From an uncultured Hyphomicrobiales bacterium (GTDB taxonomy: Bacteria > Pseudomonadota > Alphaproteobacteria > Rhizobiales > Beijerinckiaceae), in the NCBI GenBank assembly GCA_903825465.1, contig CAIKAR010000112.1, positions 1-64,000 of the forward strand: 64,000 nucleotides of DNA, written 5' to 3'. This document shows, piece after piece, positions 1 to 64,000 of this stretch; within the stretch, counting starts at the first letter, position 1; every line of letters starts with the position of its first letter. A program made the translations under genes and the position numbers. The notes under the pieces were generated by a model that did not search any database, was not told where the DNA came from, and was given only the letters and a program-made list of their open reading frames with translations.

Positions 1-567
1 ACTGATGAAGTAGGCGTCCGCCGCGTCGTCGCGCGACGCCAGCGCCTCGTCGAGCCATCGCTTCGGCGGCGTGACGCAATATTCGTCGGTCCCGCTCAGC
101 GACACCGCCTTGCTGCCAATAATATCGAGCCCGGTTTCGCGCAGAAAGCGCAGCTTCTTGTCGTGCCCCGCCTGCTCGGATTCGGAAATGAAGACAATTT
201 TGCGCGCGCTCACCGCCGCGAGCGCGGCCATAACGCTCGACGCGGCGCTGATCGCGGGCTTGCCGGTGGCCTTCTCCATCGCCGCCATGACCACCTTCTC
301 GCCATCGACTCCGCCCGACATGGACGTGCCGGTGCATTGCAGAACAATCACGTCGCACAGCGATTCCGCCAGCATCTCGGCCGCGTCGACAATGCGGGCC
401 GTCAACTGGTCAAGCGGCGCGGAATGGCGGTTGGTCATGCGGATGCGCGTGAAGTGGGGCGCGACGCCGGCCGGCATGAAGCGCTGCGCCTGCGGTTCCA
501 CCATGCGGTTCGACGTTGGAATGATGAACCCGACGCGGGCTCTGGGAACGATGGGCTCGTAGGGCAT
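1..567 (-). CDS. Maleate cis-trans isomerase / Asp-Glu racemase superfamily protein (3' part outside window)
   Basis: The frame is open from the ATG at 567 to the window edge, giving 189 codons without a stop, so the C-terminal part is missing. The N-terminal FIIPTSNRMVEP (residues 14-25) resembles the P-S-S-N/E signature of maleate isomerases and arylmalonate decarboxylases. Cys78 in VLQCTGTSMSGG sits where the first catalytic cysteine of the superfamily lies. The second catalytic cysteine would be past the edge. Expected to be a cytosolic enzyme isomerising or racemising a small dicarboxylate. It is divergent from ccmC (107 bp apart). Its substrate cannot be read from sequence. Confidence 0.8.
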   Translation of the reverse strand, partial: MPYEPIVPRARVGFIIPTSNRMVEPQAQRFMPAGVAPHFTRIRMTNRHSAPLDQLTARIVDAAEMLAESLCDVIVLQCTGTSMSGGVDGEKVVMAAMEKATGKPAISAASSVMAALAAVSARKIVFISESEQAGHDKKLRFLRETGLDIIGSKAVSLSGTDEYCVTPPKRWLDEALASRDDAADAYFIS

Positions 568-674
568 GGCGCTTCCTCGCTTTGCGCGGCTTGTAATCCC
601 CCGGGTGGGCGGCGTCCACGGTCCCCACGCGTCCGTGAATTGCCTTCCGCCCGCCGACCGCCTATTTTGCGGCC

Positions 675-1439
675 ATGCTCCGCTACGCAAATCCGGCCAA
701 TTTCCTGTGGCTCGCCGACCGGGTCGTTCCCTGGCTCGGCTGGCTGACCGCCGCGCTCGCCGCCGTCGGGCTTTACGGCGCGTTTTTCGTCGCTCCCGCC
801 GACTATCAGCAGGGCGAGACGGTGCGCATCATGTTCATTCATGTGCCGGCTGCGTGGCTCGCGAGCTTCATCTACGGCGTGATGACGCTGTCGGCGCTGG
901 GCACCCTCGTCTGGCGCCATCCGCTCGCCGACGCGGCGCAGAAGGCGGCCGCGCCGCTGGGCGCCGTGTTCACTTTTGTCTGCCTCGTCACGGGTTCGCT
1001 GTGGGGCAAGCCCATGTGGGGGACATGGTGGGTCTGGGACGCGCGGCTGACCTCGGTGCTCGTGCTGTTCCTGATCTATCTCGGCCTCGTCGCGCTGTGG
1101 CAAACCATCGAGGAGCCATCGCGCGCCGCGCGCGCGGCGGCGATCCTGACGCTGGTGGGCGTCGTCAACCTGCCGATCATCAAGTTTTCGGTGGATTGGT
1201 GGAACACGCTGCATCAACCCGCGTCGGTCTTTCGCTTGGGCGGCCCGACCATCGACAAGTCGATGTTGTGGCCGCTGCTGGTCATGGCGATCGCCGCGAC
1301 GCTGTTGTTCCTGACCCTGCACATGATGGCGGTGCGCAACGAAATCCTGCGCCGCCGCCTGCGCCGCCTGTCGATTATCGCGGCCGCCGACGAAGCGGGC
1401 GGCCATGTCTTCGTGGCCAGCGCCGGAGCCGCGGAATGA
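675..1439 (+). CDS. ccmC: Heme exporter/ABC permease CcmC for cytochrome c maturation
   Basis: The 254-residue protein has about six hydrophobic segments and the tryptophan-rich motif GTWWVWDARLTS (around residues 116-127), the heme-handling signature of CcmC. Conserved histidines flank it (FIHVPAAW near residue 56, NTLHQPAS near 178). CcmC presents heme to the chaperone CcmE on the periplasmic side of the inner membrane. The gene overlaps ccmD by 4 nt (ATGA). ccmA and ccmB, which often precede it in this class, are not upstream; a divergent isomerase-like gene is there instead. Confidence 0.95.
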   Translation: MLRYANPANFLWLADRVVPWLGWLTAALAAVGLYGAFFVAPADYQQGETVRIMFIHVPAAWLASFIYGVMTLSALGTLVWRHPLADAAQKAAAPLGAVFTFVCLVTGSLWGKPMWGTWWVWDARLTSVLVLFLIYLGLVALWQTIEEPSRAARAAAILTLVGVVNLPIIKFSVDWWNTLHQPASVFRLGGPTIDKSMLWPLLVMAIAATLLFLTLHMMAVRNEILRRRLRRLSIIAAADEAGGHVFVASAGAAE

Positions 1440-1588
1440 ACGACCACACCGGCTTCATCGTCGCCGCCTACGCGATCACGGCGCTCGCCGTTTTCGGCAT
1501 GGTCGCCGCCATCGCGCTTGATCGGCGCGCCTTGAAAAAAGCGCTGGCGCGCTTTCCCGCCCGCGAGTCCGGGGACGACGCGAAATGA
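1436..1588 (+). CDS. ccmD: Heme exporter protein CcmD
   Basis: A 50-residue protein with one membrane segment (roughly residues 7-27, FIVAAYAITALAVFGMVAAI) followed by a basic stretch (DRRALKKALARF), the usual size and build of CcmD. In known systems CcmD is a small membrane subunit that helps release holo-CcmE from CcmABC. It starts inside the ccmC stop (ATGA, 1436) and its own stop overlaps the ccmG start, so the three genes are almost certainly translationally coupled. Confidence 0.9.
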   Translation: MNDHTGFIVAAYAITALAVFGMVAAIALDRRALKKALARFPARESGDDAK

Positions 1589-2166
1589 CCGCTCAAGACG
1601 CCGTGCCGACACGGCGGCCATGGCTGGCCTATCTGCCGGTCGCCGTCTTCGCCGCGCTCTCCGCCGTGTTTTACCTCGCCTTGCAGGGCGGCGACCACTC
1701 GCGGCTGCCCTCGGCGCTCGTCGGCAAGCCGGCGCCGGCGTTTTCGCTGCCGCCGCTCGACGCCAAGGCGGAGGGTTTTTCCGACGCCGATCTGCGCAAG
1801 GGGCAAGTCACCATCGTCAACGTTTTCGCCTCGTGGTGCGTGCCGTGCCGCGACGAGCATCCCTATCTGCTGCAACTCGACAAAGACCCGGCGCTGCAAG
1901 GCGGCGGAGCGCGGCTCGTCGGCCTCGCCTACAAGGACGAGCCGGCGAATTCGTTGAAGTTCCTGGGCGAGGTCGGCAACCCCTACGCGCGTGTCGGCGC
2001 CGATCTCAGCGGACGGGTCGGCATCGACTGGGGCGTTTACGGCGTTCCCGAAACCTTCGTCGTGCGCGGCGATGGCGTCATCGCCTACAAGTTTGTCGGG
2101 CCGCTGAACGGCGCCGGCCTGCGCGACGATCTGCTGCCGGAAATCCGCAAGGCGATGGGGAAATAA
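1585..2166 (+). CDS. ccmG: Thiol:disulfide interchange protein CcmG/DsbE
   Basis: 193 residues: an N-terminal membrane anchor (about residues 12-31), then a thioredoxin-like domain with the active site ASWCVPC (Cys near 82 and 85) and the cis-proline segment YGVPETFVV. CcmG reduces the CxxCH thiols of apocytochrome c, or its partner CcmH, in the periplasm before heme ligation. It overlaps ccmD by 4 nt. The next gene is convergent, ending 3 bp after this one. Confidence 0.95.
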   Translation: MTAQDAVPTRRPWLAYLPVAVFAALSAVFYLALQGGDHSRLPSALVGKPAPAFSLPPLDAKAEGFSDADLRKGQVTIVNVFASWCVPCRDEHPYLLQLDKDPALQGGGARLVGLAYKDEPANSLKFLGEVGNPYARVGADLSGRVGIDWGVYGVPETFVVRGDGVIAYKFVGPLNGAGLRDDLLPEIRKAMGK

Positions 2167-2169
2167 CCC

Positions 2170-2964
2170 TCACGCCCGCCAGTGCGCGACGCGCGCCTCG
2201 ACGCGCGCCAGCAGCGACATCAACACGATCGACGTTCCCGCCAGAATGAACACGCCGGTGAACAGCGTCGGCATGTCGTAAGACTCCGACGAAAACCAGA
2301 TCATGTTGCCGACGCCCGCCTCGGAGCCGAAAATCTCCGAAATGAGCACGCCCGCCAGCGCGCGCGCCACGGCGATGCGCAGGCCCGCGATGATGAACGG
2401 CGTCGCGTTCGGCAGATAAACCGTGCGGATCATCTGGCCGCGCCCGGCGCCGAAGGCGCGGGCGGCCTCGACCAGGTCGGCGCTCGTCGCGCGCACGCCC
2501 AGCGTGGTGTTGACCGCGACGGGGAAGAACGCCTCGATGAAGATGATCGCGACCTTGGAATAGATGCCAATGCCCATGGTGACGACGAAGATCGGCGCCA
2601 GCGCGATCATCGGCGTCGCGTAGAGCGCGCCCATCCAGGGCTCGATGTATTTCGCCAGCGCCCGGTCAAGCGCGAGCGTCACGCCCAACGCGGCGCCCAG
2701 CGCCGCCGCGGCGATGTAGCCGAGCAGGAATTCGGCGCCGCTGACGCGGATGTTCTCCCACAGCGCGCCCGTCTGGGCGAGTTTGACCGCGCGCGCGAAG
2801 ATCGACGTGAGCGAGGCGAAGACCAGGTCGCTCTTGATCACATAGACCGCGAGGAACTGCCACGCCGCCGCCACGATCAACACCGACGCGAGGCCGCGCA
2901 AACGGTCGGGCGTCAGCCATCGCGAGGGCCGGCCCCGCGGCGCCTCGTCAATCCCGGAAGCCAT
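2170..2964 (-). CDS. NitT/TauT-type ABC transporter permease
   Basis: 264 residues with about six membrane segments and the binding-protein-dependent permease EAA loop around EAARAFGAGRGQMIRTVYLP, as in SsuC/TauC-type proteins. It forms the inner-membrane channel. Its start lies 17 nt inside the 3' end of the amidohydrolase gene, so both belong to one transcript. The matching ATPase (3910-4710) and binding protein (4731-5783) are transcribed the other way from the shared 68-bp intergenic region. Substrate is inferred, from the neighbouring enzymes, to be an organic acid. Confidence 0.9.
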   Translation of the reverse strand: MASGIDEAPRGRPSRWLTPDRLRGLASVLIVAAAWQFLAVYVIKSDLVFASLTSIFARAVKLAQTGALWENIRVSGAEFLLGYIAAAALGAALGVTLALDRALAKYIEPWMGALYATPMIALAPIFVVTMGIGIYSKVAIIFIEAFFPVAVNTTLGVRATSADLVEAARAFGAGRGQMIRTVYLPNATPFIIAGLRIAVARALAGVLISEIFGSEAGVGNMIWFSSESYDMPTLFTGVFILAGTSIVLMSLLARVEARVAHWRA

Positions 2965-3841
2965 AAAGCCGCTTCGGGTTGTCGACCAAAATCTTCTGGA
3001 TCAGCGCGGCGTCGTTGTCGACGTAGCGGTAGAGCAGTTCAACCGTCTCCGCGTCGTTCATCATGCGCTTGGGCCACTGCGGGTGCGGCCAGTCGGTGCC
3101 CCAGACCGTCCGGTCCGGCGCGGCGGCGATCAGCGCCGCGCCGAAGGGAACCGCGTCGTCGTAGCCGATGTCCATCTTCGAATCGCGGTTGCCGTTCGAC
3201 GTCAGCAGCCACCAGTTCTCGTTCTTCAGCATGTCGAGCATGAATGTCACAGCGGGCTGGGCCAGCCCCTTCTCGAAATCGACGTGGCCCATGTGCTCGA
3301 TCATCATCGGCACATCCTTGATCTTGCGAAGCATTGGCGCGTGTTCGAGCAGGTCGTCCGCGATGACGTGCAGGCGCGCGTGCCAGCCTATTTCGCGCAG
3401 CCGGTCGAAGATGCGCTCGACCGTGTTCTGGCCCGGCGCCATGGTCAGGTGCTTGACGAAATTGATCCGCGCCGCGTTGACCCCCGCCGCGCTCAACCGC
3501 GCGATTTCGGCGTCGCTGACCGTGTCGTCGAGGTTCGCCGTGCCGCGATAGCTGGCTTTGTCGGGGCAATTCTCCAGCGTGTCGAGCAGCAGGCGGTGGT
3601 CGGCGCCGTAGATCGCGCTATGGACGATCACCGCGCGCCTGAAGCCGATCGCCGCGTGGACACGGCGCGAATCCGCGAATGTCGCGTCCATGGGGGGATA
3701 GGGCGCGTTCGCCCGCGGCGGATAGTGTTCCGCCTTCGCGTAAATGTGAAACTGGCAATCGCAGGCGCCCGCCGGCGGCGCCGGCCGCGGCAGCCGCGGC
3801 TCGCGGTCCCAATCGTGGTAAGGCCCCGCGCGCCGACCCAT
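2948..3841 (-). CDS. Amidohydrolase family 2 protein (LigI / galactarolactone-isomerase-like)
   Basis: 297 residues when started at the ATG at 3841, which has GAGGGA a few bases upstream; a longer frame from 3901 lacks this and would leave almost no promoter for the divergent ATPase gene. Motifs DCQFHIY near the N-terminus, MIEHMGHVDF in the middle and VWGTDWPHPQ near the C-terminus match the COG3618 TIM-barrel hydrolases (2-pyrone-4,6-dicarboxylate lactonase group). The first His of the superfamily HxH pair is Gln here, a state I recall in the metal-independent D-galactarolactone isomerase. Predicted to hydrolyse or isomerise a lactone of an organic acid in the cytoplasm. Cotranscribed with the ABC permease. 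Confidence 0.85.
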   Translation of the reverse strand: MGRRAGPYHDWDREPRLPRPAPPAGACDCQFHIYAKAEHYPPRANAPYPPMDATFADSRRVHAAIGFRRAVIVHSAIYGADHRLLLDTLENCPDKASYRGTANLDDTVSDAEIARLSAAGVNAARINFVKHLTMAPGQNTVERIFDRLREIGWHARLHVIADDLLEHAPMLRKIKDVPMMIEHMGHVDFEKGLAQPAVTFMLDMLKNENWWLLTSNGNRDSKMDIGYDDAVPFGAALIAAAPDRTVWGTDWPHPQWPKRMMNDAETVELLYRYVDNDAALIQKILVDNPKRLYGFRD

Positions 3842-3909
3842 TGTTCCCTCGCCATTGTCCAAATCGCGGCGGAACTTGACCGCGCGCCGACCCCAAGTCA
3901 AGTTGCGGC

Positions 3910-4710
3910 ATGGCCGATAAACTCGCGATTGAAAAGGTGTCGCATGTCTTCGCGGGCGACAATCGCCGCGCGCCGCTGCGCGTCCTCGACGACGTGTCTT
4001 TTTCCGCGCGCGCGGGCGAGTTCGTGTCCATCATCGGCGCCAGCGGCTCCGGCAAGACGACGCTGCTGCGCGTGATCGCCGGTTTGCAGGCGCCGACGAG
4101 CGGCGGCGTTTCGATCGACGGCGAAGCGGCGGCCGGCCCCCATCGAAAGCTCGGCGTGGTGTTCCAGCGCGACTCGCTGTGGCCGTGGCGGACCGTTTCC
4201 GGCAACGCCGCCTATGGGCTTGAGATGCGCGGCGTGGCGAAGCGCGACGCCGCCGCGCGGGCGATGAAATACATCGAGATGGTGGGCCTCGGCGGCTTCG
4301 CGGACTACTATCCGCACCAACTTTCGGGCGGCATGCGGCAGCGCGTCAACCTCGCGCGCGCCTTGACGATAGAACCCGACATCCTGCTGATGGACGAGCC
4401 TTTCGCCGCGCTCGACGCGCAGACGCGGGAGGTCATGCAACTGGAATTGACCAAAATCTGGCGCGAGACCGGAAAGACCATCGTCTTCGTCACGCACCAG
4501 ATCGACGAGGCGGTGTACCTCTCGGACCGCGTGATCACGCTGTCGGCGCGTCCGGGCGCGGTGCGGGCGGAAACCGCGATTGACCTGCCGCGTCCGCGCG
4601 ATTTGCGCGTCAAGCGCACGGAAGCGTTTCAAAATTACGTCGGCCTGCTGTGGGACATGATCGAAACCGAGGTTATGAAGGGTTTCCGCGTCCCCGCGGG
4701 CGTGGATTGA
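3910..4710 (+). CDS. NitT/TauT-type ABC transporter ATP-binding protein
   Basis: 266 residues of a single nucleotide-binding domain: Walker A GASGSGKT (residues 43-50), Q-loop VVFQRD, ABC signature LSGGMRQRV, Walker B ILLMDEP and H-loop FVTHQ. It resembles SsuB/TauB. It energises the importer together with the divergently encoded permease (2170-2964). The next gene, the binding protein, starts 20 nt after its stop. Confidence 0.93.
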   Translation: MADKLAIEKVSHVFAGDNRRAPLRVLDDVSFSARAGEFVSIIGASGSGKTTLLRVIAGLQAPTSGGVSIDGEAAAGPHRKLGVVFQRDSLWPWRTVSGNAAYGLEMRGVAKRDAAARAMKYIEMVGLGGFADYYPHQLSGGMRQRVNLARALTIEPDILLMDEPFAALDAQTREVMQLELTKIWRETGKTIVFVTHQIDEAVYLSDRVITLSARPGAVRAETAIDLPRPRDLRVKRTEAFQNYVGLLWDMIETEVMKGFRVPAGVD

Positions 4711-4730
4711 AAACACATTGGGAGGCGGAT

Positions 4731-5783
4731 TTGGCGCGTCGTTTTTGGAGGGCCGCGTGCGTGGCGGGCGGCGCGCTGGCGTTGTTTGGCGCTGTGTCCG
4801 CGCGCGCCGCCACGGAAATCCGCATGGGCTTTCTGTCACAGGAGATCGGCGCCTTCTGCGTCAACACCGGCGGCGTTCACGAGGCGGATCTGACGCCGTT
4901 TCCGCCCGAAAGCGCCGCCGTCGCCCTCAAGCGAATCCAGATCACGGTGTCCCAGGCGCCCGTGATGGTCAGCAACGGCGACCTCGATCTGGCGGAATGC
5001 GCCGGGCCGTCGGGCCTGGCGCAGGCCTGGAGCAAGGGCGGACGCAACGCGGTCGTCGTCTTCGTCGGCTCCGCGAAGCCGAGCTACGTCCTGATGGGCG
5101 GCAAAAACATCAAGAAGCTTTCCGACCTCAAGGGCAAGGTGGTGGGTTCGCCGGGTCCGCAATCGACGGCGACCGAATCGAGCGCGTTGATTTTGCGCGG
5201 CGGCGCGGGCCTCGCGTCCGACATCGACTACAAAGTCGTGTCGGCGGGCACCGGCGGCGCGCGCGCGGCGGCGCTCGCGGCGGGCAAGATCGACGCGATA
5301 CCGACCTATCCGCCGTTCAGCTACCGCATGGAGGAAGAGGGTTTCAACATGCTCGGCGACGAGGCCGACTATGTTCCGAAATACGTCGCGGGCACGATCA
5401 TCGCGAACAAGGCCTGGGCGGCCAAGAACGCCGACGCGCTGGTCGCGTTGCTGAAATCCTTTGTTCAGGCGGACGCGTGGATGCGCGACCCCGCCAACAA
5501 GCAAGCGGTGATCGCGAGCTTCGCGAAAAACGTCGTCGAGGGCCCCGCGCCGATGGGCCCCGCCCACGCGGAAAGGTTTTACCGCGATATCGTCGAGGGC
5601 GGACGGCTGGCGTTGAACGGCTACGCCGACGAGGAGGCGTTCAAGACCAATTTCCGCGTCATGGTCGAGCGCGGCAGCATCGCGGCCGCCGATTTGCCGC
5701 CGCTTCGCGACGTTGTCGACTACACCTATCTCAACCGGGCGCTGCGCGAGCTGGGCAAGCCCGAAGTCCCGATGATTCAGTGA
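4731..5783 (+). CDS. NitT/TauT-type ABC transporter substrate-binding protein
   Basis: 350 residues from a TTG at 4731. That start sits 5 nt after GGAGG and gives a clean signal peptide (basic ARRFWRAA, hydrophobic core to about residue 20, cleavage near SARAA). An upstream in-frame ATG at 4650 lies inside the ATPase gene and would bury the signal peptide. The mature part looks like the NMT1/TauA periplasmic fold, with the segment KLSDLKGKVVGSPG typical of domain 1. It should capture the importer substrate in the periplasm. The racemase-like gene follows after 10 nt. Confidence 0.88.
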   Translation: MARRFWRAACVAGGALALFGAVSARAATEIRMGFLSQEIGAFCVNTGGVHEADLTPFPPESAAVALKRIQITVSQAPVMVSNGDLDLAECAGPSGLAQAWSKGGRNAVVVFVGSAKPSYVLMGGKNIKKLSDLKGKVVGSPGPQSTATESSALILRGGAGLASDIDYKVVSAGTGGARAAALAAGKIDAIPTYPPFSYRMEEEGFNMLGDEADYVPKYVAGTIIANKAWAAKNADALVALLKSFVQADAWMRDPANKQAVIASFAKNVVEGPAPMGPAHAERFYRDIVEGGRLALNGYADEEAFKTNFRVMVERGSIAAADLPPLRDVVDYTYLNRALRELGKPEVPMIQ

Positions 5784-5793
5784 AGGAGGAAAC

Positions 5794-6507
5794 ATGCCGC
5801 GGGTCGCGTTTGTAATCGGCGACTATCCGCCCGACGAACTCGAGAAGCGTCGCGACGCCGCGCTGCGCTACGCCAGCGCCGACCTCGAAATCGGCATATT
5901 GCGCGTGCCGGCGCGGCCTTTCGACGGGCTGACCCCGGCGGAGATCCAGGCGGCGTCCGGGCTCTTCCACGACTCGTTCCGCGAGGCGGAGCGGCTGGGC
6001 TACGACGCGGTCGTGCCGCTCGGCATGCTCGATCTCGGCGTCGAGGGCGGGCGGTCCGCCGTCGATATTCCCGTCATCGGCCCGTTGCAGGCGACGCTGC
6101 ATGTCGCGGCGCAGGTCGGCGAGCGTTTCGGCGTCGTCTGCTATCATCCGAGCGCTTTCGCGCGGCACCGCGCGCAATGCGTCGCGCTCGGCATGGAGCA
6201 ATTCATCGCCGGGCGTCGCGCCAGCGGCGTCTATCTCCAGCACATCGCCGACAACAAGGACCGCATGGTCGAGTCCTTCGTGCGCGCCGCGCGCGAATTG
6301 ATCGACGTCGACGGCGCCGACGTGATCATCCCGCAAGGCATCACCCAATGCCCCGTGCAGATCGACCCCGCGTGGTTGACGCGCGAACTCGGCGTCCCCG
6401 TCGTCGAAGGCATCGGCGCGCCGCTGAAGATGGCCGGATTGCTCGCCTCGCTCGGGCTGAAGCAAAGCCGCGTGCGCTGGCAGAAGGCGGGTTCGCAGCC
6501 AAAATAG
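5794..6507 (+). CDS. Asp/Glu/hydantoin racemase superfamily protein lacking both catalytic cysteines
   Basis: 237 residues behind a strong AAGGAGG. The fold pattern of hydantoin racemase is visible: VPLGMLDLG, then DIPVIGPLQATLH, and a second half with DVIIPQGITQCP. In active members each half carries a catalytic Cys (ACxxDPG and GCxGM type). By eye alignment both positions are Gly here, although a Cys lies three residues further on in the second motif. It therefore may not be a racemase. It is the last gene of the ATPase/binding-protein operon and so probably acts on the imported compound. Confidence 0.75.
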   Translation: MPRVAFVIGDYPPDELEKRRDAALRYASADLEIGILRVPARPFDGLTPAEIQAASGLFHDSFREAERLGYDAVVPLGMLDLGVEGGRSAVDIPVIGPLQATLHVAAQVGERFGVVCYHPSAFARHRAQCVALGMEQFIAGRRASGVYLQHIADNKDRMVESFVRAARELIDVDGADVIIPQGITQCPVQIDPAWLTRELGVPVVEGIGAPLKMAGLLASLGLKQSRVRWQKAGSQPK

Positions 6508-6525
6508 CGGGTCGGATTTTTTCGG

Positions 6526-7518
6526 TCACATTTCCATCGCGCTCGGCGCGAAGACCTCGTCGAGCGCTATCACGCGCGGCGTCAGGCCCTGTTCGAAGGA
6601 ATGCAGGGCGGCGAGCTCAAGGGTCTTTTTATTCGCGACGACGCCGTGTTTGACAATTGTCTTCGTCAGCGCGGCCTTCGCGTTCGCGGGCAGCAGACCC
6701 GTGTCGATGTGATATTCCGCGTGCTCCATGCGCTCGCGGTCGGCGATCTTGTTGGCGTCGTTGAAGGCCTTGATCAGATTGATGACGACCCACGGATTTC
6801 GTTCGGCGATTTCGCGGCGGATCACCATGCCGTGGTTGATGGGGAACACGCCCGTCTTTTCGAAATACCGGACGCCCTCCGCCCGGGGATCCGGAAACAG
6901 GGTCCGGATCGCCGGCTCGGCCAACAGATTGACGCCGCTGCGGTTCACCAGCGAGGCGTGGCCGCGATAATGGACGCAGGCGTCGAGCTCGCCCGCGAGC
7001 ATCATGCCCGCGATGTTCTTTTCGACGGGAATGCGCCGAATCACGACGCCCTCCGGCGGCTGGAACCCGGTGGCGCCGCCATGGCTGAGATCGGGCGTTC
7101 GCTCCATGAACCATTCGCAGTCCGCCGAGGTCACGCCGAACTCGTGCTGCAGGGCGCCGCGCGTCCACAACGCGCCGGTCTGCTGATATTCGGTGACGCC
7201 GACGCGCTTGCCCTTCAAGTCTTCGGGCCGCGTTATTCCCGACGCGCGCGTGACGAGAATGTGCGAATGAAAAAACCGCCGCGTCGTGAAGATCGGCAGG
7301 CCGACAAAACGCCTGTCGCCTTTGGATATCGCGATGATCAGCGAGGAAAACGACATCTCCGCCACGTCGAAGTCGGCGTATTTGAGCTGGCGCCAGAACA
7401 ATTCGGAGGGGTGAACGACGCTTGGCGTCAATTCGAGGCCTTCGGCTTTGACGCGGCCGTCGAGAACGGGCCATGTGCGCGGGTTCGAGGCGAAGGCGAC
7501 GCTGAGCGGCAGACTCAC
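6526..7518 (-). CDS. 4,5-dihydroxyphthalate decarboxylase-like protein (periplasmic-binding fold, cytosolic)
   Basis: 330 residues from a GTG at 7518 preceded by GGAGG at 6-7 nt; an upstream ATG at 7593 has no such site. No signal peptide follows the start (SLPLSVAFASNPRT), which fits an enzyme rather than a secreted binding protein. The sequence has the hallmarks of the Pht5/NMT1-like family: DVAEMSFSS, RPEDLKGKRVGVTEY, and FPINHGMVIRRE. Known relatives decarboxylate 4,5-dihydroxyphthalate to protocatechuate. It faces the racemase-like gene tail to tail across 18 bp and may share its pathway. Confidence 0.75.
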   Translation of the reverse strand: MSLPLSVAFASNPRTWPVLDGRVKAEGLELTPSVVHPSELFWRQLKYADFDVAEMSFSSLIIAISKGDRRFVGLPIFTTRRFFHSHILVTRASGITRPEDLKGKRVGVTEYQQTGALWTRGALQHEFGVTSADCEWFMERTPDLSHGGATGFQPPEGVVIRRIPVEKNIAGMMLAGELDACVHYRGHASLVNRSGVNLLAEPAIRTLFPDPRAEGVRYFEKTGVFPINHGMVIRREIAERNPWVVINLIKAFNDANKIADRERMEHAEYHIDTGLLPANAKAALTKTIVKHGVVANKKTLELAALHSFEQGLTPRVIALDEVFAPSAMEM

Positions 7519-7602
7519 GATATTCCTCCAGGGGAAAAAGACGTTTCCGACCTTTCCCCTGTTTTGACAGGCGCCGCAAGTCCGCGGCGGCACGCGGCCT
7601 CC

Positions 7603-9597
7603 TCAGGCCGCCGCCTGCCCCAGCCAGGACTCGAGAAATCCGGCGACCTCGGATTGGGGCATCGCCTTGCCAATCAAATAGCCCTGGGCCTCGACATGGC
7701 TGTGGCGGCGCATTTCCATCAGTTGCTCGACCGTCTCGACGCCTTCAACGGTGACCGATAGGCCGAGATCCCTGGCGAGATTGAGAATGCCGCGGACGAT
7801 CGCGAGCGCCTTTTGGTTCGTCGGAATTTGGTCGATGAAGGATTTGTCGATTTTAATCCGCTGAAACGGCAGGCTCCACAAATAGTTGAGCGAGGAAAAT
7901 CCCACGCCGAAATCGTCGAGCGCGAGTCGGACGCCCATGTCGCGCAGCGAGCGCAGGATGTGCTCCGCCAAATCGTGTTCCGCGATGACGGCGTTTTCGG
8001 TGACCTCGATTTCGAGCCGGCGCGCGGGAAGTCCGGATTCCCTGAGCGCCGTGGCGACCATCGTCGCGAGCGTCCGCGCGCGCAGTTGCAACGGAGACAC
8101 GTTGACCGCCACGCGCAGGTTTTCCGGCCACGCGGCGGCGGCCTGGCAAGCCTCCGCGAGCACATAGGCGCCGACCATGTCTATCAGGCCCCGCTCCTCG
8201 GCGATGGATATGACTTCGACGGGCGAAACCTGGCCGCGAACCGGATGCTTCCAGCGCAGCAGGGCCTCGAAGCCGGCGATCTGGTTCGTGGCGATGTCGA
8301 GGAAGGGTTGAAAGTGAATGCGAAGGTCGCGCGCGCGGAGGGCGGCGCGCAGGTCGGCTTCCAGGGCGTCCCGCGCGCTGCGCGACACTTCGTCCTGGGG
8401 CGAATAAAAATGAACCACGCCGCGCCCGTTCGCCTGCGCGACGTGCAAGGCCAGCGCGGCGTTGCGCAACTGGTCCCCGGCGGCTTCCCCCTCGCCGCCA
8501 GCGACCGCGACGCCAACGCAGCAGGTCGCGAACGCCTTGCCGCCAGGCAGATCGAAGGCGTCGTCGAAAACGCCCATCAGCCGCTTGGCGTAAGCGGGAA
8601 TCGTGGCGCTCCCGTCCAGACCCGCGATAAGCACGGCGAATTTGCCGGCGTCGAGCCGCGCGACAAGATCCGATCGGCGCGCGGCGACGCGCAGGCGCTT
8701 CGCCACCTCCTGGATAAGCATGTCTCCGGAAGCGTAGCCCAGCCGCTCATTCGTTTTTTTCAGATTGTTGATGTCCACGACCATCACTGAATAGCGCTCG
8801 CCCGCGTTCGCCATTCGAGCGGCGGCCCGCTTGACCTCCGTTCGAAACCCGGCGGTGTTGGGGAGGTTGGTCAAGATGTCGCGAGAGGCGAGCCGCTCGA
8901 GTTCAAGACTCGAGAACTGGCGGAAAATCAGCTCGCTGGCGCGCTCCAACACCAGGCACCCGATGAACGTCACGTAAAACGCCAGCAACAGAATGGGCGC
9001 GGCCGGGTTGCCGACGTCTTGCGACAAAGCGACCAACGAACCCGCGACAATTGGAACAACCATCGCCAAAGCGGCGATGGGAAGCGAGGCCAAAATAAAC
9101 GCGCCCCCGCAAACCATTCCCGAACACAGGAAAACCAACACCACTCGGGCGTTCTCGCCGGCCTCGGCGAAAAATAGAAGCGGCACCGCTCCCCAGCATG
9201 AGCCAACCAGCGCCGCGAAAATCGTCGCCCGTCCAACCGACTTCAACGATCCCCGGAATTTGCCGGGCACGCGGCGTCGACCGCGAAGAAGCGCGGGCGC
9301 CACGCTGACAGCCAGGCTGACAAGCAGGCCGAGCCCCCACAGAAGAGCCCGCGTTCGCTGCGGGGAATTCCAAAGAGTCGCTTCAAGAACGCAAGCGTTG
9401 CCAAGATTGACAAAAGCCGCGAGCGGCGCGCCGTTTCGAAGAGGCCGCAGCTGGGCGGCTCGGATTTCATTCGCCAGGGCTTCGTCGATTTCGCTGTTGA
9501 GGACCTGGCCGTAGTTTCCCGCGACCAAAGCCGCCGCGGTGGACAGCGACGCCCGCCAACGCCGCGCGCGCGCCGGCAATGAGGGGAACACATTCAT
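7603..9597 (-). CDS. Membrane GGDEF-EAL protein with degenerate GGDEF, probable c-di-GMP phosphodiesterase
   Basis: 664 residues: an N-terminal membrane region with several hydrophobic segments (about 87-105, 125-145, 153-215), a GGDEF-type domain (about 235-400) and an EAL domain (about 410-660). The GGDEF signature reads DAGKF (316-320), so cyclase activity is unlikely. The EAL domain keeps its metal and catalytic positions: EAL 444-446, NVSP at 499-502, EVTEN around 531-535, DDFG 561-564, Lys582 in IKIDKSF, and EGVET 618-622. It is therefore expected to hydrolyse c-di-GMP at the inner membrane. Single gene, divergent from the glycosyltransferase. Confidence 0.93.
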   Translation of the reverse strand: MNVFPSLPARARRWRASLSTAAALVAGNYGQVLNSEIDEALANEIRAAQLRPLRNGAPLAAFVNLGNACVLEATLWNSPQRTRALLWGLGLLVSLAVSVAPALLRGRRRVPGKFRGSLKSVGRATIFAALVGSCWGAVPLLFFAEAGENARVVLVFLCSGMVCGGAFILASLPIAALAMVVPIVAGSLVALSQDVGNPAAPILLLAFYVTFIGCLVLERASELIFRQFSSLELERLASRDILTNLPNTAGFRTEVKRAAARMANAGERYSVMVVDINNLKKTNERLGYASGDMLIQEVAKRLRVAARRSDLVARLDAGKFAVLIAGLDGSATIPAYAKRLMGVFDDAFDLPGGKAFATCCVGVAVAGGEGEAAGDQLRNAALALHVAQANGRGVVHFYSPQDEVSRSARDALEADLRAALRARDLRIHFQPFLDIATNQIAGFEALLRWKHPVRGQVSPVEVISIAEERGLIDMVGAYVLAEACQAAAAWPENLRVAVNVSPLQLRARTLATMVATALRESGLPARRLEIEVTENAVIAEHDLAEHILRSLRDMGVRLALDDFGVGFSSLNYLWSLPFQRIKIDKSFIDQIPTNQKALAIVRGILNLARDLGLSVTVEGVETVEQLMEMRRHSHVEAQGYLIGKAMPQSEVAGFLESWLGQAAA

Positions 9598-9963
9598 GAA
9601 CTTATGCCGCCTTTTGCCCTAGTTGGCGATTATGCGGGCAGTGGATTGATAAAATGTGAAGATATCCAGTATTCGTTTGATCTATTTATTAATTTATCCA
9701 TGTCGCCGACTGTTTCGGCGGTTTTGACTTCGGCTTAACCGGAATACAACATGACCACTTCCCTTGATTTCTCCGAAATAAGGCGGCGTGGTCAAGGCCT
9801 CGCGCCGGCGTGACCGGCGGTGTAGAACTCGCGACCGCCGCCGGGTTTGACCGAGCCCGGCCGCGGCTTCCGGGCGACAATCTTCCGACAATCCTCATCC
9901 CCCAAACAACCGCGGTCGGTATGGACTTCGCCCCCTCCAGCTTGTTGTTTCCGTTTGGATCCC
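9598..9963. other. Intergenic region between divergent c-di-GMP and glycosyltransferase genes
   Basis: No convincing gene is seen in these 366 bp. The stretch 9661-9700 has only 10 G or C in 40 bases, far below the surroundings, and probably holds promoters. A perfect 6-bp stem (CGCCGA 9704-9709, TCGGCG 9715-9720, loop CTGTT) followed by TTTT at 9722-9725 resembles a weak intrinsic terminator or leader hairpin on the plus strand. Frames reading through here are rich in Arg and Ser and show no coding signature. Confidence 0.5.
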
Positions 9964-10968
9964 GTGCCTGACATTTCGCAAATCCCGCCGCTTTCCCCGT
10001 CAACGCCGAGTGGCGCCGCCACGGTCGATGTCGTGATTCCCGTGCGCAACGGCGAACAGACCATTTCCGCGGCCCTGGCCAGCGTGTTCGCTCAGACGCG
10101 GCCGCCAAACAGGATCATTGTCGTTGACGACGGCTCAACCGACGGCACGCGGAATATCCTTGGCGCGGTCGGCGACCGCGTTGAAATCATCGCCACGGAG
10201 CCGCGCGGCGTCAGTCACGCCCGCAACGTCGGCGTCGCCGCGGCGAGCGCGGATTTCATCGCGTTCCTGGACGCCGACGACCGGTGGCGCGCCGACAAGC
10301 TGCGCCGGCAACTTGACATTTTCGCCGGCGATCCCCGCGTCGGCGTGGTTTATTGCGCGACCGCGCTCGCGCGCCCCAACGGCGCGGCGCGACGTGTCGA
10401 GCGGCCGAAGCTGAAGGGCCGGATTTTCAATGGTTTGCTCGGCGGCGGTCAGGCGGGGAATTCGTCCAGCGTGATGTTCCGCCGCGAGCTGGTGGCGCGG
10501 ACGGGATGTTACGACGAGGCGTTGAGCCATGGCGAAGACTTCGATTTTTTCCTTCGGCTGGCGCGCGTGTGCGAATTCGATTTCGCCCCGGAGGTGCTCG
10601 TCGACGTCGTCGAAAATCCCGGCAGCGTTTCACGGCGGAAAACCAACCCGGACGAACTTGCGGCCTCGATCGCGCAAGTGGCGTCGATTTTGCGAAAATA
10701 CGCCGACGGGAAGCCTTCATTCGTTTGGGCTCAGATTTTCAGGCGCCAAATGCTGCGGGCCGTGGTGTCGCGTGGCTTGGGCTGGCGCGGCCTGTTGCAA
10801 ACGCGCGAACGGCTCCGCGCGATTTCCCCGCGAACAGCGCGGTCGATCTGGCCCGGCCACGCGTCGTTCTTTTTCCTCACCGCGCTGGAAGTCGCCGCGT
10901 TCGGCGGCAAACGCGGCCTCGAACAAATCACGGCGCGCCTTTCGCCAACACGCGTCGACGGGGAATAA
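9964..10968 (+). CDS. Family 2 glycosyltransferase
   Basis: 334 residues from a GTG at 9964 (weak ribosome site; the start is uncertain and could lie upstream at 9847). The GT-A fold is clear: VDVVIPVRNGEQTI, nucleotide-binding VVDDGSTDGT, DxD-type FLDADDRW, and the acceptor-side GEDFDFFLRL. Such enzymes transfer a sugar from a nucleotide donor to a glycan or lipid acceptor at the cytoplasmic face of the membrane. The ABC exporter gene starts 2 nt after its stop, suggesting that the product is a precursor for export. Confidence 0.88.
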   Translation: MPDISQIPPLSPSTPSGAATVDVVIPVRNGEQTISAALASVFAQTRPPNRIIVVDDGSTDGTRNILGAVGDRVEIIATEPRGVSHARNVGVAAASADFIAFLDADDRWRADKLRRQLDIFAGDPRVGVVYCATALARPNGAARRVERPKLKGRIFNGLLGGGQAGNSSSVMFRRELVARTGCYDEALSHGEDFDFFLRLARVCEFDFAPEVLVDVVENPGSVSRRKTNPDELAASIAQVASILRKYADGKPSFVWAQIFRRQMLRAVVSRGLGWRGLLQTRERLRAISPRTARSIWPGHASFFFLTALEVAAFGGKRGLEQITARLSPTRVDGE

Positions 10969-10970
10969 TC

Positions 10971-12761
10971 GTGCGCGCCGCGGATCGACAATCGGTTGGA
11001 AACGAAAAAAGCGCCGCCGGCCTCGCCGCCTATATCCGCCGCGCGCGCGCGGAAATCGGCGCGCGCCGACTGTTGACGGGCGTTGGCGCGACTCTCGCCG
11101 CGAGCCTGACCGAAGGGCTCGGCCTCGCCCTGCTCGTGCCCATGCTCGCGCTTGTGGATGGCCAGGCCAATCAGGGGACCAGCGGCAAAATCCTGTCCGC
11201 GCTCGGGGTCGCCCCGACCCTGCCTGTCGTCACTGGCGTCTTCGCCGCGCTCATCGTTGCCCGCTCGGTGTTGGTCTGGACCCGGGACAGGATATCCTTC
11301 GCGATACAACTCGACTTCGTCGACCGCCTGCGCCGGTCCCTGTTCGGCGCCATCGCCAACGCGCGCTGGCCCGTTCTGGCGGCGCGGCGGCAATCGGACA
11401 CCCTGTCGATCCTGACGCAGGACATCGCGCGGGTCTCGGTCGGCACAACCTATGTGTTGAGCGCGCCGCCGCTGGCCGCGATGGCCATCGTCAACGCTTC
11501 CCTCGCCGCGTTCGTCTCTCCGGCGTTGACGCTTGGCGCGGCGGCGCTGGCGCTGGCGCTGTTCTTTTTCACGCGCCGCTTCGCCGGGCGGGCGCACGCG
11601 CGGGGCCGCGAAACGAGCGAAGCGAACCGGGAGGCCGCCGGCGCCGCTTCCGACTTGCTCGCCGGGCTCAAGCTCGTGCGCGCCTATGGCGCCGGCGACG
11701 CGCATCTGGCCGAATATGGCGGGACGCTCGACCGGATGCGCGCGGGCGCGCTGCGGTTCCAAATGTCGAACACCGCCCTGCGCGCGGCGATCCAGATCGG
11801 CGGCGCGCTGGCGTTGAGCGCCGTCATTCTTGTCGCCGGCGAGTTCTTGCGCCTTCATGTCGCCGATCTGGTGTTGCTGGTGGTCGCGTTCGCGCGGTCG
11901 CTGCCGCTCGTCAACGAAGCGCAGCAGGCGCGTCAGCAGATCGCCTACATGCTGCCGGCCTTCGCCTCCGCGATGGAGATAGAGGCGGAATGTCTGGCTT
12001 CGGCCGAACCCGCCGCCGCGCCCGGCGCGCCGCCGCTTGAACTGACCAGCGAAATCAGGCTCGAAGACATCGTCTTCTCCTACGACCCGCCGCGCGGCCC
12101 ACGCGTGCTCGACCACTTCAACGCCGCGATTCCGGCGGGCGGCGTGACGGCGCTGGTCGGCGCTTCCGGAGCCGGCAAATCGACGCTGGCCGACATCGTC
12201 ATGGGCCTGCTGGAGCCGGATTCCGGCCGCGTGCTCGTCGATGGCGTCGAGTTGGGGCCGGACCTGCGGGCGCGATGGCGCGCCTCCATCGGCTGGGTGC
12301 CGCAGGAAAACTTTTTGTTCAACGGCAGCATTCGCGCCAATCTCCAATGGGCGTCGCCAACCGCCGACGACGCGGAGATCGCCGAGGCTTTGCGGCTGGC
12401 CGCCGCCGACGCGATCGTCGCCGCTCTGCCGCAAGGCCTCGACACCATGGTCGGCGACCGCGGCGCGCGTTTTTCCGGTGGCGAGCGTCAGCGGCTCGCG
12501 CTCGCCCGCGCTTTGCTGCGCCGCCCCTCCCTGCTGGTTCTCGACGAGGCCACCAACGCGGTCGACGCCGACAACGAAAAGCTGATCCTCGACGCCATCG
12601 ACAAGCTCGCGGGAAAAACCACGATCCTGGCGATCGCCCATTCGGAGGCGGTGATGTCGCGGGCGCGGCAAGTGTTGCGGCTGAGCCGCCCGGCGGCGGG
12701 CGCCGCGTCGGCGGAAACAGCCGCGGGCGGCGATTTCCCCGCCTCGCGCTTGGCCCTATAG
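10971..12761 (+). CDS. ABC exporter, fused membrane and ATP-binding domains (MsbA-like)
   Basis: 596 residues from a GTG at 10971, 2 nt after the glycosyltransferase stop. The N-terminal half has about six membrane segments; the C-terminal half is an ABC domain with Walker A GASGAGKST, Q-loop WVPQENFLFNGSIR, signature FSGGERQRLALARA, Walker B LLVLDEATNAVD and H-loop IAIAHSE. The family exports lipids, glycolipids, peptides or toxins as homodimers. With the adjacent glycosyltransferase the likeliest cargo is a lipid-linked glycan; that is inference. Confidence 0.9.
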   Translation: MRAADRQSVGNEKSAAGLAAYIRRARAEIGARRLLTGVGATLAASLTEGLGLALLVPMLALVDGQANQGTSGKILSALGVAPTLPVVTGVFAALIVARSVLVWTRDRISFAIQLDFVDRLRRSLFGAIANARWPVLAARRQSDTLSILTQDIARVSVGTTYVLSAPPLAAMAIVNASLAAFVSPALTLGAAALALALFFFTRRFAGRAHARGRETSEANREAAGAASDLLAGLKLVRAYGAGDAHLAEYGGTLDRMRAGALRFQMSNTALRAAIQIGGALALSAVILVAGEFLRLHVADLVLLVVAFARSLPLVNEAQQARQQIAYMLPAFASAMEIEAECLASAEPAAAPGAPPLELTSEIRLEDIVFSYDPPRGPRVLDHFNAAIPAGGVTALVGASGAGKSTLADIVMGLLEPDSGRVLVDGVELGPDLRARWRASIGWVPQENFLFNGSIRANLQWASPTADDAEIAEALRLAAADAIVAALPQGLDTMVGDRGARFSGGERQRLALARALLRRPSLLVLDEATNAVDADNEKLILDAIDKLAGKTTILAIAHSEAVMSRARQVLRLSRPAAGAASAETAAGGDFPASRLAL

Positions 12762-12782
12762 TCCCGGCGTGATTCACCCCGA

Positions 12783-15104
12783 GTGGCGACGCCATTGAAA
12801 AATCCCCACAAGCCCAGGCCGCCGCCCTCGCGCGACGATATCGTCGCCTTCATCGCGCGCGAAAAAGCCGTCGCGGAAAAATCGGGCGCGAACCACGCGG
12901 GCAAGATCGGCAAGCGCGAAATCGCGCGGGCTTTCGACATCCGCGGCGACGACCGCGTCGCGCTCAAGCATTTGTTGAAAGAGCTCGAAGACGAGGGAAC
13001 CGTCGAACGCCGCGGCAAGGCGCTCGCAAAGGCCGGCGCGCTGCCGCCGGTCGTCGTCGCGCATATCGTCGGGCGCGACAGGGACGGCGACCTTGTCGCC
13101 GAGCCCGTCGAATGGAGCGCGGAGCGCGGCCCGCCGCCGAAAATCGCCGTGCGCCTGCCGCGCAAGCCGCGGCCGGGAGAGCCCGCGCCCGGCGTCGGCG
13201 ACCGCGTGCTGATGCGCGCCGAACGCGACCCCAACCGCGAACCCGGCGAGCCCGCTTACGCGGGCCGCGTCATCAAGGCGCTGTCGAAGGCCAAAGCGCG
13301 CGCGCTCGGCGTGTTCTATGAAACGCCGGACGGCGGCGGCCGCGTCGCGCCGATCGACAAGAAATCGCGCGACCGCGAAATCTTCGTCTCCGCCGAGGAG
13401 CGCGGCGGCGCGCTCGACGGCGATCTCGTCGCGGTCGATCTCTCCGGCGGCAAACAGCATGGCGCGCCGCGCGCGCGGGTGCGCGAGCGCCTGGGCTCGG
13501 TGTCGTCGGAAGCCGCGATCAGCCTGATCGCGCTCAAGACGCACAACATCCCGTTCGAGTTCGACGCGGCGACAAACGCGGAGGCCGAGGCGGCCAGGCC
13601 GATGACGATGCGGGGCCGCGAGGATTGGCGCGACCTGCCGCTCGTCACCATCGACCCCGCCGACGCCAGGGACCACGACGACGCGGTGCACGCCGCGCCC
13701 GACGACGATCCCCACAACCCCGGCGGCTATGTGCTGACCGTCGCCATCGCCGATGTCGCGGCCTATGTGAAACCCGGCTCGGCGCTCGACCGCGAGGCGC
13801 TCGACCGGGGCAACTCGGTCTATTTCCCCGGCCGCGTGGTGCCGATGCTGCCCGAGCGGATCTCCAACGACCTCTGCTCGCTCGTTCCCCACGTCGATCG
13901 CCCAGCCATCGCGGCGCGGATGATCGTGGGCGCCGATGGGCGCAAGCGACGCCACAGCTTTCATCGTGTCATGATGCGGTCGGCCGCCAAGCTCGCCTAT
14001 GAGCAGGCGCAGGCCGCCATCGATGGCGTGTCGCGCGATGTGGATAATCACATCTCCACCGGTGTTTTGCGGCCTTTATGGGACGTTTACGCGTTGATGA
14101 AAATCGAGCGCGCCACACGCTCGCCGCTGGATCTCGAACTGCCAGAGCGCAAACTCGTGCTATCGCCCGACGGCGCGATCGACAGGGTCATAAATCCACC
14201 GCGGCTCGACGCGCATCGCATGATCGAGGAATGCATGATTCTCGCCAATGTCGCGGCGGCGGAAACCCTCGAAGAAAAGCGCCAGCAACTCGTGTATCGC
14301 GCGCATGACGCGCCAAGTGTCGAGAAGATACACGCGCTGGGCGAGTTTCTCGCCAGCCTCGACATCAAGATTTCGAAGGGACAACCGCTCAAAACAAGCC
14401 ACTTCAACGGTATATTGGCCCGCGCGAAGGGCACAGAGCACGAAGTGGCCGTGAACGAAACCGTGCTGCGCACGCAGTCGCAGGCCGAATATACCCCCGA
14501 TAACTACGGTCACTACGGCTTGAACCTTCGCCGCTACGCGCATTTCACCTCGCCAATCCGGCGTTACTCCGACCTGATTGTCCATCGCGCCCTGATCCGT
14601 GGGTTAAAGCTTGGCGACGACGGCCTTCCAGATATGAAACCTGATGAAATGGCGGAAATCGCCACCCGCATTTCCGCCGCCGAACGCCGCGCCATGGCCG
14701 CCGAAAGAGAGACCAACGACAGGTTGATCGCCACATTTTTGTCGGACAAGATTGGCGCAACCTTCGAAGGACGCATCGGCGGAGTAACGCGGGCGGGTCT
14801 TTTTGTTAAATTGACTGAAACGGGAGCGGATGGATTTACGCCAGCGGCGACGTTGGGGATCGATTACTATCGCTATGACGAAGCCCTGCGCGCCTTGATT
14901 GGCAGCCGCTCCGGGGAGACCTACCGGATCGGCGACGCGGTCGAGGTTAAACTTGTGGAAGTCGCGCCCATGGCCGGCGCGTTGCGTTTTGAAATTGTCG
15001 GCGCGGGCGGTCGAAAAACCGGCGGACGCGACAAAACGCCCAATGGCAAAAAAACGCCGAAGCGCTCATATAACAAGCCGTTCAATCGAGGTAAAAAGAA
15101 ATGA
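12783..15104 (+). CDS. rnr: Ribonuclease R
   Basis: 773 residues from a GTG at 12783. Order: N-terminal winged-helix region, cold-shock/OB region, RNB catalytic domain with DPADARDHDDAV (Asp291, 297, 299, 300 bind the two metal ions), then an S1 domain (about 685-745) and a Lys/Arg-rich tail. It degrades structured RNA 3' to 5' processively. Length is normal for the family. Base composition drops part-way through: 44 of 60 bases are G or C at 13381-13440 but 33 of 60 at 14221-14280. It overlaps the DUF983 gene by 4 nt. Confidence 0.96.
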   Translation: MATPLKNPHKPRPPPSRDDIVAFIAREKAVAEKSGANHAGKIGKREIARAFDIRGDDRVALKHLLKELEDEGTVERRGKALAKAGALPPVVVAHIVGRDRDGDLVAEPVEWSAERGPPPKIAVRLPRKPRPGEPAPGVGDRVLMRAERDPNREPGEPAYAGRVIKALSKAKARALGVFYETPDGGGRVAPIDKKSRDREIFVSAEERGGALDGDLVAVDLSGGKQHGAPRARVRERLGSVSSEAAISLIALKTHNIPFEFDAATNAEAEAARPMTMRGREDWRDLPLVTIDPADARDHDDAVHAAPDDDPHNPGGYVLTVAIADVAAYVKPGSALDREALDRGNSVYFPGRVVPMLPERISNDLCSLVPHVDRPAIAARMIVGADGRKRRHSFHRVMMRSAAKLAYEQAQAAIDGVSRDVDNHISTGVLRPLWDVYALMKIERATRSPLDLELPERKLVLSPDGAIDRVINPPRLDAHRMIEECMILANVAAAETLEEKRQQLVYRAHDAPSVEKIHALGEFLASLDIKISKGQPLKTSHFNGILARAKGTEHEVAVNETVLRTQSQAEYTPDNYGHYGLNLRRYAHFTSPIRRYSDLIVHRALIRGLKLGDDGLPDMKPDEMAEIATRISAAERRAMAAERETNDRLIATFLSDKIGATFEGRIGGVTRAGLFVKLTETGADGFTPAATLGIDYYRYDEALRALIGSRSGETYRIGDAVEVKLVEVAPMAGALRFEIVGAGGRKTGGRDKTPNGKKTPKRSYNKPFNRGKKK

Positions 15105-15523
15105 CCCAGATTGCGAGCGATAGCGGCGCCCAAGAACGCGACAAATGGCAGGCCTTGTGGCGTGGATTCAAAGGCCGCTGCCCAAAGTGCGGCGAGGGCA
15201 AGATTTTCCGCGCCTACCTCAAGGTTAATGACACCTGTCCATCGTGCGGCGAAGAGCTTTTCCACCAGCGCGCCGACGACGCGCCGCCCTATTTCACGAT
15301 CATGATTGTTGGACATATCATCGGCGGCGGGATGCTCTATGTCGAAGAGGTCAACGACAATCTGCCGTTGTGGATACACATGGCTATATGGCCGGCGCTG
15401 ACGGTTATACTCGCGCTGACATTGCTCCCGCGCATAAAAGGCGCGCTGGTCGGGCTGCAATGGGCGTTGAGAATGCATGGCTTCGGCGAAGCGGAGACAC
15501 CCGCCGTCCTCGCCCGCGCATGA
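15101..15523 (+). CDS. DUF983 zinc-ribbon membrane protein
   Basis: 140 residues. Two CxxC pairs (Cys27/Cys30 in RCPKCGEG and Cys46/Cys49 in TCPSCGEE) form a probable zinc ribbon, followed by two membrane segments (about 65-85 and 92-112). This is the DUF983 family, widespread in alphaproteobacteria, with no established activity that I know of. Its start overlaps the rnr stop (ATGA) and its stop overlaps the next start, so it is translationally coupled in an rnr-DUF983-NUDIX operon. Confidence 0.9.
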   Translation: MTQIASDSGAQERDKWQALWRGFKGRCPKCGEGKIFRAYLKVNDTCPSCGEELFHQRADDAPPYFTIMIVGHIIGGGMLYVEEVNDNLPLWIHMAIWPALTVILALTLLPRIKGALVGLQWALRMHGFGEAETPAVLARA

Positions 15524-16287
15524 TCGACGCTCTGCCCTATCCCATTGATTTCGCGGCCGAACTCACCCGCGATCTGTGGGCGCGGATCAGGGCTGGCGAG
15601 GTCACAGGCGCGCGGCCGCGCAAGGCCGCGACGCTGATGATCGTCGATCAATCGGGGCGCGAACCCAAAGTTTTGATGGGGAAGCGGAATACCTCGCACA
15701 AATTCATGCCGGGCCGCTTTGTCTTTCCCGGTGGAAGAGTGGAAGCGGGCGATCGCCAGATGGCGGCGGCCGGCGCTCTCGACGACGCGACCGAAGCCAG
15801 CCTGATGGCTTGTCTGCGACGTCCGACCACATCAGGCGCGCGGGCAATCGCCTTGGCCGCGATCCGCGAAACCTTTGAAGAGACAGGACTTTTAATCGGC
15901 GACGCTGACTGTGGCGCGCCCGAAAACCCGCCCGCTGGCGCTTGGGCCGAATTCGCCGGGCACGGCGTTTTTCCCGGCCTCGAAAACATTCATTTCATCG
16001 GCCGCGCTGTTACACCGCCCCGCAACCGTTTGAGATTCGATACTTTTTTCCTCGCCGCCGACGCCACGGGAATCGCCAGGCGCGTCGAGGGGAAGGTTGG
16101 TCCCGATCTCGAATTGGTCGAACTCGCTTGGGCGACCATCCCGGAAGCGCTTGAAATTGGCGCGGTCGCGATCACCAGGGTGATGCTCAGGGAACTCGCC
16201 AACCGCTTGGCGCAAAACATGAATCGTCGTTTGAAAGTTCCGGTTTACGCAACCGGACGCAGCGGCTGGACAAGGCTGGAAGCGTAG
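15520..16287 (+). CDS. NUDIX hydrolase with insertion in the NUDIX box
   Basis: 255 residues. The strand FVFPGGRVE and the helix AIRETFEETGLLIG form a NUDIX box, but they are separated by about 40 residues instead of the usual short spacing, as in NUDT8/NUDT19-like CoA-diphosphatase relatives. The expected Glu eight residues before the RE pair is Arg. Cleavage of a nucleoside-diphosphate-linked or CoA substrate in the cytosol is likely; which one is not clear. It overlaps the DUF983 gene by 4 nt and is last in that operon. Confidence 0.88.
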   Translation: MIDALPYPIDFAAELTRDLWARIRAGEVTGARPRKAATLMIVDQSGREPKVLMGKRNTSHKFMPGRFVFPGGRVEAGDRQMAAAGALDDATEASLMACLRRPTTSGARAIALAAIRETFEETGLLIGDADCGAPENPPAGAWAEFAGHGVFPGLENIHFIGRAVTPPRNRLRFDTFFLAADATGIARRVEGKVGPDLELVELAWATIPEALEIGAVAITRVMLRELANRLAQNMNRRLKVPVYATGRSGWTRLEA

Positions 16288-16365
16288 CGCCCCCGGATTT
16301 AAGCAACAGCCGGAACCCGTGTCGCCGTTGACAGTTCAAGCCGATGGTTGCATTTCAGGTCCGCA

Positions 16366-17208
16366 ATGGCCAATCGTTTAGCTCCCGTATTTCTCGGCGC
16401 TTTCACGCTATTGGCGGCGGGCTCGACTGCGGCGATGGCCAAGGACGAGTCACTTGAGGAGGCTTATTGCAGGCTCATTGAAACCTCCGCCCACGCTTAT
16501 GCTTTGCCGGTCGCGTTTTTTACTCGGCTGATCTGGCGCGAAAGCAGTTTTAGGGCCGATGTCACGAGCCCCGCCGGCGCGCAGGGCGTCGCGCAATTCA
16601 TGCCGGCGACGGCGAACGAAGTCGGTTTGGCCAATCCATTCGATCCGGAGGAAGCAATACCCAAGGCCGCGAAGCTTCTTTCGGATTTAAAGCAGCGATT
16701 CGGCAGTATTGGCTTGGCGGCGGCGGCCTACAACGCCGGCCCCGGGCGGGTCTCTTCCTGGCTCGCGGGTGGCTTTATACCCGCCGAAACCCGCGACTAT
16801 GTGTATTTCATCACGGGTCACACGGTCGAAGACTGGAAAGCCGACGCGACCGTGCCTGAAGCGGATGTCGTCGCGATGTCCGCTCTGAACTGTTCGACAT
16901 TGATGACGAAAATTCGTCTTGAAACGCCCGCTCGACTGGCGCGCTCGCAAGTATTCGCGCCCTGGGGCGTGCAACTCGCGGGCGGATTTTCGAAGGCGGC
17001 GGCTTTGGCGCAATATGACCGCGCGCGAAAAGCCTACGCCAGCGTGCTTGAGGGCCTGGAACCCATGATCATAGGCGGCCGCGTGCGAAGTCGCGGTTTT
17101 GGCGCGTTTTATCGCGTCAGAGCGCCCGCTCAAACCCGAGCCGGCGCCCAAAGCGTTTGCGCGCGAATACTGTCGGTCGGCGGCGCGTGCGTCGTGCTGC
17201 GAAGTTGA
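16366..17208 (+). CDS. Lytic transglycosylase (SLT domain) with SPOR-like C-terminus
   Basis: 280 residues from the ATG at 16366, with CAGG a few bases upstream; a TTG at 16348 is less likely because it dilutes the signal peptide. The signal peptide ends near AAMAKDE. The SLT domain shows catalytic Glu59 in WRESSF, GAQGVAQFMPATA and AAAAYNAGPGRV. The C-terminal 80 residues (PWGVQLAGGFSKAAALAQYD and ending CVVLRS) look like a SPOR peptidoglycan-binding domain. It should cleave septal or side-wall murein in the periplasm. TTGACA lies at 16328-16333, a possible -35, but without a good -10. Confidence 0.9.
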   Translation: MANRLAPVFLGAFTLLAAGSTAAMAKDESLEEAYCRLIETSAHAYALPVAFFTRLIWRESSFRADVTSPAGAQGVAQFMPATANEVGLANPFDPEEAIPKAAKLLSDLKQRFGSIGLAAAAYNAGPGRVSSWLAGGFIPAETRDYVYFITGHTVEDWKADATVPEADVVAMSALNCSTLMTKIRLETPARLARSQVFAPWGVQLAGGFSKAAALAQYDRARKAYASVLEGLEPMIIGGRVRSRGFGAFYRVRAPAQTRAGAQSVCARILSVGGACVVLRS

Positions 17209-17311
17209 TCGCGACCTTGAGCGGCGCGAATATTTGAAAACTCCAATCCGCGAAGAACTCGCGCCCTCCGCGGATTAGATTAGGCCTCCGTCTTTGGCGG
17301 AAGCCTTGATA

Positions 17312-17566
17312 TTACTTGGCGGGAGCGGCGTCCGTCGGCGCGTCAGCCGGGGCGGCATCGGTTTTCATCGCCTTTTTCTTCGCCTTGACCTTTTTCGGCG
17401 CCTTCTTCTTCGCCTTCATATGCTTCGCCTTTTTGGGCGCCGGAGCCGCGGCCTGATCGGTGGACGCGGCCGCCGCCGGATCGGCGGGAGCGGGCGTTTG
17501 GGCCATTGCGGGAGCAAAGGAAGCGAATGCGGCGACAACAGTCGCAATGACGATTTTTTTGAGCAT
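17312..17566 (-). CDS. Small Lys/Ala-rich periplasmic protein of unknown function
   Basis: 84 residues. The ATG at 17566 has GAGG 8 nt upstream and begins a good signal peptide (LKKIVIATVVAAFASF, cleavage after AMA). The mature part is low complexity: Pro/Ala/Asp stretches flank a Lys-rich block (KKAKHMKAKKKAPKKVKA). The layout recalls histone-H1-like tails or acid-shock-type periplasmic proteins, but I recognise no family. A longer in-frame ATG at 17887 lies inside lepA and is rejected. It could bind polyanions at the envelope; that is only a suggestion. Confidence 0.75.
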   Translation of the reverse strand: MLKKIVIATVVAAFASFAPAMAQTPAPADPAAAASTDQAAAPAPKKAKHMKAKKKAPKKVKAKKKAMKTDAAPADAPTDAAPAK

Positions 17567-17751
17567 GGATCGGACCTCGTGTTTAGGACAAGAATCGATC
17601 TCCCCGCAGATCGTGCGATTAGTTTGCACTAATTTTTTCGCGCCGTCACCCCTCCATGAAGGCCCAAGCTTAGCCAAACAATTCGGGACGCGAGTTGAAA
17701 TCTGTTCTTCGGCGGAAATACCCCGGGGTTTCGTCAAAGACTCCCGAAACG

Positions 17752-19557
<1,806 letters not shown>

Positions 19558-19670
19558 TGGGCGGGGATAGCACCGCGCGCCATGGGGGGGAAGGGTTTCC
19601 GCGCCGCGTTATTGCGACTATATATGGACCCAGGGCGGTTCCTTGACCTCCGCCACGAAAGGGTTCGACC

Positions 19671-20009
19671 ATGGCCACCATCCAAGACGCCATCAAAGGG
19701 GAAGTCGACGGCAACGAAGTCGTGCTGTTCATGAAAGGCACGCCGCAGATGCCAATGTGCGGATTTTCCGGACAGGTTGTGCAGATTCTCGATTACCTGG
19801 GAGTGGCCTACAAGGGCGTCAACGTGCTTGCCAGCGACGAAATCCGCCAGGGCGTCAAGGAATTCTCCAACTGGCCGACCATTCCGCAGCTTTACGTCAA
19901 GGGTGAGTTCGTCGGCGGTTGCGACATCATCCGCGAGATGTTTCAGTCGGGCGAGTTGACGCAGCATTTCGTCGACGCGGGCATCCCGGCGAAGACCGTC
20001 GAGGCGTAG
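19671..20009 (+). CDS. grxD: Monothiol glutaredoxin, CGFS type
   Basis: 112 residues. The active site CGFS is at residues 30-33, with the glutathione-binding WPTIPQLYV and GGCDI segments. CGFS glutaredoxins carry and transfer [2Fe-2S] clusters, usually with a BolA partner; no bolA is next to it here. A TATATA at 19619-19624 with a weak TTTCCG 17 bp upstream could be its promoter. It faces an orphan Bug-type protein gene tail to tail. Confidence 0.95.
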   Translation: MATIQDAIKGEVDGNEVVLFMKGTPQMPMCGFSGQVVQILDYLGVAYKGVNVLASDEIRQGVKEFSNWPTIPQLYVKGEFVGGCDIIREMFQSGELTQHFVDAGIPAKTVEA

Positions 20010-20038
20010 GCTCGACCGGGTGGCGTCGCGCGCTCAAT

Positions 20039-21049
20039 TTAGTTCGCGCGTCCGAACGCGGCCTTCATGCGCGCGACGACATCGGCGGGGGTCGCGTACA
20101 CCTCGGCGAGGATCGCCTGTGTCGCCGCCGCGCTCACCGGACGCAGGTTGAGGCCCGCCTGTTCCGCGTCGGCCTTCAAATCGGGGTCCGCGAGCGTGTC
20201 GGCGAAGGCTTGCCGCAACGCCGCGAGCCTGTCGGCGGGCACGCCGGGCGGCGCGACGAAGGGACGGCCTATCTCGGCGCGCTTGAAAAACAGGGCCAGA
20301 GCCTGCCGGTCGCCGTCGGACCTGGCCAGTTCCGCCGCGACCGGATATCGCGACAGGCGCTCGTCGGATGTCGACGAGGCCTGGAACAAAATGCGCGCCA
20401 CGCCGCCGCCATAGACAGGCTCGCGCGCCAGCGAATCGTAGTTGACGCAAATGCCCTGCACTTCGCCGCGCTCGATCGCCAGCAGAATGTCGCGCGAGCC
20501 GGGATAGCCCGTCACCATCTTGAACTTGAGCCCCAAAACCTCGCGCAGCACGGAAGGGATGGTCGCGGTGTCCGCGCCAGACCCCGTCGAGCCGACGATC
20601 AATTCCCTTGTCGTTAGGTCGCGGAGCGACTGAACCGCCGCGTCCTTGCGCGCCGCGCAAACCGCCGTGTCGCGGTCGGGGCTGCCGAGCCAGTTCATTT
20701 TCATCGCGTCGAATTGCGTCGGCGCCACGCCGAGCAGCGGCTCGAACGGCATGCCGCGGTTGACCGCGCCGAACACGGTGCCGTCGCGCGGCTGCGTATT
20801 GGCGAGTTGGTTCGCGAGCAAAAGACTGCCGGCGCCGGGCGTGTTGACGACGGCGAACTGCGGCGCGCCCGGCATGCGCGGCGCCATGCGGCGGGCGATG
20901 AGCCGCGCCCAGGTGTCGGTGCCGTCGCCGGCGGAAAAGCCGACGGCCACGGTGATTGTTTTGCCGCGGTAGAATTCCGCCGGCGTTTCGGCGCGGGCGG
21001 CGAAAGCGGCGAGCGCGAAGAGCGCCGCGGCGGCGCGTCGTAAAAACAA
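20039..21049 (-). CDS. Bug-type (tripartite tricarboxylate transporter) solute-binding protein, orphan
   Basis: 336 residues from a TTG at 21049 (AGG a few bases upstream) that opens a signal peptide with cleavage near FAARAE. An ATG at 21124 would add an unusually Arg-rich leader and is the alternative. The mature part shows Bug/TctC features: FYRGKTITVAVGFSAG with the Gly-rich carboxylate-binding turn, PGAGSLLLANQLA, and GSTGSGADTATIPS. Bug proteins bind small carboxylates in the periplasm. No tctA/tctB membrane genes are in the window, so its transporter is elsewhere or it acts alone. Confidence 0.85.
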   Translation of the reverse strand: MFLRRAAAALFALAAFAARAETPAEFYRGKTITVAVGFSAGDGTDTWARLIARRMAPRMPGAPQFAVVNTPGAGSLLLANQLANTQPRDGTVFGAVNRGMPFEPLLGVAPTQFDAMKMNWLGSPDRDTAVCAARKDAAVQSLRDLTTRELIVGSTGSGADTATIPSVLREVLGLKFKMVTGYPGSRDILLAIERGEVQGICVNYDSLAREPVYGGGVARILFQASSTSDERLSRYPVAAELARSDGDRQALALFFKRAEIGRPFVAPPGVPADRLAALRQAFADTLADPDLKADAEQAGLNLRPVSAAATQAILAEVYATPADVVARMKAAFGRAN

Positions 21050-21153
21050 GCCGCGCCTACTTTTCTTCAGCGGGGATCGGCGTCGTCGGCCCTTCGCCGA
21101 CTGTCGGCGACGCCGCCTCCCCATCCTCGTCGCGGCGCATCCTTGGTCACCCC

Positions 21154-21977
21154 CTATTCGTAAAACGCGGGCGAATATTTCAACGTCGCGCTTTGCGCCT
21201 TGTCGTGGTTGATCCACAACTGACCGTGCTCCTTCGCGAGAATGTCGGCCATTTTTTGCATCGACGCGACCGTGGCGCTCTGGTCTGTGTTGCCGGACGG
21301 GATGCGGCGGTTGTCCCAGTTTTCCTTGAAATGCACGGCGTCGCCGCTGAGCAGGATGGCGCCGGTCTTCGGCAGCTTCACCAGCAGCGACTGGTGGCCC
21401 GGCGTATGGCCCGGCGTTGAAATCAGCGTCAACGAGCCGTCGCCGAAAACGTCCTTGTCGCCTTCAAGCTTCGTAACGGGGTGCTCGGGCTTGAAGCGGC
21501 CGAGGCCGAGCGGCTGCGGCCAATCGTATTCGGCCTTCTGCACATAGAGCATCGTGTTGGGGAACATCTCGACGTTGCCGATGTGGTCGGGATGCGTGTG
21601 CGACACCGCCATCGCCTTGATGTCCTCCGGCTTCACGCCAAGCTCGGCGAGCTGCGCGGAAAGTTTTTTGGCCGCTTCCAAAGTATTTGCGCGGGGTCGC
21701 CCGAGCCCTCCGGCTTGTCGGCGATGGAATCGACGATGCCCGTGTCCCAGAGGAACCAGCCGCTCGAGTGGTGAATGAGATAGCAATTGTCGGAAATATC
21801 CAGCGGCACGCCGACATGCACGCCCGGCGACCATCTCGCCTGGTCGTTCGAATGCCCTTCGCCGCAGTTGAGGATGTAAAGCTTGTCGACGCCGGTTTTG
21901 GCGGGCTGGGCGCAAGCGGCGGAAAACGCCGCGACCGACGCCGCTAACGCGACCACAAGTGTTCGGATGGCCTTCAT
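21154..21977 (-). pseudogene. Metallo-beta-lactamase-fold hydrolase (lactonase-like), broken by a 1-nt frameshift
   Basis: The first 95 residues start at the ATG at 21977: signal peptide (cleavage near ACAQ), then WFLWDTGIVDS. The rest, including the metal motif SHTHPDHIGN, STPGHTPGHQS and LLSGDAVHF, continues in the +1 frame to the stop at 21154. Adding one G to the run at 21693-21696 (GGGG) restores a continuous protein of about 274 residues. The repaired protein looks like an exported N-acyl-homoserine-lactonase-type enzyme. The break may be a real mutation or a homopolymer sequencing error, since both parts look intact. Confidence 0.85.
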
Positions 21978-22135
21978 CGATTCCTCCGGTTTCCGCGAAC
22001 GCGGGGTTCAAGCTAGCCCAGCGTTCGCTGCGAGCGTAGCACGGTTTTACGCGGCGCGGCATTCGTTGTTCGAGGAGGCGGTGCCCGGACGCCCACGGGC
22101 GCCGAGACAATCGCGACGTCATTTAAAATCTTGAC

Positions 22136-22157
22136 TTGAACCCGGGCCAGGGTTCAA
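22136..22157. promoter_or_regulatory. Perfect 8-bp inverted repeat, candidate operator of the DUF1592 operon
   Basis: TTGAACCC (22136-22143) and GGGTTCAA (22150-22157) are exact inverse complements around a 6-bp spacer. TTGACT at 22131-22136 just overlaps the left arm and looks like a -35 hexamer, which would place the dyad in the promoter spacer as for MerR-type or other repressor sites. No T-run follows, so it does not look like a terminator. It lies 48 bp before the start codon at 22206. The regulator is unknown. Confidence 0.5.
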
Positions 22158-22205
22158 TTCGACCGATAATTCCAAAATGCCTTCGCCAAGGGAGGGTTCC
22201 GGGAC

Positions 22206-24563
22206 ATGATTCGCGCATCGGCTCTGGCCTCCGTGGCCGCCGTGCTTATCGCCAGCGGCCTGTCCGCGTCGGTGGTGGCGAATTTTCTCCATCCCGCGCC
22301 GGCGGCCGCGTTTCACGATGTCCTCGATCAATATTGTTTCCGCTGCCACAGCGCGACGACGCCGCGCGCCGGCGTGAATTTGCGGACGCTCGACTTCGAC
22401 AATCTCGAAGCCAACGGCGCGGTTTGGGAAAAGGTGCTGCGCAAGATCCGAGGACGCGAAATGCCGCCCGCGGGTCGGTGGAAGCCGGACGAGGCGACCT
22501 ATGATTCGCTGACGAACTTCATCGAATCGGGCCGCGACCATCTCGCCGAGACGCGGCCCAATCCCGGCCGCCCGACCCTGCGCCGCCTCAACCGCGCCGA
22601 ATACGCCAACGCCGTGCGCGACCTTTTGGCGATCGATGTCGATGTGGCGGAGCTTCTGCCCGCCGACGACATGGGCTATGGCTTCGACAATATCGGCGAC
22701 GTGCTGAACGTTTCGCCGGTGCTGCTCGAACGATATCTGGCCGCGGCCGCCAAAATCGCGCGCGCGGCCATTGGCGACACCGGGGCCCCGCCCGACTTCG
22801 TGACCTACGACGTGCCGCACGGGCTCGTGCAGAGCGACCGCATGAGCGAAGACATGCCGCTTGGCTCGCGCGGCGGCGCGTCGTTCGACCATCTTTTCCC
22901 GGCCGATGGCGAGTACGAAATCGCGGTGACCTTGCAACGCGGGCGTTTCGACGAGGCGATGGGCCTCGAGCGCGAGCGCAAGCTCGACCTGCGGCTCGAC
23001 GGCCAGCGGCTGAAGCTCTTCACCATCGCCGCCAACCCGGGCGGCGGCGGCTTTGGCCTCGACAACGACCCGAGCGCGGGCCTCAAGGTCCGCGTCAAGG
23101 TCGCGGCGGGCACGCGCAATCTGCTGGCGACCTTCGCCAAGGACAGTGTCGTCGAGGAGGGCATTCCGCCGCGCGCGCGCGAAAAAGCGTTTTTCGAGGG
23201 CGTCGGGCAGATTACGATAGGCGGTCCCTACAATGTCACGGGGCCGGGCGAAACACCAAGCCGCGACAAGGTTTTCGTCTGCCATCCCGCGGCCGCCGCG
23301 GACGAGTCCGCGTGCGCCGGGAAAATACTCGCCAACTTGGCGCGCCACGCCTATCGGCGGCCCGCCGCCACGGAAGACATCGATCAGTTGAAGGCCCTCT
23401 ACGCCAAGGGCGCCGCCGAGGGCGGCTTCGAGGCGGGCGTGCGGCTTGCGCTGCAAAAAATTCTGGTGTCGCCGGAATTCGTCTTCCGCGTTGAAGTCGA
23501 TCCGCCGGGGGCGAAGCCTGGCGCGGTTTACAATGTGAGCGATGTCGAGCTGGCCTCGCGCCTGTCGTTCTTCCTGTGGAGCGGCCCGCCCGACGACGAG
23601 CTGCTGACGACCGCCGAGAGCGGAAAACTGCGCGAACCCGGCGTTCTCGAAGCCCAGGTCCGCCGCATGTTGAAGGACGGCCGCGCGCGGGCGCTGGTGA
23701 CGAATTTCGCCGGACAGTGGCTCTATCTGCGCAACATTCCGCGCATTCAGCCGGACCCGCAGTCGTTTCCCGCCTTCGACGAAAACCTGCGCCGCGCGAT
23801 GGGCACAGAGACCGAGATGCTGATCGAAAGCGAATTGCGCGACGACAAAAGCGTCGTCGATCTCCTCGACACCGACTACACTTTCGTCAACGAGCGCCTC
23901 GCGCGGCACTACGGCATCCCCAATGTCTATGGCGCGGAATTCCGCCGTGTCGCCATCGCGGACCCGAAGCGCCGCGGCCTGCTTGGACAGGCCAGCATTC
24001 TGTCGGTGACGTCGTATCCCAACCGCACCGCGCCGACGATCCGCGGCAAATGGGTGATGGAGCAATTGCTGGGCTCGCCACCGCCGCCGCCGCCCGCCAA
24101 CGTGCCGTCGTTGAAGGAAGACGCGTCGACCGCCAACATGACCATGCGCGAACGCATGGAGCAGCACCGCGCCAATCCGAATTGCGCGGTCTGCCACCGC
24201 GTGATGGACCCGCTGGGCTTCTCGCTCGAAAACTACGACGGCCTCGGGCGCTGGCGCGACTCGACTGGTCCCGGCGCCGGCAAGATCGATTCGTCGGGGG
24301 TGTTGCCCGACGGCACGAAGTTCGATGGTCCGCAGGGCCTGCGCGAGGTCTTGCTGTCGAAGAAGGACCAGTTCGTCGCCACCTTCGCGGAGCGGATGAC
24401 GACCTACGCGCTCGGCCGCGGCGTCGAGGAATACGACCAGCCCGCGCTGCGCAAAATCGTTCGCGACGCCGCGCGCGACGATAGCCGCTGGTCGGCGATC
24501 ATTTTGGGAATTGTTGAAAGCGCTCCATTCCAGATGAGGAAGGTCGGCGATGATCATATCTAG
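22206..24563 (+). CDS. Planctomycete-type cytochrome c / DUF1592-DUF1588-DUF1585 multidomain secreted protein
   Basis: 785 residues: signal peptide or anchor (about 5-27), an N-terminal heme site CFRCH (Cys44, Cys47, His48), then in order regions matching DUF1587 (LRRLNRAEYANAVRDLL around 120), DUF1595, DUF1592, DUF1588 (GLLGQASILSVTSYPNRT) and DUF1585 near the C-terminus. A second CxxCH (CAVCHRVMDPLGF) lies near residue 660. This architecture is abundant in Planctomycetes and Acidobacteria; its biochemical function is not established to my knowledge. The gene overlaps the DUF1552 gene by 14 nt. Confidence 0.9.
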   Translation: MIRASALASVAAVLIASGLSASVVANFLHPAPAAAFHDVLDQYCFRCHSATTPRAGVNLRTLDFDNLEANGAVWEKVLRKIRGREMPPAGRWKPDEATYDSLTNFIESGRDHLAETRPNPGRPTLRRLNRAEYANAVRDLLAIDVDVAELLPADDMGYGFDNIGDVLNVSPVLLERYLAAAAKIARAAIGDTGAPPDFVTYDVPHGLVQSDRMSEDMPLGSRGGASFDHLFPADGEYEIAVTLQRGRFDEAMGLERERKLDLRLDGQRLKLFTIAANPGGGGFGLDNDPSAGLKVRVKVAAGTRNLLATFAKDSVVEEGIPPRAREKAFFEGVGQITIGGPYNVTGPGETPSRDKVFVCHPAAAADESACAGKILANLARHAYRRPAATEDIDQLKALYAKGAAEGGFEAGVRLALQKILVSPEFVFRVEVDPPGAKPGAVYNVSDVELASRLSFFLWSGPPDDELLTTAESGKLREPGVLEAQVRRMLKDGRARALVTNFAGQWLYLRNIPRIQPDPQSFPAFDENLRRAMGTETEMLIESELRDDKSVVDLLDTDYTFVNERLARHYGIPNVYGAEFRRVAIADPKRRGLLGQASILSVTSYPNRTAPTIRGKWVMEQLLGSPPPPPPANVPSLKEDASTANMTMRERMEQHRANPNCAVCHRVMDPLGFSLENYDGLGRWRDSTGPGAGKIDSSGVLPDGTKFDGPQGLREVLLSKKDQFVATFAERMTTYALGRGVEEYDQPALRKIVRDAARDDSRWSAIILGIVESAPFQMRKVGDDHI

Positions 24564-25890
24564 GAAATCGATTTCACGCCGCGCGATGCTGCGCGGCGCG
24601 GGCGCCGCGCTCGCGCTGCCAACGCTCGACGCGATGACGCCGGCGTTGTCGGCGCCCGCGCCGCGGCCCATGCGCCTCGGCTTCATGGAAACGCCGAACG
24701 GCGTCTGGATGGATCACTGGACGCCGAAGACCGAAGGGGCCGGCTTCGAGCTGACGCCAACGCTGGAGCCGCTCGCGAATGTGCGCGACCAGATGCTTGT
24801 GCTGAGCGGACTGGACCAGCACCAGGCCGCGGCGCTCGGCTTCGAGATCGGCGGCGACCATCCCCGCGCCTGCGCGGCGTGGCTCACCGGCGCGCATTGC
24901 AAGATGACGTCGGGCGCGGATTTGCGCGCCGGGATTTCCGTCGATCAGGTGGCGGCGCGCGAGTTCGGCAAATACACCCAGGTGGCGTCTCTCGAGCTCG
25001 GCCTCGATCCCCCCGATGTCGTGGGCGCCTGCGAATCCGCTTATAGCTGCGCCTATTACAACACGGTTTCATGGCGCAACGAGACCACGCCGCTGCCGAT
25101 GGAGAACCGGCCGCGCGCCGTGTTCGAGCGCCTGTTCGGCGCCGGCGGAACCGACATGAAGGCGCGGCTGGCGCTGCGGCGGGAAAGCCAAAGCATTCTC
25201 GACGCGGTCACGGACGACGTGAACCGGCTGCGCGGCAAGCTCGGCGGCGCCGACCGCGGCAAGATCGATCAATATCTCGACGCGGTGCGCGACGTGGAGC
25301 GGCGCATCCAGCTCGCGGAGACGCAGGACGACCGCGAATTGCCGAATTTGCAGGGCCCCGCCGGCGCGCCGGCGGCGTTCTCGCAATACTACAAGCTGAT
25401 GACCGATCTGATCGTGCTGTCGTGGCAAACCGACATGTCGCGCGTCGGAACGTTCCAGGTCGGCCACGAGATGGGCGGACGCTCCTATCCAGAGGTCGGC
25501 TTCGGCGACGCGCATCATTCGGTGACGCACCACCAGGGCGACCCCGTCAAGATCGAAAAGGTCAAGCAAATCGACCGCTTTCTGACGGGCCTGCTCGCCT
25601 ACCACATCGAGAAGCTGCGCGCGACGCCGGACGGCGACGGCACGCTGCTCGACAATTCGATGACGCTTTACGGCGGCTCGATCAGCGATGGCAATCTGCA
25701 TCTTTACACCAACCTGCCGGCCCTCGTGTTCGGCGGCGCCAACGCGGGAATCAAGGGCGGCCAGCACGTGCGCTACGCGCGCGGCACGCCGATGAACAAC
25801 CTGTTTCTCACCCTGCTCGACAAGGCGGGCGTGCCGCGAGTCGACAAGCTTGGCGACAGCAACGGGCGGCTGGCGCTGCCGACGGTTTGA
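24550..25890 (+). CDS. Tat-exported DUF1552 protein
   Basis: 446 residues. The N-terminus has a twin-arginine signal (SRRAMLRGAGAALALP, Arg10 and Arg11), so it is probably exported folded, perhaps with a cofactor. The body matches DUF1552: RLGFMETPNGVWMDHW, GGDHPRACAAWLTG, and a His-rich block GDAHHSVTHHQGD near residue 320 that could bind metal. DUF1552 is usually found next to DUF1592 proteins, as here (14-nt overlap). Function unknown. The ankyrin gene follows after 12 nt. Confidence 0.9.
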   Translation: MIISRKSISRRAMLRGAGAALALPTLDAMTPALSAPAPRPMRLGFMETPNGVWMDHWTPKTEGAGFELTPTLEPLANVRDQMLVLSGLDQHQAAALGFEIGGDHPRACAAWLTGAHCKMTSGADLRAGISVDQVAAREFGKYTQVASLELGLDPPDVVGACESAYSCAYYNTVSWRNETTPLPMENRPRAVFERLFGAGGTDMKARLALRRESQSILDAVTDDVNRLRGKLGGADRGKIDQYLDAVRDVERRIQLAETQDDRELPNLQGPAGAPAAFSQYYKLMTDLIVLSWQTDMSRVGTFQVGHEMGGRSYPEVGFGDAHHSVTHHQGDPVKIEKVKQIDRFLTGLLAYHIEKLRATPDGDGTLLDNSMTLYGGSISDGNLHLYTNLPALVFGGANAGIKGGQHVRYARGTPMNNLFLTLLDKAGVPRVDKLGDSNGRLALPTV

Positions 25891-25902
25891 GCGGGGAAGA
25901 TC

Positions 25903-27234
25903 ATGAACATCCGGGCGGTTTTACTCGCGGGCTTTTTGGCTTCGCCGTTGCCAACGGCGGGCGCGTTCGCCGCGGACGGCGCCGATACGCTCATCGCGGC
26001 GGTGTCGCGCAACGACATGAACGCGGCCGATGAATTGCTGAAAGCGGGCGCCGATCCCAAGGCCGCCAACGACCTTGGCGCGACGCCGCTTTACGCGGCC
26101 GCGCAAAACGCCGACCCGGCGATGGCGAAGCGGCTTCTCGCCGCCGGCGCCGACGCCAACGCGGCGCTGCTGTCGGGCGAGACGCCGCTGATGGCGGCGG
26201 CGACGCGCGGCAATCTCGCCACCGCGCAAGCCCTGCTCGCGGGCGGTGCCAACGCCAACGCGCGCGAAACGGGCGCGGGACAAACCGCGCTGATGTGGGC
26301 CATTTCCGAACAGCACGGGGATGTCGAGGCGGCGTTGGTGAAGGGCGGCGCGGACATCGACGCGCGCTCGAAAAAAGGCGGCACGGCGCTGATGATGGCG
26401 GCGCAGCAGACCGATCCATCCTTCGCGAAGGTTCTGCTCGACGCCGGCGCCAACCCCAACGACGTCATGGCGAAAACAAAGCTGACGCCGCTGATCATCG
26501 CCAGCGCCATGGGTCACGCCGAGGTCGCGGCGCTGTTGCTCGACAAGGGCGCCGACCCCAACGCCGTCGACGACAAGGGCTTCACGCCGCTGCACCACGC
26601 GGCGCGGGACAAGCGCGCGCTGAAGATCGTCAAGGCGCTCCTCGCGCACGGCGCGAAGCCCAACATCCGCATGGTTCAGCAAAAGCCGGCGACCTTCACC
26701 ACGACGATGATCGAGATGCGCGGCGCGACTCCGCTTGTGGTGGCCGCCGAAATCAACAATTTCGACGCGGTCAAGGCGCTGGTCGAGGCGGGCGCGGACC
26801 CGCTGATTCCAACCGAAACCAACACCACCGCGCTGATGCTCGCCGCCGGCGCCGGCACGGATGTCGTGCGGCCGCGCAACGCCAAGGAGCGCGCGACCGC
26901 CATCGAAACCGTCAAGTTCCTCGTCGATCACGGCGGGGATGTGAACGGCGTCGGCCAGTTCGGCTGGACGCCTTTGCACGCCGCCGCATATCAGGGGCTC
27001 GACGACGTCATCCAGTACCTTGTCGACAAGGGCGGCGACCTCAACGTCATGGATAAGTTCGGCCAGACGCCGCTGAGCATCGCCGACACCGTCCTGACGC
27101 CGCAGATCGGCGCGGCGACGCTGCAAATCCCGCGCATCTACCGGCGGGCCACGATCGAGCTCATTCAAAAGCTCGGCGCGACTCCGCTCGAACAGTCGGG
27201 CGTGCAGATATTGTTCCAGCGCAACGCCGGATAG
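25903..27234 (+). CDS. Exported ankyrin-repeat protein
   Basis: 443 residues: signal peptide (cleavage near AFAADGAD) and then about ten ankyrin repeats, seen from the recurring pattern G-A-D-P/A-N-A followed by T-P-L-x-x-A-A (for example GDTPLYAA-like, GETPLMAA, GFTPLHHAA, GWTPLHAA, GQTPLSIA). Ankyrin arrays mediate protein-protein contacts. It is the third gene of the DUF1592-DUF1552 operon and likely scaffolds or regulates those two proteins in the periplasm. It is tail to tail with gcdH. Confidence 0.9.
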   Translation: MNIRAVLLAGFLASPLPTAGAFAADGADTLIAAVSRNDMNAADELLKAGADPKAANDLGATPLYAAAQNADPAMAKRLLAAGADANAALLSGETPLMAAATRGNLATAQALLAGGANANARETGAGQTALMWAISEQHGDVEAALVKGGADIDARSKKGGTALMMAAQQTDPSFAKVLLDAGANPNDVMAKTKLTPLIIASAMGHAEVAALLLDKGADPNAVDDKGFTPLHHAARDKRALKIVKALLAHGAKPNIRMVQQKPATFTTTMIEMRGATPLVVAAEINNFDAVKALVEAGADPLIPTETNTTALMLAAGAGTDVVRPRNAKERATAIETVKFLVDHGGDVNGVGQFGWTPLHAAAYQGLDDVIQYLVDKGGDLNVMDKFGQTPLSIADTVLTPQIGAATLQIPRIYRRATIELIQKLGATPLEQSGVQILFQRNAG

Positions 27235-27269
27235 GACCGGCCCGCGGGAAGGATCCCATAAGCGGGGTC

Positions 27270-28481
27270 CTAAAAGAACGCCTGCAGGCCGGTGATCGCC
27301 CGCCCCAGAATCAGCGCGTGCACATCGTGCGTGCCCTCGTAGGTGTTCACCGTTTCGAGGTTCTGCGCGTGGCGCATCACGTGGTATTCGCCGTGTATGC
27401 CGTTGCCTCCGTGCATGTCGCGCGCGATCCGGGCGATGTCGAGCGCCTTGCCGCAGTTGTTGCGCTTGACGATGGATATCAATTCGGGCGCCGCCTCGCC
27501 GGCGTCGAACAGACGGCCCACGCGCAGCGCGGCCTGCAGACCGAGCGCGATCTCGGTCTGCATGTCGGCGAGTTTTTTCTGCGCCAGTTGCGTCTGCGCC
27601 AGCGGCCGGCCAAACAGCTTGCGGTCGAGCGCGTATTGCCGCGCGCGGGCGAAGCAATCCTGCGCCGCGCCCATGGCGCCCCAGGCGATGCCGTAGCGCG
27701 CGCGGTTGAGGCAGCCGAACGGGCCCTTCAGGCCCGAAGCGTTGGGCAAAAGCTGCTCCTCGCCGACGACCACCCCGTCCATGACGACCTCGCCGGTGAC
27801 CGAAGTCCGCAGCGACAGCTTGCCCTCGATTTTGGGCGCGCTCAGACCCTTCATGCCCTTTTCCAGAATGAAGCCCCTGATCTCGCCGCCATGCGCCTGG
27901 GACTTCGCCCAGACGATGAAAACGTCGGCGATGGGCGCGTTGGATATCCAGGTCTTTGTTCCGGTGAGCCGATGGCCGTCGGCGACCTTTTCCGCCCGGG
28001 TGGTCATTGATCCGGGGTCCGAACCCGCGTCCGGCTCGGTGAGGCCAAAACAGCCGACATAGTCACCTGTGGCAAGCTTGGGCAGGTATTTGCGCTTCTG
28101 GGCGTCGTCGCCGTAGGCGTGGATGGGATACATCACCAGCGACGACTGCACGCTCATCATCGAGCGATAGCCGGAATCGACCGCCTCGATCTCGCGCGCC
28201 ACCAGGCCATAGGAAACGTAGTTGGCGTTGGCGCAGCCATATTCCTCCGGGAACGTCAGGCCGAGCAGGCCAAGGCTTCCCATCTCGCGGAAGATTTCAC
28301 GATCGACCGTTTCCTTCGCGTAGGCCTCGACAACGCGCGGCAGGAGCTTTTCGCGCGCGAAATCCCGCGCCGTGTCGCGGATCATCCGCTCGTCCTCGGA
28401 CAGTTCGCGCTCGATCAGGAAGGGATCGTCCCACGCGTAGATGGCTTTGGCGGAAGGTTTCGACGTATCGGACTTCGACAT
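27270..28481 (-). CDS. gcdH: Glutaryl-CoA dehydrogenase
   Basis: 403 residues from the ATG at 28481. The C-terminal [19 protein letters not shown] carries the catalytic base Glu382 in the context typical of glutaryl-CoA dehydrogenase, and [14 protein letters not shown] holds the substrate-carboxylate Arg of this branch of the acyl-CoA dehydrogenases. FAD-binding [13 protein letters not shown] is present. It converts glutaryl-CoA to crotonyl-CoA in lysine, tryptophan and aromatic degradation. No partner gene is adjacent; it is divergent from the thiamine operon. Confidence 0.92.
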
Positions 28482-28564
28482 TTCCGGCTCCGGGCGAGGC
28501 GCGAAACCCTGCCATCGCCGCGGCGGTCGGGCAAGCGGAATTGAATTCGCCGCGTGGAGAAACG

Positions 28565-28594
28565 TTGACACCCGCCGCCGCCCGGCGGTAAAAA
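28565..28594 (+). promoter_or_regulatory. thiO: Predicted sigma-70-type promoter of the thiamine operon
   Basis: TTGACA at 28565-28570 is a perfect -35 hexamer. TAAAAA at 28589-28594 lies after an 18-bp spacer and matches four of six -10 positions. Transcription would begin near 28601, just before the TPP riboswitch, which is the expected arrangement. Confidence 0.6.
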
Positions 28595-28607
28595 ACCGCA
28601 TTCCAGG

Positions 28608-28722
28608 GAGATCCCCGGCAAGGGGCTGAGAAACCGCTGGACTTCGGACGAACCTTGGTTCGCCGATGTCGGCGCGGAAATCCTTCGAACCTGATCCGGG
28701 TGACACCGGCGTAGGGATTGGA
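28608..28722 (+). ncRNA. TPP riboswitch (THI element)
   Basis: The conserved THI-box segments are present: GGGGCTGAGA at 28622-28631 and GAACCTGATCCGGGTGACAC followed by CGGCGTAGGGA ending near 28717. P1 can form between ATCCC (28611-28615) and GGGAT (28714-28718). The element precedes thiO by about 50 nt and should switch off thiOSGE when thiamine pyrophosphate binds, probably at translation since no clear terminator hairpin with a T-run follows. Confidence 0.92.
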
Positions 28723-28774
28723 TTCCGGGCCTCAGCCTTCGAATTTCCAACCCTCCGCAACAAGTCGCGAGGGA

Positions 28775-30007
28775 ATGTTGGCGTCGTTCGAAAGCAAAAC
28801 CATCGACATCGGCGCGCGGCTGCGACCCCCGGCGGACGCGGAACGCCGCGCGTCTCGAATTCCCGCGACAGTCGATGTCGCTGTTGTCGGCGCCGGAATC
28901 ATCGGTCTTTCCATCGGTTGGCGGCTCGCCGCGCGCGGATTGTCGGTCGCGGTGTTCGACCGCGCGGAGGCCGGAACCGGGACGACGCTCGCGTCGACGG
29001 GAATGCTCGCGGCGGCCGCGGAACACGAGGCCGGCGGCGACGATTTGCTGGCGCTGGCGCTCGACAGCCAGGCGCGATGGCATCCCTATCGCGAGGCGTT
29101 GGAAGCCGACTCCGGCATGAAGATCGATTACCGCGGCGAGGGCACGATGCTGGTGGCGCTCGCCCGCGACGAAGTCGAGCGGCTGCGTTTCCGCTTCGAA
29201 ATCCAGAAGCGCGCCAACCTCGACGCGCGATGGCTCGGCGGCGTGGAAGCGCGGGCGCTCGAACCCGGCTTGCGTGGACCGGTGGCGGCGGGGATTTTCT
29301 GCTCCAGCGACCATCAAGTCGATCCGCGGCTCGTGTCGGCGGCGCTGAAGCGCGCTTTTCTCGCGCGCGGCGGCCTATTGTTCGAAAACGTCGAGGTTGT
29401 GTCGATCGATCGCGAGGCCGGGCGCGCGCGCGGCATTGTCTGCGCGGCCGGCGCGTGCCGCGCGACGACCACGATTGTCGCGACCGGCGTGTGGAGCGGG
29501 GAGACGCTGGCGCCGCTGGGGATCGACATTCCCATCCGGCCGCTGAAAGGCCAGGCGCTGGCGTTGAAGACATCGCGGCAAACGGGCAATCTCACGCGCG
29601 TCGTCTGGACCGAGCAAATCCACATGTCGCCGAAGAGCGACGGCCGCCTGATCGTCGGCGCGACGATGGAGGACACCGGCTTCAACGCGGCGATCACCGT
29701 GGGAGGCGCCCTGGCGCTGCTCGAGGGCGTCCACCGCGCGCTGCCGTCGAGCGAAGAGATGGAAATCGAGGCGATCTGGTCCGGCTACAGGCCGACTTCC
29801 GACGACGACGCCCCGATATTGGGCGAAACGGGCGTGCCTGGCCTGCTGCTGGCGACGGGACACCATCGCAATGGGATATTGCTCGCGCCAGCGACCGCGG
29901 CCGCCCTGGAGGAACTCGTCGTCAACGGCGCGATGAGCGGTTCCGCCAGCCGCTTCGGGCTGGCTCGATTCGCCAAGCGGCCCGCCCACGCGGGGGTGGC
30001 GACATGA
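28775..30007 (+). CDS. thiO: Glycine oxidase ThiO
   Basis: 410 residues. The FAD-binding [18 protein letters not shown] (from residue 35) and the C-terminal [18 protein letters not shown] are typical of the D-amino-acid oxidase family member ThiO. It oxidises glycine to iminoacetate (dehydroglycine) for the thiazole moiety of thiamine. The ATG at 28775 is close to GAGGG; a TTG at 28778 has better spacing, so the true start may be 3 nt later. A TTG inside the riboswitch at 28718 is rejected. It overlaps thiS by 4 nt. Confidence 0.93.
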
Positions 30008-30216
30008 GGCTTTCCATCAACGGCGAACAGCGCGAAAGCGCCGCCGCCAATGTTTTCGACCTCTGGAAGGAATTCGTCGACGGGCTCGACATCGACGAGC
30101 CCCGGGGATTCGCCATCGCGCTCAACGGCGGCGTGGTGCGCAAGCCGAAATGGACTGAAACAAGACTCTCGCCCGGCGATCGGGTCGAGATCGTGCGCCC
30201 GATGCAGGGGGGATGA
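30004..30216 (+). CDS. thiS: Sulfur carrier protein ThiS
   Basis: 70 residues with a ubiquitin-like beta-grasp pattern and the obligatory C-terminal Gly-Gly (PMQGG). The C-terminus is adenylated and converted to a thiocarboxylate that donates sulfur to the thiazole ring made by ThiG. It starts within the thiO stop (ATGA) and abuts thiG without a gap. Confidence 0.95.
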   Translation: MRLSINGEQRESAAANVFDLWKEFVDGLDIDEPRGFAIALNGGVVRKPKWTETRLSPGDRVEIVRPMQGG

Positions 30217-31005
30217 ATGAACGCGCCCGTCGCTTCCACCAAAGACAGTCTGATCATCGCCGGCGTCGAGTTGAACTCGCGCCTTTTCCTCGGCACAGCC
30301 GGCTATCCCAACCAGTCGATCATGGTCGACGCCGTGGCGGCGAGCGGCTGCGACATCGTCACCATGTCGATCCGCCGCGTGTCGCTGGACAAGCGGGGTT
30401 CGGACACGCTGTCGCTGCTCAAGGGCAAGCGCTTCCTGCCCAACACGGCGGGTTGCGAGACCGCGCGCGACGCCATCCTGACGGCGGAACTGGCGCGCGA
30501 GGCGCTCGACACGAACTGGATCAAGGTCGAGGTCATCGGCGACCGCGAGACGCTGTATCCCGATGTCGCCGAGCTGCTCGAAGCCACGCGCCACCTCGTC
30601 GACGACGGCTTCGTCGTGCTGCCCTATTGCACCGACGATCCCGTGGTCTGCCAACGCCTCGCCGACGCCGGCGCCGCCGCGGTCATGCCCATGGGCTCGC
30701 TCATCGGCTCGGGGATGGGCGTCGCCAACCCCGCGAACATCGAATTGATCTGCCGGCGGTCCAGTGTGCCCGTCGTCATCGACGCCGGCATCGGCACGGC
30801 TTCGGACGCGGCCATCGCCATGGAGCTCGGCGCGTCCGCCGTTCTCCTCAATACGGCCGTCGCCAAGGCCGACGATCCCGTGTTGATGGCCGCCGCCATG
30901 CGCCGCGCGGTCGAGGGCGGGCGGCTTTCCTGGCGCGCCGGACGCATTCCAAGACGCGGGCGCGCGGAGCCTTCGAGCCCGCAATTTGGCCTTGTGGGTT
31001 CGTGA
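30217..31005 (+). CDS. thiG: Thiazole synthase ThiG
   Basis: 262 residues, TIM barrel. Lys103 in [10 protein letters not shown] forms the imine with deoxyxylulose phosphate; phosphate-binding [13 protein letters not shown] and [12 protein letters not shown] are present. ThiG condenses DXP, iminoacetate from ThiO and the ThiS thiocarboxylate. It follows thiS immediately and overlaps thiE by 4 nt (GTGA). Confidence 0.96.
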
Positions 31006-31667
31006 AAGGCAAACAACTCCCGGCTCCGTTGCTCGTTGTCACGGATCGCGGTCTGGCGCGGGCGCCGCTGGAACGGCAAATCGCCGCTATCCTCGCCGGC
31101 GGGGCGCGCTGGGTGTGGTTTCGCGAAAAGGACCTGCCGCGCGACGAACGACGCGCTCTCGCGGCGCGCGTGATGGCGGTCACGCGCGAGGCCGGCGGCG
31201 TGTTCAGCGTCGGCGGCGATATCGAACTCGCGGCGGAACTTGGCGCGGACGCCGCGCATCTGTCGAGCGCGGCCAAAGCCAGCCTGGCCCGCGAAACCCT
31301 CGGCGAGGCCGCGCTGATTGGCGTCTCCGCGCACACTCTCGCCGAGGTCGCCGCCGCCCGCGCGGCCGGCGCGGACTATGTCACGCTGAGCCCCATTTAT
31401 CTCACGGCCAGCAAGCCCGGCTACGGGCCGGCGCTGGGGCCAGCGGTCATCGCGGCGGCCGCGGCCTTGGGCATTCCCACGCTGGCGCTGGGCGGCCTCC
31501 GCGCGGGCAATCTGACGTGCGTGAAAGCCGCAGGCGCGGCGGGCGCGGCGATCATGGGCGAACTCATGCGCGCCGAGCGCCCGGCCGAACTCGCCGCCGC
31601 GCTTTTGGCGCGATGGCGCGACCCCGCCGTGTCTCCGCCGCAACGGTCGCCTGTTAAATTTCCGTAA
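31002..31667 (+). CDS. thiE: Thiamine phosphate synthase ThiE
   Basis: 221 residues from a GTG at 31002 that overlaps the thiG stop. The ThiE/TenI barrel shows [13 protein letters not shown] (pyrophosphate side), [20 protein letters not shown] and [19 protein letters not shown]. It joins the pyrimidine and thiazole phosphates to thiamine phosphate. Last gene of the riboswitch-controlled operon; thiC and thiD are not here. Confidence 0.93.
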
Positions 31668-31756
31668 GGCTGTGTAAACCGCCAAAAACTGGTTAAGAAG
31701 TCGGCGTCTCCGCATGGTCGCGGCGGACGGGGTCCGGGCGTCGAGCGGGTGAGCGT

Positions 31757-33238
31757 GTGACTTTGAAATCGCGTGCCGGAATCGCCCGGGCATGGGCGGC
31801 CGCGTCAATCGCGCTCCTTGTTGGCGGCTGCGTGCTCGACGACGAGAAGGCCGAGTTCTCGCTTCCTGAGACGCCGGTCAAATTCAAGGCCGAGCCTTCG
31901 CGCGCGACGCCAACCGTCGCCAACTGGCCGAAATCCTTTGGTTCGGCCGAACTAGCGAAACTGCTGGAATGGTCGCGCACGGACAATTTCGACGTGGCCG
32001 CCGCGCAAGCGCGCATCACACAGGCCTTCGGTCTGGCGAAAAGCGCGGCTTCTCCGCTCTATCCCCAACTCAGCGGCAACGAGAGCGCGTCGAGGACCAC
32101 GACCTCGGGCACATCGAGATCCAGCTATCCGCCGTTTTTTCAAAACACGGCCACGAGCTATTCGCTTGGCCTCAGCGCCAGTTACACGCTCGATCTTTTC
32201 GGCAGGAACCGCGACACGGCCCAGGCCGCCGACGACAACGCCATCGCCAGCCGATACGACCGCGACGCCACCATCGTCGCGACGCTCGCGACCGTGGCGA
32301 CGACATGGTTCAACCTCGTGGCGTCGCAGGACCGCGTCCGGGTCGCGCGCGACAACATCAAGGTCGCCGCCGAGGTTCTCAAAGCGCTTCAGGAACGCGT
32401 CACGGTCGGCACCGCGACGGCGCTCGACACCGCGCAGCAGGAAAGCGTTCTCGCGACCCAGCGCGCCAGCGTGCCGCCGCTTGAGCAGACGGTGGAGCAG
32501 AACCGCAACCTGCTGGGCGTGCTGGTTGGCCGGACGCCCGAGACCACGCTCGTCAAGGGCGGCAGCCTGAACTCGCTGCGCGTGCCGCGTCCCCGCGCGG
32601 GCCTGCCTTCGCAATTGCTGCTGCGGCGGCCCGACGTCGTTTCCGCCGAAACCAAGCTCGTCGCGCAACACGCCAGCGTGCGCGCCGCGCGCGCGGCGTT
32701 CTTCCCGACCATCGGCCTGAGCGCCTCGCCAAGCCTTGTCAGCCAGAACCTCGCTTATTTGCTCGACCCGCGCGCGTTTTCGGCTTCGCTCGTTCAGAGC
32801 CTGACCGCGCCGATTTTCGACGGCTTCAATCTTCAAGGGCAGTTGGAAGACAACCAGGGACGCGAGATCGAGCTTCTCCAGGACTATCGCAAGGCCATCG
32901 TCACCTCGTTTTCAGACGTGGAAAACGCCTTGATCGCCGAACGCCTGACCGCCGAGCATGAAACGCTGCAACGGCAGGCGGTCGACGCGGCGCGGCGCGC
33001 CTACACCGCCACGCTGGCCCGTCTGCGCGAAGGCACCATCGACGTCGTGACGCTGGCCAGCACACAGACAACGCTTTTTCAGGCTGAGGACCTGCTGATC
33101 CAGGTGCGGCTGACGCGGTTCCTGGCGGCGGTGACGTTGTTTCAAGCGTTGGGGGGTGGCTTCACCATCGAGGATTCGCCCGGCTTGACGATCGTCGCGG
33201 ACCCATCGGTCCCCGAAACAATCGTCGGGGCGAATTAA
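31757..33238 (+). CDS. Outer-membrane efflux lipoprotein (NodT/OprM-type TolC family), orphan
   Basis: 493 residues from a GTG at 31757. The lipobox LVGGC (Cys25) marks a lipoprotein. Two outer-membrane-efflux repeats follow, with YTLDLFGRNRDTAQ and DGFNLQGQLEDNQGREIELL, as in RND outer-membrane factors. It should form a trimeric outer-membrane channel. No membrane-fusion or RND pump gene is adjacent, so the partner pump is elsewhere. It ends with a 4-nt convergent overlap with the next gene. Confidence 0.92.
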   Translation: MTLKSRAGIARAWAAASIALLVGGCVLDDEKAEFSLPETPVKFKAEPSRATPTVANWPKSFGSAELAKLLEWSRTDNFDVAAAQARITQAFGLAKSAASPLYPQLSGNESASRTTTSGTSRSSYPPFFQNTATSYSLGLSASYTLDLFGRNRDTAQAADDNAIASRYDRDATIVATLATVATTWFNLVASQDRVRVARDNIKVAAEVLKALQERVTVGTATALDTAQQESVLATQRASVPPLEQTVEQNRNLLGVLVGRTPETTLVKGGSLNSLRVPRPRAGLPSQLLLRRPDVVSAETKLVAQHASVRAARAAFFPTIGLSASPSLVSQNLAYLLDPRAFSASLVQSLTAPIFDGFNLQGQLEDNQGREIELLQDYRKAIVTSFSDVENALIAERLTAEHETLQRQAVDAARRAYTATLARLREGTIDVVTLASTQTTLFQAEDLLIQVRLTRFLAAVTLFQALGGGFTIEDSPGLTIVADPSVPETIVGAN

Positions 33239-33672
33239 CCGGTCCCCGGCGCTCGGGCCGTTTCGGCGCCGCTTTGCTTCAGGCTTTCGTCAAGCAGGAA
33301 AAGGTCCGTCAACAGCGCGCGGATATGGATGGACGCGTTGAGGTTGTCGGTCATGCGCGAGCCGATGGAACGCTGATCGAGCGCGAAGCGGATGACCGCG
33401 CGGGCGCGCGCCGCGTCGGCCTTCACCAGATCGAGAAAGCCGGTGGTGGCTTCGCTCGCGCGCGGCGCGCCGAGCATGGCCGGCGTCGCCGACGCGATGA
33501 AGGCGAGGGCCGTCTCCGCCTGCTTGAGGTGGTGGCGGATTCCAGAGCCGCCGTCGTCCTCCTCAACGCGACGCCCCTGCGCCGCGTAGGCGAGCGTGAA
33601 CTCGTAGGCGCGTTCGACGCGGTCGATCGCCTCGGCGAGCGACCATGGCGCGTGATTGGGCGTGGGAGTCAT
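33235..33672 (-). CDS. Conserved-looking cytosolic protein of unknown function
   Basis: 145 residues from the ATG at 33672 (no strong ribosome site; an in-frame ATG lies 33 nt upstream). The protein is mostly helical by composition, with no signal peptide or membrane segment, and carries patterns such as LAEAIDRVERAYEFTLAYAAQ and FLLDESLKQSG. I do not recognise a family. It sits alone between the outer-membrane factor and tRNA-His. Confidence 0.6.
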   Translation of the reverse strand: MTPTPNHAPWSLAEAIDRVERAYEFTLAYAAQGRRVEEDDGGSGIRHHLKQAETALAFIASATPAMLGAPRASEATTGFLDLVKADAARARAVIRFALDQRSIGSRMTDNLNASIHIRALLTDLFLLDESLKQSGAETARAPGTG

Positions 33673-33813
33673 TGCGGCACGCTCGCCGTTCGAGCTCTTC
33701 ATCACGAATTTCGCGTCGAGCGCGACGAGCGCCGACGCCAAAAGACCACTCTTTCGACGCGGCGGCAAGCCATGGGCGAAGCCGCCGCGCGCCAGCCAGC
33801 CCTGTGGCGGAAC

Positions 33814-33842
33814 TTGCATTTGGCGCGCGTTGCCACTACTAG
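33814..33842 (+). promoter_or_regulatory. Predicted promoter of tRNA-His
   Basis: TTGCAT at 33814-33819 and TACTAG at 33837-33842 are separated by 17 bp. The implied start near 33849 leaves a 12-nt leader before the tRNA, a usual distance. Both hexamers match consensus only partly. Confidence 0.4.
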
Positions 33843-33860
33843 TCGCGGCCCGCTACCGAT

Positions 33861-33937
33861 GCCGCCATAGCTCAGTTGGTTAGAGCGCTAGATTGTGGAT
33901 CTAGAGGTCCCCCGTTCGAGCCGGGGTGGTGGTACCA
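33861..33937 (+). tRNA. tRNA-His (GTG anticodon), without G-1
   Basis: 77 nt folding into a full cloverleaf: acceptor GCCGCCA/TGGTGGT, D stem GCTC/GAGC, anticodon arm CTAGA-TTGTGGA-TCTAG with anticodon GTG, T arm CCCCG-TTCGAGC-CGGGG, and encoded ACCA. The base before the first acceptor nucleotide is T and the discriminator is A73, so the G-1:C73 identity pair found in most bacteria is absent, as reported for many alphaproteobacteria. A 6-bp stem (TTGGGA 33945-33950, TCCCAA 33962-33967) follows and may end the transcript. Confidence 0.96.
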
Positions 33938-34184
33938 TCGGCGATTGGGAGTTTTCGAGTTTCCCAAGACGCCCTGGATAATAAGCCGTCTCGATAATGC
34001 TCCATCCTCGATTATAAAATTATTGGGCGACAATTTGCTAACAGGATTCCCTGTGGATTTTGCTCCACTTTAACCAAGTAACCTATTTTCGAGTATAAAC
34101 TTGGGCTTTACCGTTGTTTATTTTTGAATTTTCAATGATTTGAGCGGATTTTGTCTGTTGACGCATGTCATTAGGGGCGCGCCA

Positions 34185-36401
34185 GTGTTATCGGACAAGA
34201 AATTACACTTGAGGGCGGCGGCGGTTGCTGTGCCGCTTGTGCTGATTTCCGCGGCCTGGATTTGGTTCGTCGCCGCGCGCATGCGCGACGAGGCGATCGC
34301 CGACGCCAACGCCCACAATCGGCAACTCGCGAAAATCTTCGCTGGCGAGGTGACCGAGTCCATCCACACGATCGACCTACTGCTGGGCAGGGTGATCGAC
34401 CAAGCGCGGAAACTTGGGATTCAATCGAAAGACGAACTGCGACGCGAATTCGGCGACGAGGCGGCGCATGACAATCTGTCTCGGCGTCTTTTCCACCTTC
34501 CCGACGTCTACATGATCGCGATAACCGACATCGACGGAGAGGAGATCGTCAATACGAGGGCGTTTCCAGTCGTGAAAAAGAATGTCGCGGGTCTGGAACC
34601 GTTCGAAATCGTGAAGCGGCAGCCCAACGACGCGTTGGCCATTGGCCTCGGCCAACCGAACCTTCCGGACGGCGCGCAAACCATTTTTTTCGCGCGGCGG
34701 TTGAACGCCGCCGATGGATCGCCTTTGGGCATGGTTATGGTCGGCGTCCCTCCCGAATACTTTATCAAGCTGTATGACATGCTCGGCGACAACCGAGGGG
34801 CCTCGACCAGCCTGTTTCGGACCGATGGCCGCCTCCTGGCGGCGTATCCGCGCGAACGCTCGATTACGAACCAGATCGTGGGCGACGGCGAGTGGTTCAA
34901 GCTCGCCGCGGCCGGCGGCGGAACCTTTAGAACAGGCGGCAAGATCGCGGGAACGCCGAAATTGATGTCGCTGGAACCGATCGTCGACGCGCCGCTCGTC
35001 ATCAACGTCGGCGCGACGGAAACTTCCATTCTGACACAATGGCGCGCGCGCGCGACATCGTTCGCCATCCAGAACGCGGCGATCGCGTCGGCGATCATCG
35101 CGCTGACCTGCACCCTGCTTTTCCAGTTCTGGAAAGCCCAGGCCACCCAGCTTGATCTGGCCCGCAAATCGGACGAACTCAAATCCGCGAACACGATGTT
35201 CGACGCCGTCATATCGAACATGAGCCAGGGCATCGCCAGCTTCGACGCGCGGGACAACCTGTTGTTCCACAATCCAAGCTACGCGCGCATGTACCGCATG
35301 ACCGAGGCGGATCTGCCCGTTGGAACGCACATAACGAAGATTTGGGAAATGCGCGTCGCGAGAGAGGTCTTCTCGGAAAAAGGCCCCACGGAATATGTCG
35401 CGAAAAGCAAGCGGAGGCTGCGCGAGTCCGGGCAGTCCTTTCGCACGTCCATCGACCATTTGACCGACGGACGCTACATCCTCATCTCGCACCAGCCGAC
35501 GGCGAACGGCGGCTTCATCACCACTCACGTGGACATCACGCAGCGCCAGACGGCCATCATCGAGCAGCACGTCCAACTCGAGGCCATCGTCCAGGAGCGG
35601 ACAGCGGACATCCAGCAAAAAACCGAGGAGCTTCAGGTCGCCCTGGTCAAGCAGCAGGCGATCAACGAGCAACAGCGCAGCTTCGTCGCGATGGCGTCGC
35701 ACGAATTCCGCACGCCGCTGGCGATCATCGACAGCTCGGCGCAAAAGCTGTTCCGCCGCGCCGCCCATTTGACGTCCTCCGACATCGCCGAGCGCTCCGA
35801 CACGATCCGCCGCGCCGTGCAGCGCATGACCGGCCTGATGGAATCGGTGTTGGCGATGGCCAAGTTCGACCACGGCGAAATCAAGGCGTCGATGCGGGAC
35901 GGCGACCTTTATCAGGTGGTTTTCGACGTCTGTTTCCGGCAGATGGAAATGTCGGACAAGCACCGCCTTCAGTTCGATCTCGACGCGCTGCCGCGCTCGG
36001 CGCGCTTCGACCCCGCGCTGATCGACCAGGTCATGACCAATCTGCTCGCCAACGCCGTCAAATTCTCACCCGACGCGGGCATGATCGACGTGCGGACCTC
36101 GCTGCGGGCGGGCGTCGCGCGCATCGAAGTCGAAGACAAGGGCGTTGGCATTGATCCAGAGGATTTGCCGAAATTGTTCAAGCGGTATTTCCGGGCGAAA
36201 ACCTCCGAAGGGATCGCGGGAACGGGGATCGGCCTGAACGTGGTGAAAATGATCGTCGATATGCACGGAGGCGACATACGCGTCGCGTCGGTCAAAGGCA
36301 AAGGGACGATTTTCACCGTCGAGCTGCCGATCGTCGACGCGGGCGGGGCGGAAGCGCCCGCCGGCGGCGAGGCCACAGCCGCGCTGTCCAAAGCCGCTTA
36401 G
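34185..36401 (+). CDS. Membrane sensor histidine kinase with Cache and PAS domains
   Basis: 738 residues from a GTG at 34185 (AGGGG upstream; a TTG at 34140 is less likely). Order: membrane segment 13-32, a periplasmic double-Cache-like sensor (about 35-290), membrane segment about 293-316, a PAS domain (about 338-450), coiled coil, HisKA with phospho-acceptor His506 in ASHEFRTPLA, and HATPase_c with NLLANAVKF, EDKGVGID and GTGIGLNVV. It detects a small extracellular ligand and phosphorylates a response regulator, probably the receiver encoded 12 nt downstream. The upstream leader is unusually A+T-rich. Confidence 0.93.
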   Translation: MLSDKKLHLRAAAVAVPLVLISAAWIWFVAARMRDEAIADANAHNRQLAKIFAGEVTESIHTIDLLLGRVIDQARKLGIQSKDELRREFGDEAAHDNLSRRLFHLPDVYMIAITDIDGEEIVNTRAFPVVKKNVAGLEPFEIVKRQPNDALAIGLGQPNLPDGAQTIFFARRLNAADGSPLGMVMVGVPPEYFIKLYDMLGDNRGASTSLFRTDGRLLAAYPRERSITNQIVGDGEWFKLAAAGGGTFRTGGKIAGTPKLMSLEPIVDAPLVINVGATETSILTQWRARATSFAIQNAAIASAIIALTCTLLFQFWKAQATQLDLARKSDELKSANTMFDAVISNMSQGIASFDARDNLLFHNPSYARMYRMTEADLPVGTHITKIWEMRVAREVFSEKGPTEYVAKSKRRLRESGQSFRTSIDHLTDGRYILISHQPTANGGFITTHVDITQRQTAIIEQHVQLEAIVQERTADIQQKTEELQVALVKQQAINEQQRSFVAMASHEFRTPLAIIDSSAQKLFRRAAHLTSSDIAERSDTIRRAVQRMTGLMESVLAMAKFDHGEIKASMRDGDLYQVVFDVCFRQMEMSDKHRLQFDLDALPRSARFDPALIDQVMTNLLANAVKFSPDAGMIDVRTSLRAGVARIEVEDKGVGIDPEDLPKLFKRYFRAKTSEGIAGTGIGLNVVKMIVDMHGGDIRVASVKGKGTIFTVELPIVDAGGAEAPAGGEATAALSKAA

Positions 36402-36413
36402 GGGTACAAAGCC

Positions 36414-36836
36414 ATGATACTTTGCGTCGAAGACGAAGCCGACCTGCGCGCGGATCTCGCCGAGGAACTCCGCGACGCGGGCTATGAGACAGCCGAGGCG
36501 GCCAATGGCGCCGAAGGACTAAAGGCCATTCTCGACTTGGAACCGGACCTCGTCTTCTGCGACGTGACCATGCCGGTGATGAACGGGATCGCGATGTTCG
36601 AAACACTCAGACGGGAGCATCCGCGCCTCGCGGGGACGAAATTCGTCTTCCTCTCCGCGCTCGACGATATCCCCTGCCGCGTCGATCTGGACCTCCGGGT
36701 GGAGGAGTTTTTGACGAAGCCCGTTGATTTCGACGTGGTCTTGTCGAGCGTCAAGAGGATCGTTGGCGGCCCCGCCGACATCGCCAGGCGCCGCGCCGCC
36801 AAAATCCGGCGGAAAACGACCGACGCCGCGGCGTGA
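36414..36836 (+). CDS. Single-domain response regulator (receiver only)
   Basis: 140 residues of one CheY-like receiver: acidic pair CVEDEADL, phospho-acceptor Asp in FCDVTMPVMNG, and Lys in FLTKPVDF. After it comes only a short basic tail (RRRAAKIRRKTT), no DNA-binding or enzymatic domain. It lies 12 nt after the kinase gene and is its probable partner; output must be by protein contact or a further phosphorelay. Confidence 0.93.
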   Translation: MILCVEDEADLRADLAEELRDAGYETAEAANGAEGLKAILDLEPDLVFCDVTMPVMNGIAMFETLRREHPRLAGTKFVFLSALDDIPCRVDLDLRVEEFLTKPVDFDVVLSSVKRIVGGPADIARRRAAKIRRKTTDAAA

Positions 36837-36869
36837 TAACGCCGCCGATCATCGAAGACAGCCGCGATT

Positions 36870-37964
36870 TCACGCGCTGGTGTTTCGTTCGGGAAACGCG
36901 CGCGCCATCGCGGCCCGTTCCGGCCGGACAACGCCGCGCTCGGTGATCAGACCCGTCACCAGCCGGGCGGGCGTCACGTCGAAACCCGGATTAAGCGCCC
37001 GCGTTCCGGCCGGCGCGACACGCGCCGACACGACGTCGCCCTCGGCGGAAAGACCCGACACTTCGAGCACTTCCTCTTCTCCACGGAATTCGATGGGAAT
37101 GTCGCCGCCGTCGGCCAGCGCGAAATCGATCGAGGGCGAGGGCGCGGCGACATAGAAGGGCACCTCGTTGTCACGCGCCGCGAGCGCCTTCAAATACGTG
37201 CCGATCTTGTTGCAGACATCGCCGTTGGCGGCGACGCGGTCGGTGCCGACGACGCAAAGATCGACCATGCCAAGCCGCATCAGATGGCCGCCGGCGTTGT
37301 CGACGATCAGCGTGTGTGGCACGCCGTGGTTGCCGAGCTCCCACGCCGTGAGCGACGCGCCCTGGTTGCGCGGGCGCGTTTCGTCCACATAGACATGCAC
37401 GTCCACGCCGCAATCATGCGCCTTGTAGATCGCCGCCGTCGCAGTGCCCCAATCCACGGTCGCGAGCCAGCCCGCGTTGCAATGGGTGAGGATGTTCAGC
37501 CGTTCGCCGGGTTTCTTGCGCGCGGCGATGCCGCGAAGCAGGACGAGGCCGTGATCGCCGATGGCGGAGTTGATGGCGACGTCTTCTTCGGCGAGTTCGA
37601 CGGCCGCGGCGAGCGCCGCCGCCGCCCGCCGCGAAGGCGGCAGGGGCCGCAGGAGCGACGCCATCCGCGCCACCGCCCAGGCGAGATTAACCGCGGTCGG
37701 CCGCGCGAGGGGCAGCCGCCTTTCGGCGTCGGCGAGGCCGGCGTCCGAGGCGTCGGCGCGCATCGCCAGCGCCACGCCAAAGGCCGCCGTCGCGCCGATC
37801 AGCGGCGCGCCGCGCACCCACATGTGGCGAATGGCGTCGATGGCGTCGTCGAGCGCGCGGAGAACGCGTGTTTCGAAGCGATGGGGCAGCGCGGTCTGGT
37901 CGATGATCATGACCTCGCGTCCCTCCAGCCAGACGCCGCGCCGGGCGACTCCATTGACGCGCAT
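36870..37964 (-). CDS. mtnA: S-methyl-5-thioribose-1-phosphate isomerase
   Basis: 364 residues from the ATG at 37964 (GGAG 8 nt upstream). The catalytic pair of the MtnA/eIF2B-alpha family is visible: Cys162 in ILTHCNAGWLA and Asp242 in VVGTDRVAANGDVCNKIGTY. It isomerises methylthioribose 1-phosphate to methylthioribulose 1-phosphate in methionine salvage. No other mtn gene is adjacent. It is divergent from typA, 282 bp apart. Confidence 0.95.
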   Translation of the reverse strand: MRVNGVARRGVWLEGREVMIIDQTALPHRFETRVLRALDDAIDAIRHMWVRGAPLIGATAAFGVALAMRADASDAGLADAERRLPLARPTAVNLAWAVARMASLLRPLPPSRRAAAALAAAVELAEEDVAINSAIGDHGLVLLRGIAARKKPGERLNILTHCNAGWLATVDWGTATAAIYKAHDCGVDVHVYVDETRPRNQGASLTAWELGNHGVPHTLIVDNAGGHLMRLGMVDLCVVGTDRVAANGDVCNKIGTYLKALAARDNEVPFYVAAPSPSIDFALADGGDIPIEFRGEEEVLEVSGLSAEGDVVSARVAPAGTRALNPGFDVTPARLVTGLITERGVVRPERAAMARAFPERNTSA

Positions 37965-38246
37965 GTCCCGGTCTCCGATTCGTCCAACGCCGTCCGCGGA
38001 CCCGTTTAGCGTCCGCGTCGCGGCGGGCGCAAGCGCTGGCCCCGCCGCTTCGGACGTCGAAATCGCCGGCGTCCCCCCGCTTCCCAAACCCGTCTTTTTG
38101 ATGTATTGCGCCGCAACAAGCGGCGGGATTCGCCGCGCGTTTCAGTTTTTTCGCGTCTTTCGCGCATCCGTCACGCCGGCGGGTCACGACGGCGCTTTGC
38201 CGCGTCGGCCCGTTCGAACCGGGCCGCGACACACCAAGAGACTCCG

Positions 38247-40070
<1,824 letters not shown>

Positions 40071-40081
40071 CCGCCCCTCCG

Positions 40082-41041
40082 CTATTCAACCTTGATGCCG
40101 GCCTGCTTCACGGCCGCGCGAAACTGGCCGAGCTGCTTTGTCAGGAACGCGGTGTAGTCGGCGCCGCACAGGCCCTTGGGCAAACCGTAGGCCGCGAGCT
40201 TCGTTTGCAGCCCCGGCGCCTTGAGCGCCGCGCTGAACCAGCCGATGAGCTTGTTGACGACCGCCGGCGGCGTTTTCGCCGGCGCCGCGGCGCCGAGCGT
40301 GCCGACCCATTCGAGGTCGGGATAGCCTATTTCCGCCAACGTCGGAACGTCGGGCAGTTCCGCCAGCCGCTTGCCGACGCCCACAACCAGCGCGCGCAGC
40401 TTGCCGTCCGCGATCTGTCCCGCGCCACTTGAATAATCGAACAGCGCCGCCGTGGTTTGCTCGCCCATGATCGCGACCACCGACGGCGCGTCGCCGGGGA
40501 AGGGCACAAAGGTGATGTCGACGCCCGCCGCGTGCTTGAACATTTCGAATTCGATGTGCTGCGCCGTCGCCGGCCCGTTGGCGGCGAGCGTCAGCTTGCC
40601 GGGGTTTTTCCGCGCGGCGTCGAGGAATTCGCCGATCGTATGGTAGGGCGACGAAGCCGGCACGACAAGCATCTGCGGCGTTTCGACCATGTAGCAGATA
40701 TGCGCGAAATCCTTGAGCGGATCGTAGCTCAATTGCTTGACCGCCGAATTGACGATGAACGATCCCGCCGTTTGCAGGATGGTGTTGCCGTCGGGCGCGG
40801 CGCGGGCGACGAGGTCGGTGCCGATGACGGTGCCCGCGCCGGGCCGGTTGTCGACAACGATCGTCACGCCCTGCTCCCGGCCGATCTCTTCGGCCATCAG
40901 CCGCGCGACCGTGTCGTTGGGGCCGCCAGCGGTGAGCGGAACGATATAGTGGATGGGGCCCGTCTGGGCGCGGGCCGAAGTCGCCGCGCAGCCCAGCGAC
41001 AAAAGCGCCGCCAGGCCCGCGTGGATGGATTTAATCGTCAT
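40082..41041 (-). CDS. Bug-type solute-binding protein, orphan
   Basis: 319 residues from the ATG at 41041: signal peptide (LAALLSLGCAATSARAQ), then the Bug/TctC pattern HYIVPLTAGGPNDTVARLMAEE, VDNRPGAGTVIGTDLVARAAPDG and GYPDLEWVGTLG. Ligand is probably a carboxylate. It follows the YVTN-propeller gene by 32 nt on the same strand, so it may be cotranscribed with the cytochrome/propeller set rather than with a TctAB transporter, which is absent. Confidence 0.9.
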   Translation of the reverse strand: MTIKSIHAGLAALLSLGCAATSARAQTGPIHYIVPLTAGGPNDTVARLMAEEIGREQGVTIVVDNRPGAGTVIGTDLVARAAPDGNTILQTAGSFIVNSAVKQLSYDPLKDFAHICYMVETPQMLVVPASSPYHTIGEFLDAARKNPGKLTLAANGPATAQHIEFEMFKHAAGVDITFVPFPGDAPSVVAIMGEQTTAALFDYSSGAGQIADGKLRALVVGVGKRLAELPDVPTLAEIGYPDLEWVGTLGAAAPAKTPPAVVNKLIGWFSAALKAPGLQTKLAAYGLPKGLCGADYTAFLTKQLGQFRAAVKQAGIKVE

Positions 41042-41073
41042 TGCGTTCCCCAAGCCGGCGCTGAATTTGGTTG

Positions 41074-42219
41074 TCACGGCGACGCGATGGCGATGGCGGC
41101 GGCGCCGCCGTTCACCGGTATCGGCGCCTCGGGCGTCAGCTTCGACCCGTCGAAGCCGAACACGAGGATGTTCCGCTCCACCATGTTTTGCACGAGGATC
41201 TTCTTCCCATTGGGCGAGAAGGCCGCGCCCTGCGACCAATGGCCGACGGGCGCGTCCACGACGGCCGCCAGCTTGCCGTCCTTGACGGAGAACACGCGCA
41301 GCACGCCGTGGTCGGTGGCGTAGGGCGCGCTTGGCGGCTTGTTGGAATTGTCCTGCGAGGCGATGACGAGAAACTTTCCGTCGGGCGAGAAACGCAATCC
41401 CTCGGGTCCGGCCGGAACCGCCGCCTGATCAACGACGCGGTACGGCTTTTTCGACAGGTCGATCAGCGACACCGTGCTCACATCGGCGTCGGAACGGCCC
41501 ATGTTGCCTGTCGCCGCGAACTTGCCATCGGAGGTGACGTCGATGGAATAGGGATGCACGCCTGTGATCACCGGGCGCGGCGCGACAGTCACCTTGTCGC
41601 CGTCGATGTTCAACACGCTCACCATGTTGTCGTCGCGCGTCAGCAGCGCGTTTTTCCCGTCCTTCGTGAAAACGACGCCGCACGGGCCGCTGGCTTTGCC
41701 CGCGAGTTCGAGCGTGGCGCTGGGCGTGAGCGTCTTGCCGTCGAGCGTGAACACCGACAGCGTGCCCGCCGCGCGGTTGGCGACCAGCGCGAGCTTGCCG
41801 TCGGGCGAAATCGCGACGCCCGCCGCGCCGTCGCCCGCGTGCGTGGTCTGGACGATTTTCGGCGGCGAGGCCGTGAGATCGACAACCGAGACTTCGTCGT
41901 TGGCGATGGCCTTGCCGGGATTTTTCGGGTCGGGTTTGTTCGCCGACACCACGATGGCGAAACTCTCGTCGTGGGACAGCGCCACCGCCATCGGCGGGCC
42001 CGCGACGCTGGTGGGCACGTCGATGGTGGCGAGTGTTTTCGGCGGGTTCTGCGCCATGTCGATCACCGACAGGTTGTCCGGCGGTGGATTGACCGGCGTC
42101 GTTGTGACGCCGTTGACGTTCACCGAATGCGCGTCGTTGGCCGACAGCAGGAGTTCTCCGCGCGCGGCCCCCGAGCAAAGGGCGGAGCAGGCGAGCAAGG
42201 CGGCGACGGCGGGTTTCAT
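41074..42219 (-). CDS. Periplasmic YVTN/lactonase-type beta-propeller protein
   Basis: 381 residues from the ATG at 42219 (GGAG 8 nt upstream): signal peptide to about residue 21, then repeated blades with the pattern S-P/H-D-G-K-x-A-x-V-x-N, for example AISPDGKLALVANRAAGTL, TSDGKFAATGN and FSPDGKFLVIASQD. YncE-like propellers often bind or guard a redox partner or lactone. It lies in one strand-run with two cytochrome c genes upstream and a Bug gene downstream. Its ligand is unknown. Confidence 0.88.
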   Translation of the reverse strand: MKPAVAALLACSALCSGAARGELLLSANDAHSVNVNGVTTTPVNPPPDNLSVIDMAQNPPKTLATIDVPTSVAGPPMAVALSHDESFAIVVSANKPDPKNPGKAIANDEVSVVDLTASPPKIVQTTHAGDGAAGVAISPDGKLALVANRAAGTLSVFTLDGKTLTPSATLELAGKASGPCGVVFTKDGKNALLTRDDNMVSVLNIDGDKVTVAPRPVITGVHPYSIDVTSDGKFAATGNMGRSDADVSTVSLIDLSKKPYRVVDQAAVPAGPEGLRFSPDGKFLVIASQDNSNKPPSAPYATDHGVLRVFSVKDGKLAAVVDAPVGHWSQGAAFSPNGKKILVQNMVERNILVFGFDGSKLTPEAPIPVNGGAAAIAIASP

Positions 42220-42324
42220 GGCGTTTCTCCAGTGTTCGCGTGGCGCGCGGACGTCGAACGTCGCGGCTTCCACGACCGTCGGACCGCTTTCGTGGCCCCC
42301 GTTCGGTTTGGGCGCCCCAACGCC

Positions 42325-44160
42325 TCAGTTCGCCGCCGCCTTCGCCGCGGTCATGTCGGCTTCGCTTCGAAAGGTCATCGCCAGCAACTTGCTCGCGCGC
42401 GAGTAGGGCAACACGACCTCCAGATTGCCGTCCTTCTCCAGCAGCGAGATGTAGCGCGCCTCGGTGCCGCGCGTCGGCAGTTCAAACGTTGTCCATTTCT
42501 TCGACGCCGGCTCGTATTTCATGATCACGTCCGACGTCCAGATGTTGAGCCAGGTATTGTGGTTGCTGTCGACGGCCACATGGTAGGGCTGCAACAGGCC
42601 GGGCCCCGGCAGCGGGATGAACGTGGTTTCCTGCGTGTGGGTGTCGATGCGCGCGAGATTGCGGCCCCACGAATCGCCGACGTAGAGAATATCGGCGGCC
42701 TTGTCCGTTCCCATGCGGCGCGGGCCCTGGTTCCACGGCACCGGCGCGTTGAAGTCGGGCTCGTTGAAGTTTTCGTAGAACGAGCGCTGGTCGTCGTTCA
42801 TCTGGTCCTTGTCGACAAGCACCCGCGGCAACTTGACCTCCGACACCTTCCCAGTGGCGGAATCCGCCTTGCCAATGGTGTCGATGATCATTTCCGCCCA
42901 CCAGCCATTGCCGTCGCGATCGCCGGCGGCGCCGTAGGTCAGGCCGTTGCCGTTCGGCGTTTTGTAGGTCATCGACTTGAATTCGGTGAATTTCTCCGCC
43001 TTCGGATCGAAGCGCAGCACGCCATCGGGCGAAGACGCCCAAATCTGGCCCTTGCCGTCCCAATCGACCGTGGTCGCGCCGCCGGTGGGGGACATGTCCT
43101 TTGGCGGCGTGTAGACCTGCACTTCCATCGTCTTGGGATCGACGCGGCCGAGCCCGCCCTTGCCCGTGTTGGCGTTGAACCACAGGATGCCGTTGGGATC
43201 GCGCGTCATCCCGTGCGTGTTGGCGGCGTAGCCGTTTTGCCCACTGATGCGGATCATCTTGACCTCGCCCGTCGTCTTGTCGATGCGGCCGACGCTGGTC
43301 TTGTGATTGGGCGTGTTCGAGGTGAACCACAGGTTGCCGTCGAGATCCGCCCAGCCGTCATGCACCAGCGAACCCAGCCGCGACGGCGTGCCCTGCGACC
43401 AGTCCGAGCCGTCGTTGAGCGGCGCGGTCGAGGGCAGGCCGGCGTCGTCCTGCAACGGAACGTCGTATTCGCGGTAAACGACGCGCGCGGCCTCGCCGGT
43501 CGGGCGCTCGCGCAGCTTGATATTCAAGCCGCTCGCCCCGGGCCCCCGCGCGCGGCCGAGATACTCGGCGAGTTCCTTCTGGTTGAAATTGAGCACGCCG
43601 TTGGTCTTGTCGGGACCCTGATAGACGCCGGAGACGTTCACATGCTTCATCAGATCGATGATGTGGCTCCAGCCCGCCGCGTCGAACTGGTGCTGAAGCG
43701 GGTAGCTCGGCGTGTGGCAACCCGTGCAATTGTTGGCGATGATCTGCTTCAGCCGCGCGTCGTTGGGCGTCGCGTCGGGCAGCGAGGCGAGCATGAGGTC
43801 GCCGGGCAGCTGCCGGGCGACGTCGGCGAGCGTGGAAAGGGCGAAATCCCGCTTCGAGGACGCGTCGAGGTCGACTTCGCCCTTCGCCGTCGCGAAGGTC
43901 AAAGCCTGCGCCCAGACCCGGTATTTGCCGGCGGGCAGCGGCGGAAAATAATAGGCGCCCGACGCGTCGGTGTAGACGGAGGTCGTGATTGTGCCGCCCA
44001 CCGGCTTCGCCGACACCAGAATGCCCGACAGCTTTTCGCCGGCGGCCGAGGCGACAGCGCCGCTCAAAACCTTGTCCGCGGCCCAAGCCGGGGAAAGCGT
44101 GGTGCTCGCCGAAAGAACCGCGGCGAAGGCCGCCAACGTGAAGCTCGTTGCGTGACGCAT
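42325..44160 (-). CDS. Secreted fusion: Cna-B/CarboxypepD_reg-like domain, heme c site and Vgb-type beta-propeller
   Basis: 611 residues: signal peptide (cleavage near SPAWAAD), a carboxypeptidase-regulatory-like beta sandwich (about 30-110, with TDASGAYYFPPLPAGKYRV), a c-type heme site CTGCH (Cys145, Cys148, His149), and a large SMP-30/virginiamycin-B-lyase-like propeller (about 240-600) with blades such as DGWADLDGNLWFTS, RDPNGILWFN and WDGKGQIWASS. The combination suggests a periplasmic oxidoreductase or electron-transfer protein; substrate unknown. A small cytochrome c gene is 19 nt upstream. Confidence 0.88.
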   Translation of the reverse strand: MRHATSFTLAAFAAVLSASTTLSPAWAADKVLSGAVASAAGEKLSGILVSAKPVGGTITTSVYTDASGAYYFPPLPAGKYRVWAQALTFATAKGEVDLDASSKRDFALSTLADVARQLPGDLMLASLPDATPNDARLKQIIANNCTGCHTPSYPLQHQFDAAGWSHIIDLMKHVNVSGVYQGPDKTNGVLNFNQKELAEYLGRARGPGASGLNIKLRERPTGEAARVVYREYDVPLQDDAGLPSTAPLNDGSDWSQGTPSRLGSLVHDGWADLDGNLWFTSNTPNHKTSVGRIDKTTGEVKMIRISGQNGYAANTHGMTRDPNGILWFNANTGKGGLGRVDPKTMEVQVYTPPKDMSPTGGATTVDWDGKGQIWASSPDGVLRFDPKAEKFTEFKSMTYKTPNGNGLTYGAAGDRDGNGWWAEMIIDTIGKADSATGKVSEVKLPRVLVDKDQMNDDQRSFYENFNEPDFNAPVPWNQGPRRMGTDKAADILYVGDSWGRNLARIDTHTQETTFIPLPGPGLLQPYHVAVDSNHNTWLNIWTSDVIMKYEPASKKWTTFELPTRGTEARYISLLEKDGNLEVVLPYSRASKLLAMTFRSEADMTAAKAAAN

Positions 44161-44179
44161 GTGATCGCTCCTTGCGGGT

Positions 44180-44581
44180 TCAGGGTTTCGCCGGCGACGG
44201 GACGGGCGCGGCGGGCGGCGGCGGAAGCACTTTCAGATAGGCGACAATCGAGGAAATCTGCTCGGGCTTGAAGAAGCCCTTGAAGCCCGGCATCCGCTGC
44301 GTGCCGTCGGATATGATCTGGCGCATGGCGTCGTCCTGCCCGCCGCCAGACTCCTTGGACAGCGTCGGCCCATATTGCACCGCGTTGATCTGCGGTTTCG
44401 TGTGGCAGACGCCGCAATGCTGATAAAATAGTTTTTGTCCGGCCCTCTGGGCGTCGTCGAGCGAGGCTGGAGACGGCGCCTGGATTTCCGCCGGCGCGCC
44501 CTGCGCCAACGCGCCGAACGACAGCGCGAGCGAGAAGCCCCCCGCGAAAAAGCGAATCGCGGCTGTGGCGCTGCGCGGCAT
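44180..44581 (-). CDS. Small class I cytochrome c
   Basis: 133 residues from the ATG at 44581 (GGGAGG upstream): signal peptide with cleavage near ALAQG, heme site CGVCH (Cys56, Cys59, His60) and a Met ligand in TQRMPGFKGFF about 40 residues later. The C-terminus is proline-rich. It is the first gene of the set that continues with the cytochrome-propeller fusion, so it likely accepts electrons from that protein. Confidence 0.9.
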   Translation of the reverse strand: MPRSATAAIRFFAGGFSLALSFGALAQGAPAEIQAPSPASLDDAQRAGQKLFYQHCGVCHTKPQINAVQYGPTLSKESGGGQDDAMRQIISDGTQRMPGFKGFFKPEQISSIVAYLKVLPPPPAAPVPSPAKP

Positions 44582-44695
44582 GTGCTTTCCTCCCAGGTTT
44601 CGAAGCGGTCGCGATGTCGAACCGGTGTTCTTTGGCCGCGCTGGGCGCGTTATGCCAGGCAGTGTCCACCAACCCGCGCGGGGTGGCAAGGGCGC

Positions 44696-45724
44696 CTACA
44701 GATAAATTTCCTTCGCCAGCGCGAGGTATTCGTCGATGCGCGTGTTGTCCTCGGGCATCAACGGCTTGACGTTGGCCAGTTTGGCGATCTCGGGCGGCGG
44801 GTCCGACACTTTCACGTCCACGACGGTTCCATGCGCCGTGCGCGCGTAAATCTCCTGGACCTCGTCCGACAGGTAGAAGTCCGCCAGCAGCCGCGCGGCG
44901 TTGGGATGTGGCGCGTTCTTCAGCAGCGACACCGAGTAGGAGCTGGCTATCACGCCGTCCGCGGGCACGACATCGCGCACGGGCAAGCCCTTCACGAGCG
45001 CGGATTGCGAGAAGATCAGCGGCACATAGACGGCGAATTCGCCGCGCGCGATCCGCCGCACCGCCTCGCCGTAGTCGCGCGACATCGATGGTTTGAGCTT
45101 CGCCAGCGCCTCGTGGAAGCCGCGGCCGTATTTGTCCAGCGTCTGCTGAAACATCACACGCCCGCCCCCGGGCGCGCGCGGATCGTCGAACAGGATTTTG
45201 CCCTCCCATTTCGCGTCGAGCAAATCCGTCCATTGCTTCGGCTCCTGTCCGGGCGGGACGAGGGCGTTGTTGACGAGAAACCCATACATGATCGTGAAAA
45301 TCGGCGCCTGATCCGCGTCGGCGCGCGCGGCGTATTCCGGCTTCAGCCGCGCCACGTTGGGCAGGCCGCCCAGCGGGTCGATGTTGTGATCGGCGTCGCG
45401 CCACAGCGTCGTCAAGGACGAGGCGTTGTGCTGGACGTCGCCGAGGTAGCGCCCGGTCCGCTGCTCGATGCGGATGCGCTCGCGCAGCTCGTTGCCGCGC
45501 GCCGCCAGCACCTCGATCTTGATTCCATATTTCGCGTCGAACAATTTGGCGATGGGATCGTGGGTGATGGCGGAAAGATAGCCCGAATAGACGACGACCT
45601 TGCCTTCGCGCTTCGCCGCGGCGATCAGCGCGTCGCCGCCGCCCGCCGTTTGCGCGCGCGCCGGAGCGGCGAACGCGGCCACCGCCGCGCCAATGGCGAT
45701 GTCGCGCCTCGAGGGGTGGCTCAT
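44696..45724 (-). CDS. Iron/spermidine-type ABC solute-binding protein (family 1), orphan
   Basis: 342 residues. The N-terminus (SRRDIAIGAAVAAFAAPARA) carries a twin-arginine-like signal. The mature part has the class-F binding-protein opening VVVYSGYLSAITHDPIAKLFDAKYGIKIEV and PLIFSQSALVKG, like FbpA/PotD relatives. No permease or ATPase is nearby. It lies 7 nt after the paralogous gene at 45732-46757, and the pair is divergent from the nitrile hydratase-like operon. Confidence 0.88.
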   Translation of the reverse strand: MSHPSRRDIAIGAAVAAFAAPARAQTAGGGDALIAAAKREGKVVVYSGYLSAITHDPIAKLFDAKYGIKIEVLAARGNELRERIRIEQRTGRYLGDVQHNASSLTTLWRDADHNIDPLGGLPNVARLKPEYAARADADQAPIFTIMYGFLVNNALVPPGQEPKQWTDLLDAKWEGKILFDDPRAPGGGRVMFQQTLDKYGRGFHEALAKLKPSMSRDYGEAVRRIARGEFAVYVPLIFSQSALVKGLPVRDVVPADGVIASSYSVSLLKNAPHPNAARLLADFYLSDEVQEIYARTAHGTVVDVKVSDPPPEIAKLANVKPLMPEDNTRIDEYLALAKEIYL

Positions 45725-45731
45725 GTCGTCC

Positions 45732-46757
45732 TCACCTGAACAGGTCGATATAGGTCTTCGCCCAGCGCTCGTAGTCTTTTTCGATGTCCGCCGGTCCGAA
45801 GAAATTCGCCTTGAAGCCGCCGGTTTCCGGCGACAGTTCGGGCATCGACGGCGCCATGCCCCCGCGCGTCGGGAAATAATCGGCCTTCTGGAACAGCGCC
45901 TGCCCCTCCGCCGACAGCATGAAATTGACGAACAGGTCCGCGGCCGCCGGATGCGGCGAATCCGCGGTCAGCACTTCGACGGTCATCTGCACCATCGCCG
46001 GTTCGGTCTTCAGCCATTGGACGGGCGCGCCTTTTTTCGCGCTGAGCGCCGCGTGGTGGTTGAATATCTGCAACGCGATCGGGTGTTCGCCCGCTATCAC
46101 CTGGTCGAGCACGGCGCGCGCGCTGGCGTTGATCGCGCCGATGCGCTGGCCGGCGAGCTTGCGCAGATAGCCCATGCCCTTGTCGTCGCCCATCGTTCGC
46201 AGGATGTTGCCGATGAAGCCCGGCGCGCCCGAGATGTCGTTCGGCTTCCAGACGATCTTGTCCCGCCATTGCGGATTCAACAGGTCTTCGTAGGTTTTCG
46301 GACGGTCTTTTTCCGCGACCAGGTCGGTGTTCACCGCCGGCGTCATCACGTAGTAATTCGACGACACCCAATAGTGGCCGGGGTCTTTGAACTGCGGCGG
46401 CAGGGCGGCGGCGTTGGGCGGATCGAACTTGCGCACGGCGCCGGCGTCGACCAGGGTTTTGAGGCCGCTGGTCAGTCCGAAAATGTCGGCCTGCATGCGC
46501 CCGGCCTTGTGCTCGCCCATGATCTTGAGGATCGTGTCCTGGCTGTCGGCGCGCGCGTATTCGACCTTGACGCCGTATTTCGCCTCGAACGCGGCGACGA
46601 GCGGCCGCACGATCTGATCGACGATGAGGTCGGTGTAATAGACGACGGAGCCTTCGGCCTTGGCTTTGGCGATCAGTTCCGCCGGGGGTTCGTCGGCCCG
46701 CGCCGGCGCCGCGGACGCGAGCGCCAAAACGGCGGCGAAACAAGCTCCAATCCTCAT
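45732..46757 (-). CDS. Iron/spermidine-type ABC solute-binding protein (family 1), orphan
   Basis: 341 residues from the ATG at 46757 (GGGGGAGG upstream): signal peptide ending near APARAD, then SVVYYTDLIVDQIVRPLVAAFEAKYGVKVEY and a C-terminal DSPHPAAADLFVNFMLS, as in family 1 binding proteins. Paralogue of the gene downstream (both about 340 residues). Its promoter region is shared with the divergent three-subunit hydratase operon and contains nested inverted repeats, which suggests joint control and a substrate relevant to that enzyme. Confidence 0.88.
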   Translation of the reverse strand: MRIGACFAAVLALASAAPARADEPPAELIAKAKAEGSVVYYTDLIVDQIVRPLVAAFEAKYGVKVEYARADSQDTILKIMGEHKAGRMQADIFGLTSGLKTLVDAGAVRKFDPPNAAALPPQFKDPGHYWVSSNYYVMTPAVNTDLVAEKDRPKTYEDLLNPQWRDKIVWKPNDISGAPGFIGNILRTMGDDKGMGYLRKLAGQRIGAINASARAVLDQVIAGEHPIALQIFNHHAALSAKKGAPVQWLKTEPAMVQMTVEVLTADSPHPAAADLFVNFMLSAEGQALFQKADYFPTRGGMAPSMPELSPETGGFKANFFGPADIEKDYERWAKTYIDLFR

Positions 46758-46784
46758 GCGAACCTCCCCCATTGCGGTCGAAGC

Positions 46785-46849
46785 GTGCCACAACGACCTT
46801 TGCGGCGCAACGCGTGTTTCAGCGTTGCGCCGGCCCGGTGTTGTGGCAC
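46785..46849. promoter_or_regulatory. Two nested perfect 10-bp inverted repeats in a divergent promoter region
   Basis: Outer arms GTGCCACAAC (46785-46794) and GTTGTGGCAC (46840-46849) and inner arms GGCGCAACGC (46804-46813) and GCGTTGCGCC (46822-46831, 8-nt loop GTGTTTCA) are all exact. The structure is centred at 46817, midway between the start codons at 46757 and 46877, with 27 bp to each. The right outer arm is itself part of a near-palindrome TTGTGGCACAA. It probably holds operators for both transcripts, or a hairpin at the 5' end of either. Confidence 0.7.
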
Positions 46850-46876
46850 AATGCGCGCCGCGAAAGGGAGACCAGC

Positions 46877-47212
46877 ATGCGCGGACCACACGATGTCGGC
46901 GGCCTGCCGGAGGGGCCGGTCGAAACCGAGGCGCATCCCCTCACGTTCTGGGAAAAGCAGATCGACGGCCTGCGGGCGGCGGTCGGCGCGAAGGGGCTTG
47001 TCAACACGCACGAGAACCGCGCCGCCGTCGAGGCTCTTGGCCACGACGCCTACAACACGCTCCATTATTACGAACGCTGGACGGCGACCCTGTGCCGGCA
47101 GATGATCGAGAAAGGCGTGCTGACGCAGGACGAAATCGACGCGCGGGTCGCGGCCGTGCGGCGGCGCTTGGCCGACACGGGCGAGCTTGAAACCGAGGGC
47201 GGCGCGCCATGA
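46877..47212 (+). CDS. Nitrile hydratase/thiocyanate hydrolase family, beta N-terminal-type subunit
   Basis: 111 residues from the ATG at 46877 (GGGAG 8 nt upstream). It begins with the NHase-beta hallmark HDVGG and ends with the helical segment LHYYERWTATLCRQMIEKGV. This equals only the N-terminal half of a standard NHase beta subunit; the other half is the next gene. The same split is known in thiocyanate hydrolase (ScnB) and toyocamycin nitrile hydratase. It should form the alpha-helical wrap around the metal subunit. Overlaps the next gene by 4 nt. Confidence 0.88.
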   Translation: MRGPHDVGGLPEGPVETEAHPLTFWEKQIDGLRAAVGAKGLVNTHENRAAVEALGHDAYNTLHYYERWTATLCRQMIEKGVLTQDEIDARVAAVRRRLADTGELETEGGAP

Positions 47213-47490
47213 CGCGCTTTTCCGCCGGCGAGCGCGTTCTCGTGCGCGACGACTATCCGCCGGGCCACGTCCGCACGCCCGTTTATCTGCGCGGCAAGAC
47301 GGGCGAAGTTTTGAGGTTCTTCGGCGAATTCGACAACGCGGAAGTGGTCTCCAGCGGCCTCAAAGGCCCCAGAAAAGGCGTCTATAAAGTGCGGTTTCGC
47401 GCCGTCGACCTGTGGGACGATTACAACGGCCCGGCGCGCGACGCCGTGGAGGCCGACATCTACGAGCACTGGCTGGAGAAGATCGCATGA
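47209..47490 (+). CDS. Nitrile hydratase/thiocyanate hydrolase family, beta C-terminal-type (SH3-like) subunit
   Basis: 93 residues matching the SH3-like barrel of the NHase beta C-terminus: FSAGERVLVRDDYPPGHVRTP, YLRGKTGEVLRFFG and a terminal YKVRFRAVDLWDDY. In thiocyanate hydrolase the matching piece is the ScnA subunit. It packs on the metal subunit and helps shape the active-site pocket. It overlaps both neighbours by 4 nt (ATGA each), so the three subunits should be made in equal amounts. Confidence 0.9.
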   Translation: MTRFSAGERVLVRDDYPPGHVRTPVYLRGKTGEVLRFFGEFDNAEVVSSGLKGPRKGVYKVRFRAVDLWDDYNGPARDAVEADIYEHWLEKIA

Positions 47491-48152
47491 GCGGCGACCA
47501 TGATCACGATCACGACCATCACGGCCACGATCACGACCACGACCATCCCCACGCGCCGCCGCAGCCCGACGACAAGGTTCATTCTTATTACCAGATCCTC
47601 GGCGTCGCGCTGAAAGAACTGCTGATCGAGAAGGGAGTCGTCGAGGCGGCGGAGGTCCGTCGCCAAATAGAACGCCGCGATTCGATCACCCCCGCCAACG
47701 GCTCGAAAGTCGTCGCCAAGGCCTGGACCGATCCCGCGTTCCGCGCGCGGCTGTTCGCCGACGGCAATTCCGCCGTCGCCGAACTCGGCTTCGAGATGAC
47801 GACGACAAAACTGGTGGCGGTCGAGAACACGCCCTCCGAGCACAATGTCGTCGTTTGCACGCTGTGCTCCTGCTATCCCCGCGATCTGCTGGGCCTGCCG
47901 CCAAGCTGGTACAAGAGCCGCGCCTACCGCGCCAGGATTGTGCGCGAGCCCCGCGCGGTGCTGGCGGAGTTTGGCACGCGCGTGCCCGACGATGTCGCCG
48001 TCCGCGTGCATGATTCCACCGCCGACATGCGCTTTCTGGTCGTGCCCATGCGGCCGGAAGGCACGCAGGGCCTGCGCGAAGACGAACTCGCCGCGCTTGT
48101 GACGCGCGATTCCATGGTCGGCGTCGCCGTCGCCCGCGCGCCGGAGCGTTGA
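47487..48152 (+). CDS. Co-type nitrile hydratase alpha / thiocyanate hydrolase gamma subunit with His-rich head
   Basis: 221 residues. The metal site VCTLCSCY has Cys124, Cys127 and Cys129; Thr in the second position is typical of cobalt rather than iron enzymes (iron: CSLCSC). The middle cysteines are normally oxidised to sulfinate and sulfenate. The first 22 residues hold ten His alternating with Asp, then a Pro-rich linker (APPQP) leads into the standard core (VHSYYQILGVALKELL). The head may store or load cobalt, since no activator gene is next to it. Product hydrates nitriles or hydrolyses thiocyanate; which one cannot be told from sequence alone. Confidence 0.9.
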   Translation: MSGDHDHDHDHHGHDHDHDHPHAPPQPDDKVHSYYQILGVALKELLIEKGVVEAAEVRRQIERRDSITPANGSKVVAKAWTDPAFRARLFADGNSAVAELGFEMTTTKLVAVENTPSEHNVVVCTLCSCYPRDLLGLPPSWYKSRAYRARIVREPRAVLAEFGTRVPDDVAVRVHDSTADMRFLVVPMRPEGTQGLREDELAALVTRDSMVGVAVARAPER

Positions 48153-48162
48153 GGAAAAACAC

Positions 48163-49005
48163 ATGACAAAATCGTCCGACATCCGCCTCGACGGACGCGT
48201 CGCCATCGTCACCGGCGCCGCCGCCGGCCTCGGCCGCGCCATGGCGCAGGCGTTGACGCGCGCGGGCGCCCACGTCGTCTTCGCCGATCTGGATGTCGGC
48301 AAGGCGGGCCAGGCGGTCGCCGAATGCGCGTTCAAGCCGGGCTGCGGGCGCGCGCTGGCCATGACCTGCGACATCACGAGCAAATCCGACTGCGAGAGGA
48401 CGGTGGCGGAAACCACGCGGCTCTTCGGCGGCCTGCATATTCTCGTCAACAACGCCGGCAAGGGTCCGGCGCATCTCGAGGAACAACCCGCCTACACAAG
48501 CATGAAATTCTGGGAAACCGACCGGGACCGCTGGGCGAAGGTGATCGAGACCAACGTGGTCGGCACCTACTACATGGCGCACGCCGCCGCGCCGCATCTG
48601 ATCCGCGCGGGCTGGGGCCGGATCGTCAACGTGACGACGAGCCTGTCAACCATGCAGCGCAAACAGAACTCGCCTTACGGCGTCAGCAAGACGGCCATCG
48701 AGGCGGAAACGCTGATCTGGGCGCAAGACCTCGAAGGCACCGGCGTCGCCTGCCATTCGCTCGTCCCCGGCGGCGCGGCCAACACCGCGTTTGTCTCCGC
48801 GCTCGGCCGGAAAAACGCCGAGGCGTCGGGGCAAACACTGCTTGAACCCGAGGTGATGATCGCGCCGATCCTCTGGCTCGCCTCCACCCTGTCCGACGGG
48901 CTCAACGGCGGGCGCTACGTCGGCAAGTTCTGGTTGCCCGACATGACGATCGAGGAAGGCGCCGCCGCCGCGCTGGAGCCGCCGGTGCTGCGAACGCCGG
49001 CCTAA
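48163..49005 (+). CDS. Short-chain dehydrogenase/reductase
   Basis: 280 residues, classical SDR: cofactor motif TGAAAGLG (17-24), NNAG (96-99), and catalytic YGVSK (Tyr172, Lys176) with Ser near 160. Asp42-type residue after the second strand (FADLD) favours NAD(H). Starts 10 nt after the hydratase metal subunit on the same strand, so it is probably part of that operon and may act on an alcohol or aldehyde linked to the nitrile. It ends with a 4-nt convergent overlap with pgeF. Confidence 0.9.
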   Translation: MTKSSDIRLDGRVAIVTGAAAGLGRAMAQALTRAGAHVVFADLDVGKAGQAVAECAFKPGCGRALAMTCDITSKSDCERTVAETTRLFGGLHILVNNAGKGPAHLEEQPAYTSMKFWETDRDRWAKVIETNVVGTYYMAHAAAPHLIRAGWGRIVNVTTSLSTMQRKQNSPYGVSKTAIEAETLIWAQDLEGTGVACHSLVPGGAANTAFVSALGRKNAEASGQTLLEPEVMIAPILWLASTLSDGLNGGRYVGKFWLPDMTIEEGAAAALEPPVLRTPA

Positions 49006-49796
49006 ACCAACGCGATCGCGGAAATCAAACGCCCGTAGTCCGCCTCGCCGCGGTGCGTCGAGCGGCGATAGGAGTAGAAGCGGTCGCCGTTGGCGTAGGT
49101 GTCGAAGCCAAGCGATTTGAACCGCCCGACGCCGGCGCCTGTCGCGCGCATGGCGATATAGCCGGGCAGGTCGAACAACGCGTGGCCGTCGCGCGGCGAC
49201 TCCTGGAAGAAGCGCCCGTTCGCGGGATCGGCCGCGACGAAGCGCGCGAAAAATTCCGGGCCGACCTCGTAAGAGGCCTGGCCGATGGTGGGACCGAGAA
49301 CAGCGGACACATTCGCGCGCGACGCGCCGATGCTTTCCATCGCGTCGAGGGTCGCTTCGACAACGCCGGTGAACGCTCCCTTCCAGCCGGCGTGGCACGC
49401 GCCAACGACGCCGGCGGCGGCATCGGCGAACAGGATCATGCCGCAATCCGCGCCCGTCACGCCGATGGCGAGACCGCGCGTTTTGGTCGCGAGCCCGTCG
49501 ACGCGCGGGCGCAGCGCCGGCGGAAACGGCTCGTCCACCACCGCGACGGCGTTGGAATGGATTTGATAGGGCACAAGCAAATGCGACGAGCGCACGCCCA
49601 GCGTCGCCGCCATGCGGCGGCGGTTTTCGGCGACGTCGTCGGGGTCGTCGTTCGAGCCGACGCCGCCGTTGAGCGAGCCGTAAAGGCCGCTCGACACCCC
49701 GCCGTCGCGGGTGAAGAACGCGTGCGCCACGCCCGGCGCGTCAAGCAGGCTCGAGCGCAGCGCCGGCGTTTGGTCCATGGGCGGATGGGCGTTCAC
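49002..49796 (-). CDS. pgeF: Polyphenol oxidase/purine nucleoside phosphorylase family protein (YfiH/PgeF)
   Basis: 264 residues from a GTG at 49796 that overlaps the upstream stop (an ATG 18 nt later is the alternative). Family hallmarks: AFFTRDGGVSSGLYGSLN, VTGADCGMILF with metal-ligand Cys, GACHAGWKGAFTGV and LGPTIGQASYEVG. Members act on purine nucleosides and remove mis-incorporated L-Ser from cell-wall precursors in E. coli. Third gene of an lgt-midA-pgeF operon often seen in this order. Confidence 0.93.
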   Translation of the reverse strand: MNAHPPMDQTPALRSSLLDAPGVAHAFFTRDGGVSSGLYGSLNGGVGSNDDPDDVAENRRRMAATLGVRSSHLLVPYQIHSNAVAVVDEPFPPALRPRVDGLATKTRGLAIGVTGADCGMILFADAAAGVVGACHAGWKGAFTGVVEATLDAMESIGASRANVSAVLGPTIGQASYEVGPEFFARFVAADPANGRFFQESPRDGHALFDLPGYIAMRATGAGVGRFKSLGFDTYANGDRFYSYRRSTHRGEADYGRLISAIALV

Positions 49797-50905
49797 GGCG
49801 AGGCCAGGTTTTCGGAAAAGCCGATGGGTTCGGGGCCGCCATCCTGCGTCACCGCGAGGGCTTTGAAAAGCCCTCCCATGCCAACCTTGTCGAGGCGACC
49901 GCCCGCGGTCAGCCGCGTCAACTCCGACATGATTCGCCGCGCGGCCGCGGCGTCGGCGCCCGCCGCGAGTTTTCGCGCCCGTTCGCCCGCGCCGAGCCGG
50001 TTCAAAAACAACCCCTGCGTCACCGGGCCCCGCGTCGAAGCGCCCGCCCGCGCGGCGGCGCGGGCGAGCGCTTCGAAATCGACATGCGTCGTCAGGTCCG
50101 CCTCGCCCGGCTCGGCGAGCGCGTCGACGAATTCATGGCGCCGCATCGCCTGCAACGTGTCGCCAACGCCGGATTTGACGTGGCCGTAATCGATCGCGAG
50201 CACGGCGCCGCCGCGCTTGGCGACGCGCTTCGCGAGTGTGAACATGACGCGCTCCGCGACGAGGTTGCGTTCGAGAATGGCGCCATCGGGCGCGTTCGCC
50301 TCGATCGATTCCTCGATTGATTCATGAACGCGCGGCGCCGCGCCGAAGCCGAGTTCGCCGCGTCCGTCCAGGCCAATCACGCGCTCGCGCCAGCCTTCGG
50401 TGGTTTTGACATATTGGCGCGCCGGCAGCGCGTCGAAGAACTCGTTGGCGAGCGCGATCATGGGGCCGCCCGGAATATCCTCGACGCCGCCGAACCACGC
50501 CACCGGCGGCGCGACGCCGGCGAGAGCCGTCTTTTGCGCCGCGCGCAACGTCGGCGAGGTCTCGACGAGCGCCACTTCGACCGCCGCGAGAAACGCCGGA
50601 ACAACGCGCGCCGCCCGCAGCGCGTCGCGCATCAACGTGCCCCGGCCAGGGCCGAGTTCGACCAGTTGGACGCGGCCAGGCGCGCCCATTCGCGCCCAAT
50701 AATCGACGCACCAGAGGCCAAGAAGCTCGCCGAATATCTGGCTGACTTCGGGCGCGGTGATGAAATCGCCGGACGCGCCGAAGGGGTCGCGCGTCATGTA
50801 ATAGCCGAGCGTCGGATGGCCGAGCGCGATTTCCATGTAGCGTTCGACGCTGATCGGGCCGCTCGAACCGATCAGATCGCGGATGTGGTCGCCGCAGGCG
50901 GTCAT
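49793..50905 (-). CDS. Class I SAM-dependent methyltransferase, MidA/NDUFAF7 (COG1565) family
   Basis: 370 residues from the ATG at 50905 inside the lgt stop. Motifs: GPISVERYMEIALGHPTLGYYM near the N-terminus, GDFITAPEVSQIFGELLG, SAM-binding VQLVELGPGRGTLM and NEFFDALPARQY. The mitochondrial homologue methylates an Arg in complex I; the bacterial target is not established. Overlaps lgt and pgeF by 4 nt each. Sequence upstream to 51523 in this frame is the lgt gene read in another frame. Confidence 0.93.
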   Translation of the reverse strand: MTACGDHIRDLIGSSGPISVERYMEIALGHPTLGYYMTRDPFGASGDFITAPEVSQIFGELLGLWCVDYWARMGAPGRVQLVELGPGRGTLMRDALRAARVVPAFLAAVEVALVETSPTLRAAQKTALAGVAPPVAWFGGVEDIPGGPMIALANEFFDALPARQYVKTTEGWRERVIGLDGRGELGFGAAPRVHESIEESIEANAPDGAILERNLVAERVMFTLAKRVAKRGGAVLAIDYGHVKSGVGDTLQAMRRHEFVDALAEPGEADLTTHVDFEALARAAARAGASTRGPVTQGLFLNRLGAGERARKLAAGADAAAARRIMSELTRLTAGGRLDKVGMGGLFKALAVTQDGGPEPIGFSENLASP

Positions 50906-51726
50906 GGCGCGGCGGTCGGCGCTTTGGCCTTGCGCGTCGCCAGCAGCGCGGCGCCGACCAACGCCAACGGCGCCGACAACAACATGCCCATCGTGGCGTC
51001 GCCGAACAGGAACCCCAGTTGCGGGTCCGGCTCGCGGTAAAATTCGCAGAACACCCGCGCCGCCGCGTACCCGATGGCGAAAATCCCGGAGATGGTTCCC
51101 GGCCGGCGAAAAGCGCCCGATCTGCCGGCCACGAACAGGATGAGAAACAAAACGACGCCCTCGAGCCCCGCTTCGTAAAGCTGGCTTGGATGCCGCGGCA
51201 AAGGCCCCGCGCCGGGGAAGATCATCGCCCAGGGAACATTGGTCGGCCGTCCCCACAATTCCGGCTTGATGAAATTGGCGAAGCGCCCCAGCAACAGCCC
51301 AATGGGCGCCACCGAGCAGCAGATGTCGGCGACCGGCATGACGGGCAGCGCGTTCTTCCGCGCGAAAAGCCATACGCCCAGCGCCGCCCCCGCGAGCCCG
51401 CCATGAAACGACATGCCGCCGTTCCAAACCATGACGATCTCTTGCGGACGCGCGGCGAAAAACAACGGGTTGTAAAACACCACATAGGCGAGCCTGCCGC
51501 CGAGCACGACGCCGAGCGCGCAATAAACCAGCAGATCGTCGAGGCTGTCGGCGCCCGGGCGCGCCACGGCCCCCCAGAGCTTATCCCACCCGACCAGTTT
51601 GCGCGCGTAAAACCATCCGGCGATCAACCCCGCGATATAGGCCAACGCGTACCACCGGAGCGGCAAAGGGCCAATCCACAGCGCCACGGGATCGATAGTT
51701 GGATAGGGAATCGCAAGGGGAGGCAT
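50902..51726 (-). CDS. lgt: Prolipoprotein diacylglyceryl transferase
   Basis: 274 residues with about seven membrane segments. Family motifs: NGGMSFHGGLAGAALGVWLF (catalytic His region), GRFANFIKPELWGRPT (Lgt signature with the essential Arg) and RHPSQLYEA. It attaches diacylglycerol to the lipobox Cys of prolipoproteins in the inner membrane. First gene of lgt-midA-pgeF; ATG at 51726. Confidence 0.96.
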   Translation of the reverse strand: MPPLAIPYPTIDPVALWIGPLPLRWYALAYIAGLIAGWFYARKLVGWDKLWGAVARPGADSLDDLLVYCALGVVLGGRLAYVVFYNPLFFAARPQEIVMVWNGGMSFHGGLAGAALGVWLFARKNALPVMPVADICCSVAPIGLLLGRFANFIKPELWGRPTNVPWAMIFPGAGPLPRHPSQLYEAGLEGVVLFLILFVAGRSGAFRRPGTISGIFAIGYAAARVFCEFYREPDPQLGFLFGDATMGMLLSAPLALVGAALLATRKAKAPTAAP

Positions 51727-51775
51727 CGCGCCGCCTCATGGCGCGGCCAAGGGCCGGGGTCAAGGAGGGGCGGCC

Positions 51776-52792
51776 TCACCGGCCCCGCAGCAACTCGTCG
51801 AACAGCTTGCTCCACTTCCGGTCGTCCTGCGGGCCAAACAGCGTCGGCACGAGTGTCCTGCCCTTGAGCGGGACCAGCGCGTCCGGGGGATTCGTCGCCA
51901 CGTCGGCCCGCACCGGCATGCGGCCGAATTCGGCGGAGCGCGCCTGCGCCTCGCGGCCAACGGCGAAATTGGCCGCGAGCAGCGCCGCGTTGGGGTGCGG
52001 CGCGTTGACGCTGATTCCCACCTGGGCGACATGCGCCGACACCGGATCGAGCGCGAACACGTCGGTCGGGGCGCCCGACATTTTCACCGCGTAGGTGAGG
52101 TTGACGAAGTTGTTGAGCGTCAAGGCGTATTCGCCGGCGCCGACCTGCCGCGCCAGCGCGAGATGGCCGTCCGTGATCACTGGTTCGAGGTTTCGCACAA
52201 GGTCGCCGACGATTTTGCGCGCCTTCGCCTCGCCGTAGAACTGAAATATTCCAGCCAGCCATTGCGTGTCGGTGCCATCGATGGCGACGCGGCCCTTCCA
52301 CTTCGTTTTGGCGGCGAAATCCTCGAAGGATGTCGGCAATTCCGATTTGTCGACGAGCTTCGTGTTGTAGGAGGGCGCGTTGTAGTTGATGGAATGACCA
52401 TACCAGCGCCGGTCGGCCGAAATCGCGATGGGAAGCAGGTTCTTCGCCTCGGGAAGATCGTATTGCGCCAGCAGTTGCGGCGGGTTCTGGCTGACGGAGG
52501 TCGTGACCACGACGTCCCAGCTCTTTTGCGCCGCGCGCCCCTCTATGGCGATGCGCGAGTTAATCGCGACATCCGAGCCACGCACGAACTGGACCTTGAC
52601 GCCGGTGGCGTCCTCGAAAATTTTCCAGACCGGCAACGCCTCGCCCTCGTTGACCGAGGAATAGACGACGACCGAGCCCTCGGCCTTGGCCGCGGCAAGC
52701 TTGTCGGGGATCATCCAGTCGAAAGTCTGCGCGAAGACGGGAAAAGGCGTCGTCAGCGACAGGGCGACAAGGCCGGCGCGCGCGAAAACCAT
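51776..52792 (-). CDS. Iron-type ABC solute-binding protein (family 1), orphan
   Basis: 338 residues from the ATG at 52792 (GGGAGG upstream): signal peptide to about residue 21 (FPVFAQ), then SVVVYSSVNEGEALPVWKIFEDATGVKVQFVRG as in FbpA/Fut-type proteins. Related to the pair at 44.7-46.8 kb. No permease or ATPase genes are adjacent; lgt follows on the same strand after 49 bp, but functional linkage is unlikely. Confidence 0.88.
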   Translation of the reverse strand: MVFARAGLVALSLTTPFPVFAQTFDWMIPDKLAAAKAEGSVVVYSSVNEGEALPVWKIFEDATGVKVQFVRGSDVAINSRIAIEGRAAQKSWDVVVTTSVSQNPPQLLAQYDLPEAKNLLPIAISADRRWYGHSINYNAPSYNTKLVDKSELPTSFEDFAAKTKWKGRVAIDGTDTQWLAGIFQFYGEAKARKIVGDLVRNLEPVITDGHLALARQVGAGEYALTLNNFVNLTYAVKMSGAPTDVFALDPVSAHVAQVGISVNAPHPNAALLAANFAVGREAQARSAEFGRMPVRADVATNPPDALVPLKGRTLVPTLFGPQDDRKWSKLFDELLRGR

Positions 52793-52940
52793 TGTGCCTC
52801 CCAAATGCGCCTCCCGCGGATTGTTGGCCGAGCCTAGCGCCGGAGCGGCCACGGAGCAATGCGCGGGCGCGTCGCTGGACCGCATGGGCGGCGGCGGCTA
52901 CAGAAGCGGCGAATCGCCATCCATCGCCGCGGAAACGCCC

Positions 52941-53507
52941 ATGTCCACCGCCCGCCGCCTGCTCGCCATTCCCGGCTCGATCCGACGCGCGTCGGTGTCG
53001 AAGGCCATCCTGCGCACGCTCGCCGAAAAAGCGCCCGCGCATGTCGCGATCGAGATCTTCGAGCTGGACGACATCCCGGTCTATAATCAGGACTTCGACC
53101 GCGACCCGCCCGCGCCCGTCAAGTTGTTGCGGGAAAAAATAACCGCCGCCGACGGGCTGATCGCGCTGTCGCCGGAATACAACCACGGCATGTCCGGCGT
53201 CATCAAAAACGCCGTCGACTGGGTGTCGCGGCCGGGCTACGCGTCCATTCTCGTGGACAAGCCGGTCGCGGTTTTCACCACCTCCGAAAGTCCGCTCGGC
53301 GGCGCGCGCGCGCAGGGCGACCTTCACAAGATGTTTAAATCCACCCTTTCGCGCCTCGCGCTCGGCCGCGAAGTGTCGTTCGGCGGCACGGCGAAGTCGA
53401 TCGTCGACGGCAAGCTCGTCGACGAAGCGCAACTCAAACGCGCCTGGGCGCTGATCGAGTCGTTGCTCGAGGAAATCGAGCTTATGCGCGCCAAAGCCAG
53501 CCTGTAG
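52941..53507 (+). CDS. NAD(P)H-dependent FMN reductase
   Basis: 188 residues of the flavodoxin-like FMN_red family: AIPGSIRRASVSKAIL (phosphate-binding loop, residues 9-22), LSPEYNHGMSGVIKNAVDWVSR and the conserved KPVAVFTTSESPLGGARAQ. Relatives reduce quinones, chromate or azo compounds and supply FMNH2. Start ATG at 52941 with only a weak ribosome site. It faces the next gene tail to tail. Confidence 0.9.
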   Translation: MSTARRLLAIPGSIRRASVSKAILRTLAEKAPAHVAIEIFELDDIPVYNQDFDRDPPAPVKLLREKITAADGLIALSPEYNHGMSGVIKNAVDWVSRPGYASILVDKPVAVFTTSESPLGGARAQGDLHKMFKSTLSRLALGREVSFGGTAKSIVDGKLVDEAQLKRAWALIESLLEEIELMRAKASL

Positions 53508-53524
53508 GCCGGCGCCCGGCGAAA

Positions 53525-53860
53525 TCAGTTGTCGCCGCCGACCCATTCAGCCGGCGCGGGATCGCCCTCCGCGTGGCGGACGGCGGAACGCGACGTGCGG
53601 TAATCGCCTGTGAAAAAAGGCGTCAACCGAGGTTGAATTTTATTTTTCAACAGGTCGCTCGCCTCGTATTTTTTCATGGCTTCGGCGGTGCTCCACAAGC
53701 TGATGGTCGTCCCGGCGTCCGGATCGTCGAGGTCGCGGGTGAGCCATCGCCCGCACAGGCCTTCGACCGCGCCCGCGTCCTCCATCGCGCTTAAATAGGC
53801 GCGTTCGAAGTCTTCCCAAGTTCCCGCCTTGAGCCGGCCGGATATGACACGCAAAAGCAT
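53525..53860 (-). CDS. Small dimeric alpha/beta-barrel (ABM-like) protein
   Basis: 111 residues with the look of a ferredoxin-like dimeric barrel (antibiotic biosynthesis monooxygenase type): MLLRVISGRLKAG, a helix with DFERAYLSAMEDA, and TTISLWSTAEAMKKYEASD. Members are cofactor-free monooxygenases or heme-degrading enzymes, but many are uncharacterised. ATG at 53860 with GGGAGG upstream. Standing alone between two convergent or divergent genes. Confidence 0.7.
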   Translation of the reverse strand: MLLRVISGRLKAGTWEDFERAYLSAMEDAGAVEGLCGRWLTRDLDDPDAGTTISLWSTAEAMKKYEASDLLKNKIQPRLTPFFTGDYRTSRSAVRHAEGDPAPAEWVGGDN

Positions 53861-54003
53861 GACTGCCCTCCCTTTTCATCCGCCGTGCGCGACGGATCTG
53901 TTTCCAACATCGGGATCGCCGACAGGTTCCAACGGGCGGTGAAAAAATCGCCCGCGCCAGGCGCCGGGAGCGTGGTAGTGTGCGTCGTTCACGGGAGGCG
54001 CGA

Positions 54004-54645
54004 ATGACGACGCAAAGTGAAATGCCGCTGGTGGCCCTCGGCGCCACGCGGCTTCTGCCGCTGGTTACGATCGAGCGCGTCGAAGACGCGGCGCCGCTCG
54101 CCCAAACCCTGGTCGACGCGGGCCTGCCAATGTTCGAAGTCGCCTTGCGCACGCCCGCCGCGCCGCGCGCCATCGCCGAGATCAGGAAGCGCGTGCCAAG
54201 CGCCTCGCCGGTCGCCGGCAATGTGTTGACGCCGCACGATCTCGCGCTCGCCATGCGCGCCGGCGTCACGCTCGCCGTCAGCCCTGTCGCCAACGAATCG
54301 CTGCTCGACGCCGCGGCGGCCAGCGGCATGGCCTTCATTCCGGGCGTCGCGACGCCGTCTGAATTGCTCGCGGTCTCGCGCAAGGGGTTTCACGTCGTCA
54401 AGTTCTTCCCGGCGATGGCTTTCGGTGGGCCGGAAGCGCTGCGCGCCATGCACGCGCCGTTTCCCCATGTGCGCTTCCTGCCGACCGGGGGAACGGGCGA
54501 GGACGATCTTGACCAATGGTTCTCGCTGCCCAACGTCGTCGCGGTCGGCGGCGCGTGGCTCGCGCCCATCGAGGAAATCCGCGCGCGCGACTGGGACAAG
54601 ATCGGCAGGCGCGCCGCCGCCGCCGTGGCGCGCCTGCCCGCCTGA
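54004..54645 (+). CDS. eda: KDPG/KHG aldolase family protein
   Basis: 213 residues from the ATG at 54004 (GGGAGG 6 nt upstream). TIM-barrel motifs: Glu45 and Arg49 in FEVALRTPAA, AGNVLTP, FIPGVATPSE, and Schiff-base Lys133 in VVKFFPA, ending LPTGGTGEDDL. It cleaves 2-keto-3-deoxy-6-phosphogluconate to pyruvate and glyceraldehyde 3-phosphate (Entner-Doudoroff) or a related keto acid. No edd or kdgK is adjacent, so the exact substrate is open. Confidence 0.9.
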   Translation: MTTQSEMPLVALGATRLLPLVTIERVEDAAPLAQTLVDAGLPMFEVALRTPAAPRAIAEIRKRVPSASPVAGNVLTPHDLALAMRAGVTLAVSPVANESLLDAAAASGMAFIPGVATPSELLAVSRKGFHVVKFFPAMAFGGPEALRAMHAPFPHVRFLPTGGTGEDDLDQWFSLPNVVAVGGAWLAPIEEIRARDWDKIGRRAAAAVARLPA

Positions 54646-54660
54646 AGGCGTAGTCGCCGC

Positions 54661-55659
54661 CTACGCCGTGGCGGGCAAGCTCAGGAACGCGCCCATCGCG
54701 TGCCAGACGCGGCGGCGGTTCTTGCCGAGCACGGCGACATGCGCGATGCCGCGCAGCTTGCAGAACCACTTGTCGGGGTTGGGCAGCTTGCCGAAGAATT
54801 CAAGCAGTTCCGCGTCCGTCGCGTTGCCGTCGGTTTCGGCGCGGTGCATCATCACCGGGCACATGATCTTCGTCGGATCGACCATCGGCATGTGGATCGC
54901 CATGTCGATGTAGGTGCCGTTCGGCACCTGATCGCCGTATTGCAGTTCGTAGGCCGCCAGCGCGTCGGGCACGGGCGCCTCGAAGGTGGAGGGATCGTCG
55001 CGCGTGAAGATGCCGCGGAAGGTCGCGAGCGTCGCCGTGCGGGTGGGCTTGGCCTGATAGCTGGCGACATCCGCGCGGCGGCGCATGATTTCCGGCGCGC
55101 CCTCGCCCGTCCAGGTGAAGGCGTCGAGGATCAGCTTCGACACGCGGTCGGGATGCTTGTTGGCGAACACGCCGGCGCGAATGGCGCCCGACGACTGGCC
55201 CTTGAGGTAAAAAGACTTCTGGCCGGTCACCTGCTCGACGACGGGAAAGGCCGCCTCCAGATTGCCGACGCCCGCCATGATGTCGGAATTGTTGCCGGTG
55301 CCGCGGGTGGAGCGGCCGTAGTTCTCGTAATCCATCGTCCACACGTCGAAGCCGCGGCGCGCGAACTCGTCCATGAACGAATATTCGGGCAGGCCAGGGA
55401 CATCCAGGTCGAAGCCGCCGCGGCCCGAAAACGACGAGCCATGCGAGAGAAACAGCACAGGCTTGTTGTCGGGCCCGTCGCCGACAACGCGCTTGCGATA
55501 GAGATAGAGCTTCACATCGCCCTGCTGCGCCCAATGATCCTCGGCGACGATTCGAGCTTTGGCGTCGTCCGCGCGGGCTGGCAAGACGCCCGCGGCGAGC
55601 GCGGCGCCGGCGGTCGCGAAAGCGCGCCTGTTGACGCCCGGACTTTTAATGACGGCCAT
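54661..55659 (-). CDS. Tat-exported alpha/beta hydrolase
   Basis: 332 residues from the ATG at 55659 (GGGAG upstream). A twin-arginine signal (NRRAFATAGAALAAG, Arg11-12) with cleavage near PARAD precedes an alpha/beta-hydrolase fold: oxyanion region FLSHGSSFSG, nucleophile Ser156 in GQSSGA, and a late His in GIAHVAVLG. It is predicted to hydrolyse an ester or similar bond in the periplasm; substrate unknown. Convergent with eda. Confidence 0.87.
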   Translation of the reverse strand: MAVIKSPGVNRRAFATAGAALAAGVLPARADDAKARIVAEDHWAQQGDVKLYLYRKRVVGDGPDNKPVLFLSHGSSFSGRGGFDLDVPGLPEYSFMDEFARRGFDVWTMDYENYGRSTRGTGNNSDIMAGVGNLEAAFPVVEQVTGQKSFYLKGQSSGAIRAGVFANKHPDRVSKLILDAFTWTGEGAPEIMRRRADVASYQAKPTRTATLATFRGIFTRDDPSTFEAPVPDALAAYELQYGDQVPNGTYIDMAIHMPMVDPTKIMCPVMMHRAETDGNATDAELLEFFGKLPNPDKWFCKLRGIAHVAVLGKNRRRVWHAMGAFLSLPATA

Positions 55660-55747
55660 GCTTCGCTCCCGTGTTTTCGCGGAAGCTTCTATCATCGGCG
55701 AAAATTCTTCGCGAATCGGCTATTCGGCGAATCGGCGGACAGACGGC

Positions 55748-56650
55748 ATGGCTAGCGGCGGAACGGTTGAAATCGTCCACGGCGAGGCGCGCGCGACAAT
55801 CGCGCGGCGCGGCGCGGAGGCGCTGGCGTGGCGCGCCGGCGGCGCCGAGATGCTGTGGTCGCCGGACGCGCGCCACTGGGACGCGACCGCGCCCATCTTG
55901 TTTCCCGTGTGCGGCTGGACGCGCGGCGGCGTCGCCCGCGTCGGCGGACAAACCTATCCGCTTGGCCTTCATGGCTTCGCGCGCTTCGAGGATTTCGAGG
56001 TCGCCACGCGCGGCGAGGACTACGTCCGGATGGTCTTGCGCGACAACGAGGCGACGCGCGCGCGGTTTCCGTTCAGCTTCGAGTTGTCGATACGCTATAG
56101 CGTGGCGGCGTCGAGGCTCGTCGTGCTGGCGCGCGTGACAAACACCGGCGCGGCGATCATGCCCTACGCCCTGGGGCTGCATCCCGGCTTTCGCTGGCCG
56201 CTGTTCGGCGGCGACAAGCGCGATTATTCCATCCGCTTCGACGCGCCGCAGCGGCGCGATGTGCCTGTCATCGCCACCGGCGGGCTTTTTTCGACGCGGC
56301 GGCGGCCCGTGGCCTTCGCCGAAGACGGCTCGTTGCCGCTATCGGACGCGACCTTCGCCAACGAAGCGCTGTGTTTCCTCGACCGGGTCGGCGCGGCGCT
56401 GGAATATCGTGGGCCGGGTGGGAAAGGCCTGCGCGTCGCGACATCGAATTTCCCGCATACGGTTCTGTGGTCGCGGCCGGGCGCGCCTTTTCTGTGCGTC
56501 GAGAGCTGGAGCGGCCACGGCGACCCCGAGGAATTCGTCGGCGAACTCGCCGACAAGCCCTCCATGCGCCTGCTGGCGCCGGGCGAATCCGGCCGCCACC
56601 ACGCGCGTTACGAGCTTTTGGACGCGGCGGGCCGAAGCGTGGAGTCGTGA
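55748..56650 (+). CDS. Aldose 1-epimerase family protein
   Basis: 300 residues. The galactose-mutarotase-like beta sandwich is indicated by PILFPVCGWTRGG, PLGLHGFARFEDF (first catalytic His region), ALGLHPGFRWPLFGG and the late Glu region LCVESWSGHGD. LacX-like members interconvert anomers of hexoses or hexose 6-phosphates. The ATG at 55748 has no clear ribosome site. It stands between the divergent hydrolase and folD. Confidence 0.88.
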   Translation: MASGGTVEIVHGEARATIARRGAEALAWRAGGAEMLWSPDARHWDATAPILFPVCGWTRGGVARVGGQTYPLGLHGFARFEDFEVATRGEDYVRMVLRDNEATRARFPFSFELSIRYSVAASRLVVLARVTNTGAAIMPYALGLHPGFRWPLFGGDKRDYSIRFDAPQRRDVPVIATGGLFSTRRRPVAFAEDGSLPLSDATFANEALCFLDRVGAALEYRGPGGKGLRVATSNFPHTVLWSRPGAPFLCVESWSGHGDPEEFVGELADKPSMRLLAPGESGRHHARYELLDAAGRSVES

Positions 56651-56722
56651 CCGCGACGCGGCGCGCGCTTGTCTCCCCGACGCGCTTCTGGCATGGCTGC
56701 GCTCTTCCAAACGGAGAGCGCC

Positions 56723-57655
56723 GTGAGCGAATTCGAAGCCCTTGGCCTGCGTCCATCGCCGGACGGCGGCGGGTTGATCATCGACGGCAAGCTGGTCTCG
56801 CAGAGCGTGCTCGACGAGACCGCGCGCGGTGCCGCGGCTCTCGGCGTCAAGCCCGGCCTCGCGGTGGTGCTGGTCGGCGAAGACCCCGCCAGCCATGTCT
56901 ATGTCGGCGCCAAGGGCAAGGCCGCGGCGGCCTGCGGCTTTCATTCCGTGCAACACACCTTGCCGGCGAGCGCGACACAGGCGGAGGTGCTCGCGCTGGT
57001 CGACGCCCTCAACCGCGACCCCGCCATTCACGGCATTCTCGTGCAACTGCCGCTGCCCAGGCAGATCGACGCCACAAAAATCATCGAAGCGATCGCGCCA
57101 ACGAAGGATGTCGACGGGTTCCACCCGGTCAACGCCGGGCTGCTGGCGATCGGCGAGACCGCCCGCTCCTTCGTGCCCTGCACGCCGGCGGGATCGATGA
57201 TCCTGCTTGAGCGCGCGGCGAAAGCCTTGGGGCTGGGGCTCGCGGGCCTCGACGCGGTGGTGGTCGGCCGCTCCAACATCGTCGGCAAGCCGATGGCGCA
57301 ACTCTTGTTGGCGCGCGATTGCACCGTCACAATGGCCCACTCCCGCACGCGCGATCTCGCGGCGGTTGTTGGCCGCGCCGATATCGTCGTCGCGGCGGTG
57401 GGCCGGGCGGAAATGATTCGCGGCGAATGGATCAAGCCGGGCGCGCTTGTGATCGACGTTGGCATCAACCGTGTCGCGGGCGAAGGGTTGAACGCGCAGG
57501 GGAAGCCGAAGACCCGCCTTGTCGGCGACATCGAATACGCCGTCGCGCGGAAGCGCGCCGCGGCGATCACGCCCGTGCCGGGCGGCGTCGGCCCGATGAC
57601 CATCGCCATGCTGATGGCCAACACCCTGGCCTCGGCGCGCCGCGCGGCCAAGTGA
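56723..57655 (+). CDS. folD: Bifunctional methylenetetrahydrofolate dehydrogenase/cyclohydrolase
   Basis: 310 residues from a GTG at 56723 with GGAG 7 nt upstream; an ATG at 56693 lacks a site. Catalytic Tyr60 and Lys64 in [10 protein letters not shown], substrate loops VQLPLPRQ and [12 protein letters not shown] site [14 protein letters not shown] and the late DVGINRV and [12 protein letters not shown]. It interconverts 5,10-methylene- and 10-formyl-tetrahydrofolate. The N-terminal extension of about 15 residues before the usual start is slightly long. Confidence 0.95.
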
Positions 57656-57661
57656 CCGCGG

Positions 57662-57714
57662 CCATGCGACCACGACCATGCGGCCACGCCATGTGACCAC
57701 GACCGTGACCGTGG
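57662..57714. repeat. Imperfect direct repeats upstream of the Crp-family gene
   Basis: Four near-copies of a 12-14-nt unit run head to tail: CCATGCGACCACGA (57662-57675), CCATGCGGCCACG (57676-57688), CCATGTGACCACGA (57689-57702) and CCGTGACCGTGG (57703-57714). They end directly before TATAAA (57715-57720), a plausible -10 hexamer for the gene starting at 57757. The array may hold regulator sites, possibly for the Crp-like protein itself. Confidence 0.55.
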
Positions 57715-57756
57715 TATAAAGGGTCGCGCGGCGCCCGCGCCGAGGGGAACTTCGAC

Positions 57757-58446
57757 ATGCAGACGCTGGCCCAGATACCGTTTTTCAAGGACGCCGCCGA
57801 CGTCGAATTCGCCAAGTTCGACCGGCGCTGCTCATGGAAGCGCTACGACGAGGACGAGATCGTCATCGACTACGAGGACGACAGCTCGGAAATCTATTTC
57901 ATCGTGTCGGGCGAAGTCCGCATTCTCATCCGCACCGCGGCCGGCAAGGAAATCATTCTCGCCGACTTCAAGGCCGGCCAGTTTTTCGGCGAGCTTTCCG
58001 CCATCGACGGCGCCAAGCGCAGCGCCAACGTCGCCGCCCTGACCCGCGCCGAACTGTGCATTGTGCCGGCCACGGTCTTCCGCGACATCCTGTTCACATC
58101 GCGGTCCTGCTGCGACAAGGTGCTGCGCATGCTGGCCAAGCGCGTGCGCGACCTCGACGGGCGGCTCGCCGAGCACACCGTGCTCGACCTTCGGCACCGC
58201 CTGTATTCGGAGTTGCTGCGCCTGTCGTCGCCGCGCGCCGGCCATCCCGGCCAGCGCGTCGTGTCGCCGCCGCCCTATCACCACGTCGTCGCCGCGCGCA
58301 TCGGCTGCCGGCGCGAGCAGGTGACGCGCGAATACACCTCGCTGAGCGGCGAGCAGCTGATCGAGAAGAACCGCGGCGGACTTGTGCTTCTGAAACCCGC
58401 GGTGCTGGAGGCGCGGATCGCCGAGGCGCTGCGCAGCGGGGGCTAG
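57757..58446 (+). CDS. Crp/Fnr-family transcription regulator
   Basis: 229 residues: an N-terminal cyclic-nucleotide-binding-type beta roll with GQFFGELSAIDGAKRSANVAAL, keeping the Glu and Arg-Ser of the phosphate cassette, a dimerisation helix, and a C-terminal winged helix (VVAARIGCRREQVTREYTSLSGEQL). No N-terminal Cys cluster of FNR is present, so cAMP or another nucleotide is the likelier signal. The ABC-transporter gene starts 1 nt after its stop, so the regulator is cotranscribed with the transport genes. Confidence 0.92.
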   Translation: MQTLAQIPFFKDAADVEFAKFDRRCSWKRYDEDEIVIDYEDDSSEIYFIVSGEVRILIRTAAGKEIILADFKAGQFFGELSAIDGAKRSANVAALTRAELCIVPATVFRDILFTSRSCCDKVLRMLAKRVRDLDGRLAEHTVLDLRHRLYSELLRLSSPRAGHPGQRVVSPPPYHHVVAARIGCRREQVTREYTSLSGEQLIEKNRGGLVLLKPAVLEARIAEALRSGG

Positions 58447-58447
58447 C

Positions 58448-59542
58448 GTGGACCCTTCCGCGCCGCTGGTGTCCGTTCAAAACGTCGTCCGCTCGTTCGG
58501 CGGCGTCAAGGCACTCGACGGATTGTCGCTCGATGTCTTCCGCGGCGAGTTCTTCGCGCTGCTCGGCCCCTCCGGCTGCGGCAAAACCACGCTCATGCGC
58601 GCCATCGCCGGATTCGAGGCGCCCGACGGCGGCCGCGTGCTGCTCGACGGGGTCGACCTTGGCGACACGCCGCCGCACAAGCGGCCCGTCAACATGGTGT
58701 TCCAGTCCTACGCGCTGTTTCCGCACATGAGCGTCGAGCGCAACATCGCCTTCGGGCTTGAGCGCGAAGGCCTGCCGCGCGCCGAGGTCGCCGCGCGCGT
58801 CGACGAGATGCTGACGCTCGTGCAACTCGGCGACGAGCGCCGCCGCCGCCCCGACCAGCTTTCCGGCGGACAGAAGCAGCGCGTCGCGCTGGCGCGCGCG
58901 CTCGCCAAGCGGCCGCGCCTGTTGTTGCTCGACGAGCCCCTCGCGGCGCTCGACCGCAAGCTTCGCGAGGAAACGCAATTCGAGCTCAAGCGCGTCCAAC
59001 GGCGGCTCGGCGCGACGTTCATGCTGGTCACCCACGACCAGGACGAGGCGATGACAATGGCCGACCGGATCGCCGTCATGCGGGCCGGGCGCGTCGAGCA
59101 GCTCGGCGCGGGCGCGGACGTTTACAACAGGCCGGCCAACCGCTGGGTGGCGGGCTTCGTCGGCGAGATCAACCTGTTCGAGGCGGCCGCGACGGCGGAT
59201 TGCGCGGCCGGCGCGTCCTGCGCGTTTCAACTCGACGTCGGCCTGACGACGACGCCGCTTCATTGCGGCGAGGCCGTCGCGAAGGGCCAGCGCGTCGCCG
59301 TCGCCGCGCGTCCCGAACACATCGCGCTGTCGCGCGCCGCGCCAGACCAGCCGGGCCCTGTGGGAGCCGTGTCGGACCTCGCGTTCCGCGGCGACGCGAC
59401 GCTCGCGCGGATCGAGCTGCCCTCGGGATTCGTCGTTCGGGCGCTGCTGCCCAACGCGTCCGTTGGCGGCGCGCGTTTCGCGCGGGGCGACCGCGTCGCG
59501 CTGTCGCTCGCCGCCGGCGCCGCGACGGTGTTGACGTCGTGA
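58448..59542 (+). CDS. PotA/FbpC-type ABC transporter ATP-binding protein
   Basis: 364 residues from a GTG at 58448. ABC domain: Walker A GPSGCGKT (40-47), signature LSGGQKQRVALARA, Walker B LLLLDEPLAALD, H-loop LVTHDQ, followed by a TOBE-type regulatory domain (about 260-360, RPEHIALSR). It energises the importer whose permeases overlap downstream. Polyamine or iron specificity cannot be decided because no binding protein is in the operon. Confidence 0.92.
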   Translation: MDPSAPLVSVQNVVRSFGGVKALDGLSLDVFRGEFFALLGPSGCGKTTLMRAIAGFEAPDGGRVLLDGVDLGDTPPHKRPVNMVFQSYALFPHMSVERNIAFGLEREGLPRAEVAARVDEMLTLVQLGDERRRRPDQLSGGQKQRVALARALAKRPRLLLLDEPLAALDRKLREETQFELKRVQRRLGATFMLVTHDQDEAMTMADRIAVMRAGRVEQLGAGADVYNRPANRWVAGFVGEINLFEAAATADCAAGASCAFQLDVGLTTTPLHCGEAVAKGQRVAVAARPEHIALSRAAPDQPGPVGAVSDLAFRGDATLARIELPSGFVVRALLPNASVGGARFARGDRVALSLAAGAATVLTS

Positions 59543-60444
59543 CGCGCCGCTCCCTCGCCGAACGCCTGGTTCTCGCCGTCCCCTTCGCGTGGATGGCGCT
59601 TTTGTTTCTCGCGCCGCTCGCCATCGTCGTGAAAATCTCGTTGTCGCGCTCGGTCATCGCGATGCCGCCCTACGAGCCGGCGTTCGATCTGTCGCTGGGA
59701 TGGGCGGACGCGCTCGACAAGCTCGGGCAATTCTCTTTCGCCGCCTACGAATCGCTCTTCGACGACAACCTCTACGTCGACTCCTATCTTTCATCGCTGC
59801 GCCTGGCGGGCGTGGCAACGCTGGCGACGCTGCTGATGGCGTATCCCATGGCCTACGCCATGGCGCGCGCCCCCGTGGCTTGGCGGCCGGCGCTGGTCGT
59901 GCTCGCCGTCGCGCCGTTCTGGACGAGCTTTCTCATCCGCGTTTACGCGTGGATCGCGATCCTGAAGGACGAGGGCCTGCTCAACCACGCGCTGATGGCG
60001 CTGGGACTGATCGACGAGCCGCTGAATATTTTCGGCACCGACTGGGCCGTGCTGATCGGCATCGTTTATTCCTATCTGCCGTTCATGATCCTGCCGCTCT
60101 ACAATTCCATCGCGGCGCAGGATCCCGCGTTGCGGGAAGCCGCTGGCGATCTCGGCGCCGGGCCAATGGCCGCCTTCTGGCGGGTGACGCTGCCCCTGTC
60201 GCGCGGCGGCATTGTCGCGGGCTGCCTGCTCGTGTTCATCCCCGCGGTCGGCGAATTCGTCATTCCCGACCTTCTTGGCGGCTCTGACACGCTGATGATC
60301 GGCCGCACCATGTGGACGGAATTCTTCGACAACCGCGACTGGCCGACGGCGTCGGCGGCGACGATCGTGCTGCTCGCGCTGCTGCTGATCCCGCTGGCGC
60401 TTTACGACCGCGCCCGAGCCGCCGGAACGGAGCGCGTTTTATGA
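59539..60444 (+). CDS. PotB-type ABC transporter permease
   Basis: 301 residues from a GTG at 59539 that overlaps the previous stop. About six membrane segments, with PYEPAFDLSLGWADALDKL in the first periplasmic loop and the EAA loop REAAGDLGAGPMAAFWRVTLP. It pairs with the PotC-type permease in the inner membrane. The family is that of spermidine/putrescine PotB/PotH. Confidence 0.92.
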   Translation: MTRRSLAERLVLAVPFAWMALLFLAPLAIVVKISLSRSVIAMPPYEPAFDLSLGWADALDKLGQFSFAAYESLFDDNLYVDSYLSSLRLAGVATLATLLMAYPMAYAMARAPVAWRPALVVLAVAPFWTSFLIRVYAWIAILKDEGLLNHALMALGLIDEPLNIFGTDWAVLIGIVYSYLPFMILPLYNSIAAQDPALREAAGDLGAGPMAAFWRVTLPLSRGGIVAGCLLVFIPAVGEFVIPDLLGGSDTLMIGRTMWTEFFDNRDWPTASAATIVLLALLLIPLALYDRARAAGTERVL

Positions 60445-61232
60445 GGCGGGAACCCCGCGCGTTCCGGGCCGCGGCGCTGTTGTTCGGCTTCGCGTTCCTC
60501 TACGCGCCCATCGCGCTGCTGGTGATCTACAGCTTCAACGCGTCGCGGCTGGTGACGGTGTGGGGCGGCTTTTCCGTCCGATGGTACGGGGCTCTTCTCA
60601 ACGACGAGCGGATCGTGGAGTCGGCGTGGATCAGCCTGCGCGTCGCGCTGGTCTCCGCGGCGCTCGCGACCGCGCTTGGCACCTGCGCGGCCATCGCGCT
60701 GGCGCGCTTCGGGCGGTTTCGCGGGCGCGGCCTTTTCGCGGCGATGACCATGGCGCCGCTGGTCATGCCCGAGGTCGTCGCCGGCCTGTCGCTGCTGCTG
60801 CTGTTCGTCGCGCTCGATGTGCCGCGCGGCTTCTGGACGATCGTCCTCGCGCACGCCTCGATGACGATGTGCTTTGTCGCCGTCGTCGTGCGCGAGCGGC
60901 TCGAAGGCGTCGACAGATCAATCGAAGAGGCGGCTGGGGATCTCGGGGCGAGCCCCGGTCAAACCCTGTGGCGCGTCACGCTGCCAATCGCGCTGCCGTC
61001 CATCGTCGCTGGCTATGTGTTGGCGTTCACGCTGTCGCTCGACGACGTTGTCATCGCCAGCTTCGCGTCGGGACCGGGATCGACGACGCTGCCCATGCGG
61101 ATTTATTCGGCGGTTCGGCTCGGCGTCAGTCCCGAAATCAACGCGGTCTCGACGGCGATGATCGTTCTGGTGGCGATTTGCCTGGGCATCTACGGATTGG
61201 CCAGAGCCGCTCCCGCCGGCGGCCGCGTCTGA
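60441..61232 (+). CDS. PotC-type ABC transporter permease
   Basis: 263 residues starting within the previous stop (ATGA). Membrane segments are typical of PotC/PotI; VIYSFNASRLVTVWGGFSVRWY is the family N-terminal signature and EEAAGDLGASPGQTLWRVTLP the EAA loop. LSLDDVVIASF is also characteristic. Its last 43 nt overlap the 3' end of the convergent AsmA-family gene. No potD follows. Confidence 0.92.
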   Translation: MRREPRAFRAAALLFGFAFLYAPIALLVIYSFNASRLVTVWGGFSVRWYGALLNDERIVESAWISLRVALVSAALATALGTCAAIALARFGRFRGRGLFAAMTMAPLVMPEVVAGLSLLLLFVALDVPRGFWTIVLAHASMTMCFVAVVVRERLEGVDRSIEEAAGDLGASPGQTLWRVTLPIALPSIVAGYVLAFTLSLDDVVIASFASGPGSTTLPMRIYSAVRLGVSPEINAVSTAMIVLVAICLGIYGLARAAPAGGRV

Positions 61233-63007
61233 ACCGCGCCGCCTGTTTCCGCCGCCGGATCGGCCGCCGGCGAACGCCCTGTCGGAGCCAGTGTGTCCAA
61301 CGTCAGCGCGGGCGCGTCCCACGGACCGGCGATATCGAACCCAAGACCCGGCGCTTCCGCCGCCGGGCTCGCCGACGGGGCCGAAGCAAGCAGTCGCAAC
61401 GACAGTCGCCGCGACGACAAGGACGCGGAGCCCGAAACGCCAACGCGCGCGCCGGGGCCCGCGGCGCGGGCGGTTTCGATGCGCGCGATTCCCTTGTCGA
61501 ACAAAATCGACGCGCTGGCGATGTCGAACGGCGTTTTGCCGCCGCGCAAATCGGACAGGACCGTCGCCGGCCGCCGTTCGACGCGCCGCAGCGCGCCCTC
61601 GATGTCGAGCCCGTCGATGTCGCCATCCACGAGGTTCAGATGGGCGTCGCCCCGCAGCCCGGCGAAGATGTCGGCGATAGCGACTCCCTCGCCATCCAGA
61701 GCGAGATCGGCGCTCAGCGTTCCCGAGAAACGCCGGGGCCACCCAGCCGCCTTCAGGGCGGCGCCAAGATCGAGGTTGGACACGCGGCCTTCGACCTGGG
61801 TCGAAATCCCCGCCCCAGCCTGTCGCGCGGTGGCGCGCCCGCCGAAGACGCCCCCGTAGGCCGACGCTTCGGCGAGGGAGGCCTCGAGTTTGCCGCCGGC
61901 CGCCAAGATGGACACGCCGACGCCGCTGGCCCTGAACGAACCGACATTGGCTTTCGCCGCGGAAACGCGAAGGTCGATGTCGATCGCGTCGAGGGCCGCT
62001 CTTGGCAGCGGCGCGGCGCTCCAACCGCCGGCGGGATCCCGCAGGGGCTGCGCCAATGCCGCGAACGCCGTTAAATCGACGCTGTCCGCGGCCAGCGTCC
62101 CCGAGACTTTCGGGCGGCCGGCGCCCAACGTGAAAGTCAACGCTCCGTTGTAGCGGCTGCCCGCGAAATCAACGCGCGCGCCCGGAAAATCGATCGTCTT
62201 CGCCGTGATTCTGGCGGGGGAGGAAAATGTAAATCCGCCGATGTCCTCGAGTCCGGGGAAGCCGCCGCCCAAACGCGCCACCGCCGCGATTGAGGCGGCC
62301 TGTAGCCGCGCCACGCCCTCGAAGGCGTCCGCCATGACATCTCCGTCCAACGACGCGGACGCCGCCGGGGATTGGAGAGTGGCGACAACCGGCGTTCGCC
62401 CCTCGGCGGAGGCGCCGATCCAGAGCGCGACCCGCGCGGCCTCGCCCCGCCACACCGCGTTGCCGCGCGCGGTCGTCGGCGACGCCGATCCGCCGAAATC
62501 CACCGCGGCGTTCACGCTGGATATCCGCTCGTTCACGCCGGTGGATTCGCGGCGTAAAAGGAGTTCGCCATCGACGATTTCCACGAAGGACAATCCCCGC
62601 CGGGAAATAGCCGGATCGAACGATCCAGCCCTCGTCGGCGCCCCGGCGGCCAACGCCGCGTCGATATCGACCACGATCTTCGGCGCGATCACGGTTGCGC
62701 CGGCGAGTTCGAGGCGGCCTCCCAACAGCGGAAGAAAACGGGCCTCATAGGTGAGAGAGGCCGCGTCGATGGCGACGGCGCCGTTTGCGCCGGCCGCGCG
62801 AAAGCCTACGATTTTGACATGTGGGAGCGGCAGCAGCGAGAAAACCGCGCGGCCTTGCGCCTCGACCCGCATCCCCAGCAGCGATCCGGTCTGGGCCGCG
62901 ATGTCGCGCCGAAGCGCGTCGCCGGCGAGCGGCCACGGCGCGAACCCGCCCCCCACAGCGGCGATCGCGAGCGCGGCGCCCGCGACCCGCTGGATCCAGT
63001 TGTTCAT
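61190..63007 (-). CDS. AsmA-family membrane-anchored protein
   Basis: 605 residues: one N-terminal membrane segment (about 7-27), then a long beta-rich periplasmic region typical of AsmA (FSLLPLPHVKIVGFR, IDAASLTYEARFLPLLGGRLEL, and C-terminal LDLGAALKAAGW with LSADLALDGEG). AsmA-like proteins take part in lipid transport between inner and outer membrane. Its 3' end overlaps the PotC-type gene on the other strand by 43 nt. Starts with ATG at 63007. Confidence 0.88.
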   Translation of the reverse strand: MNNWIQRVAGAALAIAAVGGGFAPWPLAGDALRRDIAAQTGSLLGMRVEAQGRAVFSLLPLPHVKIVGFRAAGANGAVAIDAASLTYEARFLPLLGGRLELAGATVIAPKIVVDIDAALAAGAPTRAGSFDPAISRRGLSFVEIVDGELLLRRESTGVNERISSVNAAVDFGGSASPTTARGNAVWRGEAARVALWIGASAEGRTPVVATLQSPAASASLDGDVMADAFEGVARLQAASIAAVARLGGGFPGLEDIGGFTFSSPARITAKTIDFPGARVDFAGSRYNGALTFTLGAGRPKVSGTLAADSVDLTAFAALAQPLRDPAGGWSAAPLPRAALDAIDIDLRVSAAKANVGSFRASGVGVSILAAGGKLEASLAEASAYGGVFGGRATARQAGAGISTQVEGRVSNLDLGAALKAAGWPRRFSGTLSADLALDGEGVAIADIFAGLRGDAHLNLVDGDIDGLDIEGALRRVERRPATVLSDLRGGKTPFDIASASILFDKGIARIETARAAGPGARVGVSGSASLSSRRLSLRLLASAPSASPAAEAPGLGFDIAGPWDAPALTLDTLAPTGRSPAADPAAETGGAVQTRPPAGAALANP

Positions 63008-63045
63008 CGGCTAACGTACCACATCCCATCGGCGATGGGGCGCGA

Positions 63046-64000
63046 TCAAGGCAGGGCGCTTATCCGCGTCGCCGAGTCCTGTCCGTAGATGGCCGGACCC
63101 AGCAGGCGAACCGATTTTTCCACCGAAGGCGCGCGCGCGTCCACCGGCGTCGCGGTGCCGCGCGCCGCCCGCGCGGGTTGGTCTGGATGTGACTGGATAT
63201 GCGACGCGCGCTCCATCGCCGCGAGCACGCCGTACTCCCTGCGCGCGAGATGCGAGGCCGACAGGGGCGTGAAATCGCCGGCGGTGTGGTTCCAGCCAGC
63301 GGCGCCTCTGAAAACCCGGAAGCCGCGCGGGGTCATCACCCTGTCGCCCTGCCGCAAGGTCAGGTCGCGCAACAGCGAAACGTTCTTGCTTTGGGACTCG
63401 CCGATGGCGTGGCACGAGCAGGTGTCGTCGCGGACCGTCGTGTAGCGGAACGCGACCGGCAACGCGGCATAGGGTTTCCCGTCGCGGGTGGACCGCGCCT
63501 CGGAGAGATTGTCCGAACCCGCCTCGGCGACATAAAGCCGCGTTGGCGCGCCCGGACACATGCCAGCGCAGATGGCGGAATGGCCGGCGTTGTCCGCCTC
63601 GCCGTTGTAATTGGCGAGCGGAAAGGCGAACCCGTCGCAAAGGCGCACGCAGACCGAACGCCGCGTCAGGCCGCCTCCACCGACATCCGTGTCCACAAGG
63701 GCCGCGGCGGCGATCCTGTCGCGCCTGGGACTGACTTGGCGGGCGGTCGGCGAACCCTCCAGCCGCGGCATCGGGGCATAAGCCCGGACGGTCGGGGGCA
63801 GAGGGGGCGGGGGGACGCGATCGGCTCTTGTCGCGCCAAACAGGGCGCGCAAGGCGTTCACGGCGGGCGCGTCTCGCATCATCGGTTGGCGCGTGGCGAC
63901 GCGCATCATCGGTTGCGGCGTGGCCGCGCGCATCATCGGTTGAGGCATGGCGGCGCGGCGCTGGGCGTGGTCCCCCGCCATGATGTTCATGTAAATCGCC
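63046..64000 (-). CDS. DUF2865 protein (5' end probably outside the window)
   Basis: The frame remains open to the right edge; an ATG at 63990 exists but has no signal peptide or ribosome site, so the gene probably starts further on. The central region RSVCVRLCDGFAFPL, AICAGMCPGAPTRLYV and DDTCSCHAIG is the Cys-rich DUF2865 domain common in Hyphomicrobiales, likely periplasmic with disulfides. The N-terminal part contains three 9-residue repeats around PQPMMR. Function unknown. Confidence 0.85.
   Translation of the reverse strand, partial: AIYMNIMAGDHAQRRAAMPQPMMRAATPQPMMRVATRQPMMRDAPAVNALRALFGATRADRVPPPPLPPTVRAYAPMPRLEGSPTARQVSPRRDRIAAAALVDTDVGGGGLTRRSVCVRLCDGFAFPLANYNGEADNAGHSAICAGMCPGAPTRLYVAEAGSDNLSEARSTRDGKPYAALPVAFRYTTVRDDTCSCHAIGESQSKNVSLLRDLTLRQGDRVMTPRGFRVFRGAAGWNHTAGDFTPLSASHLARREYGVLAAMERASHIQSHPDQPARAARGTATPVDARAPSVEKSVRLLGPAIYGQDSATRISALP
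63875..63955. repeat. 27-bp tandem repeat, three copies, inside the DUF2865 gene
   Basis: Copies lie at 63875-63901, 63902-63928 and 63929-63955. Each starts with CGCATCATCGGTTG and keeps the reading frame, encoding a 9-residue unit with the core QPMMR. Differences are confined to the second half of the unit. Copy number could vary between strains. Confidence 0.85.

Follow-up and report, generated by a model that had tools for sequence, protein, structure and literature searches.

A putative three-subunit cobalt nitrile hydratase from a lineage apparently needing no activator, and the family-wide His-rich head of its alpha subunit

Introduction

How does a cobalt enzyme acquire its metal when no gene for an activator lies beside it? 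Cobalt-type nitrile hydratases (NHases) are industrial catalysts, and their expression usually depends on activator proteins. The question is raised by a short operon in the window, which means here the whole stretch of 64,000 nucleotides analysed. A sequence-only reading had described a three-subunit cobalt-type enzyme, NHase or thiocyanate hydrolase, with no activator gene adjacent to it. The metal-binding subunit begins with a His-rich head, which was proposed to act as an intramolecular cobalt chaperone. In this study, we compared the locus with relatives from the same genus, the phylum, the actinobacteria and plasmids.

Results

The operon and its products

The features of the locus are as follows.

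46877-47212, + strand: betaN, NHase beta N-terminal domain, AnhD/ScnB-like; 111 aa; PF21006 75.7 bits against a cut-off of 21.5
47209-47490, + strand: betaC, NHase beta C-terminal, SH3-like domain, AnhE/ScnA-like; 93 aa; PF02211 69.3 bits against a cut-off of 27.7
47487-48152, + strand: alpha, cobalt site CTLCSC followed by YPR; 221 aa; PF02979 272.7 bits
47487-47552, + strand: His/Asp-rich head of alpha; 22 residues, 10 His and 7 Asp
48163-49005, + strand: SDR, classical short-chain dehydrogenase/reductase; 280 aa; PF00106 140.6 bits

The locus is a genuine, well-formed operon. Overlaps of 4 nt join betaN to betaC and betaC to alpha, and the SDR, 10 nt behind alpha, is probably co-transcribed. 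All four Pfam models (NHase_beta_N, NHase_beta_C, NHase_alpha and adh_short) scored above their own cut-offs. Among solved structures, betaN matched NHase beta and 2dd4_B, and betaC matched the C half of NHase beta and 2dd4_A. The metal motif CTLCSC is of the cobalt type; in the phylum sample, the two Fe-type rows read CSLCSC instead. The domain models and this motif bear out a three-subunit cobalt-type enzyme, and its beta subunit is indeed split in the thiocyanate-hydrolase-like order betaN-betaC-alpha, that of the thiocyanate-hydrolase-type loci L040-L042. The source genome, a 98.62% complete draft of 142 contigs, has one alpha gene.

Identity of the enzyme

The window alpha passed TIGR01323, the NHase alpha equivalog model (268.3 bits, cut-off 249.85), and failed TIGR03887, the thiocyanate hydrolase gamma equivalog model (217.4 bits, cut-off 291.45). 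Two control sequences, L042 and an annotated scnC of Azospirillum (L323), passed TIGR03887 with 383.1 and 356.8 bits, respectively, and failed the NHase model. These gamma subunits related to ScnABC share an insertion that is absent from the window alpha.

Two arginines are said, in the title of a paper, to control the selectivity of thiocyanate hydrolase. N47-R48 of the window betaN aligns with R90-R91 of Thiobacillus thioparus ScnB; the pocket Arg, R48, is conserved, and in this alignment the Arg at the ScnB 90 position is absent from the window betaN, which has N47 there. The Arg-Arg pair occurs in all six P15K-bearing loci and in T. thioparus, and in 1 of 74 aligned split-group rows (L020). 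An Arg at the gamma 136 position is present in the window (YPR), but it is common to all 62 alphas of the lineage described below; 3vyg_C has Trp at the position of Arg136 in 2dd4_C.

Because TIGR01323 was passed and TIGR03887 failed, and the insertion and the ScnB Arg-Arg pair are missing, the window enzyme is best filed as an NHase with what its residues suggest to be a partly thiocyanate-hydrolase-like pocket. The most likely reaction is from nitrile to amide; we infer this reaction, the substrate class and the function of the head.

Search for activators

No activator adjoins the operon, as the earlier reading had noted, and this observation was extended to the whole genome with three models. 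PF21006 scored over its cut-off in the window genome with betaN only, and gave one sub-threshold match inside alpha. TIGR03889, the accessory model, found nothing over its cut-off in the 98.62% complete draft. A P15K profile, run on the genus only, matched betaN alone in the window genome at E up to 0.1. This profile was built from five activators of thiocyanate-hydrolase-type loci because TIGR03889, even at E 0.01, found nothing in G795-G797, genomes with a P15K-like gene in their loci L040-L042, and thus is insufficient alone to establish absence. The search for activator homologues that had been suggested as a check therefore returned nothing over cut-off but betaN.

In the genus, an alpha relative was found in 35 of 51 genomes, and an activator over the cut-off in three of the 51, each within a second alpha-fused-beta operon. 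Beyond the genus, TIGR03889 alone was run on 40 genomes of the split lineage: 31 comprising all 11 phylum-sample genomes and 20 of 23 actinobacterial ones, and nine others that carry the loci L010-L015, L020, L021 and L050. Six of the 40 (G531, G415, G976, G933, G790 and G792) have an activator over the cut-off, and in each it accompanies another alpha gene and a fused beta (L219, L246, L325, L326, L196 and L193). An activator was found in 10 of 10 canonical control genomes, and none was found in a single genome without NHase. Since drafts can miss genes, single absences mean little, and it is the pattern over many genomes that counts. It is possible that an activator of unknown type is encoded elsewhere in the draft genome.

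Composition and prevalence of the head

The head, MSGDHDHDHDHHGHDHDHDHPH, contains 10 His and 7 Asp in the first 22 residues of alpha, so the count of ten His alternating with Asp in the sequence-only reading was correct. Its His enrichment is strong (binomial P = 3e-12; background of 59/3103 residues from 11 window genes, head excluded). The codons are mixed (CAC 7 and CAT 3; GAC 4 and GAT 3), and therefore the head is not a fresh DNA repeat and selection on the protein is favoured. In AlphaFold2 models of seven alphas, pLDDT was <50 at residues 1-31 and the core was confident (mean 84.3), suggesting that the head is probably a flexible, disordered appendage.

We surveyed heads in three samples. 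The phylum sample came from a PF02979 search of 397 genomes across the phylum, of which 75 had a match, heads not being a selection criterion; it holds 78 alpha loci, not counting six weak fragments and the alpha of the window itself. An adjacent activator was present in 63 and absent in 15, namely 12 split rows, two Fe-type rows and L218, which has a fused beta and no activator found. A head, scored as three or more His in a 20-residue stretch, occurs in at least 54 of the 63 alphas with activator and in 12 of the 15 without; the former figure is a lower bound because the automatic start choice overlooked the heads of L243, L254 and L262, which begin with GTG or TTG. The best 20-residue His count has a median of 5 with activator and 6 without (Mann-Whitney p = 0.50, 63 vs 15).

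For the actinobacteria, 396 genomes were searched and 51 matched; among the matches listed, 30 loci were taken, with an activator in 7 and none in 23 (median His 5 vs 4, p = 0.56 from 7 vs 22). Activator-free relatives in this sample have poor heads of 2-6 His. The genus sample had 40 loci, 3 canonical and 37 split, including two genes cut by contigs and counted doubly. His medians were 11 (canonical, n = 3) and 10 (split), with p = 0.47 from only 3 vs 35. Every one of the 38 genus alphas whose start can be read (35 lacking and 3 having an activator) carries a head, which varies in sequence and length. The survey proposed by the sequence-only reading thus showed that the window's head is nothing special: activator-bearing operons, including the three of the same genus, have heads just as rich in His.

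With GTG/TTG starts allowed for, a head is absent or poor in L281, in the two Fe-type alphas and in six activator-bearing phylum alphas. L281 is a split alpha with no head at the chosen start, and its genome has no activator over the cut-off. Conversely, the gamma subunit of T. thioparus thiocyanate hydrolase, which begins MSADHDHDHDHDHDH / MSADHDHDHDHDHDHKP, has a head, and the enzyme has the activator P15K, according to a title cited in PMC3511329. A further 42 loci, among the matches listed of a pattern scan, were not used as evidence of head frequency because DHDHDHDH was itself one of the scan patterns. A family-level search matched at least 216 of 397 genomes and stands outside the head statistics.

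The head is an ordinary, family-wide feature. As no head difference was found in the three samples, His richness tracks the lineage and not the missing activator, and a His-rich head on an NHase alpha is so widespread that it cannot serve as a sign of activator independence. We found no discussion of the bacterial NHase head in a literature search on His-rich NHases, whose reach mostly excluded subscription journals.

Lineage of the alpha subunit

A tree of 164 alphas drew on 15 of the 40 genus loci, on the loci of the phylum and actinobacterial samples, and on the pattern-scan loci among the matches listed; it was made by a quick method without bootstrap and has several long branches. The window falls among 62 alphas behind a branch with SH-aLRT 99. 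This lineage comprises 54 split loci without adjacent activator, six with P15K, L012 (truncated at the end of its contig) and the fusion L021. Thiocyanate hydrolase nests inside it. The phylogeny therefore upheld the suggested relationship to thiocyanate hydrolases in so far as the same large lineage is concerned, but the window lies outside the P15K-bearing clade. The other 102 alphas comprise 70 activator-bearing ones from the samples, three split with activator, three Fe-type, one fused with no activator found, and 25 from the pattern scan, among the matches listed, of which 23 have an activator ORF.

The residue after CTLCSC-YP separates the two groups: Arg in 62 of 62 lineage rows and in 0 of the other 102, where it is nearly always Trp. 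Three split loci outside the lineage (L204, L210 and L232) have alpha first and keep the activator, although their overlapping ORFs may be frameshifts. A free betaN alone therefore makes no activator dispensable, and activator independence seems, as far as these sequences go, to depend on which lineage alpha belongs to, not on whether beta is split.

Discussion

The explanation that we consider fairly probable is that the operon specifies a non-corrin cobalt NHase with three subunits, a member of an activator-free, Arg-pocket lineage, in which betaN would act as chaperone and the head would not replace an activator. Alpha would hold cobalt in CTLCSC, betaN and betaC would jointly do the work of an ordinary beta subunit, and no dedicated activator would be used. 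The free-standing betaN, a putative distant homologue of NHase activators, would pair with alpha and help cobalt entry and cysteine oxidation there, after which the loaded alpha would be swapped into the full complex. The head, as a probably disordered appendage found throughout the family, may collect cobalt close to the metal site or buffer it there, and would not be a substitute for an activator.

The betaN step is proposed by homology with AnhD of Streptomyces canus CGMCC 13662, whose NHase AnhDEA (ScNHase) resembles the window enzyme in its three subunits, betaN-betaC-alpha order and cobalt type. Its genome has no reported activator gene, and the window genome has none over the cut-off. 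The differences are the actinobacterial host and the SDR behind alpha, which is a feature of the window. Judged by its published description, S. canus AnhA would belong to the Arg-pocket lineage. AnhD is reported to be both half of the beta subunit and a metal and self-subunit-swapping chaperone, acting in vitro via an AnhD2A complex (PMC7329996), an account repeated in a later review (PMC11573777). Cobalt is also reported to enter the S. canus alpha directly under reducing conditions, and the uptake given is 0.57 mol for alpha alone, 0.67 with AnhD and 0.84 for the full complex (PMC7329996, Table 3). Since alpha alone binds 0.57 mol, betaN may assist insertion and yet be dispensable for it; activity has also been reported for the ToyJ alpha by itself. 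Given the homology with AnhDEA, it is most likely that the window enzyme matures likewise. In sequence, the split betaN has no special resemblance to activators (only 16.5 bits with TIGR03889; 19% identity between P0001 and P15K).

Several other explanations were weighed. That the locus encodes a thiocyanate hydrolase is very unlikely. The split beta and gene order of L040-L042, the Arg that matches Arg136 of 2dd4_C, and the presence of known thiocyanate hydrolases in the same lineage agree with it, as does the likeness to T. thioparus ScnABC (2dd4), which has a split beta and an alpha-like gamma that carries CTLCSCYPR behind a His/Asp head. However, the TIGR03887 score, N47-R48 in place of the ScnB Arg-Arg pair, the missing insertion and the lack of P15K led us to reject this identity, and the position outside the P15K-bearing clade also stands against it. 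It is quite unlikely that the head is an intramolecular cobalt chaperone replacing the missing activator. The strong His/Asp richness, the heads in all 38 readable genus alphas and the absence of an activator over the cut-off in the window genome speak for the idea, but the lack of association in all three samples, together with the equal heads of activator-bearing alphas in the same genus, led to its rejection. It is further opposed by the headless L281, by the T. thioparus gamma with both head and P15K, and by a review reporting that the (His)17 linker of the Monosiga NHase is dispensable for metal incorporation (PMC7193024).

Insertion of cobalt by an unlinked factor, such as a CobW/G3E GTPase of the genome, is unlikely. 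PF02492 has six matches in the genome, four over its cut-off, and the Fe-type NHase activator is described as a COG0523 protein (PMC2770081); however, the six are all located off contig C112, which carries the window, and PF02492 proteins occur in each of the 14 control genomes too, so little can be read into their presence. That the head plays no part in maturation, and serves as a neutral tail, a solubility tail or a general metal buffer throughout the family, is rather doubtful. The probable disorder, the freely varying length and motif, and the alphas with absent or poor heads are in its favour, but the strong His/Asp composition is kept across phyla, beyond what drift leaves.

The canonical cobalt-type NHase, consisting of alpha, a fused beta and a P14K/NhlE-type activator, shares with the window enzyme the alpha family, CTLCSC and usually a His-rich head. 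It differs in that beta is fused in 60 of the 63 activator-bearing phylum loci, and in that the residue after CTLCSC-YP is Trp in 58, Phe in 3 and His in 2 of the 63; the window genome has no P14K/NhlE-type activator over the TIGR03889 cut-off. The beta-His17-alpha NHase of Monosiga brevicollis resembles the window enzyme in its His-rich stretch directly before alpha and in having no known activator, and differs in being a single fused chain. Bacterial betaN-His/Asp-alpha fusions (L021 and L277) show an intermediate-looking arrangement.

A joint reading of these patterns is conceivable, which we put forward tentatively. The NHase family may consist of two deep branches, a Trp-pocket, activator-dependent one and an Arg-pocket, mostly split-beta one (Pseudomonadota, Actinomycetota and a cyanobacterium) that would mature itself via its own betaN. 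Thiocyanate hydrolase would have arisen within the latter and gained P15K afterwards, and self-maturation would track the alpha lineage and not the division of beta, given that the Trp-branch loci with a split beta retain an activator. The His-rich linker of eukaryotic fused NHases would be the former alpha head, enclosed when subunits fused, in the manner of L021 and L277.

The window locus adds a member to a known kind of three-subunit, activator-free NHase; of more interest are the two-branch pattern of the family and the natural betaN-His-alpha fusions. A large lineage apparently needing no activator, recognisable by Arg after CTLCSC-YP and a split beta, would offer simpler enzymes for practical use, and comparing the two natural designs makes the role of the NHase activator testable.

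The SDR had been taken as a hint of a pathway. The 10-nt gap is real, and the linkage of SDR and alpha is conserved in part of the genus, but an SDR homologue lies directly downstream of alpha, its aligned start at most 55 nt away, in only 12 of the 40 genus loci. Most of these 12 are among the closer relatives of the window. L128 is close as well but lacks the gene over 2.4 kb, and 6 of the 28 loci without it end within 300 nt of alpha. The best solved relatives of the SDR are generic SDRs, near 90 bits. The genus neighbourhoods contain catabolic-looking genes (molybdopterin-binding and [2Fe-2S] proteins, an ABC transporter, GST and DLH), and no single pathway emerged from those examined. Among the neighbours scanned in the window, not the full set, there was no amidase and no nickel/cobalt transporter.

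Relatives also occur on plasmids, for which six records, among the matches listed, were examined of 180 matching plasmid records. The order betaN-betaC-alpha is found in Planktothrix agardhii and in Streptomyces sp. NBC_01176 (L319, 60.4% identity), the latter with an aquaporin and a HoxN/NixA transporter. Alpha lies between betaC and betaN in Microvirga terrae, Agrobacterium pusense and Rhizobium leguminosarum, and a review reports alpha between the beta genes in Microvirga flocculans (PMC11573777). Azospirillum ramasamyi has a fused beta with scnC. All six plasmid relatives have CTLCSCYPR and 5 to 10 His among the first 30 residues. An aquaporin gene lies near two of the six, and a nickel/cobalt transporter gene near five (HoxN/NixA in two, CbtBA in two and HupE/UreJ in one).

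Alpha subunit fusions and N-terminal helices

Two natural fusions join betaN to alpha of the nitrile hydratase (NHase) through a His/Asp-rich linker:

L021:5524-6603, betaN-[His/Asp-rich linker]-alpha, Roseomonas sp.
L277:1981-3804, betaN-[His/Asp-rich linker]-alpha, genome G742

No betaC was found within either fusion locus. The fusions parallel the Monosiga NHase, a beta-His17-alpha chain, and this parallel suggests that the linker of the eukaryotic NHase is a trapped alpha head.

The alpha subunit was also matched by models of other proteins. TIGR03793, the NHLP RiPP leader model, scored 58.3 against the window alpha (47487-48152), over its cut-off of 50.9; of four further alphas run against this model, three also exceeded the cut-off. 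The betaN and activator HMMs match the N-terminal part of alpha itself, in the N-terminal helices, at about 20 bits (e.g. genus loci L133, L142 and L160). These matches hint at one helical module common to the alpha N-terminus, betaN and the activator. TIGR03889, the NHase accessory model of NCBIfam, misses the P15K-like activator in genomes G795-G797 (thiocyanate-hydrolase-type loci L040-L042), and no NCBIfam model matches the proteins P0005 or P0007.

Genes near the NHase loci

In the window, solute-binding protein genes lie on both sides of the NHase genes:

44696-46757, minus strand, two tandem solute-binding protein genes, upstream of the NHase genes
51776-52885, third solute-binding protein gene, downstream and separated from the SDR gene by about 3 kb

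The nearer upstream gene is divergent from betaN and starts about 120 nt from it. Aquaporin genes are located directly 3' of the three-subunit NHase genes on a Streptomyces plasmid (L319) and an Agrobacterium plasmid (L321).

In three genus loci, putative xanthine dehydrogenase-type [2Fe-2S] and molybdopterin subunit ORFs were recognized by eye in the betaC/alpha interval:

L134:8459-12181
L139:1020-3712
L160:4780-7553

The L134 interval also holds one more ORF beside these, and Pfam identified molybdopterin and [2Fe-2S] proteins near L129 and L123.
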